Positions 1-44,804 of a stretch of 44,804 nucleotides of DNA are shown here, piece after piece (positions within the stretch are counted from its first letter, which is position 1; each line of letters starts with the position of its first letter). Origin of the DNA: an uncultured Clostridia bacterium (lineage in GTDB: Bacteria > Bacillota > Clostridia > Lachnospirales > Lachnospiraceae); assembly GCA_945992055.1 (NCBI GenBank), contig CAMFVG010000065.1, forward strand, positions 1-44,804, in the 5' to 3' direction. The notes below the pieces were generated by a model, which saw only the letters and a program-made list of their open reading frames with translations, had not been told where the DNA came from and did no database searches. Both the position numbers and the translations under genes were made by a program.

Positions 1-862
1 GTTTGAAAAATCCCAGTTCTTCCAATGCTTCCTCTGGAGATAATAAAATGCCGGCCCCTTGTCTAATAAGCTCATTACACCCTTGACTCAAATGGCTGTC
101 AACCGGTCCCGGTAATGCATAAACATCCTTTCCTTGTTCCAAAGCCATATCGGCTGTAATCAAGGACCCACTCCGTTCTTTCGCCTCGATAACCATAATC
201 GCATCGGATAGCCCACTGATAATTCTGTTTCTTGCAGGAAAGTGTTGTGGCAGAGGACTCGTACCGGGAGGAAATTCAGAAATGACACCTCCTTGCCCCT
301 GTAGTTTGTTATAAAGATGCCATTCACTTTTCGGATAACAAATATCTACTCCACACCCCAAAACAGCAAAACTTTGGCCTCCCGCTTCCAACGCTGCCCA
401 TTGACCAATACTGTCTATCCCTCTTGCCATTCCACTGACTATCTGAATCCCTTCTTGTGCAAATGCCTGGGCAAATTTTTTCGCCATGCGTTCTCCATAA
501 TAGCTACACTCTCTTGCACCGATAATCGCAACCGTCATCTTTTCTTCTTCTGGAAACTTGCCCTTTAGATACAATGTATACGGTGCATTAGAAAGCTCTA
601 GCAGCCGTTTTGGATACATGGGATCTACAATCGTAATCAATTGAACTTCTTTTTGCTCCAGCTTTTGATATTCCTCTTCTAATTTCCAGTCACGAATACT
701 GTATAAAATAGCCTGATGTTCTTTTTCCTTTAAATCCATTCTTTTTAATTCTGTTTCTTCTATATAATATAGCATTTCTATGGATTTCATACCTTGTCTT
801 ATCTGACGCTTCCTTGCATTGCTAATACCTTTGATATTCGCAAACCAATATTCATATTTCAT
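1..862 (-). CDS. dprA: DNA processing protein DprA/Smf (3' end truncated by window edge)
   Basis: Own translation from ATG at 862: MKYEYWFANIKGISNARKRQ...GARECSYYGERMAKKFA...IVSGMARGIDS...FPARNRIISGLSDAIMVIEAKERSGSLITADMALEQGKDVYALPG; DprA Rossmann-fold motifs; adjacent to comM. Confidence 0.93.
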   Translation of the reverse strand, partial: MKYEYWFANIKGISNARKRQIRQGMKSIEMLYYIEETELKRMDLKEKEHQAILYSIRDWKLEEEYQKLEQKEVQLITIVDPMYPKRLLELSNAPYTLYLKGKFPEEEKMTVAIIGARECSYYGERMAKKFAQAFAQEGIQIVSGMARGIDSIGQWAALEAGGQSFAVLGCGVDICYPKSEWHLYNKLQGQGGVISEFPPGTSPLPQHFPARNRIISGLSDAIMVIEAKERSGSLITADMALEQGKDVYALPGPVDSHLSQGCNELIRQGAGILLSPEEALEELGFFK

Positions 863-870
863 GCATTTTT

Positions 871-2394
871 CTACCTCCCATATTGTTCGTTCGTAAGTCT
901 ATAGCTCAATGCTTCCAGCAAATGTTTTTCCTCTATCCGCTCCTTCTCTTCCAAGTCGGCAATCGTTCTTGCTACCACCAAAACTTTGTGGTAAGTCCGC
1001 GCACTCAAATTCAGTCGCTCATAGGCTTTTTGCATAACCTGTTGTTCTGCCGGCTGCAACATACAATATTGATCGATATATTTCATATCAAGTCTTGCAT
1101 TGGTTGTTATGTTACTTTCTATATACCTTTGCTTTTGCATTGTTCTCGCCTTAACAATACGCTCTCGGATAGTTTCCGATGATTCTTCCGATAACTTTTC
1201 TGCCAAATCGCTATATTGTACTTTGGGGACTTCCACACAGATGTCAATGCGTTCTAGGAATGGCTGACTGATTTTTCCCAGATAAGCCTGTCTCTGTGCC
1301 GTAGTACATGTACATTTATTAAGATCCGGATAGTTTCCACATGGGCAAGGATTCATTGCTGCCACCAAGAGAAAGTCTGCCGGAAAAACATATTCGCCTT
1401 TTTCTCTAACAATTCGAATCTCTCGATCTTCCAATGGTCTTCTTAAACTTTCCAGGACTTCTCTCGAAAATTCAGCTATTTCGTCCAAGAACAACACGCC
1501 TTTGTGGGCGAGACTGATTTCTCCCGGATTGGGATAAATCCCGCCTCCTAACATCCCCACCTTCGTTACCGAAGAATGTACTTCACGAAATGGACGAATC
1601 ACCTTTAATGGATGTTCTTTTTCCACCTCCCCGATAATGCTGTAAATCATAGTAAGATCAATACTCTCTTCCGTAGTAAGTGGTGGCAAAATACTAGGAA
1701 TCCGTTTGGCGATAGCAGTTTTCCCGGAACCCGGAGGCCCAATCATCAAGAGATTATGCCCACCGGCAACTGCAATCTCTACTGCGCGTTTGATAAAATG
1801 TTGCCCCCTAATATCCGCAAAGTCTTCGTATTTTGCTTGTCCCATCATCGGCAGTTGGTCAGCTGTCTTATTACGATGCTTCTGCCCACTTTTAATATAT
1901 GTATAGGCCTCTCGAAGATTGGAAACCCCGATAACCTGTATCCCTTCCACTAATTCTCCCTCTCTGCGATTTTCTTCTGGAACAACACAACACTTATATC
2001 CCTGCCTATATGCAGCGGACACAATTGGCAAAATACCTCTGACTCCTTTTACACTGCCATCCAAGCTCAATTCTCCCACAAACAATATGTCCTGAACCTT
2101 CTGCTTTGGTATTTCCTCCAAAGCAGTCAATACTGCTATGGCGATTGCTAAATCAAAAATAGAGCCTTTCTTTTTCATATTTGCCGGAGACAGATTAATA
2201 ATCACCTTTTTGGATGGTAATATAAAATCAGAATTTCGGATTGCTGCACGTACTCTCTCTCCCGCCTCCTTCACTTCCGAAGACAAATATCCCACCAAAT
2301 GAAACATGGGAAGTCCATTACTAACATCTGCTTCCACTTCCACAAAATTCACCTGTAATCCCTGTAGCGCAGCGGATAAAATTGTGCTAAACAC
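871..2394 (-). CDS. comM: YifB/ComM family Mg-chelatase-like AAA+ ATPase
   Basis: ORF 507 aa, GPPGSGKTAIAKRIPSILPPL Walker A, NPCPCGNYPD motif typical of ComM/YifB. Confidence 0.95.
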   Translation of the reverse strand: MFSTILSAALQGLQVNFVEVEADVSNGLPMFHLVGYLSSEVKEAGERVRAAIRNSDFILPSKKVIINLSPANMKKKGSIFDLAIAIAVLTALEEIPKQKVQDILFVGELSLDGSVKGVRGILPIVSAAYRQGYKCCVVPEENRREGELVEGIQVIGVSNLREAYTYIKSGQKHRNKTADQLPMMGQAKYEDFADIRGQHFIKRAVEIAVAGGHNLLMIGPPGSGKTAIAKRIPSILPPLTTEESIDLTMIYSIIGEVEKEHPLKVIRPFREVHSSVTKVGMLGGGIYPNPGEISLAHKGVLFLDEIAEFSREVLESLRRPLEDREIRIVREKGEYVFPADFLLVAAMNPCPCGNYPDLNKCTCTTAQRQAYLGKISQPFLERIDICVEVPKVQYSDLAEKLSEESSETIRERIVKARTMQKQRYIESNITTNARLDMKYIDQYCMLQPAEQQVMQKAYERLNLSARTYHKVLVVARTIADLEEKERIEEKHLLEALSYRLTNEQYGR

Positions 2395-2598
2395 TATTTT
2401 TCGCTCCTTTCATCTATAAATTTGTAATCTTTGAAATATGCGGCAGAATTGCCTGTTTTGATAAATACGAACGATTAAGAAGATATGTTTATATTATCAT
2501 AGTCGCATAAGGACTGCAAGTGAAACTTTAAACTTGGAAAAGCACAATCGTTTTTGTCCTATCATACAATATTATTAAATACGCCAAGAGGTGCTACC

Positions 2599-3216
2599 TT
2601 GAAGTCTTTCCCTCCATCCTTATCTGCCGAGGAAGAACAATATTATCTGCAAAAATACATCGAAGGTGACCTTGAAGCAAAACATATCTTGATTGAACGG
2701 AACTTGAGATTGGTCGCCCATGTCATCAAAAAGTATCAGCATTTGGAAGAAAATCCGGAGGACCTGATTTCCATCGGAACCATTGGACTTATCAAAGCCA
2801 TCATTACATTCAATCCTGACAAAAACAATCGACTTGGAACCTACGCGGCCCGTTGTATTGAAAATGAAATTTTAATGATGCTACGCTCTAAAAAAAAGAG
2901 CTCCAAAGAAATCTCACTCTATGAGCCAATCGGAACCGATCGTGATGGAAACGAAATCCAATTATATGATATCATTGAATCCGAGGAGGCAGACGCCCAA
3001 ACAAAAATCAATCTAAAGGACGATATTGCTCTTCTTTACGAAAAAATAGAGTCCGTACTATCTCCTCGTGAACGCCTTGTTTTAAAAATGCGTTATGGTC
3101 TATATAATCAAGAAGAATATACGCAGCGTGAAATCGCAAAACAACTGGGCATCTCCCGCTCTTATGTTTCTCGGATTGAAAAAAGTGCAATAGAAAAACT
3201 GCGTGACTTTTTCTAG
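2599..3216 (+). CDS. sigK: RNA polymerase sporulation sigma factor, SigK-like
   Basis: IERNLRLVAHVIKKY..EDLISIGTIGLIKAI...TYAARCIENEILM...TQREIAKQLGISRSYVSRIEKSAIEKL. The track starts at TTG 2554, but TTG 2599 is preceded by AAGAGGTG at good spacing and gives LKSFPPSLSAEEE, so I prefer 2599. Confidence 0.85.
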   Translation: MKSFPPSLSAEEEQYYLQKYIEGDLEAKHILIERNLRLVAHVIKKYQHLEENPEDLISIGTIGLIKAIITFNPDKNNRLGTYAARCIENEILMMLRSKKKSSKEISLYEPIGTDRDGNEIQLYDIIESEEADAQTKINLKDDIALLYEKIESVLSPRERLVLKMRYGLYNQEEYTQREIAKQLGISRSYVSRIEKSAIEKLRDFF

Positions 3217-3230
3217 TCACGCAGTTTTTA
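3196..3230. terminator. Bidirectional rho-independent terminator between sigK-like (+) and U32 peptidase (-)
   Basis: AAAACTGCGTGACT-ttttct-AGTCACGCAGTTTTT, 14-bp perfect stem with T/A tracts on both sides. Confidence 0.88.
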
Positions 3231-4451
3231 TTCTTGCCTTCTTAAAATATCATATTGATCAAGTTTCATGCCCAAATCAACGTATAACACTTGTTTCGGA
3301 TGTGGCGCACTTTCCTGCTCCATTCCATCCTCCGTCAAAATTCGTTTCACAGTTACTTCTACGTTTTCACCATTTGGTTTCATAACCTCTATGGTCTCAC
3401 CTACAGAGAACTTATTTCTCTGTTCGATGCGATAGGTACCATCTTTTTCTTTCCCTACAATTCCCAAATAAGTGTACTCTTTTACATACGTATTGTTATC
3501 GTAGATTTGGCTTTCCTCATTTGGTTTTCCAAAGAAGAACCCTGTCGTAAATTGTCTGTATGTGCAGTTAGAAATCTGGTCCAAATACCAAGGCATATTC
3601 TCTTGGTAGAGTTTCGGGTCTTTCTTATAGTCATCAATTGCCTTGCGGTATGTTCTTGCAACAGTTGCAACATAGAGTGCGGTCTTCATACGCCCTTCTA
3701 TCTTCAGACTATCAACGCCCGATTCAATCAGCTCCGGGATATGCTCGATCATGCACAAATCTTTCGAATTGAAAATATAGGTTCCCCTTTCATTTTCAAA
3801 AACCGGCATCACCTCGCCCGGTCTTGTCTCTTCCACGATGGAATACTTCCAGCGACACGGATGGGTGCATGCTCCTTGATTCGCATCTCTTCCTACCATG
3901 TAATTACTAAGTAGGCAACGTCCGGAATAAGAAATGCACATGGCTCCATGCACGAAAGTTTCAATTTCCATATCCTCCGGAATATTAGCACGAATCTCTT
4001 TGATTTCTTCCAAAGATAGTTCCCTGGCAGTAACCACGCGGGTTGCCCCTTGTTTGTACCAAAAATTAAAAGTTCCATAATTGGTATTATTGGCTTGGGT
4101 ACTAATATGGCGTTCAATCTCCGGACAAATCTCTCCTGCAATCTCAAAGATAGCCGGATCAGCTATAATCAAACCATCCGGCTTTATTTCTTTCAGTTCT
4201 TTGAAATATTCTTTCACGCCATCCAAATCATAATTATGTGCCAGAATATTCGCTGTCACATACACTTTCACATCATGTTCATGGGCAAACGCAATTCCTT
4301 CCCTCATTTCATCTAAAGAAAAGTTTTTCGCCTTGGCACGAAGCCCAAAAGCTTCCCCACCAATGTACACTGCATCCGCCCCAAAAATAACTGCTGTTTT
4401 TAACACTTCCAAACTACTAGCAGGAATCAACAGTTCTGGATGTCTTGCCAT
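3228..4451 (-). CDS. Peptidase U32 family protein (TrhP/YrrO-like)
   Basis: ELLIPASSLEVLKTAVIFGADAVYIGGEAFGLRA...FVHGAMCISYSGRCLLSNYMVGRDANQGACTHPCRWKY, U32 signature. Confidence 0.93.
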   Translation of the reverse strand: MARHPELLIPASSLEVLKTAVIFGADAVYIGGEAFGLRAKAKNFSLDEMREGIAFAHEHDVKVYVTANILAHNYDLDGVKEYFKELKEIKPDGLIIADPAIFEIAGEICPEIERHISTQANNTNYGTFNFWYKQGATRVVTARELSLEEIKEIRANIPEDMEIETFVHGAMCISYSGRCLLSNYMVGRDANQGACTHPCRWKYSIVEETRPGEVMPVFENERGTYIFNSKDLCMIEHIPELIESGVDSLKIEGRMKTALYVATVARTYRKAIDDYKKDPKLYQENMPWYLDQISNCTYRQFTTGFFFGKPNEESQIYDNNTYVKEYTYLGIVGKEKDGTYRIEQRNKFSVGETIEVMKPNGENVEVTVKRILTEDGMEQESAPHPKQVLYVDLGMKLDQYDILRRQE

Positions 4452-4454
4452 GTC

Positions 4455-5105
4455 TTAATCCTCTCTCACTTTCGTACTTAATGCGACTCCATCTCCTAAT
4501 GGAATAATCGATGTTTCCAACAAATCATGGTGTTTCAATTCATATAGATATTCTCTCATACGGCTGTGAATCGTACGATTTCTTCTTTCCACAGCAAAAC
4601 GTGACTCAATAATATCTCCATCCTGAAGCACATTATCTGAAACCAGCACGCCATCTTTTGCAAGCAGGCGAATCACTTCCGGCATATAATAAATATACTG
4701 CCCCTTTGCTGCATCCATAAAAATAAAGTCAAAACTTTCATCAAGATTTTTCAAAATTTCAAGTGCATCCCCCTCAAGCAAGGTAATGCAATCTTCTTTC
4801 CCGGCACGCTTGAAATTCTCACGCGCAATCGGGATTCTCTTTTCATACTTTTCAATGGTCGTAATCTTACAATCTGCCGTCGTATATTCGCTCATTAAAA
4901 TGGCTGAAAATCCAATGGCTGTCCCTACTTCCAAAATGCGCTTCGGCTTCTTGATCGCTAAAAGTACCTTTAGAAAACTCTGCATTTCTTTCCGTATAAT
5001 CGGAACAAATGTCTCCAACGCCTCTTTTTCAATTGTTTCAAGTATCTCACTGTTTTCCGACTCCAAGGAACGGATAAACGTTACCATTCGTTCGTCTACA
5101 ATCAT
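4455..5105 (-). CDS. O-methyltransferase, TrmR/YrrM-like
   Basis: RILEVGTAIGFSAILMSEY...FDFIFMDAAKGQY...VLVSDNVLQDG; start at MIVDERMVTF immediately after the RNase J stop. Confidence 0.88.
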   Translation of the reverse strand: MIVDERMVTFIRSLESENSEILETIEKEALETFVPIIRKEMQSFLKVLLAIKKPKRILEVGTAIGFSAILMSEYTTADCKITTIEKYEKRIPIARENFKRAGKEDCITLLEGDALEILKNLDESFDFIFMDAAKGQYIYYMPEVIRLLAKDGVLVSDNVLQDGDIIESRFAVERRNRTIHSRMREYLYELKHHDLLETSIIPLGDGVALSTKVRED

Positions 5106-5107
5106 TT

Positions 5108-6775
5108 CTACACATCCATAATAATCGGAAGAATCATTGGTTTTCTCTTGGTCTTCTTCCAAATAAAATCATTCATTGTATCGCGAATCACCAATTTAAT
5201 GCGATTCCAATCCACATAGCGATTGGACATGAGACAATTTTCAATAGCCTCGTAAAGTACCTGCCGCGCCTCTTCCATTAAATCTTCTGATTCTCTGACA
5301 TACACAAAACCTCTGGACACAATATCCGGTCCTGCAAGCAATTGATTCGTTCCCTTTTCTAATGTAAGAACCACAATCATAATACCATCTTCCGCCAAAT
5401 GTTGTCTGTCGCGAAGCACGATATTTCCTACATCTCCAACGCCCAGACCATCTACCAGAATTGCTCCCGTCTGCACTTTGTCCACAATCTTCGCTTCGTT
5501 TGCATCAATTGCCAACACATCCCCGGACTGCATGATAAAAATATTCTCTTTCTCAACACCAAGCGCTTCCGCAATGGCTGCATTCGCTTTCAAATGGCGA
5601 TATTCACCATGTACCGGAATTGCATACTTTGGCTTCAGCAAAGAATAAATCAGTTTCAATTCTTCCTGGCATGCATGTCCCGACACGTGCGCATCACGGA
5701 CGATGACATTTGCACCTTTTTGCGACAATTCATTTACCACACGGGAAACTGCCTTCTCATTTCCTGGAATCGGAGACGAACTGAAAATAACCGTGTCGCC
5801 CGGCTTAATGGTCACTTTCTTATGAATATCTGCTGCCATACGGGAAAGGGCTGCCATAGATTCCCCTTGACTTCCCGTAGTAATAATCACTGTTTTCTCA
5901 TCCGGATAATTCTTCAATTCGTCAATCTCTATTAACGTATTCTTTGGAATATCCAGATATCCCAACTCCAATGCTGTGGTAATAATATTGACCATACTTC
6001 GACCTTCTACCACAACCTTCTTTCCATATTTGCAGGCAGAACGAATAATCTGCTGTACACGGTCCACATTGGATGCAAACGTTGCAATAATAATTCTGCT
6101 GTTGCAATGCTCCGCAAACAGATGGTCAAAGGTAACCCCTACCGTTCTCTCTGACATCGTAAATCCGGCCTTCTCTGCATTCGTACTATCTGACATCATT
6201 GCAAGAACGCCTTTCTTTCCAATTTCCGCAAATCTCTGTAAATCAATGGCATCTCCGAATACCGGCGTATAATCCACCTTAAAGTCACCCGTATGCACAA
6301 CAATTCCAACCGGAGAATAAATGGCTAATGCCGCCGCATCCTGAATACTATGATTCGTTTTTATAAATTCAATACGCAATTGTCCCAGATTAATGGACTG
6401 CCCATAGCTTACCACTTTTCTTCTGGTACTGCGAAGCATATTGTGCTCTTGCAACTTGTTTTCAATAATACCGATAGTCAACTTTGTTGCATAAATCGGC
6501 ACATTAATATCTTTGAGCACGTAGGACAATGCGCCAATGTGGTCTTCATGTCCATGGGTAATTACAAATCCTTTTACTTTTTCAATATTATCTTTCAAAT
6601 AGGTCACATCCGGAATTACCAAATCGATTCCAAGCATATCATCTTCCGGAAATGCCAATCCACAATCCACAACAACAATACTGTCTTCATATTCGAAGGC
6701 AGTAATATTCATACCAATCTGCTCCAAACCGCCGATTGGAATAATCTTTAATTTCGAATTACTTTGTTTCTTCAC
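5108..6775 (-). CDS. rnj: Ribonuclease J
   Basis: ITHGHEDHIGALSYVL, HTGDFKVD, HVSGHACQEELKLIYSLLKPKYAIPVHGEYRHL; beta-CASP/MBL RNase J. Confidence 0.95.
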   Translation of the reverse strand: MKKQSNSKLKIIPIGGLEQIGMNITAFEYEDSIVVVDCGLAFPEDDMLGIDLVIPDVTYLKDNIEKVKGFVITHGHEDHIGALSYVLKDINVPIYATKLTIGIIENKLQEHNMLRSTRRKVVSYGQSINLGQLRIEFIKTNHSIQDAAALAIYSPVGIVVHTGDFKVDYTPVFGDAIDLQRFAEIGKKGVLAMMSDSTNAEKAGFTMSERTVGVTFDHLFAEHCNSRIIIATFASNVDRVQQIIRSACKYGKKVVVEGRSMVNIITTALELGYLDIPKNTLIEIDELKNYPDEKTVIITTGSQGESMAALSRMAADIHKKVTIKPGDTVIFSSSPIPGNEKAVSRVVNELSQKGANVIVRDAHVSGHACQEELKLIYSLLKPKYAIPVHGEYRHLKANAAIAEALGVEKENIFIMQSGDVLAIDANEAKIVDKVQTGAILVDGLGVGDVGNIVLRDRQHLAEDGIMIVVLTLEKGTNQLLAGPDIVSRGFVYVRESEDLMEEARQVLYEAIENCLMSNRYVDWNRIKLVIRDTMNDFIWKKTKRKPMILPIIMDV

Positions 6776-6813
6776 GCTACACCTCCATGTCTTATTCTGT
6801 CTTTCGTAATTCT

Positions 6814-7074
6814 CTACATTTCAATATCAACATCCTCTAATAATTCTTCAAACACTTTTAAGACACTCGAAAGTTCAATGTCATCCTCTACAATCTCATA
6901 CAAACTTTCAGTGTCTTCTGCCGCACTCGTATCTTTTAAAATCAGGCATTCCGCCTCATCTTCCTCTGAATCTGTTACCAAAATGTAATTCTGTCCGCTC
7001 ACTCTTGTCTGTTCTAAAACAAAAAACTCCACTTCTTCCTTTGTGTCTTCAAATGTAAATTTGATTTTCTCCAT
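6814..7074 (-). CDS. DUF1292 family protein
   Basis: 86 aa acidic protein MEKIKFTFEDTKEEVEFFVLEQTRVSGQNYILVTD; context with ruvX/ireB. Confidence 0.8.
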   Translation of the reverse strand: MEKIKFTFEDTKEEVEFFVLEQTRVSGQNYILVTDSEEDEAECLILKDTSAAEDTESLYEIVEDDIELSSVLKVFEELLEDVDIEM

Positions 7075-7075
7075 A

Positions 7076-7504
7076 CTATCCCCTCACACTCATCGAATCT
7101 AAATACCCCTGTAAAATAAAAACTGCCGCAATCTTATCCACATACTTTTTGCGGTCCTCTCTCCGAACTTTGCTCTCCATCAGTGTTCGTTCCGCCTCTA
7201 CTGTAGTGAGTCGCTCATCCCACATAACCACAGGAAGATTGGTTCTTCTCTCCAACATTGCCATAAACTCCAGCGACTTTTCCGCACGCTCGCCCACAGT
7301 ATTGTTCATGTTCTTTGGAAATCCAAGTACAATCGTTTCCACTTCGTACTCTTTTGCCAATTCTTCTATGCGCGCAAGCGTACGGCGCAACTTGTTCTCG
7401 TCTTTGCGCTCAATGGTTTCGATTCCTTGGGCAGTGATTCCCAAAGGGTCACTAATAGCCACCCCTACTGTCTTTGAACCATAGTCCAATCCCATAACTC
7501 TCAT
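7076..7504 (-). CDS. ruvX: Holliday junction resolvase-like RuvX (YqgF)
   Basis: [27 protein letters not shown]...[13 protein letters not shown]. Confidence 0.96.
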
Positions 7505-7510
7505 ATTATT

Positions 7511-7774
7511 TTATTCCCATGAATGGTGTTCAATATACTTCTTCAGCATTTCTTCCACCAATTCATCTCGTTCTAATTTCATAATTAAACTTCTTGCGCC
7601 GTTATAACTTGTAATATAAGTAGGGTCCCCACACATAATGTAACCTACCATCTGACTTACCGGGTCATAACCTTTTTCCTTCAAAGCTTCATATACAATC
7701 TCAATGATATCCTTCGCTTGGATTTGTGGTCCATTTTCTACTTGAAAAAATTGGGTGTTGCTTAAATTCTTCAT
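7511..7774 (-). CDS. IreB family regulatory phosphoprotein (UPF0297)
   Basis: 87 aa, EALKEKGYDPVSQMVGYIMCGDPTYITSYNGARSLI. Confidence 0.95.
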   Translation of the reverse strand: MKNLSNTQFFQVENGPQIQAKDIIEIVYEALKEKGYDPVSQMVGYIMCGDPTYITSYNGARSLIMKLERDELVEEMLKKYIEHHSWE

Positions 7775-7830
7775 CTGATCACGTCCTTTATCTTACTCTG
7801 TTTTCATTCTAATATAAAAAATTATGAAAT

Positions 7831-9105
7831 TCAATGTATAATTTGTCCTGTTTCACCAACTTGAACCTTTACTAATTGATTCTGCAACGATTCTTCTGTT
7901 TGTACCGCAACTTTCACATATTCTTTGGTATGCCCCACCTGATAGCATTTCCCATCCTTTTGGATGCTCTCCTCCATCAGAACCTCCACTTCCGTTCCAA
8001 CAAAGGTACTCTCATATTCTGCTTTCCTTGCATCATGAATCCTTAAAAGTTCATTGCTCCGAAGGGTTTTAATTGGTTCCGGTACTTGGTTTTCCATGAC
8101 GGCTGCTTTCGTTCCCTTACGCTTGGAATATTTGAAAATATGTGTTTCATAAAATCCCACACGTTCCACAAACGTCTTGGATGTTTCAAATTCCTCTTCT
8201 GTTTCTCCCGGAAACCCTACAATGATGTCTGTAGTAAGTGCCGGGTTTTGAAAATACTTTCTCAAAAGCTGACATTTTTCATAATACTCTTCCGTGGTAT
8301 ATCTGCGATTCATTCTGCGCAGCGTCTCATCGCATCCACTCTGAAGAGAAAGATGAAAATGAGGACATATTTTCGATAGTCCTGCCAATGTGCCGGCAAA
8401 TTCCTCGCTCACAATCCTAGGCTCTAAAGACCCCAAACGAATTCTCTGGATACCGTCCACTTCATGGACCGCCAAGATTAAAGATAGCAAGCTTTCGTTC
8501 TCCAAATCCACACCATAAGAACTCAAATGAATGCCGGTTAGAACCACTTCCTTATATCCATTTTTCGCCAGTTCCTTCACTTCCCGAACCACATCTTCTT
8601 TCGCCCGGCTTCGCACACGTCCTCTCGCATAAGGGATAATACAATAGGTGCAAAACTGATTGCATCCATCCTGCACTTTGATATATGCTCTCGTGTGCTC
8701 TGCAGTCTTACTAATCTGCATTTCTTCGTATTCTTTTGTATGGTTGATGTCAATCACTGTTTTCTGAATCTGTTCCTCTAAAATGCGAATCAAATCTTTT
8801 TTTCGATTGTTCCCGATGATCACATCAATACTTTCATCTATGGTTTCTGTGCCTTCCTGTGCCTGCACATAACACCCTGTAGCAACTACAATCGCATTGG
8901 GATTCATCTTTTTCGCACGATGTAGCATCTGTCTGGATTTGCGATCTGCCATATTTGTAACGGTGCAGGTATTGACAATATAAATGTCCGCACCTTCTCG
9001 AAATGGTACGATTTCATACCCATGATTCTCCAGCATCTCCTGCATGGCATCTGTTTCATATGCATTTACTTTACACCCAAGATTGTGTAATGCTACCTTC
9101 TTCAT
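7831..9105 (-). CDS. mtaB: tRNA (N(6)-L-threonylcarbamoyladenosine(37)-C(2))-methylthiotransferase MtaB
   Basis: MKKVALHNLGCKVNAYETDAM...KVQDGCNQFCTYCIIPYARGRVRSR radical SAM methylthiotransferase; start moved from 9189 to 9105 (MKKVAL). Confidence 0.94.
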   Translation of the reverse strand: MKKVALHNLGCKVNAYETDAMQEMLENHGYEIVPFREGADIYIVNTCTVTNMADRKSRQMLHRAKKMNPNAIVVATGCYVQAQEGTETIDESIDVIIGNNRKKDLIRILEEQIQKTVIDINHTKEYEEMQISKTAEHTRAYIKVQDGCNQFCTYCIIPYARGRVRSRAKEDVVREVKELAKNGYKEVVLTGIHLSSYGVDLENESLLSLILAVHEVDGIQRIRLGSLEPRIVSEEFAGTLAGLSKICPHFHLSLQSGCDETLRRMNRRYTTEEYYEKCQLLRKYFQNPALTTDIIVGFPGETEEEFETSKTFVERVGFYETHIFKYSKRKGTKAAVMENQVPEPIKTLRSNELLRIHDARKAEYESTFVGTEVEVLMEESIQKDGKCYQVGHTKEYVKVAVQTEESLQNQLVKVQVGETGQIIH

Positions 9106-9130
9106 GTCATGTATCCTTTCATTTTGTTTC

Positions 9131-9159
9131 TTGACTTTTCGTCCTATTGAGCATAAGAT
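9131..9159 (+). promoter_or_regulatory. Sigma-A type promoter for the HPr-like gene
   Basis: TTGACT (9131-9136), 17-nt spacer, TAAGAT (9154-9159). Confidence 0.6.
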
Positions 9160-9187
9160 ATGTTTATAAAAAACAAGGGGGTCAACC

Positions 9188-9421
9188 ATGAAAACTGTAA
9201 CTATCTCATTAAACTCAATTGAAAAGGTAAAAACTTTTGTAAACTTAATTAATAGATTTGATTATGATTTTGATCTAGTATCCGGAAGATACGTGATTGA
9301 TGCAAAATCAATTATGGGAATCTTCAGTCTCGATTTATCAAAACCAATTAATCTTACTATTCATGCAGACGGCGAAAGTGCCGACTCTATCGTAAAAGAG
9401 CTTGCTCCGTATTTAGTATAA
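9188..9421 (+). CDS. HPr-family protein lacking the phosphorylatable histidine (Crh-like)
   Basis: 77 aa; AKSIMGIFSL motif matches the HPr Ser-46 region; the GLHARPA His-15 region is replaced by LNSIEKVK. Confidence 0.82.
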   Translation: MKTVTISLNSIEKVKTFVNLINRFDYDFDLVSGRYVIDAKSIMGIFSLDLSKPINLTIHADGESADSIVKELAPYLV

Positions 9422-9427
9422 TATGAA

Positions 9428-9450
9428 ACCCCACTTGCAACAAGTGGGGT
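9428..9450. terminator. Hairpin terminator between the HPr-like gene and thiI
   Basis: ACCCCACTTG-caa-CAAGTGGGGT followed by cTTTaTTaTTT on +. Confidence 0.85.
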
Positions 9451-9455
9451 CTTTA

Positions 9456-10637
9456 TTATTTCACCAAAATTGTTTCTACAGAACGAATTGCTTCTTCCAT
9501 CAACTCATCTATCTTCTCTTTCAGATTTTCTTCTGAACGTCTGATAATATTGATATTTGGTTTCGTCACCGGATGTTTTGCAACAAAGATTGTACAGCAA
9601 TCTTCAAACGGCAAAATTGACGTTTCAAACGTATCAATCTTTTCTGCAATCTCCACGATTTCCTGTTTGTCAAATCCAATCAACGGACGATATACCGGCA
9701 TGGTACATACATCATTTGTAGCTGCTAAACTCTGCATGGTCTGGCTTGCCACTTGTCCGATACTCTCTCCCGTAATCAATCCCAAACATCCACTTGTCTT
9801 TGCGAAATGTTCCGCGATCTTCATCATATAACGTCTCATAATAATGGTTAATTCTTCATGTGGACATTTTTCATAGATATATAACTGGATGTCCGTAAAA
9901 TTGACTACATTCAGCTTAATTGGTCCAGAATATTTGGACACTAACTGTGCCAAATCCACCACTTTCTGTTTGGCACGCTCACTGGTATACGGCGGTGCAT
10001 GAAAATAGGTTGCTTCTAACTGTACCCCACGTTTTGCAATCATATATCCTGCAACCGGACTGTCAATTCCACCGGATAACAAGAGCATGGCTTTTCCATT
10101 CGTTCCTACCGGCATTCCACCCGGTCCCGGAATAATTTCTGAGTAAATGTAAATCAAATCTCGCACTTCAATGTTTAGCAATATCTCCGGCTTATGCACA
10201 TCCACACGAATCTCCGGAAAAGCATCCAAAATGGCTTCTCCCAAATCGCAATTGATTTCCATGGAGTTTTTCGGATAACTCTTCTTTCCCCGTCTTGCCT
10301 CCACTTTAAAGGTCGTATTTTTATCCGGATACATCTTATCCATATAATCTACAACTACCTCTTTTAGTTTGTCAAAACCTTCATCCTCCACATAGACAAC
10401 CGGACAGATTCCCACAATACCGAACACTCTCTTAAGTGCTTCTACGGTCTCGTCATAGTCATAATATCCTTCACATTCTACATAGATTCTTGCTTGAGAT
10501 TTGTGTACACGAAAGGTTCCCTCTACATCCTTTAATGCAAATCGAATCTGATTCATAAGTGCATCTTCAAACAGGTAGCGGTTTTTCCCTTTCAACCCTA
10601 TCTCTCCGTATTTTATCAAAAAAGCTTGAAACTTCAT
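9456..10637 (-). CDS. thiI: tRNA 4-thiouridine synthase ThiI
   Basis: KYGEIGLKGKNR, THUMP region, LLSGGIDSPVAGYMIAKRG PP-loop, YFHAPPYTSERAKQKV. Confidence 0.96.
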   Translation of the reverse strand: MKFQAFLIKYGEIGLKGKNRYLFEDALMNQIRFALKDVEGTFRVHKSQARIYVECEGYYDYDETVEALKRVFGIVGICPVVYVEDEGFDKLKEVVVDYMDKMYPDKNTTFKVEARRGKKSYPKNSMEINCDLGEAILDAFPEIRVDVHKPEILLNIEVRDLIYIYSEIIPGPGGMPVGTNGKAMLLLSGGIDSPVAGYMIAKRGVQLEATYFHAPPYTSERAKQKVVDLAQLVSKYSGPIKLNVVNFTDIQLYIYEKCPHEELTIIMRRYMMKIAEHFAKTSGCLGLITGESIGQVASQTMQSLAATNDVCTMPVYRPLIGFDKQEIVEIAEKIDTFETSILPFEDCCTIFVAKHPVTKPNINIIRRSEENLKEKIDELMEEAIRSVETILVK

Positions 10638-10652
10638 TGGTATACTTTCCTC

Positions 10653-11810
10653 CTAATGTCTTGTGTATTTTCGAAGCATCGGTACACAATTATATAATGT
10701 TTGCAAGGTATAGTCAATTTCCTCTTTCGTTGTAAATTCCGAAAGGCTAAAACGCAGTGTCGCATCCAGATACTCCGGCCCCACTCCGATTCCTCGCAGT
10801 ACACCGCTAATTGCCGGATGATTGGATGCACAGGCAGAGCCGGAAGATACATAAATCCCTTTATCTTCCAACGCATGAAGAAGAACCTCTCCTCTGATTC
10901 CTGCAAATCCCACGCTCACAATGTGTGGTGCGCTGGCATCGTCTTCACACCCATGAATCTTCGTCTTTTCAATCTTTCGAATTCCATCCATAAAATAATT
11001 CTTTAGCGCACGCATGTGTGTGATTTTTTCATCAAAATTCGTATAAATCTCTCGTGCTGCCAATCCAATGCCCGCTATTCCCGGAACGTTTTCCGTGCCG
11101 GAACGGATATTTTTTTGTTGTTCCCCACCGAATACAATCGGTTTGATTTTTACCTTCTCATTCACATACAAAACACCGCTACCCTTTGGTCCGTGAATCT
11201 TATGACCACTGATAGACAGAAGGTCTACCCCAATACGTTTTGGATAGATACGATATTTCCCAAATCCCTGTACTGCGTCCACATGAAATAGAATGTTCCT
11301 ATTGTAATTCTTTACAATCCGCACGGCTTCTTCAATCGGTTGCACAGAACCAATTTCGTTGTTTACATACATAATAGAAACAAGAATCGTCTCCTCACAC
11401 AAAGCACGCTTCAATGCATCCAATTGAATGCAACCATAAGAGTCAACCGGAAGATAGGTCACTCTAAATCCTTCTTCCTGCTCCAAATATTGCATCGTGT
11501 TTAAGATAGCCGGATGTTCAATTGAGGAAGTAATCAAATGCTTCCCTACGCGCTTATTTGCTCTTGCACATCCGATTAACGCCAGATTGTCGCTCTCCGT
11601 TCCTCCGGAAGTAAAGAAAATTTCCTTTTCTTGAACCTTCAACAATTTCGCAAAATCTTCTTTTGCTTTTTTTACATATTTTTCAGCATCCATTCCCTTT
11701 TTGTGCATGGACGACGGATTCCCATAATCTTCACACATCACTCTACCAACAAGTTCACGCACACTGTCATAGCACCTGGTAGTTGCCGAATTGTCCAAAT
11801 ATACTTCCAT
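10653..11810 (-). CDS. Cysteine desulfurase (NifS/IscS-like), probable ThiI partner
   Basis: MEVYLDNSATTRC...FTSGGTESDNLAL...ISGHKIHGPKGSGVLYV...SSGSACAS. Confidence 0.95.
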   Translation of the reverse strand: MEVYLDNSATTRCYDSVRELVGRVMCEDYGNPSSMHKKGMDAEKYVKKAKEDFAKLLKVQEKEIFFTSGGTESDNLALIGCARANKRVGKHLITSSIEHPAILNTMQYLEQEEGFRVTYLPVDSYGCIQLDALKRALCEETILVSIMYVNNEIGSVQPIEEAVRIVKNYNRNILFHVDAVQGFGKYRIYPKRIGVDLLSISGHKIHGPKGSGVLYVNEKVKIKPIVFGGEQQKNIRSGTENVPGIAGIGLAAREIYTNFDEKITHMRALKNYFMDGIRKIEKTKIHGCEDDASAPHIVSVGFAGIRGEVLLHALEDKGIYVSSGSACASNHPAISGVLRGIGVGPEYLDATLRFSLSEFTTKEEIDYTLQTLYNCVPMLRKYTRH

Positions 11811-11835
11811 ATACTTCTCCTGTTTTTCTTCTTTT

Positions 11836-12588
11836 CTATAAGTTATGTGATTCGTTTTCCAAATGATACATTAAAATTGACAATGTAGTAAGTCCCGCGG
11901 TTTCTGTTCTTAAAATACGTTTTCCCAAAGTGATAGCTTTAGCACCTTGGGCCAATGCAAGTTCCACTTCATCCGTTTCAAAACCACCCTCCGGTCCGAT
12001 AAAAATACCGACGGATTGTTCCGGTATGATTGCTTCTATGACTTGCCTGGTCTGCTTCATATCTTCTGCTAACTCATAGGGAATCAAAAGCACATCCAAA
12101 GACTCTGCATATTGGAGCGCCTCTTTATAAGTCATCACTCTCTGTACGGTTGGAATGCGGTTTCTTCCGGATTGTTTTGCTCCGCTTTCTGCAATCCCAT
12201 TCCAACGTTCCACCTTTTTTACAGCCTTCTTCTCATCCAGCTTCACAACTGCGCGTTTTGTTGCTACCGGGATGACTTCATACACACCAAGCTCCACAGC
12301 TTTTTGAATGATCCATTCCATCTTGTCGCCTTTTGGCAACCCCTGGAATAAATACAGTTTCGATGGTAATTCTGTGTCCGTTTCCAACTTTTCTAAAATT
12401 TCCAACCTAACATCTTCTGCTGACATGGCGCATATTTTGCATAAATATTTCCCATTGTTACCATCGCTGATTTGTACTTCTTCTCCTAGTTTCATACGAA
12501 GAACATTTTTTATATGATTCACATCCGAACCTATGATTTGTACCTTATCATCCTTCACCTGCTCCGGTGTTACAAAAAAATGATGCAT
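11836..12588 (-). CDS. rsmE: 16S rRNA (uracil(1498)-N(3))-methyltransferase
   Basis: MHHFFVTPEQ...DVNHIKNVLRMKLGEE...IGPEGGFETDEVELA...LGKRILRTETAGL. Confidence 0.95.
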   Translation of the reverse strand: MHHFFVTPEQVKDDKVQIIGSDVNHIKNVLRMKLGEEVQISDGNNGKYLCKICAMSAEDVRLEILEKLETDTELPSKLYLFQGLPKGDKMEWIIQKAVELGVYEVIPVATKRAVVKLDEKKAVKKVERWNGIAESGAKQSGRNRIPTVQRVMTYKEALQYAESLDVLLIPYELAEDMKQTRQVIEAIIPEQSVGIFIGPEGGFETDEVELALAQGAKAITLGKRILRTETAGLTTLSILMYHLENESHNL

Positions 12589-12597
12589 CTCTTTCTC

Positions 12598-13560
12598 CTA
12601 ATTCTTTCTGGCTGTCACAGAAACCCATTCGCCCTGATGGGTCACTTCTAGCACTTCCAGACCTGCGGCTTTCACACAATTCACAACCGTTTCTTCCTTG
12701 TCCTCTATAATTCCACTGGTAATATAGATTCCTCCCTTTTTCAGTTGCGAAAGTATCACCGGTGTCAATGGAACTAATACGTCTGCCAGGATATTTGCCA
12801 CTACAATATCGTACTTCTCATATCCCACTCTGTCTTGTACATCCTTGTCATCGATGATGTTCCCTATCATAACTTCATATTGTTCACGACTGATACCATT
12901 CTCTTCCATGTTTTCATAGGTGGCATCAATGGCACATGGATCCAGGTCTGTTCCAACGGAAAACTTTGCCCCAAATTTCAGTGCCAGCATTCCTAAAATA
13001 CCGCTGCCGCATCCCACATCCAAAATCATAGTATCTTCCGTAACATACTTTCTAATTTGGCGGATACAAAGTTGCGTAGTCTCATGCATACCGGTACCAA
13101 ATGCGGTTCCCGGATCAATATGAATAATCATTTTATCCTCATCTTCCGGTTTTACCTCTTCCCAAGAAGGGATAATGAGAATATCGTCTACATAAAATTG
13201 ATGAAAATACTGTTTCCAATTATTCACCCAATCTACATCTTCCGTCTGGGACTCTTCAATCGTACATTCCCCCACATCCGCATACGCACGCATTGCTTCT
13301 AACTCTTGTTTTACATTGGCAAGAATCGCTTCCTTGTCTTCCTCTTCCTCCAAATAAAAACTAATATACGCCACGCCGTCATCTTCTGCGATTTCCGGCA
13401 GAATATCTACAAACATCTGCTCCTTATCGGATTGCGTAAGGGGAATTTTATCTTCAATCTCAATTCCCTGTATCCCAAGATCCATAAGCATACTGCTAAC
13501 CAAATCTTCGCTCTCTGTGGTTGTTTTTAGTCTGAATTTATTCCATTTCATATGTATCAC
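12598..13560 (-). CDS. prmA: Ribosomal protein L11 methyltransferase
   Basis: IIHIDPGTAFGTGMHETTQLCI...ILDVGCGSGILGMLALKFGA...VANILADVLVPL. Confidence 0.96.
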   Translation of the reverse strand: MIHMKWNKFRLKTTTESEDLVSSMLMDLGIQGIEIEDKIPLTQSDKEQMFVDILPEIAEDDGVAYISFYLEEEEDKEAILANVKQELEAMRAYADVGECTIEESQTEDVDWVNNWKQYFHQFYVDDILIIPSWEEVKPEDEDKMIIHIDPGTAFGTGMHETTQLCIRQIRKYVTEDTMILDVGCGSGILGMLALKFGAKFSVGTDLDPCAIDATYENMEENGISREQYEVMIGNIIDDKDVQDRVGYEKYDIVVANILADVLVPLTPVILSQLKKGGIYITSGIIEDKEETVVNCVKAAGLEVLEVTHQGEWVSVTARKN

Positions 13561-13561
13561 C

Positions 13562-14443
13562 TCATTTTGGCATTTTCACTTTCAGTTCCGGCATCATGGC
13601 ACTGACTTTTGCCTCGGCCGGTATGGATTCTGTCACAAACGTATTACCCGCAACCGTTGCATTTCTCCCTACAACCGTATTCCCTCCTAAAATGGTGGCA
13701 TTTGCATAAATAATTACATTGTCCTCGATGGTAGGATGACGCTTGATACCGGAAAGAGCCTGACCCTTTCTTGTAGAAAGTGCGCCAATCGTCACACCCT
13801 GATAGATTCTTACTCCATTGCCGATAATCGCCGTCTCACCAATAACAATACCCGTTCCATGGTCGATAAAAAAGTATTCGCCGATTGTCGCTCCCGGGTT
13901 AATATCGATTCCGGTCTGTCCATGGGCATACTCACTCATAATACGCGGTAAAATCGGAACTTCCAATTCATACAGTATATGTGCATACCGATACACAAAA
14001 ATAGCATACATACCCGGATAAGCCAAAATAACCTCCGTCTTGCTACTTGCAGCCGGGTCTCCTGCCATAGTCGCTTCCACATCTTTCATGAGAAGTTCCT
14101 GCACCTTTGGAATCTGATTTAAAAAAGATATGGTAAGTGCTTCTGCTTTCTCTTCTAATTTTTCACTAGCATCTGTTTCTGAGAGAATCTTGGTAATTTG
14201 CTTTTTGATTCTATAATGCAAAGACACTAATATTCCTTCTGCAAAAGCTTCTCTCGACAAGAATCTTTCGCTGCCAAAATATCCCGGAAATGTGATTTTA
14301 TGAAGTTCCTCCAATATACGGTAAACCTCCTCACGGTCCGGCAGATTCGTTTTTAATGATGCATCTATAATATCCTGCGTCTCATAATTCGCGGTCAGTT
14401 TTTTTGTAATATCTAATATCGTATCTTTTGTCCTATTTTCCAT
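13562..14443 (-). CDS. cysE: Serine O-acetyltransferase (EpsC-type)
   Basis: DINPGATIGEYFFIDHGTGIVIGETAIIGNGVRIYQGVTIGALST left-handed beta-helix repeats; next to cysK. Confidence 0.92.
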   Translation of the reverse strand: MENRTKDTILDITKKLTANYETQDIIDASLKTNLPDREEVYRILEELHKITFPGYFGSERFLSREAFAEGILVSLHYRIKKQITKILSETDASEKLEEKAEALTISFLNQIPKVQELLMKDVEATMAGDPAASSKTEVILAYPGMYAIFVYRYAHILYELEVPILPRIMSEYAHGQTGIDINPGATIGEYFFIDHGTGIVIGETAIIGNGVRIYQGVTIGALSTRKGQALSGIKRHPTIEDNVIIYANATILGGNTVVGRNATVAGNTFVTESIPAEAKVSAMMPELKVKMPK

Positions 14444-14455
14444 AATATACTGCTC

Positions 14456-15418
14456 CTAACATTCTTTCTGTTCTGCAAATAGCGGAGTGGATAAATAACG
14501 GTCTCCCGAATCCGGTAAAATGACCACTATCTTCTTATCCTTATTTTCCGGTCGTTTCGCAAGATCTGTTGCTGCCTTTAGGGCTGCACCAGATGAAATA
14601 CCCACTAAAACACCCTCACTTCTTGCAAACCTTCTTGCCTCAACATATGCGTCTTCATCCAGAACGGTTATCACTTCATCATAAATTTCTGTGTTTAGCG
14701 TGTTTGGAATAAACCCTCCGCCAATTCCTTGAATATTATGCTTTCCGGCTACTCCTCCCGAAAGTACCGGACTCTTTGTCGGCTCTACGGCAACCACTTT
14801 GATATCCGGATTCTGCTGTTTTAAATACGCTCCTACCCCGGAAAGGGTTCCTCCGGTACCTACGGTTGCCACATAAATATCAACCTTTCCTTCTGTCTGC
14901 TCCCAGATTTCCGGTCCTGTGGTTTTAAAATGCGCCTTCGGATTTGCCATATTATCGAATTGCCCTAATATCACCGCATCCGGAATCTCACGACAAATCT
15001 CCTCCGCTTTCTCAATAGCACCTTTCATGCCCTTGGCTCCTTCTGTCAGAACCAATTCTGCTCCATAAGCTTTTAAAAGATTCCGTCTTTCTACACTCAT
15101 CGTTTCAGGAAGTGTAAGGATCACGCGGTATCCTTTAATCACTGCAACGGCTGCTAACCCAATTCCGGTATTCCCACTAGTTGGTTCCACAATCGTCGCA
15201 CCTGGAGTCAATACTCCCTTTTCCTCTGCTTCCACAATCATTCCATATGCTGCACGATCCTTTACAGAACCGGTCGGATTTAAATATTCTAATTTTGCAA
15301 GAATGGTTGCCTGGTCAATGCCAGCCTCCTTGCTATAACGGGACACACAAAGAAGTGGCGTATTCCCAATTAATTCCAATGCATTTTCTACTACCTTTTT
15401 CATCATTCTTTTACTCAC
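14456..15418 (-). CDS. cysK: Cysteine synthase A
   Basis: ALELIGNTPLL...EYLNPTGSVKDRAAYGMI...PTSGNTGIGLAAVA...GIGGGFIPNTL. Confidence 0.95.
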   Translation of the reverse strand: MSKRMMKKVVENALELIGNTPLLCVSRYSKEAGIDQATILAKLEYLNPTGSVKDRAAYGMIVEAEEKGVLTPGATIVEPTSGNTGIGLAAVAVIKGYRVILTLPETMSVERRNLLKAYGAELVLTEGAKGMKGAIEKAEEICREIPDAVILGQFDNMANPKAHFKTTGPEIWEQTEGKVDIYVATVGTGGTLSGVGAYLKQQNPDIKVVAVEPTKSPVLSGGVAGKHNIQGIGGGFIPNTLNTEIYDEVITVLDEDAYVEARRFARSEGVLVGISSGAALKAATDLAKRPENKDKKIVVILPDSGDRYLSTPLFAEQKEC

Positions 15419-15463
15419 CCATTATTACTTCATGATTTTTGTATTATACAAGAAATTACCATT

Positions 15464-16633
15464 TTATACAATCTTTTCATACAAAAGCACACCAAGTAGC
15501 TCTTCTGTACTGAAAAGAAAAGATTTCTGACAAATTTTCTCTAACCTTATCAGATTTAAATCTGAATGCTCCAGCTCTCTGGAAACACGATGGGCAATAT
15601 CCACAAACCCATCAAAGCCCAACTGTTGTCCTTTTTCTATCCATTCTGCAAAGGCCAGTTCCCGAATGAGCAATGTGGCCGTAACTGCTATTTTTATTTT
15701 GCCCAAAGCATTACCATCATAAACCGCTCCACAAAAATAAGTAAAAACAAAATAGACCATCAACTGTTCAAGCCAAATAGACCATTCCTCGCCCATGCTT
15801 CCTAAAAACTGTTGCAGCCTCTCCTGATATACCCTTTGCCCTTCTCCGTAAAGGGTACGCTCGGCACCTTTTATATACTCCGGCCAATCTGCTTTTAACA
15901 CTTCTAATTTTCGAAATACACGGAACATTTTCCGCATATTGGAGCAATACTCGATTTCACTCATTTGATTTCTCTTAACCTTTTGCTCAAAGTCAAAGAA
16001 CATTTCGGCTCCCCCAAACTTTTCGAGCATTTCATCAATGCGGAAAACTTCTCCTTCTTCTATTGCTTCCTGCAGCTGATCTGCAAAATCCAGAGCCACT
16101 CCAATGCGTGTCATAATATCAATCTCACGACTTTGAAGCATACCAATAATATAGCCCCTAACATCCATCAATTTAGTAAACAGCAGATAATCAAAATCTT
16201 CATATTCCTCATCTTCCACATCATCTTCAAAACGAAGAAAACGCACCGGTTCCTTGCAACCGAGAATGATTTTGGCGGCTTCAATGCAGGATAGAGAGAG
16301 GGAGCCTTCCCGCAATCCTTCAAACTCTTCCATATGCCGCGGATAATCCCGACACGTATTGCAAAGCATCTGCTCGCCCCCTTGAATATGAAGGTCACAC
16401 AAATCATCCGAATTCAAAAAAGCGCACCGCTTATCTTGCTGTAAAAAGCATCCCTTTTTCCAATCAATAGAATTCTTTAATCGGTCACCAAACACTCCTT
16501 TTGCGTTTCTGTACCTTTCCAAAGATTCCTCATCAATCATAATGGCCCAACCTGCGCAGCAAGTATCCTCACACTCTGCGGCTACACACTGAAACTGCTC
16601 AAAATAGTGCGGTATTATATATTCCATACACAT
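15464..16633 (-). CDS. Flagellin lysine-N-methylase (FliB-like) family protein
   Basis: Cys-rich N-terminus CVAAECEDTCCAGWAIMIDEESLERYRN...CAFLNSDDLCDLHIQGGEQMLCNTCRDYPR; no flagellar genes in the window. Confidence 0.75.
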   Translation of the reverse strand: MCMEYIIPHYFEQFQCVAAECEDTCCAGWAIMIDEESLERYRNAKGVFGDRLKNSIDWKKGCFLQQDKRCAFLNSDDLCDLHIQGGEQMLCNTCRDYPRHMEEFEGLREGSLSLSCIEAAKIILGCKEPVRFLRFEDDVEDEEYEDFDYLLFTKLMDVRGYIIGMLQSREIDIMTRIGVALDFADQLQEAIEEGEVFRIDEMLEKFGGAEMFFDFEQKVKRNQMSEIEYCSNMRKMFRVFRKLEVLKADWPEYIKGAERTLYGEGQRVYQERLQQFLGSMGEEWSIWLEQLMVYFVFTYFCGAVYDGNALGKIKIAVTATLLIRELAFAEWIEKGQQLGFDGFVDIAHRVSRELEHSDLNLIRLEKICQKSFLFSTEELLGVLLYEKIV

Positions 16634-17453
16634 TCTCCTTAATCATTCGTATTTCTTCCCTGTGCCCGTCATCTTCTAGGGGTGTCTCCAAATAGATTGG
16701 AATTCCCAAAAGTCTTGGGTTCGCAACCACTCCAAGAAGCGCCTCTTTCCCAATCTCGCCATTCCCAATCGTAGCATGACGGTCTTTATGTGAACCAAAC
16801 GGCATCATGCTGTCATTTAAATGAATTGCTTTCAAATTCTCAAGCCCTAAAATTTTATCAAATTCATCCAGCACTTCTTCTAACCCATTCACAATATCAT
16901 ATCCCGCCGAAAACACATGGCAAGTATCCAGACAAATCCCGATACGTTCCGGATGATTCACGCCTTCTCGAATTGCTTTTAGTTCCTCAAAGGTGGACCC
17001 AATTTCTGTCCCCTTACCGGACATCGTTTCCAACAGTACCGTAATCTGTTCCTTTCCCGTAATGGCCTGGTTTAGTCCTTTTACAATGTTCAAGGTACCG
17101 GCTTGTACTCCGATACCAGTATGGCTCCCCGGATGAAATACCAAGTTCTCGATTCCCAGCGCATCCATACGTGCAATATCCTCTTTCATAACCATGCAGG
17201 CAAATTCATACGTTTTCTCGTTTGCACTCGCCAGATTCAAGGTGTATGGAGCGTGCGCTAATATCGGTCCAAAACAATACTCTTTTCGGATACTTTGAAA
17301 TCTTGTCATTTCAACTTCACCATACGTCTTATAACTAGAACCTCGCGGATTTCTACTGAAAATCTGCATGGTATTTGCTTGCATTTTTACAACGTTTTCT
17401 GCTGTTTTGTCTAATCCCTTTGCCACAGACATATGGGAACCAATTACGAACAT
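16599..17453 (-). CDS. nfo: Deoxyribonuclease IV (endonuclease IV)
   Basis: MFVIGSHMSVAKGLDKTAE...FHPGSHTGIG...ICLDTCHVFSAGYD...HLNDSMMPFGSHKDRHATIGNGEIG; start at M 17453 with a GGAGGTGAG ribosome site upstream. Confidence 0.94.
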   Translation of the reverse strand: MFVIGSHMSVAKGLDKTAENVVKMQANTMQIFSRNPRGSSYKTYGEVEMTRFQSIRKEYCFGPILAHAPYTLNLASANEKTYEFACMVMKEDIARMDALGIENLVFHPGSHTGIGVQAGTLNIVKGLNQAITGKEQITVLLETMSGKGTEIGSTFEELKAIREGVNHPERIGICLDTCHVFSAGYDIVNGLEEVLDEFDKILGLENLKAIHLNDSMMPFGSHKDRHATIGNGEIGKEALLGVVANPRLLGIPIYLETPLEDDGHREEIRMIKENVYGIYNTALF

Positions 17454-17565
17454 CCGCTCACCTCCAAACCTTACAGTATATTGTACTATATTTTTTGTTT
17501 TTTTGAAATGCCTAGGAGAAAGTAAATATTGGAGTTTTTGTAAAATCGAGAAATTTTTATAAAAC

Positions 17566-17601
17566 AAAACAGAACACTCATAAAAAATCGAATGTTCTGT
17601 C
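17566..17601 (-). terminator. Terminator of the Rpn-family gene
   Basis: Minus strand CAGAACATTC...GAGTGTTCTG followed by TTTTGTTTT. Confidence 0.7.
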
Positions 17602-17610
17602 TGTATTTCC

Positions 17611-18519
17611 TTATAACTCCTTTATAATCTTTTCAATCACTTCGAGTTCTTCTTCTAATGCATCTGCAATCTCCTGTATAGAACAGCCTTTTTGAAGTTT
17701 CTTTTGGATCTGTTCTTGTAACTGCATTGTTCGACCCTTTTCCAACCCTTCTCGCCGTCCGGCACTAATGGCATCTAACCGCAAAGCTTCCTCATACATC
17801 TTTTTATCAAACGTTGTTAAAAACATATCTTCAACCTCCGCACGATGTTTTAATAAAACATCTTCTAATACTCCTTTTTGAATGCATTCATCTATGGCAC
17901 ATTTAATTGCCACATCTTGCTTATGACAATTTACAAGGTATTTTCGCACGCAAGAAACAAAATAGGAATAATCCTGCAATCTTTTGCATGCTTTTAATAT
18001 CTCATCATTCTGCCCGTAATTGATATTAATGAATCTTGCAATACACTCGACCGCCGGTTCCTCATCCCTTTCCTCAAAGGACTCTGATAATCGCATTTCC
18101 ATTTTTTGCGGCAAATTTTCTTCCCCGTTATAAAAAACAATATATCTCGGATATGGCAGTGGAATCCGTTCTTTTTGAAAACGGTTCTTTTTCTGGGATT
18201 CCACATACCCCTCATACATCTTGGCAAAATAGAGCAACCCCCGTAACGGCATATTTTGATTCATCGTACTTTGATGCTCATACAGGTTAAGCTCATTCGC
18301 AATCAAAAATGACAAGTCATTCTTCATGCCAATATAGATGACATCCTCCATTGTAGTGACAACAAGTTCCTCTGCATTTGTGTAGTTTGTTTGATTGATT
18401 GCATTGTATAGCTGTAGAATATCACTCTTATCCCGAAACACATACCGAAACAAGATATCCTTTTACTTTCTTTTGACAAAGAGCCTTTTGCATGCAATCA
18501 ATGCTCTTTTTACTTTCAT
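17611..18519 (-). pseudogene. Rpn family recombination-promoting nuclease/putative transposase with a premature stop near the 5' end
   Basis: Body ORF 17611-18453 (TTG start): FRYVFRDKSDILQLYNAINQTNY...ELNLYEHQSTMNQNMPLRGLLYFAKMYEGY. AGGAGG plus ATG at 18519 reads MKVKRALIACKRLFVKRK then TAA (18463-18465), then in frame KDILFRYVFRDKS. Confidence 0.7.
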
Positions 18520-18671
18520 GTATTACCTCCTTTTATTTGCAGGAGGCATTCCCTCACAAACCTCTCTGCTTCTTTTTTATCAGCATTGAGATTTCCTTTT
18601 GCCAGAACGGCAGATATAAGACGTGAATGAATGACACGATAAGTAGAAATGTAATGCTTGTAAATATAATA
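18516..18671 (-). pseudogene. Possible 3' remnant of a gene once translationally coupled to the Rpn gene
   Basis: Open frame without a start: YYIYKHYISTYRVIHSRLISAVLAKGNLNADKKEAERFVRECLLQIKGGNT*, its TGA overlapping the Rpn ATG (ATGA); bounded upstream by a stop next to a perfect inverted repeat. Confidence 0.4.
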
Positions 18672-18676
18672 TCATC

Positions 18677-18705
18677 GCATCATAGTCTTGCCAAGACTAT
18701 GATGC
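18677..18705. repeat. Perfect inverted repeat, 13-bp arms
   Basis: GCATCATAGTCTT-gcc-AAGACTATGATGC. Confidence 0.8.
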
Positions 18706-18707
18706 TT

Positions 18708-18739
18708 AAAAAAAGAAGCGAGGAGTTCCCTCGCTTCTT
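18708..18739 (-). terminator. Rho-independent terminator downstream of the giant GLUG/MBL gene
   Basis: Minus strand AAGAAGCGAGG-gaact-CCTCGCTTCTT followed by TTTTT. Confidence 0.85.
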
Positions 18740-18834
18740 CCTAATTTTAATTATGCTTCCAAACAATTCAAGCCATGATTAGATTTCACTGTCCGGAGTA
18801 ACAGTTCCGTTATTCTCTGAACCAGGATATTGTT

Positions 18835-21264
18835 CTAATACATAAGCACTGCTTCTTGTCCATGCAATGTTTTATATGCCATCCAAGAAATATCTCCATT
18901 TGCATTAAATGTAATTTTCACAGTTCCGTGTGGATTTGCATCTGTTGCACTTGTACTATCCTCATATCCAACTGTTAAATGTAAGTTAGAACGATTTGCA
19001 TAATCTGCGTTGATTTCACCAATATTCCATGGATATACAACAGAACCATCATCGCCTACATATACATTCTTATATTGTCCTAAGTAATAATCTTCTGTGC
19101 TAGTTGATGTATGTTTATATGTTGAGAATTTTTTAACAAATGGGAACAACATAACATCAAACTTATTGCTTTCATTATTGGTGTTATTCAACAAGAAATC
19201 TGCCCAACCTGTATTGGCTTTACCTGCATTTACATATCCATCTTGAGCACTCGTCGGATAATAAGATGAACCATTATTAAAGTTGTACTGATTCATCGCA
19301 TTCTTACCATGATGATATGCTGCAAATACATTAATATTAGCCAATGTATTATTGTTTTCACCATATGCATCTATGATATACTGCATTGTAATCTTTGTAG
19401 AGTCACCACCGATAAGAACTCTCTTACCTGTTTCATTCAATGTGAATACAAAGTTTACAGAAGATGTATTGAATGGGTCTGGAGTATGTGTCTCTACTGT
19501 CTTCTCTCCACCTGTCCATGTATCAACAGCAATTTGTTCCGGAGTATTTACAATATCCATTGTAAGACCATTGAAGTAATATCTTTGACCCATGTGTACT
19601 TCGTAGAAATCCGGAGCAGAGTTATCTGTCGGAGATTTAGTTAACAATTTTGCACCCTGAATTGCACCATTAATGTCACCAATTGTTCTGGTTTCATAGA
19701 TTGTTGCTCCATAAGCACTTGGCTCATTTGCATATAATGCATTCAAGTAAACATTCTCTCTAAGAGAAGCATCTTTCGCAAAATCCATCAAAGCACCTGC
19801 ATGATCATTATGGAAGTGAGAAATCGTCCAAGCATCAATGTAGATTGGATTTCCTTCCCCTACTTGTGATTGCAAATAAGCTTTCAAAATCGCTCCACTT
19901 CCGTTATCTGTATTACCATCATTGATGATAAAGTGTCCATTTGGCAATTGGAATACAAAACAGTTACCTGTAATATTTACAGCTTCTTTGTCTTCTACCA
20001 TACTAAGCGCTACTGCATTCGTTCCTGTATCTGTGCCAATTGGATTCTTCGCATCATCATCCACCAATGTCTTTGCCATTGAATCTACATCTGAGTTAAG
20101 AGATACATAAATCTTACCATCATTTGTAACGAATGTAACATTTACAACCCATTCACCCAAATTATTAGCAACTGTTTTGTAGTATGTAGCACTATAAACA
20201 CCATCCGCCTCCATAGGTGTTCCTACATTGCTTGCTTGCGGTTTAAATCCATTAGCTTCGTTATTAAGGAATTGTAAGTAGCTGTCATATGTTGTTTTTG
20301 TACCAGTTACTGTCACAACATAATCACCGGCACCTTCTGCCACTGCATTAGAAAGGCTTCCACTAATTGTTCCCAATCCTAATTCATTTGTGAGTGTTGC
20401 GATAGTTGCATCGCTAACGATAGTTCTTACATCCACTACATCTTTTAATGCTGTTGGGATCGGAACATCATTTGTTCTCATGGTCCATGCACTTGTGAAG
20501 TCTAACTTTTGTGCATCAAGTAAAGTATCATTTTTAATATCTCTTGCAACTTGTGGCACATAACCAATCAAACGATCACCATTAGATGTTTGAATAACTT
20601 GACCTGTTAAAGTACCGTTTCCACCGCCCCAAGAAAAAGTTGTGCCCCATCCTCTGTTGGCAAATACATTATTTAAAGTATAAGTTGATGTGTCTGTTTC
20701 ATTTACTCCACTGTAGAAATATCCAACGACAGAACCAATCCATTTTGTTCCATTCGGAATATCAAAAGTCCCTGCTGAAACCACAGACTCTAAATTAGTC
20801 GCTGTAACAGTGTTATAAGTCTGCCCAATAATTCCTCCGATACCATAATTATCACTAGTTGGACGGTTTCCTTTGATATGTCCAGTGTACAAAACATTTG
20901 TTAAGTTTAGGGTTCCGTTTTCTTGGTATCCTACGATACCACCGATATAACCTACTTCTTTTGTCAACTCAATGCTACCATCAAACCAACAATTATTAAT
21001 TGCAACTGTTTCACCTTCTACTGAAGCCGGACGCATAATGCCAACGATACCACTTGTATAGTGACATGGACTTACCATTGTAGCATTACTATAAACATTG
21101 GTGATATCACCAGCAGCATCTCCAACAATTGATCCAGTAAAGTGGCTCCATGTACCAGATGCATATGATTGTTCTACATAACTATCAAGAAGTCTAAAGT
21201 TACTAATAGAACTTCCTGCTGCTGTCTTTCCAAAGAAACCAACAGCTACGCTACTTGATTTCAC
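18835..21264 (-). pseudogene. 3' portion of the interrupted giant gene: end of GLUG module 5 plus C-terminal metallo-beta-lactamase-fold domain
   Basis: 809 aa open frame from GTG 21264, in frame with the upstream ORF across one TGA; MBL motifs AWTISHFHNDHAGAL, RVLIGGDSTK, FAAYHHGKN; no signal peptide of its own. Confidence 0.8.
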
Positions 21265-21324
21265 ATAAATACCTGAAATGGAATGTCCTTGTCCATCGAA
21301 GTTACCATTAAAGGTAACCGGTGT

Positions 21325-24300
21325 TCATGTATAAGTAGGCACATCTGTGCCTGCTTTCCATTCTGAAACATTAGGTGTATTTAATGTAATATTCGCGCCT
21401 AATTTAATTGTTTTTTCGTCGAAAGTTTCACCTTTCTTAGCCAATGATAAGAATCCTAATAAATCACCTTTATTTTGGATTACATATGCACCATCCACAG
21501 GTTCTGAGTACCAAGCAATGCTTGGTGCAGCCTCAACTGCACCTTCGTCCTGTCTTGCAATCCACCATTCTGCAAATGTTGCAAGGATTGGTGTACCACG
21601 ATCTACATCATTGTATCCTGTGTCTTGTACCCAAGCTGTTGAACCTGAGAATAAGGTTGCTAAGTCTGCTTGGTAAAGATCAACTCTTGATTTAACTGCA
21701 TCTTGGTTATAGGTTACATAAGACTCACTACCACCTTGAAGAAGCACTGTGCCTGTTGTGTAAGTATTTGTGATTATTGTTTTTCCTGATGTGGCTGCAT
21801 CGCCAATAAACATACATGCTGTTGCAGAAACGTCAGACTCTGCACTTCCAACCATCAAACAGTTTGCCCAAGTGCTGTCTTGTTCTTTATTCCCATATGC
21901 ATGCCAACCTATAAATCCACCAACACGAGTGTAACCAGATTGACTTCCGGTATTCAAACAGTTTTGTGCTACAAATATTGGTCTTGTTCCTGTCGTTTGA
22001 GCAGTCATACCAACAAAACCACTGACACCACCTTGGGTACCCTTACTATTTGTAGTATCTGCAGTTTGAGTAATTGTTCCATCAAACCAACAATTACTGA
22101 TAAGCATTTCTGCTCCCGATCCAGATGCACGACCGATAAAGCCACCTACATGGTTACCTTCAGAACACATAATAGCGTTTGTATATACGTTTTCAATCTT
22201 CGCAAAAGTACCATCACCAATCAAACCGAATTGATCACCTGTACTCTTCATATAGCTATCAATCAATTTGAAGTTTTGAATTGTTGCTGTTGCTGCAGTT
22301 GTTCCAAAAACACCTGATGCACTTGCTGTTGCGTTTAAGTAAAGTCCACTTATTGTGTTTCCTTGACCATCAAATGTACCTGCAAACGGTTTTGCTGCTG
22401 TACCAATTGGTGTCCAATTTTTGCCGACAGCAGAACCTTCTTGCCATTTTGCAAGGATCGTTTCATCTACTTCGTTCAATACGATATTTGCACCGAGTTT
22501 TACAGTTTGACCTGCAAAGTTCTTTGTCTTTGCTAGTTGTGCAAAACTATAAAATTGATCCGCAGTTGTCAATGTAATCTCTGTAGCATTCTCATCGTAC
22601 CAAGAAAAATCTACTGTCAACTCATCATGTTTAACATTTTCAATCCACCAATCTGCAAAATATGCAAGGATTGGTGTACCACGGTCTGTATCGTTCCATC
22701 CGTTTTGATTATCATTTACCCACGCATTTGATTCTGGGAACAATGTTGCCACATCAGTTCCAATAAGTTCGTCACGTGTCTTTACAGTTCCTGTTGCAGG
22801 ATTGTTTCCGTTTCCTACAATTTGAAGCACTCCATACGAAGTGTAAATCTTAGAATTAGATGCACTTGTTGAATGATCACCATAGAACGAGCCGTACCTA
22901 TTTGCATACGATGTATGATTTGCAATAACAGTTGCTACTGACAAACAATTTTTAATTTCAGCTACAGCGTAAGTATCTTTCGCACCAAAGAATCCTCCAA
23001 TATTATATCCGCCTGTTACTGTTCCGGTACTTAAGCAGTCATAGAATCCTACTGAAGCCGCTCCTGACATACCAGCCACAAATCCACCTGCTTTACGTGC
23101 TGTTTTTGCTTGTTCTATATATCCGTCAAACCAACAATTTCTAAAGGTCGTATAAACTTGCAAATAATCAGCTGCGTATTTATCCATTGTTCCCAAGAAT
23201 CCTGCTACGTCACTTCGGTCAGTAGCAGTACTGATCATAACTGCATTTGTATAGATATTTTCCATACAGATAACTGCACCTTTACCTACAATACCCAAAC
23301 TTGGAGCACTATTCTTCATATAACTATCAACCAATTTAAAGTTTCTAAATTCACTTGGACTAGCTGTTCGTCCAAACAAACCTGCACCTTCTACATTTGT
23401 ATCTAAGTAAAGTCCACTGATTGTATATCCTTGACCATCAAATGTTCCTGCAAACGGTGTAGTAGATGTACCAATTGGTGTCCAAGTATTACTTGGAGTT
23501 ACTGTTCCAGCCACCCACTTCTTAACAATTGTGCTATCTGCTTTATTCAAAGCAATATTTGCACCAAGTTTGATTGTCTTGCCAGAGAATGTATTTGTTT
23601 TAGCAAGTTCTGCTAAACCATTAAGGTCTGCCGCATCATACAATGTGAATTCTGTATCATTATCGTTGTACCATGAAATATCTACTGTCAACTCATCATG
23701 TGGAATATTTGCAATCCACCACTCTGCAAATGTTGCAAGGATTGGTGTACCACGGTCTGTATTGTTCCATCCAGTAGCACCATCGCTTACCCATGCATTT
23801 TCTGTTTCGCCAACTAATACTGGGAATAATTCTGTTTCATCTGCATAAATCAATTCATTTCTGGTCTTGAGATATCCTTCCGGTACTGTTCCACTACCAA
23901 CTTTACCTACCAAGTTATCTCCCACACCATACGAATTATTAACCGTCAAACTTACTACATTTGTATTGACCGCTGCAATAAGTGCACCTTCAACACTCCA
24001 TGTATCCGTTCCTGTTGTCTGTACATCACCTACACTTAAGCAGTTATTAAACAACCATTTATCAGTTTGCCATGCCGGTGATACATACCAACCATTATTG
24101 ATATATCCAAGGATTCCTCCTGCTCGTTTTACACAAGAGATGTTTCCTGTATTCAAACAGTTGTTAAACGTGATCGTAGATCTTGCTGTTGTATTTCCTA
24201 CAATACCTGCAGCCATCTCGCCACCTGATGTAATAGAACCATCAAACCAACAGTTACTGAATGTTGCAACTACAGATTCACCTGCCGGAACAAATTCACC

Positions 24301-26892
24301 GAGCATACCTGCTACTGCATGACCTGTACCAGTTTCCATAATTGCATTTGTATAAATATTCTCAATTTTTTCTACTGTACCGCGTCCTACAATACCCAAT
24401 CGTCCGGTCGTCGTCTTCATGTAACTATCAACAAGTTTAAAGTTCTTAATAACCGTTGTTCCGGTTGTCTCACCAAATAATCCTGAATTCGCACTCGTAG
24501 CATTGAGGTAAAGTCCACTAATCGTATATCCTTGACCATCAAATGTACCCGCAAACTTACTGTCTGAAGTACCAATTGGTGTCCACATATTATCAGCAAT
24601 TGCTGTTCCTTTTACCCACTTCTTAACAATTGTGCTATCTGCTTTATTCAAAGCAATATTTGCACCAAGTTTGATTGTCTTGCCAGAGAATGTATTTGTT
24701 TTAGCAAGTTCTGCTAAACCATTCAATTGTGCTGCAGTTGTGATAACATATTCTGTTGCGTCTGCATCATACCAACTTGTATCTAAACCTGCTTCATATT
24801 GTTTTTCATTCCACCAGCTAGCAAATGCGCTTAAGATTGGTGTCTGCGCATCTTCTACATTATTTACCCATGCACCATTGTGTCCTGGGAATAATGTATT
24901 TACATTAGCTGTTGCTAATTGCTCTGTAGTTTTTTGACAATCTGCTGCTGTGTAAGCCGTAAAGCCATTTGCATTCCAAGCTTTTGTTGCTGAAGTATAA
25001 CAATTGCTCATTTCCAACCAACCTAATGTAGGATGTTGTGCTGTTGCAAAAAGTCCACCCTTAGCATTGGTAGCAACATTGAATTCACCTGTTGTCAAAC
25101 AATTAGTAAGTTCCATCCACATTGCATTGACATTTCTAGAAAAGAGTCCGCCTACATATGCAGATGTACTTGCATTATTAATTGTCCCTGTGTAAAGACA
25201 ATTAATCATATCAAGACGATATGTATTGTTCAAAGCACCCATGATACCGCCAATGTTAGCAGCACCTGTAGATGAAGAATTAATTTCACCATCAAACCAA
25301 CAGTTTTTGTACAACAAGTGTGGTTCTGTGATAGCCGCTTTATTGTCGCCATCTTTTATAGTTTTGTCCTTCGGGCTCAGACGTCCAACCAATCCACCTA
25401 CGTATGCAGTTGCATTGCTAGACACAAGCACTGCATCACTATAAACGTTCTCCACGCGTTTCAAGCCATATCCATAGGAAACAATTGCACCTACATTTGC
25501 ATAACTAGTTTCAAAATAACTGTTTGTCAAACGTACATTTGCAATTTCCGCATCCTCTCCATTGTTAATGCCTGCATAACCAAAGAGTCCTACAAAAGAA
25601 CTTCCGCCACTTATATACAAACCACTAATGGTATTATTATCACCATCAAAGATACCTCTGAAGTCTGCATTCCATTCATTACCAATTGGTGTCCATGCCA
25701 CAGGCGTTGTATCTGATTTCCATGTTGCAACTCCATCGCTTGCTTCTGAAGCAGGAATTGCAAGACCTTTGTTAACTTCTACACTTCTAACAAGATGAAT
25801 TTCATTTTGATAGAAAAGATCTTTTTTGCCATTTACAATACTAGCCAAACCATAAAGGTCTGAAACAGATGCGATTGCAAATCTTGTTGCAGTTGGGTCT
25901 ACATCATACCAAGATGTATCTGCTGTTCCAGCAACATCTGTGTAGTAGTTTCTATAGATAGTTTTTACTGTACCTTCCGCACCAGTAATCACAAACTTGG
26001 TTGCTGATTTAAGTCCCAAAGCAGTATCTTCGCCACCTAAAGTGATACGTACATTTGAATGTCCGTTTTCAGAAGAAAGGACTTCTACTTGTGTAGCGTC
26101 AGCGCCTGTTCCCTCTGCATTTGGTCCATATGTAGCTGTATATGCTCCGCCTACAGTCATAGCCTGATCTACAGTTACATTGATGATGTTTTCACCAGAG
26201 TCATTAATAGAAACACATCTTTGTTGTCCGAATACTTCTGTTCCGTCTAATGTTTTCCAGAATGCTCTTACCTTATATGTAACACCTTCATTTCCTACCT
26301 CTACAGGAAGTTTTGCTGTCATGAAGTACTCTGAATCTTCTCCTACCATCTTCGGGCTGAAATCATATGTGTCAATTTTTCCACCTGCCACACCCGTTGT
26401 AGAATCAATTCTTGAAAATACTTTGTTTGAAGTATTTCTTACCTTTGTTCCATCCTCTAACTCGAGTTCGAAACCAATCTTACTATAATCCAAACTTTCT
26501 ACAGATGAAACGAAACGAATAACATACTTATCTACATATTTTTCATTTCCGTCTTCATCTTGTACGTCAGATTTTTGTACTACACCGTTTGTAATCTGCA
26601 CTTTCACATCCAAAGTGTCTGCTTTTACAAATTTTGCATGTGTAGCTGTTTCTTTTGTTGCTTTGTTTGCCTGCGTACACACTTCAGATTTGAAATATCC
26701 CGCAAACAAATAGTCTTCCAAATCCGGCACGCCGTCTTTGTCAGAATCATTCCAATTAGCTTCTGCTACTGTTATATAGCTACTTTCGCTTGAAGCTGTT
26801 GCTGCATCTACTTCACTTGCGTTTGGATTCAGGTACATAAATCCTGTTACGATCATTGCAAGTGCAAGTAGAGTTGCTAATACTTTTTTCAT
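21325..26892 (-). CDS. Large secreted GLUG-motif surface protein, 5' portion (ends at in-frame TGA)
   Basis: Signal peptide MKKVLATLLALAMIVTGFMYLNPNASEVDAA from ATG 26892 with AGGAAGGAG; Ca-binding-like DSDKDGVPDLEDYLFAGY; GLUG modules WTPIGT..FAGTFDGQGYTISGLYLN...GLFG. Confidence 0.88.
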   Translation of the reverse strand: MKKVLATLLALAMIVTGFMYLNPNASEVDAATASSESSYITVAEANWNDSDKDGVPDLEDYLFAGYFKSEVCTQANKATKETATHAKFVKADTLDVKVQITNGVVQKSDVQDEDGNEKYVDKYVIRFVSSVESLDYSKIGFELELEDGTKVRNTSNKVFSRIDSTTGVAGGKIDTYDFSPKMVGEDSEYFMTAKLPVEVGNEGVTYKVRAFWKTLDGTEVFGQQRCVSINDSGENIINVTVDQAMTVGGAYTATYGPNAEGTGADATQVEVLSSENGHSNVRITLGGEDTALGLKSATKFVITGAEGTVKTIYRNYYTDVAGTADTSWYDVDPTATRFAIASVSDLYGLASIVNGKKDLFYQNEIHLVRSVEVNKGLAIPASEASDGVATWKSDTTPVAWTPIGNEWNADFRGIFDGDNNTISGLYISGGSSFVGLFGYAGINNGEDAEIANVRLTNSYFETSYANVGAIVSYGYGLKRVENVYSDAVLVSSNATAYVGGLVGRLSPKDKTIKDGDNKAAITEPHLLYKNCWFDGEINSSSTGAANIGGIMGALNNTYRLDMINCLYTGTINNASTSAYVGGLFSRNVNAMWMELTNCLTTGEFNVATNAKGGLFATAQHPTLGWLEMSNCYTSATKAWNANGFTAYTAADCQKTTEQLATANVNTLFPGHNGAWVNNVEDAQTPILSAFASWWNEKQYEAGLDTSWYDADATEYVITTAAQLNGLAELAKTNTFSGKTIKLGANIALNKADSTIVKKWVKGTAIADNMWTPIGTSDSKFAGTFDGQGYTISGLYLNATSANSGLFGETTGTTVIKNFKLVDSYMKTTTGRLGIVGRGTVEKIENIYTNAIMETGTGHAVAGMLGEFVPAGESVVATFSNCWFDGSITSGGEMAAGIVGNTTARSTITFNNCLNTGNISCVKRAGGILGYINNGWYVSPAWQTDKWLFNNCLSVGDVQTTGTDTWSVEGALIAAVNTNVVSLTVNNSYGVGDNLVGKVGSGTVPEGYLKTRNELIYADETELFPVLVGETENAWVSDGATGWNNTDRGTPILATFAEWWIANIPHDELTVDISWYNDNDTEFTLYDAADLNGLAELAKTNTFSGKTIKLGANIALNKADSTIVKKWVAGTVTPSNTWTPIGTSTTPFAGTFDGQGYTISGLYLDTNVEGAGLFGRTASPSEFRNFKLVDSYMKNSAPSLGIVGKGAVICMENIYTNAVMISTATDRSDVAGFLGTMDKYAADYLQVYTTFRNCWFDGYIEQAKTARKAGGFVAGMSGAASVGFYDCLSTGTVTGGYNIGGFFGAKDTYAVAEIKNCLSVATVIANHTSYANRYGSFYGDHSTSASNSKIYTSYGVLQIVGNGNNPATGTVKTRDELIGTDVATLFPESNAWVNDNQNGWNDTDRGTPILAYFADWWIENVKHDELTVDFSWYDENATEITLTTADQFYSFAQLAKTKNFAGQTVKLGANIVLNEVDETILAKWQEGSAVGKNWTPIGTAAKPFAGTFDGQGNTISGLYLNATASASGVFGTTAATATIQNFKLIDSYMKSTGDQFGLIGDGTFAKIENVYTNAIMCSEGNHVGGFIGRASGSGAEMLISNCWFDGTITQTADTTNSKGTQGGVSGFVGMTAQTTGTRPIFVAQNCLNTGSQSGYTRVGGFIGWHAYGNKEQDSTWANCLMVGSAESDVSATACMFIGDAATSGKTIITNTYTTGTVLLQGGSESYVTYNQDAVKSRVDLYQADLATLFSGSTAWVQDTGYNDVDRGTPILATFAEWWIARQDEGAVEAAPSIAWYSEPVDGAYVIQNKGDLLGFLSLAKKGETFDEKTIKLGANITLNTPNVSEWKAGTDVPTYT
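23513..23622. repeat. 110-bp exact direct repeat, copy A
   Basis: Base-by-base identical to 24614-24723 (acccacttcttaacaattgtgctatctg...tctgctaaaccatt). Confidence 0.95.
24614..24723. repeat. 110-bp exact direct repeat, copy B
   Basis: Identical to 23513-23622; offset 1101 bp = 367 codons. Confidence 0.95.
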
Positions 26893-26917
26893 AACGTTCA
26901 CTCCTTCCTTCCTATCT

Positions 26918-27022
26918 TTACGCCCACGGATCATCGCTATCGCCTTCGCCACCAAGTGACAAGCAAACGATATCCTCTAGGTCCAGTTCAATAACTTCTA
27001 CAATTGGTTTTTCGTACTTCAT
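26918..27022 (-). CDS. Uncharacterised 34-aa peptide upstream of the giant gene (not in the supplied ORF track)
   Basis: ATG at 27022 preceded by AAGGAAGGG; translation MKYEKPIVEVIELDLEDIVCLSLGGEGDSDDPWA, TAA; 25 bp before the giant gene ATG. Confidence 0.7.
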   Translation of the reverse strand: MKYEKPIVEVIELDLEDIVCLSLGGEGDSDDPWA

Positions 27023-27084
27023 TTTGATCCCTTCCTTTTTTTATATTCACAATTATTCCAATTATAAAATTATAATTATTCTAT

Positions 27085-27113
27085 ATTCTACCATTCAATT
27101 CTTTTTCAGTCAA
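27085..27113 (-). promoter_or_regulatory. Promoter of the 34-aa peptide/giant gene operon
   Basis: Minus strand TTGACT (27108-27113), 17 nt, TAGAAT (27085-27090). Confidence 0.65.
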
Positions 27114-27124
27114 GCAATCTATTC

Positions 27125-28612
27125 TTAATTTATTAAAATTTTCTTAACCGTCTCTTCCATCTTATCTGCATCACATTCTAACGTATGCAAAATTTTTGCA
27201 TTTCGGATTTCTTCAATTGCCTTCGGTGCATCCACTCCGGAAAGCACTTCTAAAGTATCAATCAGATCAAACTCTTCTACTTCATCATATTTCTTATCAA
27301 TAGAGGTCATGACACTTCTTGCAAATTTATAAGGACTTGCCGTGGATGCAATGACCGTCTTACGCGCATCTTTACTTTCTTTTGCATATTTTTCATATAC
27401 TGATGCTGCCACTGCCGTATGGGTGTCCATTACATATCCGGTCTTTGCGTAAGTGTCTGCAATCTTTTCTTTTACTTCTTTTTCTGTCGCATAACCCGCT
27501 GCAAAATCCGAAAGGTTCTCTTTCATTTCATCCGTAAGCGCATACGCCCCTTTTTCCTTCAATGCTTCCATAAGTTCTCGATTCTTACTTGCATCGCATC
27601 CTGCAATCAAGTAAATAAGCCTTTCCAGATTGCTGGAGATGAGAATGTCCATGGATGGAGATATGGTGAGAATGAATTCTCGGTTCTTGTCATAAACCCC
27701 TGTTTCAAAGAAATCAAACAAAACTTTATTTTCATTGGAAGCACAGATAAGTTTGCCAATCGGCATTCCCATCTGTTTTGCAAAATAGGCTGCCAGGATA
27801 TTTCCAAAGTTTCCGGTCGGAACTACCACATTCATTTCTTCCCCCGCTTCAATTTCCCCATTCTGCAATAACTTTGCGTAAGCATACACATAGTATACAA
27901 TCTGCGGAACCAAACGTCCGATGTTAATGGAGTTTGCTGAAGAAAATTGGTATCCTTTTTCCGCCATCTCTTTTGCCAATTCTTTATTTTCAAAGATTGC
28001 TTTTACTCCACTTTGTGCACAGTCAAAGTTTCCATGAATGGCAACAACCGATGTGTTGTCCCCTTTCTGTGTCACCATCTGCAATTCCTGCACTTTGCTG
28101 ACTCCGTTCTTTGGATAGAATACGATAATCTTTGTTCCCTCCACATCTGCAAATCCTGCAAGTGCTGCTTTTCCGGTATCCCCGGATGTGGCAGTCAAGA
28201 TAACAATCTCATTTTTCACTTGATTCTTTTTTGCAGAGGTGGTAAGAAGATGTGGCAAGATAGAAAGTGCCATATCCTTAAATGCGATTGTCGCTCCGTG
28301 GAAAAGTTCCAGATAATATGTATCCTCTACTTTTGCAAGTGGTGCGATTGTTTCCGTGTCAAACTTGTCATCATATGCTTTTTCGATACAGCTCTTTAAT
28401 TCTTCCTCCGTAAAGTCTGTCAAAAACTGCTTCATAACTACATATGCGGTTTCCTGGTAGGACATGTCTTTTAAAGCTTCCAATGTTACATCAAGCTTCG
28501 GAATCTGAACCGGCATAAATAATCCACCGTCATCTGCCAGCCCTTTCAATATAGCTTCGGAAGCCGTCACTTTATATGCTTCACTTCTCGTACTCTTATA
28601 CATCAATTCCAT
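27125..28612 (-). CDS. thrC: Threonine synthase
   Basis: YKSTRSEAYKVTASEAILKGLADDGGLFMP...FHGATIAFKDMALSILPHLL...TATSGDTGKAALAGFADVEG; start at MELMYKSTRS. Confidence 0.95.
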   Translation of the reverse strand: MELMYKSTRSEAYKVTASEAILKGLADDGGLFMPVQIPKLDVTLEALKDMSYQETAYVVMKQFLTDFTEEELKSCIEKAYDDKFDTETIAPLAKVEDTYYLELFHGATIAFKDMALSILPHLLTTSAKKNQVKNEIVILTATSGDTGKAALAGFADVEGTKIIVFYPKNGVSKVQELQMVTQKGDNTSVVAIHGNFDCAQSGVKAIFENKELAKEMAEKGYQFSSANSINIGRLVPQIVYYVYAYAKLLQNGEIEAGEEMNVVVPTGNFGNILAAYFAKQMGMPIGKLICASNENKVLFDFFETGVYDKNREFILTISPSMDILISSNLERLIYLIAGCDASKNRELMEALKEKGAYALTDEMKENLSDFAAGYATEKEVKEKIADTYAKTGYVMDTHTAVAASVYEKYAKESKDARKTVIASTASPYKFARSVMTSIDKKYDEVEEFDLIDTLEVLSGVDAPKAIEEIRNAKILHTLECDADKMEETVKKILIN

Positions 28613-29885
28613 CTGTCTTTTCCCTCTCTTTACTAAATATAATGAAACATACTGCACTGATTGCCATCAAAATCGGATAGTACAAATACGGCATGATTTC
28701 AAATGGTGTCAACGCAGTCAATGTTGCTGCTGATAGTAGTTGCGCTCCATAAGGAAGCAATCCCTGTCCTACGGATGTGAAAATATCAAGGAGAGACGCC
28801 GAACGTTTGGCATCCACGCCAAACTCCTCTGAAATTTCCTTGGCAATCGGTCCCGCCATCACAATGGCAACCGTATTGTTTGCAGTACATGCATCTAGCA
28901 CCAGAGACAGTCCTGCGATTCCAAGTTCTGCACCTTTCTTTCCTTTAATCCCTTTGCGGATGAAATCCAAAACGAACTGAATACCGCCATTTTTCTTAAC
29001 CAAGGAAACAATGCATGCTACCACAATGGAAATTACGGTAATATCATACATCCCCATGACGCCGTCACCAACTACTTGGAACACATCCTTTAAAGCCAAA
29101 CTTTGTGTACCTACGCCCACAAGAAGTGACACGACCGTTCCTCCTATCAAAACCACAAACACATTGATGCCGATTAACGCACCCACAAGAACTAATATGT
29201 AAGGAAGGATTTGTAGCAAGTTGTAAGAAAGCTCTTCTGTCATCTGATAGTTACTATTTCTTGTAATAAATAAGAAAATAAGAATCGTAACAATCGCTGC
29301 CGGAAGTACAATCAAAAAGTTTGCTTTAAACTTATCCTTCATCTCGCACCCTTGGGTCTTTACCGCTGCAATCGTGGTATCGGATATCATGGATAGGTTA
29401 TCCCCAAACATAGCTCCACAAACAACTGCACCAATACAAATGGCCATGGCATATCCGGTCTTTTCACTAATACCTACTGCAATCGGCGCCAAGGCAGCAA
29501 TGGTTCCCATGGACGTTCCCATGGATACCGAGATAAAGCACCCTATCACAAACAGCCCAACCACTGCGATATTCGATGGCAAAATAGATAGTCCAAAGTT
29601 TACCGTACTCTCCACACCACCTGCTGCAGTTACTGCTCCGGAAAACGCTCCCGCGCAGAGGAAAATCAAACACATGGTGATGATATTTTCATTTCCAACA
29701 CCTTCTGAAATGGTGGCCATCTTTTCTGAAAAGGACAGGTTTCTGTTTTGCAAAAACGCAACCGCCAGTGCAATCAGAAATGCAACAATGGCCGGCATAG
29801 CGTAGAAATCTTTCATCACAATTCCTGCACCTAAAAATATAATCAAAAATACTCCGATAGGAAGTAACGCTATCGCTTTCTTCAT
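28596..29885 (-). CDS. nhaC: Na+/H+ antiporter NhaC family protein
   Basis: Multispanning; SMGTSMGTIAALAPIAVGISEKTGYAMAICIGAVVCGAMFGDNLSMISDTTIAA typical of NhaC. Confidence 0.88.
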   Translation of the reverse strand: MKKAIALLPIGVFLIIFLGAGIVMKDFYAMPAIVAFLIALAVAFLQNRNLSFSEKMATISEGVGNENIITMCLIFLCAGAFSGAVTAAGGVESTVNFGLSILPSNIAVVGLFVIGCFISVSMGTSMGTIAALAPIAVGISEKTGYAMAICIGAVVCGAMFGDNLSMISDTTIAAVKTQGCEMKDKFKANFLIVLPAAIVTILIFLFITRNSNYQMTEELSYNLLQILPYILVLVGALIGINVFVVLIGGTVVSLLVGVGTQSLALKDVFQVVGDGVMGMYDITVISIVVACIVSLVKKNGGIQFVLDFIRKGIKGKKGAELGIAGLSLVLDACTANNTVAIVMAGPIAKEISEEFGVDAKRSASLLDIFTSVGQGLLPYGAQLLSAATLTALTPFEIMPYLYYPILMAISAVCFIIFSKEREKTDGIDV

Positions 29886-29917
29886 CTGATTCCTCCTAAT
29901 TTTCTATAATCCAATCT

Positions 29918-29926
29918 ATTGTAGCA
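29918..29926 (-). promoter_or_regulatory. Extended -10 promoter for nhaC
   Basis: Minus strand TGCTACAAT (TGnTACAAT), ~33 nt upstream of the nhaC start. Confidence 0.45.
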
Positions 29927-29967
29927 CATATTTCCAAAGAAAAAAAGAATTTGTATGATTGTCATCG

Positions 29968-30006
29968 TAAAAAAGAAAAGCACCAGATACACTCTGATGC
30001 TTTTCT
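29968..30006 (-). terminator. Strong intrinsic terminator of the candidate sRNA
   Basis: AGAAAAGCATCAGA-gtgta-TCTGGTGCTTTTCT-TTTTT (14-bp stem, one G-U). Confidence 0.9.
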
Positions 30007-30079
30007 AGATACTGCTTACTTTGTCGCTTACCAGACGACAAGGTTCAAATACTTAAGATTCAACGAACCTTCATACTAC
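29968..30079 (-). ncRNA. Candidate standalone structured small RNA (~110 nt)
   Basis: Promoter TTGTCT-17-TATACT upstream; stems AAGGTTC/GAACCTT and TTGTCG/CGACAA; ends in a 14-bp terminator plus T-tract; no ORF. Confidence 0.6.
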
Positions 30080-30085
30080 ATGGAT

Positions 30086-30114
30086 AGTATATCACTAAAA
30101 AATTAAAAAGACAA
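30086..30114 (-). promoter_or_regulatory. Promoter of the candidate sRNA
   Basis: Minus strand TTGTCT (30109-30114), 17 nt, TATACT (30086-30091). Confidence 0.65.
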
Positions 30115-30230
30115 GTTTTATATGCTTCATTATTAAACTTTCGTCATATTCTGTAGGAAATAATATGGTAGTGGAATGTGCTGGTAACACATTGACGTAT
30201 AATTTTATTCCGCATATAAAACCGACTTAA

Positions 30231-30314
30231 TTATTTAAAAATCTCAATACAATAAAGTATAAGATTTGCAACACCTAAAAGTGTCATTATTTTGTAGTAT
30301 GTTTCGCCTTTCAT
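30231..30314 (-). CDS. Possible 27-aa hydrophobic membrane peptide
   Basis: AAAGGGG then 8 nt then ATG: MKGETYYKIMTLLGVANLILYCIEIFK, TAA; not in ORF track. Confidence 0.35.
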   Translation of the reverse strand: MKGETYYKIMTLLGVANLILYCIEIFK

Positions 30315-30397
30315 CTCATGTACCCCTTTCTCCCTACAATCCACAAAGTTATGTAGATATGGCGTGCAATCCAGATGAACTGGCATATCAACCAAAT

Positions 30398-30853
30398 TTA
30401 ATTTCCCCTTCTACGACAATAAAGAATTATCGCCACAACGACTAATGCTCCTCCCCCGATTCCGGCATAGCGTAAGCCCACGCTCGCATCACCTGTTTTT
30501 GGTGTCGCAACCGTGCGAGTATATTTGGGTATGACAGTAATGTCATACATCATCTTCTTCTCTTCTTCACTCCACATCGGTATCTTAACCTCACTGACGG
30601 CAAAGGTGAGTTCTTCCGTGTTTGGAACCTGTATCTCATACATGCCTGCTTCCAAATCTTGTACAATAGCTTTTCCTTGGTCATCTACCAACACCTCTGC
30701 TTCCTTTTTACCATCTCTTTTCAATGCCAATATTTTCCCACTCATTTCTTTTGGCAATTCCACACGTACCGTTCCCGTTGCCGCCAGGACAGGCAAAGGG
30801 GACAGGCAAATCATAAGACTGCAAAAAGCAAGCAACATTCCTATTTTTTTCAT
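30398..30853 (-). CDS. Small cell-wall-anchored surface protein with variant TPKTG sorting motif
   Basis: Signal peptide MKKIGMLLAFCSLMICLSPLPVLAA; C-terminus ATPKTGD-hydrophobic helix-YCRRRGN. Confidence 0.8.
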   Translation of the reverse strand: MKKIGMLLAFCSLMICLSPLPVLAATGTVRVELPKEMSGKILALKRDGKKEAEVLVDDQGKAIVQDLEAGMYEIQVPNTEELTFAVSEVKIPMWSEEEKKMMYDITVIPKYTRTVATPKTGDASVGLRYAGIGGGALVVVAIILYCRRRGN

Positions 30854-30860
30854 ATTCTGT

Positions 30861-31370
30861 TCACTTTATCCTTTCTCCTGTCACAATCAACCGATGAGTA
30901 TGAATCCCATAGGGTGTACAGGTAATTAAAGATACCAGTTCCTTTCCATCCATCCGCTTCAGACTTTCCGTATCATCAGGCAAAATAATCTGTATATTAC
31001 ACACCCGATAGCAAAGTGTTTTCTCCTCTTGCAGGATATAAAACTCATCTCCCTTTTCCATTTCATCCAGGTGTTTCAGTAATGTGGCATGCGGCAGTCC
31101 ACGATGCCCCGCAAGCAAACTGTGTGTTCCAAATCCACTTCCTGGCGCATCACTGTTTGCCACCCATCCCACACCTAGTTCCAACACCTTCTCGTTATCA
31201 CATGGATAGATTGGTAACTGCACCTCGATTTTGGGAATTGTAAGCTCCCCTACTAGTTCTTCTTTGTCGGATGCTAAAATTTTCTGTTGCTTCCACGTGG
31301 AGATTCTATTTCCCACATAAGGGTAAATACATAAAATAATCCCCACAAGCAATAGTATCTTTTTCCACAT
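30861..31370 (-). CDS. Class C (pilin-type) sortase
   Basis: MWKKILLLVGIILCIYPYV...IPKIEVQLPIYP...SLLAGHRGLPHATLLKHLDEMEKGDEFYI...LITCTPYGIHTHRLIVTGER (catalytic TCTPYG..THR). Confidence 0.92.
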   Translation of the reverse strand: MWKKILLLVGIILCIYPYVGNRISTWKQQKILASDKEELVGELTIPKIEVQLPIYPCDNEKVLELGVGWVANSDAPGSGFGTHSLLAGHRGLPHATLLKHLDEMEKGDEFYILQEEKTLCYRVCNIQIILPDDTESLKRMDGKELVSLITCTPYGIHTHRLIVTGERIK

Positions 31371-31371
31371 A

Positions 31372-32676
31372 TTAGCGCACCCACTTCGGCGGAATAACTT
31401 TGCTTTCCGCTCCGTAATGAAACATATCATGATTCGTTACATTACGGACATCCCACGCACTACAATCTAACTGCCAATTCCCATTTGCTCCGGTTCCCGC
31501 AAACATAAGCAACATATCTTCTGCACTTTTGGTATTCCAATTCCCAATATCATCCATGACAAATTCCTTGGCGCCTTTTCCCGTTCCGCGAAATGCAGTA
31601 CCCATGTATCGCACGTTGGAAACATCCCAGTTTCCAATGCCGGAAAGTTCAAACCTTCCGGTCACTTCACGGCCCGCATCGGAAAACATGGAAATCATAT
31701 TTGTAGCCTCTGACATATCTAGTTTATCCAGTTTGAAAGAGGCCACATTTGTCAAACAATAAAACCAATAGGCTGTTGATTTTGGTTGAATCACATCCTG
31801 TACCTCCACCTTCAAAACACTGGAGGCATCCGCTATCTGCAGATCGTACCATTCCGGCAAGCGATTGGCATTGTACTCATTGTCTTCAAAATCGGAATAT
31901 ACAGATGTTACTGTTTTTCCCTGATATACACTTCCTTCCAAAATAGGGTCCGCCGATCGCACAAAGGTTAACGAACTATCTTCTTTTGCATATACTGCAT
32001 ATGCATAAGTTCTCTGCCACTTGGCTGTTAGCGAGATTCCTCCGATAGGCATGGCCATCTGGTCGCGATAGAGATTTCCATTGGCATCCTCCCATCCCAG
32101 AAAGTTGTGTTTTACCAGAAATGGATTTGGCAGCTGTACCACTTCTCCATTGCATGCAGTGATTGGTTTTAGTTCTTCTAGGGTGCCATTGCCGTCGAAG
32201 CAAACTTGAAATTCTTTTTGTCCCAAGCTATATAGAAATTCCATTTCAAATGCCTTTTCCGATGGGCATCCCTGGCTCCAAGCTCCCCGCTTCACTTCTA
32301 TCCGAAGATTCTTTTTCGCAGACTCCGGTATCTGTAGTGTCAACGGGTTATTTCCTTCATGCAAACTTTGTCCCTCCAGTTGAAACATTAAAAGTTTCTG
32401 ATTTGCCGGAATGGCGCTGTTATCCGCAATCAATTTCCACCCGTTGTATTCTGTGATATTCACGCCGGTAAGATGAATCGGAACGAATGCCTGATTGGAA
32501 ATTTGAAATTCCTCCACCGTATTGGTGCCATCCGACTCAAAAACAATGGATAGCTCACTGGGTACTGTCAGACTGACATTTTCCCCTGTTTCTGCCGCCA
32601 TACCTTTTTCCGTTTTCCATAACAGCATGCAAAGTGCTGCAACTACTACCAGCAAGCATCTGTATACGTTCTTCAT
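31372..32676 (-). CDS. Exported surface protein: beta-domain + InlB-type B-repeat + BspA-like/DUF285 repeats, no sorting motif
   Basis: N-terminal domain homologous to 33199-33747; FDGNGTLEELKP...NFLGWEDANGN..AKWQ (B-repeat-like); NWDVSNVRYMGTAFRGTG..NWNTKSAEDMLLMF (DUF285-like). Confidence 0.75.
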   Translation of the reverse strand: MKNVYRCLLVVVAALCMLLWKTEKGMAAETGENVSLTVPSELSIVFESDGTNTVEEFQISNQAFVPIHLTGVNITEYNGWKLIADNSAIPANQKLLMFQLEGQSLHEGNNPLTLQIPESAKKNLRIEVKRGAWSQGCPSEKAFEMEFLYSLGQKEFQVCFDGNGTLEELKPITACNGEVVQLPNPFLVKHNFLGWEDANGNLYRDQMAMPIGGISLTAKWQRTYAYAVYAKEDSSLTFVRSADPILEGSVYQGKTVTSVYSDFEDNEYNANRLPEWYDLQIADASSVLKVEVQDVIQPKSTAYWFYCLTNVASFKLDKLDMSEATNMISMFSDAGREVTGRFELSGIGNWDVSNVRYMGTAFRGTGKGAKEFVMDDIGNWNTKSAEDMLLMFAGTGANGNWQLDCSAWDVRNVTNHDMFHYGAESKVIPPKWVR

Positions 32677-33183
32677 CTACCTCACCTCAATCGTAATGGG
32701 GAATACGGAAGAAACATTTCCCTCTTCCGCATATCCCACTTTCAACTTACATTCGTGGACTCCTTTTTCTAACGCCTTGTTAAGTTGGATATAATTCATC
32801 TCATACCCCGGTTCTATTTTCTTCGACAGATAAAGGCATTCCTCCTCTTCATCGTATAACTCAAAGACAATCGGGTGATGATTGTTCTTAATATTTTTGA
32901 TATTAAACTTCTCACTCACCGTTCCCTTAAAAACTGCTTCTGAAGAATAGTTCACGTTCATCTTCCCTTCTTCCACAACGGCATTCAGGGCATCCTGCTG
33001 TTTAGAATAATCAATTTCTGTAATTGCATTTACCTGCTCTTCATATTCTGACAACGGTTCCTTCTCATCCTTTCCACACCGGAACAACAATGCTACGAGA
33101 AATAACACTCCCACAATGACTATAAAACTGCGTATCTTTTTATATCGTTTTCGCTTCTTTTTTACCTTCTTTATTTCTTTCAT
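32677..33183 (-). CDS. Membrane-anchored protein of the surface operon, unknown function
   Basis: Lys/Arg-rich N-terminus then one TM helix (SFIVIVGVLFLVALLF) and a beta-rich ectodomain. Confidence 0.65.
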   Translation of the reverse strand: MKEIKKVKKKRKRYKKIRSFIVIVGVLFLVALLFRCGKDEKEPLSEYEEQVNAITEIDYSKQQDALNAVVEEGKMNVNYSSEAVFKGTVSEKFNIKNIKNNHHPIVFELYDEEEECLYLSKKIEPGYEMNYIQLNKALEKGVHECKLKVGYAEEGNVSSVFPITIEVR

Positions 33184-33198
33184 CTTTCTTTAAGCCTT

Positions 33199-33747
33199 TT
33201 AGTTAAATTCAAAACCTAACACCATATCAAATGCTTTCGCCGAAGCTTCCGAATTCGTAAACGCACCTCGCTTTACTCCAAAGGAAAGCACTTGCGTTTC
33301 TCCCGATTGAATCGATATCTCATCTGCCCCGAAGGTGACAGTACCCACCGCATTCGATCTTCCGTTTGTTGGCGCTACCAATTTCAATCCACCCTCTTTT
33401 CCTACAGAAAACTGGATTGCTTTGGTATCTACCGGAAGTTTCTTCGTATCTTCTGTGGCAGCCAATAAACTCCAGTCACTTCCTGCCGCATTCATATCCA
33501 CCTGTGCAAGATGAATTCCTGCAATTGTGCTCTTGTTTTCAATGGTCCAATTGGTAGGCAAAGTATTGGTTCCATCTTCATGAAAAACAATCGGTAAAAC
33601 CGTCGGCACCGTAACCGACACATTATCCATAGCCGTCGCCTTGATCTCGATATTTACATTTGATGTAGCTGCATCCGCAGGGATGGTAGCTCCAAATAAT
33701 ACGGTCACTGCTAACAGTGCCGATAATACAATATTTACTTTTTTCAT
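33199..33747 (-). CDS. Small exported pilin-like/surface protein, no sorting motif
   Basis: Signal peptide MKKVNIVLSALLAVTVLFGATIPADAA; domain VSVTVPTVLPIVFHEDGTNTL...VKRGAF..SAKAFDM. Confidence 0.7.
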   Translation of the reverse strand: MKKVNIVLSALLAVTVLFGATIPADAATSNVNIEIKATAMDNVSVTVPTVLPIVFHEDGTNTLPTNWTIENKSTIAGIHLAQVDMNAAGSDWSLLAATEDTKKLPVDTKAIQFSVGKEGGLKLVAPTNGRSNAVGTVTFGADEISIQSGETQVLSFGVKRGAFTNSEASAKAFDMVLGFEFN

Positions 33748-35351
33748 ATTTTATTTCTCCTTTTCTTTTCGTTTAAATAAATGCTAATGCCGCATAAGCT
33801 CGTCCCTATCAAAGGAATCAAAACAGTTGCGGCAGAACCTGTTTTCGGAAGCACAATGTCTGCTTCGTTTAAAATCTCCAGATAATATAGATTGTCTTTC
33901 GGAGATTGTGTCACATATATTTCATATGCTTCTTCACTTTTTTCCGAAACCTTATATCCCGCAGGGGCTTTTGTTTCCTTTAAGTAATATTTCCTTCCGA
34001 CTTCCAAATTTTCAATCTTTAGTATGCCCTCTTTGTCAGTCACTTCTTTTGCAAACTCCGTTCGGCATTCCGGCTCTGTATAAAGGGTAAATTCCGCACC
34101 CTCCAGATCATTTTTGTAATCATCCGTTTTTCGAACAACCAATAGATAGGGTGGAATCTTTTCTTCCTCTACAACCGGATGCTGATAGGAATGCTCTGAC
34201 GTTATCTGCCTGACAAACACGGTGTCATTTACCATATATCCTTTGGACGCCTTGCTTTCCTGAATGGTAAGTGTTCCAAGCGGCAGAGATGCAAAGAGGG
34301 CATCCCCCGATACTTTATATTTGGCATTCATATAGATCTGTCCTTTTTGATCCGTTTGAAACACCCATGTACACTTCGGAGACACTCCCACACTTTGCGG
34401 GTCCACGTCCTTTTCCCATAGACCCTGATAGTATTTCACCGTAAATTCTGCTCCTTGCAAACTGCCGATCCCCTGTGGTTTAGCAAGGCCTGTCTGGGCA
34501 TCCACTTTCTGTAACAAGAGCTCAATCGAATTTACTTGAGGCGAATCTTTTAACTGCAAGGTTGTTGTCTGTCCAGATACAACACAAAACGGATACACAG
34601 TATTATCTTTTACATATCCCTTTGGTGCTTTATTTTCACGGATATAGTAATTCCCGGCAGGCAATTCCAACGCATTTGAATGACCTTGCACATCTGTCAC
34701 CACAGTCCCAAGATAGCTGTTATCACTGGCCGAAGCATCCCGATAAACTCCGTACTCTGCCCCTTCTAAAGAATAACAAGGGTTCCCAACTGTCAACGTC
34801 TCATCGGCAGATGTTTTAACCACTTTTACATACCCAGGTGGATCTACAACATAAAAAGCCAACTTTTGTAAACTGTCTGAACTTGGCACAGCAAGATATG
34901 CTTTAAAGTTACTCGGTGGCGATGGATACGCCCCCGGATTATTAACAAGTTCCCAATAAAACTCATCATAGGTGGCTTTTACACCGGTCTCACGTTCCCC
35001 GACATTGGCATCCGATATAGCCACTGAAGTGAGAATAAAGGCCCGATCATCCATGCCAAGCACATTGCCCGGACCATTGTACCCGTAATAAAGGGCTTTT
35101 CTAACTCCGTCATTTTCACATAGTACAATGTTGGAAATCTGTGTGCCCTGAGGCGGTGATGTCTTCAGATACTCTGCACAAAAGGCTTGTATCCCATTTA
35201 CGTAATAACGTCCACTACTAATACCCCATGTGATTTTTTCGTATGAGGTCACACTTCCTGCTGAAGCGCCTGATTGAAACGGAAGGAATACGTACGTCAT
35301 GACCATAACGCACAGAAACAATAGCGAGAATCTCCGTTTGCTTCTACTCAC
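33744..35351 (-). CDS. Thioester-domain (TED) adhesin with Cna-B (SpaA-type) repeats and LPKTG anchor
   Basis: TED-like FCAEY...LQKLAF; three Cna-B-like E-box segments (YYIRENKAPKGY, LTIQESKASKGY, YYLKETKAPAGY); LPKTGSAATVLIPLIGTSLCGISIYLNEKKRRNK. Confidence 0.88.
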   Translation of the reverse strand: MSRSKRRFSLLFLCVMVMTYVFLPFQSGASAGSVTSYEKITWGISSGRYYVNGIQAFCAEYLKTSPPQGTQISNIVLCENDGVRKALYYGYNGPGNVLGMDDRAFILTSVAISDANVGERETGVKATYDEFYWELVNNPGAYPSPPSNFKAYLAVPSSDSLQKLAFYVVDPPGYVKVVKTSADETLTVGNPCYSLEGAEYGVYRDASASDNSYLGTVVTDVQGHSNALELPAGNYYIRENKAPKGYVKDNTVYPFCVVSGQTTTLQLKDSPQVNSIELLLQKVDAQTGLAKPQGIGSLQGAEFTVKYYQGLWEKDVDPQSVGVSPKCTWVFQTDQKGQIYMNAKYKVSGDALFASLPLGTLTIQESKASKGYMVNDTVFVRQITSEHSYQHPVVEEEKIPPYLLVVRKTDDYKNDLEGAEFTLYTEPECRTEFAKEVTDKEGILKIENLEVGRKYYLKETKAPAGYKVSEKSEEAYEIYVTQSPKDNLYYLEILNEADIVLPKTGSAATVLIPLIGTSLCGISIYLNEKKRRNKI

Positions 35352-35497
35352 TTTTCTTCCTCCTTTTCGTTATTCAACCACAAAAAAACCGACAATCATC
35401 CTATCATGCCTCCTCTCACATTTTTCTTTTTGCTCGTTTTGGATACTTGGGATGAACATCCCTTGAAAAATAGATTTGCTCTTCGACGAGTATGTTT

Positions 35498-35526
35498 ATT
35501 ATATTCTCAACAAGACTATATGTCAA
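35498..35526 (-). promoter_or_regulatory. Consensus sigma-A promoter of the surface/pilus operon
   Basis: Minus strand TTGACA (35521-35526), 17 nt, TATAAT (35498-35503): perfect hexamers. Confidence 0.75.
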
Positions 35527-35537
35527 TATGTTTTTTC

Positions 35538-35570
35538 AAAAAAAGTACCTCGTTTTTTCGAGGTACTTTT
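35538..35570 (-). terminator. Terminator of the NAD synthase gene
   Basis: Minus strand AAAAGTACCTCG-aaaaaa-CGAGGTACTTTT-TTT. Confidence 0.85.
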
Positions 35571-35577
35571 CGTTCTC

Positions 35578-37494
35578 TTATTCGATTGTTTCCAAATCCT
35601 TTAACCAGAGATTTGCGCACGCGTCACTCGGCATACGAAGATCTCCTCGTGGTGATACGCCTACACTTCCCACTTTCGGTCCATCCGGCAGGCAGGAACG
35701 CTTGAACTGTTGCATAAAGAATCGTCGATAAAAAGTCTTCAACCATTTCAGGATCGTTTCCTTGTCATACACATCTGCAAACGCCTCCTTCGCCAAACGA
35801 TAAATCTTGCTCGGCTCATATCCGAAGCGAAGGATATAGTACAAATAAAAATCATGCAACTCGTATGGTCCCACCAAGTCTTCTGTCTTTTGTGCAATCT
35901 CTCCATCCTTCGGCGGAAGCAATTCCGGACTCACCGGGGTATCAAGCACATCCAAAAGAACGGCACAAAGTTCTTCATCTTTACAGGTATCTGCATAATA
36001 GCGCACCAAATGGCGCACCAATGTTTTTGGAATCGAACCATTTACTCCATACATGGACATATGGTCACCATTGTAGGTAGCCCATCCAAGTGCCAGTTCC
36101 GACATATCGCCCGTTCCAATCACCATGCCACTCGTCATATTGGCAATGTCCATAAGGACTTGGGTTCTCTCCCTAGCCTGTGCGTTCTCAAAGGTCACGT
36201 CATGTTTCTCTTCCGGCTGTCCAATATCTCTAAAATGCGTTCTTACCGCTTCTTTGATATTGACTTCCTTTAGCGTAGCGCCAAGTTTCTGTGTCATCTT
36301 GCATGCATTCTGATAGGTTCTATCCGTAGTTCCAAAGCATGGCATCGTTACGCAAGTAATCTTATCCCTTTCCACGCCAAGCATGTCAAATGCTTTTGCT
36401 ATAACTAGTAGCGCCAGTGTAGAATCTAAACCACCGGAAATTCCTATCACTGCACTTTTGCAGTGGGCGTGTTCCAATCGTTTCTTTAAGCCCATGGCCT
36501 GAATCATCAAAATCTCTTCACAGCGTTTCTCGCGCTCTGTATCACTACTTGGTACAAATGGCATTGGCTCAAAAGTTCTGGTAAGCTTTGTCTCTTCCAC
36601 ACATAAGGAGAATGGAATTTCTATAAAGTTTTGTGCCTCCTCATCCACTTGGAAGGTTGTGTTTTTGCGGCGTTCTCCAATGATGCGGTCCACATCTATT
36701 TCGCTGTAAATGGTCTCGTTCACAAAACGGGTGGACTCTTTTAAAACCACTCCATTTTCCGCGATGATGTTATGGCCGCCATATACAACATCTGTAGTGG
36801 ATTCTCCTTCCCCTGCATTGGCGTAAACATACCCGGAGATGATTCTTGCAGACTGCCCTTCGATTAGCTTCATGCGATAATCATCTTTTCCAACCGCCTC
36901 CGCACTTGCAGAGCAATTTAGTATCAAGGTTGCCCCCGCCTGTGCAGCGCGTACGCTCGGTGGCATAGGCGCCCATACGTCCTCGCACACTTCCGCCGAA
37001 ACTACCAAATTTGGCATCTCATCACAAGAAAACAGTAATTGTGGTCCAAACGGAATTTCATCCTCCCCATAAGGAATCCACTCCGGTGATTTTGGTCCCG
37101 GTTCAAACTGCCGCATTTCATAAGCTTCTCCGTAGTTTGGGAGAAACATTTTTGTTATCATTCCAAGAAGTTCCCCATCACACATAACTGCAGCAACATT
37201 ATATAATTTTCCGTGTACAGAATATGGAAGTCCTACAGCAATCAAAGCATCTTTCCCTTCTGTATATGCCACAATTTCATCTAATGCACACTCTGCCTCT
37301 TTCACCAAGATGCTTTGCGCAAACAAATCTCCACAGGTATATCCAGTCACACACAGTTCAGGAAACACGATCACTTTTGCCCCGTTTGAAATAGTCTCAT
37401 CAATCAAACGGAAAATCTCATTTTTATTATACTCCACATCTGCCACTCTCACATTTGGAGTGACTGCAGCTACTTTTACAAATCCTTGTTTCAT
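35578..37494 (-). CDS. nadE: NAD(+) synthase, glutamine-dependent
   Basis: N-terminal nitrilase domain (FPELCVTGYTCGDLF, CEDVWAP) plus GISGGLDSTLALLV and TGDMSELALGWATYNGDHMSMY. Confidence 0.96.
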   Translation of the reverse strand: MKQGFVKVAAVTPNVRVADVEYNKNEIFRLIDETISNGAKVIVFPELCVTGYTCGDLFAQSILVKEAECALDEIVAYTEGKDALIAVGLPYSVHGKLYNVAAVMCDGELLGMITKMFLPNYGEAYEMRQFEPGPKSPEWIPYGEDEIPFGPQLLFSCDEMPNLVVSAEVCEDVWAPMPPSVRAAQAGATLILNCSASAEAVGKDDYRMKLIEGQSARIISGYVYANAGEGESTTDVVYGGHNIIAENGVVLKESTRFVNETIYSEIDVDRIIGERRKNTTFQVDEEAQNFIEIPFSLCVEETKLTRTFEPMPFVPSSDTEREKRCEEILMIQAMGLKKRLEHAHCKSAVIGISGGLDSTLALLVIAKAFDMLGVERDKITCVTMPCFGTTDRTYQNACKMTQKLGATLKEVNIKEAVRTHFRDIGQPEEKHDVTFENAQARERTQVLMDIANMTSGMVIGTGDMSELALGWATYNGDHMSMYGVNGSIPKTLVRHLVRYYADTCKDEELCAVLLDVLDTPVSPELLPPKDGEIAQKTEDLVGPYELHDFYLYYILRFGYEPSKIYRLAKEAFADVYDKETILKWLKTFYRRFFMQQFKRSCLPDGPKVGSVGVSPRGDLRMPSDACANLWLKDLETIE

Positions 37495-37503
37495 GGAAGC
37501 CTC

Positions 37504-38382
37504 CTATCTGCTTTTCTTCAAAATCTCTTTCAACTCGTCAACCGTAAACTCATAACTTGTATTACAGAAATGACAGTGCATTTCTATTGTCTTTCCTTCA
37601 TCAATCATTTCCTGAATATCTTTTTTCCCAATACTGATCAATGCCTTCTCTACACGATTCTTGGAACAATTGCAAACAAAGTTTGTATCCATTCTGTCCG
37701 TGTACTCCACATCCATGCCTTCCAAAACAGTCTCTAAAATCTGTTCCGGCGACATGCCCTTATCCAGCATTGTCGTAACAGGTTCCAGCTTTGCAATATT
37801 TTCTTCCAACTTGTCCACCACTGCATCTTCTACAAATGGCATAACCTGAATGATAAATCCTCCTGCCTGTTTGACCGTATTATCTTTTTCCATCAAGACA
37901 CCCAATCCTACCGACGATGGCACTTGTTCGGATGTCGCAAAATAGTAAGTCAAATCTTCCGCAATCTCACTAGTTGTCAAAATCGTCTGGCCCACATAAG
38001 GTTCTTTGAGTCCCATATCCTTGATGACATTTAGGACGCCCAGGCCCAAGGCATTGGCTACATCTAGTTTCCCTTGCTTACTTGGTGGAAGCATGACGTT
38101 TGGATTTTCCACATAACCCTTTACATTTCCCATTACATCCGCCGTCACAGTCAATCCTCCGATTGGACCGTCACACTTGATTTGAATGGTGAGCATGTCT
38201 TTTTCATTTTTCATCATACTTCCCATCATGGTGCCCGCAGTCAGAAGTCTGCCTAATGCTGCTGTCGCAACCGGGCTCGTATTATGTGCTGCCCTCGCAT
38301 TCTCTACTACCTCTCTTGTGGTTGCCGCAAAGGCCCGCACTTGATTGTTTGCAGCGATTGCTCTAACAATATAATCACTCAT
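37504..38382 (-). CDS. hslO: Redox-regulated chaperone Hsp33
   Basis: MSDYIVRAIAANNQVRAFAATTREVVE...FVCNCSKNRVEKAL...EMHCHFCNTSYEF (CxC/CxxC). Confidence 0.96.
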   Translation of the reverse strand: MSDYIVRAIAANNQVRAFAATTREVVENARAAHNTSPVATAALGRLLTAGTMMGSMMKNEKDMLTIQIKCDGPIGGLTVTADVMGNVKGYVENPNVMLPPSKQGKLDVANALGLGVLNVIKDMGLKEPYVGQTILTTSEIAEDLTYYFATSEQVPSSVGLGVLMEKDNTVKQAGGFIIQVMPFVEDAVVDKLEENIAKLEPVTTMLDKGMSPEQILETVLEGMDVEYTDRMDTNFVCNCSKNRVEKALISIGKKDIQEMIDEGKTIEMHCHFCNTSYEFTVDELKEILKKSR

Positions 38383-38384
38383 TC

Positions 38385-39140
38385 TTATTTTCCTTTCTCT
38401 CTCGCCACCACATAGATTCTCTCGCTCTGATCCGTCGGTGCATTTTTGGTAAACGCATCGTATGCGGTGATATATTCTAATCCCGATTCGTGTAATAATT
38501 TCTGAATCGTTTCTAACTCGTAAGCTTTCTGAAAATGTGTTTCTTGGTATTTATGATACAGTTTGGAATCTGCTTCTTTGATAAAAAGACTGAGTTCGTA
38601 CTCATTGATACCTTCCTCTTCATAGTAATAATTATCCCAAATAAAACTACACTCTTCTCGATCTTCTGCTATGGTTTGATTTCCCATAACTTCTCGGTAC
38701 TTATACACCGTATTAAAATCAAACACGAAAATTCCTTGTGGGTCCAGATAATTATTCACCAGACGAAATACTTCTTTTAAATCCGACTCGTCCTGTATAT
38801 AGTTGATCGAATCGCAGATACTTATGACTGCCTTTACAGTACCATACAGTTCAAACGCTCGCATATCCTGCAGAAGATACAGAATATCGTTGCCCGATTT
38901 TACGCGTTTGTCCATGGCAATGTCCAGCATTTCTTCGGAATTGTCGATCCCTATCATATCATAACCTGCAGTTGCCAAAAGTTCCGTCATACTACCGGTT
39001 CCGCAACCAAGGTCTGCAATTAATCCGTCATGGACACCATATTCTTTTAACAAACCTATTAAGTATTCTGCCCACTCTTCATATGGAATATTATCCATAA
39101 ATGTGTCATACACAGAAGCAAAACTTGTATATGCATCCAT
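38385..39140 (-). CDS. Class I SAM-dependent methyltransferase
   Basis: VYDTFMDNIPYEEWAEYL...LIADLGCGTGSMTELLATAGYDMIGIDNSEEML. Confidence 0.9.
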   Translation of the reverse strand: MDAYTSFASVYDTFMDNIPYEEWAEYLIGLLKEYGVHDGLIADLGCGTGSMTELLATAGYDMIGIDNSEEMLDIAMDKRVKSGNDILYLLQDMRAFELYGTVKAVISICDSINYIQDESDLKEVFRLVNNYLDPQGIFVFDFNTVYKYREVMGNQTIAEDREECSFIWDNYYYEEEGINEYELSLFIKEADSKLYHKYQETHFQKAYELETIQKLLHESGLEYITAYDAFTKNAPTDQSERIYVVAREKGK

Positions 39141-39233
39141 AAACCTGTTTCGTCCTTTACACGCATTTTCTTACCAATGGATTGTATCACACAATAAAGT
39201 TTCTGTCCAATATTGCAATATTTCTTAATCACA

Positions 39234-39271
39234 AAAAAATGAAGGATACCCTTTACGGGTTCCTTCATTCT
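39234..39271 (-). terminator. Terminator downstream of degV
   Basis: Minus strand AATGAAGGAACCCgtaaaGGGTATCCTTCATT then TTTTT. Confidence 0.8.
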
Positions 39272-39275
39272 GTAC

Positions 39276-40106
39276 TTATCCTTCGAATCCAACCAAAAGA
39301 CCGCCTCGCTCTGCATAGAAACTGCACAATCCTTTGGTGGTGCCGATACGAACATCTGCACTTTGATATTCTTTTCGAATCAAGCTCTTTAGTTGCAAGG
39401 CCGCTTCCTCATTAAAGCAATGGTCAATAATAACCTTGCCGCCTCGGTATCCTAATTCTTTCATGTTTTTAACAAGCGAAAGAATGGCTTTCTTCTCGCC
39501 TCTGGCCTTATCCTTCTGTTCCAATGTACCTTCCTCACTGGCACGTCCTACCACATGGATACCTAAAATGCCTGCTATCTTGGCTACTGCTAGACTCACA
39601 CGTCCATTGTTCGCCAAATTCGTAAGAGACTTTAAGCAGAACACCAAAAAGGTTCTCTTTCGATACTGCTCGATTGCCTCACAGATTTCTTCAAACGCTT
39701 TTCCCTCTGCGATAAGTGCCTGCAGTTTTTCCACAATAATCTTCATCTCCGGCCCCGTAGATAAAGAATCAATAATATATACTTTTCGCTCCGGATGTTC
39801 TGACTCATAGGTCTCCTTTGCTACCATTGCCGAATTATAGCATCCGGATAAATTACTAGTAATTGTAATGCCCAAAACCCAATCGGCATCTCCAAATGCA
39901 TCCATCCATTCCCCAACACCCGGACATGCACTACCTGAACGACCCCGATATTCTGCCAAATCCTCTGTCATGCTCTTTACATCCAGCATTTCATCATCTA
40001 TATACTCTGCATTGTCCGTCATTATCTTCAAAGGAACAGAAACAATGCTTTTATCCTCTGTAGTCTGTAAATCTGCACTTGAATCTGCCACAATTCTTAC
40101 TTTCAT
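39276..40106 (-). CDS. DegV family fatty-acid-binding protein
   Basis: VRIVADSSADLQ...VPLKIMTDNAEYIDDEML...ITSNLSGCYNSA...VYIIDSLSTGPEM. Confidence 0.94.
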   Translation of the reverse strand: MKVRIVADSSADLQTTEDKSIVSVPLKIMTDNAEYIDDEMLDVKSMTEDLAEYRGRSGSACPGVGEWMDAFGDADWVLGITITSNLSGCYNSAMVAKETYESEHPERKVYIIDSLSTGPEMKIIVEKLQALIAEGKAFEEICEAIEQYRKRTFLVFCLKSLTNLANNGRVSLAVAKIAGILGIHVVGRASEEGTLEQKDKARGEKKAILSLVKNMKELGYRGGKVIIDHCFNEEAALQLKSLIRKEYQSADVRIGTTKGLCSFYAERGGLLVGFEG

Positions 40107-40148
40107 AATATACCTTCTTTCGTCATAAATTTCCGAAAAACCACTTCA

Positions 40149-40169
40149 TCGGTTTTTCAAAAACCGATT
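40149..40169. repeat. Inverted repeat in degV 5' region
   Basis: ATCGGTTTTT-c-AAAAACCGAT. Confidence 0.7.
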
Positions 40170-40178
40170 ATATAAAAT

Positions 40179-40240
40179 ATGTTACCACTTTTGCATATAA
40201 ACGTCAAGGTCTTGACTGAAAAAAAGAAAAAAAGTAAAAT
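40179..40240. promoter_or_regulatory. Back-to-back divergent promoters of degV (-) and DUF1836 (+) with a palindrome spanning both -35 elements
   Basis: Plus: TTGACT 40212-40217, 17 nt, TAAAAT 40235-40240. Minus: TTGACG 40202-40207, 17 nt, TAACAT 40179-40184. Palindrome GTCAAGGTCTTGAC 40203-40216. Confidence 0.6.
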
Positions 40241-40247
40241 AAATAGT

Positions 40248-40766
40248 ATGAAAGATGAACTTAAAAAACAGATGGCAAAAGCCATCGAAAATTTCCATAT
40301 GCCAAGATATAATGAACTTCCAAACGGTGGTTTATATTTGGAACAAACAACTCAATATATTAACGGTGTGTTGGCCCCTCTTGGTTGCATCGAATTGACT
40401 TCTTCCATGATAAGCAATTATGTAAAGAAAGGAATTATCGCATCTCCGGTAAAAAAGCTCTACTATGCAGAGCAAATCGCTTATCTGTTTTACATCGCAA
40501 TTGCCAAGAACATCCTGTCTTTAGAACACATTGTTCAGTTACGTGAAATGCAGGAAAAATCATATCCGAAAGAAATCGCATATGACTACTTGTGCGAAGA
40601 ATTTGAAAACATCTTATTTCATGTCTTTGGTCTAAAAGATACTATTGCGGATATCGGCCATACAAAAAGCGATGAAAAAGCACTGTTTCGAGAAGTGATT
40701 GTAGCCGCTTCCAACAGCATTCATTTAACCAGTTGTTTTAACGCATTGAAAAACTGTGGCGAATAA
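40248..40766 (+). CDS. DUF1836 domain protein (HTH/MerR-like)
   Basis: MKDELKKQMAKAIENFHMPRYNELPNGGLYLEQTTQYINGVL...TSSMISNYVKKGIIASPVKKLYYAEQIAYL. Confidence 0.85.
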   Translation: MKDELKKQMAKAIENFHMPRYNELPNGGLYLEQTTQYINGVLAPLGCIELTSSMISNYVKKGIIASPVKKLYYAEQIAYLFYIAIAKNILSLEHIVQLREMQEKSYPKEIAYDYLCEEFENILFHVFGLKDTIADIGHTKSDEKALFREVIVAASNSIHLTSCFNALKNCGE

Positions 40767-40782
40767 CGCCACAGTTCTTTTT
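40752..40782. terminator. Bidirectional terminator between DUF1836 and the ABC exporter
   Basis: AACTGTGGCG-aataa-CGCCACAGTT-cTTTTTaT. Confidence 0.85.
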
Positions 40783-42685
40783 ATGCCTCTATCGCATTTC
40801 CTGTATATAACTGATAGTATTTTCCTTTTTCTTCGATTAATTGCTCATGGGTTCCTCGTTCTATAATACGTCCCTGTTCGAGTACCATGATACAGTCTGA
40901 ATTTCGAACCGTAGAAAGTCGATGGGCAATCACAAACGTGGTTCTGCCCTTCATCAGTTTATCCATACCATCCTGTACGATACGCTCTGTTCTTGTATCA
41001 ATCGAACTTGTGGCCTCATCCAAAATCAAAACCGGAGGATCCGCAATGGCCGCACGGGCAATGGCAAGGAGCTGTCTCTGTCCCTGACTCAAATTCGCGC
41101 CATCCCCAATCAGCATCGTATCATACCCTTTTGGCAAACGCCTTATAAATCCATCCGCATTGGCAAGCTTTGCTGCTGCATAGATTTCCTCTTCCGTGGC
41201 ATTTAACTTTCCATAACGAATATTGTCCTTCACAGTCCCCGTAAACAGATGGGTATCCTGTAACACAATTCCTAATGAACGCCGGAGGTCTGCTTTCTTA
41301 ATCTTATTAACGTTAATACCGTCATAACGTATCTTTCCATCCTGAATGTCGTAAAACCGATTGATCAAGTTGGTAATCGTCGTTTTCCCTGCACCCGTAG
41401 AACCCACGAAAGCAATTTTTTGTCCCGGAGTAGCATACAGTTTCACATCATGAAGTACCATCTTCTCATCCGTATACCCAAAGTCTACACCGTCAAATAC
41501 GATATCTCCCTTGACTTCTACATAGTCCACGCTACCATCCGCCTGATGGGTATGCTTCCATGCCCAACGCCCGGTTCTTTCCTCACATTCTGTGAGTTGG
41601 CCATTGACTTCCTTTGCATTGACAAGCACTACATATCCATTGTCTGCCTCTACCTCTTCATCCAGAAGGAGGAACACACGCTCTGCACCGGCCAATGCCA
41701 TAACAATGGAATTAAACTGCTGACTAACCTGGTTAATCGGCATACTAAAGCTCTTATTGAAAGTCAAAAAACTTGCCAGTTTTCCTAATGTAAATCCCCA
41801 TACATTTCCAAGTGCCAAAGTTCCACCAACAATGGCGCAAAGCACATAACTCACATTACCAAGTTGGGCATTAATAGGACCTAATACGTTCGTAAAGGTA
41901 TGTGCCTTATCTGCACTCTCAAACAACTCGTCATTCAGTTTCTTAAACTGTTTCTTATTCTCCTCTTCGCGGCAAAATACCTGGACTACTTTTTGTCCGT
42001 TCATCATCTCCTCAATGAAACCATTGACTTTTCCCAGATTCTTCTGCTGCTGCACAAAGTATTTACCACTGTTTCCAGCCGCATACTTGGTAGCAAATAG
42101 CATAATGCCTATCATAATCAATGTAACAAGTGTCAAAGGAATGCTAAGTATCACCATGCTGGTAAACACACTGACAATCGTGACTGCACTATTTACAATC
42201 TGTGGAATACTTTGACTTACCATCTGCCGTAACGTATCAATGTCATTGGTATATACGGACATGATATCGCCATGTGCATGGGTATCGAAATATTTGATCG
42301 GCAATTTCTGCATATGCTCAAACAGCTCATTTCGCAAATCTTTGAGGCACCCTTGCGTTACATAAATCATAATCAAGTTCTGCAGATAGGTTGCCGCCAC
42401 TCCAACAAGATAAAATCCTGCTACACGCAAAATCGCCATTCCCAGTGGCCCAAAATCCGGAGTGTCCGAAAGTAATAACGGTGCTATATAATCATCAATC
42501 AGGCGTTGCGTAAACAAGGTTCCCTGGACACTGGCCAACACGCTGATAAAAATGAGCGCAATCACTGTCAGGTAATGCCACTTATAAGTTCGAAATACAT
42601 AATTCATTAATCGCATGAAGAGCTTCCCAAGATTTTTCACTTGCGGTTTCATTCCTCTAGGGGGTCTATTCATTGGTCCTGCCAT
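40781..42685 (-). CDS. ABC transporter, fused permease/ATPase (consensus NBD half)
   Basis: GSTGAGKTTITNLINRFYD, LSQGQRQLLAIARA, LILDEATSSIDTRTE, AHRLSTV. Confidence 0.93.
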   Translation of the reverse strand: MAGPMNRPPRGMKPQVKNLGKLFMRLMNYVFRTYKWHYLTVIALIFISVLASVQGTLFTQRLIDDYIAPLLLSDTPDFGPLGMAILRVAGFYLVGVAATYLQNLIMIYVTQGCLKDLRNELFEHMQKLPIKYFDTHAHGDIMSVYTNDIDTLRQMVSQSIPQIVNSAVTIVSVFTSMVILSIPLTLVTLIMIGIMLFATKYAAGNSGKYFVQQQKNLGKVNGFIEEMMNGQKVVQVFCREEENKKQFKKLNDELFESADKAHTFTNVLGPINAQLGNVSYVLCAIVGGTLALGNVWGFTLGKLASFLTFNKSFSMPINQVSQQFNSIVMALAGAERVFLLLDEEVEADNGYVVLVNAKEVNGQLTECEERTGRWAWKHTHQADGSVDYVEVKGDIVFDGVDFGYTDEKMVLHDVKLYATPGQKIAFVGSTGAGKTTITNLINRFYDIQDGKIRYDGINVNKIKKADLRRSLGIVLQDTHLFTGTVKDNIRYGKLNATEEEIYAAAKLANADGFIRRLPKGYDTMLIGDGANLSQGQRQLLAIARAAIADPPVLILDEATSSIDTRTERIVQDGMDKLMKGRTTFVIAHRLSTVRNSDCIMVLEQGRIIERGTHEQLIEEKGKYYQLYTGNAIEA

Positions 42686-42687
42686 AT

Positions 42688-44436
42688 CTACTCACCCACC
42701 CTTTCGTCAAAGTCTCCGCCACCTTTGGTTTGCGTCTCATACACTTCACGGTAAATCTCATTATTGGCAAGCAATTCCTCATGAGTTCCAAATCCGTGCA
42801 CTTGCCCGTCTTCCATCACAATAATACGGTCTGCATTCTGTATGCTGGAAATCCTCTGGGCAATGATAAACTTCGTGGTGTTTGGAATCTCTTCGGCAAA
42901 TGCCTTTCGAATCCTTGCATCTGTGGCTGTGTCTACTGCACTGGTACTGTCATCCAAAATCAAAATCTTTGGTTTTTTCAAAAGTGCTCTTGCAATACAA
43001 AGTCTCTGTTTTTGTCCACCGGACACATTGGTTCCTCCCTGCTCAATATGGGTATGATACCCATCTGGAAATCGCATAATAAAATCATCTGCACAGGCTT
43101 GTCGGCATGCTTCCTTACATTCCTCCTCGGTGGCATTCGCATTGCCCCAACGCAGGTTTTCCAAAATGGTCCCCGAAAACAGCACATTATTTTGCAATAC
43201 TACGGACACTTGATTTCGCAAACTTTTTAAATCATATGCTTTTACGTTATATCCGCCAACTAATATTTCTCCCTCTGTTGCGTCGTATAAACGACTGATA
43301 AGATTTACCAAACTAGTCTTTGCACTTCCGGTCGCACCCATCACACCAATGGTTTCCCCAGCATGAATTTTTAAATTAATATCCTTCAGTACCGGTTCCT
43401 CGGAATCCTGCTTATAAGCAAAGTTTACATTTCTAAATTCTACGCTTCCATCCGAAACTTCATAAATCGGTTGCTCCGGATTCGTAATATCACTGCTCTC
43501 ACGTAGTACCTCTGCAATACGTTTCATACTTGCAGAACTCATGGTAATCATAATGAATACCATGGAGAGCATCATTAAACTAGACAAAATATTCATACAA
43601 TATGCCAAGAGACTCATAAGTTCCCCTGTAGTCAGCGTATCCGCCACAATCATCTTCGCACCAATCCAACTAATGAGTAAAATACAACTATATACGGTAA
43701 GTTGCATAATCGGTGCATTGTAGATGATATTTTTCTCGGCCTTCACAAATATCCTGTAGATATTTTCACTTGTTTTTTTGAATTTCGTCGTCTCTTCTTT
43801 TTCACGCACATAGGCCTTTACAACACGAATGGCCGAAACATTTTCCTGCACTGCCGCATTCATCTCATCATACTTCGGAAATGCCTGTTGGAAATACTTG
43901 GTTGCACGCTTCATGATAAAGAATAGCGCAATTCCTAATAAAACCACCGCAATCAAATAAATACTTGCAATCTTTTTATTGATATAAAACGCCATCGCCA
44001 TGGCACAAATCAAACTTGCCGGAGCTCTCGTAAACATACGAAGGCTCATTTGGTACGCCATCTGGATGTGCGTAATATCTGTCGTCAATCGCGTCACCAA
44101 CCCGGCCGTACTGAACTTGTCAATATTCGCAAAAGAAAACGTTTGAATGTGATTAAACAGCTTTTCCCGCAGATTTTTTGCAAATCCGGTAGAAGCTTTC
44201 GCGCCAAAGCGCCCTCCTGCAAGGCCTGCCAAAAGACCAATCACAGCCGCCACTACCATAATAGCGCCAACTTTGTAAATATGTCCGATGTCGCCCTTCT
44301 CTACGCCATGATCAATAATAGAAGCCATCAAGAACGGCACGCTCATCTCCATGGCAACCTCCAAAATCATAAAAAGAGGCGTCACAATGGATGCCTTCTT
44401 ATATTCCTTTACTTCTCGCAATAACAATCGAAGCAT
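42688..44436 (-). CDS. ABC transporter, fused permease/ATPase (degenerate NBD half)
   Basis: GATGSAKTSLVNLISRLYD, VSGGQKQRLCIARALL, LILDDSTSAVDT, AQRISSI. Confidence 0.93.
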   Translation of the reverse strand: MLRLLLREVKEYKKASIVTPLFMILEVAMEMSVPFLMASIIDHGVEKGDIGHIYKVGAIMVVAAVIGLLAGLAGGRFGAKASTGFAKNLREKLFNHIQTFSFANIDKFSTAGLVTRLTTDITHIQMAYQMSLRMFTRAPASLICAMAMAFYINKKIASIYLIAVVLLGIALFFIMKRATKYFQQAFPKYDEMNAAVQENVSAIRVVKAYVREKEETTKFKKTSENIYRIFVKAEKNIIYNAPIMQLTVYSCILLISWIGAKMIVADTLTTGELMSLLAYCMNILSSLMMLSMVFIMITMSSASMKRIAEVLRESSDITNPEQPIYEVSDGSVEFRNVNFAYKQDSEEPVLKDINLKIHAGETIGVMGATGSAKTSLVNLISRLYDATEGEILVGGYNVKAYDLKSLRNQVSVVLQNNVLFSGTILENLRWGNANATEEECKEACRQACADDFIMRFPDGYHTHIEQGGTNVSGGQKQRLCIARALLKKPKILILDDSTSAVDTATDARIRKAFAEEIPNTTKFIIAQRISSIQNADRIIVMEDGQVHGFGTHEELLANNEIYREVYETQTKGGGDFDERVGE

Positions 44437-44506
44437 ACTGTCACTCCCTGTCTGTAATCTTATTTCTATATATTACCATATTTCCCATATCATGATTATG
44501 AAAATT

Positions 44507-44804
44507 TTATGAATTTATCATAGCACATCCTAGTAACACTGCCAAAAACAAGAGATTCGCCATAGTAAAAAACCAAAAGTATTTTCCGCGCAACTGTTTG
44601 AATTCTTTTCCTACATATTTGAAAGAAATCAAACTTGCCATAGAAGCTATCATGGTGCCCAGTCCGCCCAAATTCGTACCCACAATCAAAAGCGCAGATT
44701 CATTCGTAAAACCGGATAACAAAAGGGCTGCCGGGACATTGCTCATAAACTGACTGGCAACAACGCTTACAAGAATTTCATTTCCGTCCATTAATTGTTG
44801 GATG
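44507..44804 (-). CDS. C-terminal part of an ArsB/NhaD-like (ion transporter superfamily) permease; 5' end beyond window
   Basis: QFMSNVPAALLLSGFTNESALLIVGTNLGGLGTMIASMASLISFKYV; frame stays open to the window edge. Confidence 0.7.
   Translation of the reverse strand, partial: IQQLMDGNEILVSVVASQFMSNVPAALLLSGFTNESALLIVGTNLGGLGTMIASMASLISFKYVGKEFKQLRGKYFWFFTMANLLFLAVLLGCAMINS

What the first reader, a model, noticed from the sequence alone, without database searches (positions are those of the whole stretch)
21262..21327. Single in-frame TGA splits a ~2,700-codon GLUG/MBL secreted protein exactly at a conserved tryptophan
Reading the minus strand through the gap gives ...WKAGTDVPTYT-TGA-TPVTFNGNFDGQGHSISGIYVKSSSVAV..., with no frame change between the 1876-aa and 809-aa ORFs. 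The equivalent position in the other four modules is Trp: AWTPIG, MWTPIG, TWTPIG, NWTPIG. One TGG-to-TGA change therefore separates the signal peptide and four modules from the rest of module 5 and the MBL domain. The downstream frame remains open for over 2.4 kb with intact MBL motifs, so the event is recent, or is a sequencing error, or the stop is suppressed. A 6-bp hairpin (GTTACC-TTTAAT-GGTAAC) begins about 6 nt after the TGA; its relevance is unknown. TGA is a normal stop in this window (for example the cysE stop at 13562-13564).
Basis: partly seen in the sequence, partly recalled or inferred. Interest (0 to 1): 0.75.

Follow-up and report, generated by a model that had tools for sequence, protein, structure and literature searches.

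The report
Stray stop codon in draft genome
A single stop codon interrupts one very long secreted-protein gene in an incomplete draft genome, and because the same draft also shows a stop codon inside a gene the cell cannot do without (aspartyl-tRNA synthetase), it is most likely a sequence error or a private mutation and not a special decoding signal.

Summary
On the minus strand one in-frame TGA (21325-21327) interrupts a frame otherwise open for 2,706 codons (1,876 before, 829 after). It sits in repeat module 5, in a column that is Trp in all 22 other modules matched in four related proteins. Nothing supports recoding: RF2 is present with its usual TGA frameshift site; the one tRNA-Trp found has anticodon CCA and is of the type seen in congeners; no UCA tRNA, no SelB and no confident tRNA-Sec were found; TGA ends about 9% of coding segments. 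A scan of nearly the whole assembly (1.62 Mb, 114 contigs, 85% complete) found three other in-frame interruptions: TAA inside the only bacterial-type aspS, an essential gene; TAG in a hexapeptide acetyltransferase; TGA plus a 1-nt frameshift in a secreted LamG-phosphoesterase, at a column that is not Trp in relatives. So the assembly holds at least one stop that cannot be real, and the stop types are mixed. Best reading: consensus error or minority allele (0.55); next, a genuine private nonsense mutation (0.35); readthrough 0.07. No orthologue was found and reads are unavailable, so the site itself could not be compared. The protein family (giant repeat proteins paired with metallo-beta-lactamase-fold proteins, here fused) is more interesting than the stop.

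The parts
18835..26955 (-). Whole reading frame of the interrupted secreted repeat/MBL protein (2,706 codons plus stop, one internal TGA); probable start ATG near 26892 before a signal-peptide-like stretch (by eye)
21325..21327 (-). The in-frame TGA, codon 1877, in the Trp column of module 5
21328..26955 (-). Upstream open part: signal-peptide-like N-terminus, four complete repeat modules and the start of module 5
18835..21324 (-). Downstream open part: rest of module 5 and the MBL-fold domain; no start with a Shine-Dalgarno-like site before codon 370 after the TGA
18838..20250 (-). Slice used as the C-terminal MBL-fold region; HxHxDH at 19801-19818, GD aspartate at 19402-19404, HH at 19309-19314
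21295..21318 (-). Hairpin region GTTACC-TTTAAT-GGTAAC (approximate bounds) inside codons for the conserved repeat motif

Best explanation
The gene encodes one giant secreted repeat protein with a C-terminal metallo-beta-lactamase-fold domain. The TGA is most likely a single-base consensus error, or a minority allele caught in the consensus, of an incomplete multi-contig assembly, and has no function. Shown: the TGA is unique in the frame, the frame is otherwise intact, and the same assembly holds a stop in its only bacterial-type aspS, which a living cell cannot have. Inferred: that the window's stop has the same origin. What the protein does is inferred only from its parts: a long surface or secreted repeat stalk carrying a metal-dependent hydrolase domain.
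For: Genome-wide scan finds only four such interruptions, of mixed type TAA/TAG/TGA/TGA. aspS matches profile positions 2-584 at 799 bits with one TAA inside and no other hit passes the family cut-off. The second TGA case lies at a non-Trp column and that gene also carries a 1-nt frameshift. Expected share of TGA among random nonsense changes is 24%, so two of four is unremarkable. The assembly is fragmented and 85% complete. Downstream codon usage is undecayed.
Against: No read or coverage data; the aspS stop shows that false stops exist here, not that this one is false. Error rate implied is low (four interruptions found in 1.62 Mb), so a real mutation remains quite possible. The change falls exactly on a conserved Trp, and only 56 of the gene's 1,059 single-base routes to a stop are at TGG codons.
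Confidence: 0.55

Rival explanations
1. The TGA is a genuine, recent, private nonsense mutation. The cell makes a truncated protein with four modules; the MBL domain is not translated because no start with a plausible ribosome-binding site lies near the stop.
For: The sequence as given; non-essential accessory gene with no orthologue in 98 relatives by DNA and only distant homologues by protein; another secreted accessory gene on C49 carries two lesions, as a decaying gene would; no Shine-Dalgarno-like start until codon 370 after the TGA.
Against: Same assembly has a false-looking stop in aspS, so artefact is at least as likely; no second lesion in 829 downstream codons.
Confidence: 0.35
2. 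The TGA is a leaky stop read as Trp by the ordinary tRNA-Trp, giving mostly truncated repeat protein and a little full-length protein with the MBL domain.
For: Stop sits exactly at an invariant Trp; downstream frame intact; tRNA-Trp has A24, the nucleotide that the G24A change creates in E. coli and that promotes UGA readthrough there (PMC13092985); TGA is the rarest stop here; mild structure after the stop.
Against: A24 and the G:U 27:43 pair are present in every congener in which the tRNA was found, so they are not special; anticodon stem has 5 bp, counting G:U; RF2 present with its TGA autoregulation site; no family of TGA-at-Trp genes in the genome, and the only other internal TGA is not at Trp; the congener's repeat proteins have no internal stop.
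Confidence: 0.07
3. The stop is a functional split into two proteins, recreating the separate repeat-protein and MBL genes seen in relatives.
For: In own contig C91 and congener contigs C17 and C18 the repeat protein and an MBL protein are adjacent separate genes.
Against: The break lies inside module 5, not between the repeats and the MBL domain; the downstream part lacks its own signal peptide and nearby ribosome-binding site, while the separate MBL genes have their own N-terminal hydrophobic or lipoprotein-like stretch.
Confidence: 0.03

Closest known systems
Spurious or private premature stops in draft and metagenome-derived genomes
   Same: Isolated in-frame stop, intact frame after it, mixed stop types elsewhere including an essential gene. 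Truncation of predicted proteins by premature stops is used as an error measure for such assemblies, there for indels (PMC6785717).
   Different: Here a substitution-type lesion, and read support could not be checked.
UGA readthrough or UGA-to-Trp decoding by tRNA-Trp(CCA) variants (PMC13092985)
   Same: TGA at a conserved Trp; tRNA-Trp with A24.
   Different: 5-bp anticodon stem, same tRNA in congeners, TGA is a working stop, no further TGA-at-Trp genes.
Metallo-beta-lactamase fold proteins (Pfam PF00753)
   Same: HxHxDH, GD and HH motifs shared by five related proteins; homologues on L035 and L037 pass the gathering score.
   Different: The window domain scores 21.0 against 22.7 and is fused to a giant secreted repeat protein; relatives keep the two as neighbouring genes.
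GLUG-motif surface proteins (Pfam PF07581, from own knowledge)
   Same: Secreted, repeated G-rich motif 'FDGQGHTISGLY', by eye.
   Different: No Pfam GLUG match up to E = 10.

Membership tests
UGA-to-Trp recoding or altered code | tRNA able to read UGA (UCA anticodon or 4-bp anticodon-stem tRNA-Trp) | tested here: not met
   24 tRNAs found in the assembly, one tRNA-Trp with anticodon CCA and 5-bp stem counting G:U; genome 85% complete, so a missed gene is possible
UGA-to-Trp recoding or altered code | TGA rare or absent as stop and frequent at Trp columns, RF2 lost or altered | tested here: not met
   TGA ends 80 of 898 coding segments, RF2 intact with frameshift site, one TGA-at-Trp case only
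UGA-to-Trp recoding or altered code | Full-length product made | not testable with these tools
   Needs proteomics or a reporter
Selenocysteine insertion | SelB and tRNA-Sec present | tested here: not met
   selB best 119 bits against cut-off 242, located in an ORF whose sequence reads as IF-2; best tRNA-Sec-like hit is tRNA-Ser
Assembly or consensus error | Other impossible lesions in the same assembly | tested here: met
   In-frame TAA in the only bacterial-type aspS
Assembly or consensus error | Reads disagree with the consensus at the site | not testable with these tools
   No reads held
Metallo-beta-lactamase fold | Profile match and metal-binding motifs | tested here: inconclusive
   Lactamase_B E = 3.4e-4 but 21.0 bits against gathering 22.7; HxHxDH, D and HH conserved in five proteins; structure model unusable, pLDDT 33
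GLUG motif (PF07581) | Pfam profile match | tested here: not met
   No hit up to E = 10

The most novel reading that the evidence does not exclude
The TGA is a programmed or tolerated leaky stop decoded as Trp, so that a minor share of a giant surface repeat protein carries a metallo-hydrolase head.
Probability: 0.05. Interest if true: 0.6.

Novelty: not a real feature. Interest (0 to 1): 0.12.

Why it matters
If it were true readthrough it would be an unusual bacterial case of a C-terminal enzyme domain added by leaky termination. As it stands it is a caution: a lone in-frame stop in an incomplete draft assembly should be weighed against stops found in that assembly's essential genes. The pairing of giant repeat proteins with MBL-fold proteins, sometimes fused, may be worth describing for its own sake.

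Tried and rejected
Selenocysteine insertion: rejected, no SelB and no confident tRNA-Sec. Altered code: rejected. A24 in tRNA-Trp as a special suppressor feature: rejected, present in every congener in which the tRNA was found (one search was a faulty first attempt). Shared ATACATGA context of the two internal TGAs: noticed, dropped because the second is not at a Trp column and that gene has a second lesion. Structure prediction of the MBL part was unusable. Literature searches on repeat plus MBL proteins found nothing.

Full report
What is there. The minus-strand frame from 26955 to 18835 is open for 2,706 codons apart from one TGA at 21325-21327. By eye the protein begins with a signal-peptide-like stretch, then has five modules of about 350 residues, each with a 'WTPIG...FAGTFDGQGYTISGLY' core, then a metallo-beta-lactamase-fold (MBL) domain. 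The TGA stands in the column that is Trp in each of 22 other modules matched in four proteins.

Surroundings. The window is the whole of contig C65 of an assembly of 114 contigs and 1.62 Mb, 85.4% complete, 2.6% contaminated. Neighbouring genes are ordinary: threonine synthase, an antiporter, a xylose-isomerase-like TIM barrel, a hexapeptide transferase, PrmA, ThiI, RNase J. No real orthologue was found by DNA in 98 relatives; only short stretches matched. By protein, at E <= 1e-10 among 195 genomes, relatives were found only in the own genome and one congener, at 30-38% identity. In these the repeat protein and an MBL protein are separate adjacent genes: own contig C91 (MBL first; repeat protein runs off the contig) and congener contigs C17 and C18 (repeat proteins of 2,919 and 2,795 aa, without internal stop). 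The window gene is thus a fused version of a recurring pair.

Is it recoding? RF2 is present with the standard frameshift site at a TGA. TGA ends 80 of 898 coding segments, TAA 561, TAG 257. No SelB passes the cut-off, and the best tRNA-Sec-like hit is a tRNA-Ser. The only tRNA-Trp found has anticodon CCA and a 5-bp anticodon stem if G:U is counted. It has A24, the nucleotide created by the G24A change that promotes UGA readthrough in E. coli (PMC13092985), but so does every congener in which the tRNA was found. The structure after the TGA is only slightly better than shuffles and lies in codons of the conserved motif. None of this singles the site out.

Is it an artefact? I fetched the contigs as stretches (1,620,773 of 1,621,342 bases) and scanned all same-frame pairs of coding segments separated by one stop that lack a nearby start with a Shine-Dalgarno-like site. 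Read by eye, most of the list are ordinary gene pairs. Four are interruptions: this one; TAA in aspS on C100; TAG in a hexapeptide acetyltransferase on C15; TGA in a secreted LamG-phosphoesterase on C49. The aspS match covers profile positions 2-584 of 586 at 799 bits with one TAA inside, and no other hit passes the family cut-off; the next hit reads as a lysyl-tRNA synthetase. Aspartyl-tRNA synthetase is essential (established knowledge), so that stop is not real in the living population. The C49 gene also has a 1-nt frameshift, and its TGA aligns to Gly and other non-Trp residues in relatives. The stop types are what random substitutions would give: expected TAA 43%, TAG 33%, TGA 24%.

Weighing. 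Artefact or minority allele 0.55, genuine private nonsense 0.35, readthrough 0.07, functional split 0.03. The one point for readthrough is the position: 56 of the gene's 1,059 single-base routes to a stop are at TGG codons, so hitting a Trp by chance is about 1 in 10 to 1 in 20. That does not outweigh the lack of machinery, the lack of further cases and the aspS control.

Limits. No reads, coverage or sister strains were available, so error and real mutation cannot be separated. The scan uses codon usage, would miss lesions near gene ends, and its list was classified by eye. That the assembly is metagenome-derived is inferred from its fragmentation and the completeness figures, not stated by a tool. 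The MBL domain's substrate is unknown, and the structure model was unusable.

Noticed in passing
G000:C100 14773-16524, TAA at 15706 (L212, L158): The only bacterial-type aspS of the assembly carries an in-frame TAA although the match is otherwise full length; a sign of base errors in the assembly.
   Followed up: yes
G000:C90 (L149) 4279-9410: A penicillin-binding-protein gene just upstream of mraY is split by about 3.3 kb holding a sodium/solute symporter-like gene and a large serine recombinase, with a 7-bp CCTGTAA repeat at both junctions: it looks like a gene-interrupting integrative element in the cell-division cluster.
   Followed up: partly
G000:C49 (L107) 4024-6570, minus strand: A secreted LamG plus phosphoesterase-like protein has an in-frame TGA (6202) and a 1-nt frameshift near 4023; it looks like a decaying gene or an error-rich stretch.
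   Followed up: partly
G000:C15 (L073), TAG at 917: A hexapeptide acetyltransferase is interrupted by an in-frame TAG.
   Followed up: partly
L034 3-4769; L036 4456-15060; L037 1876-12108; window 18835-26955: Giant FDGQGHTISG repeat proteins stand next to MBL-fold proteins in three loci and are fused in the window; no Pfam family covers the repeats well.
   Followed up: partly
G000:C11 (L035) 9279-11000: A fusion of an MBL-fold domain with a HAD-like domain, related to the window's MBL domain.
   Followed up: no
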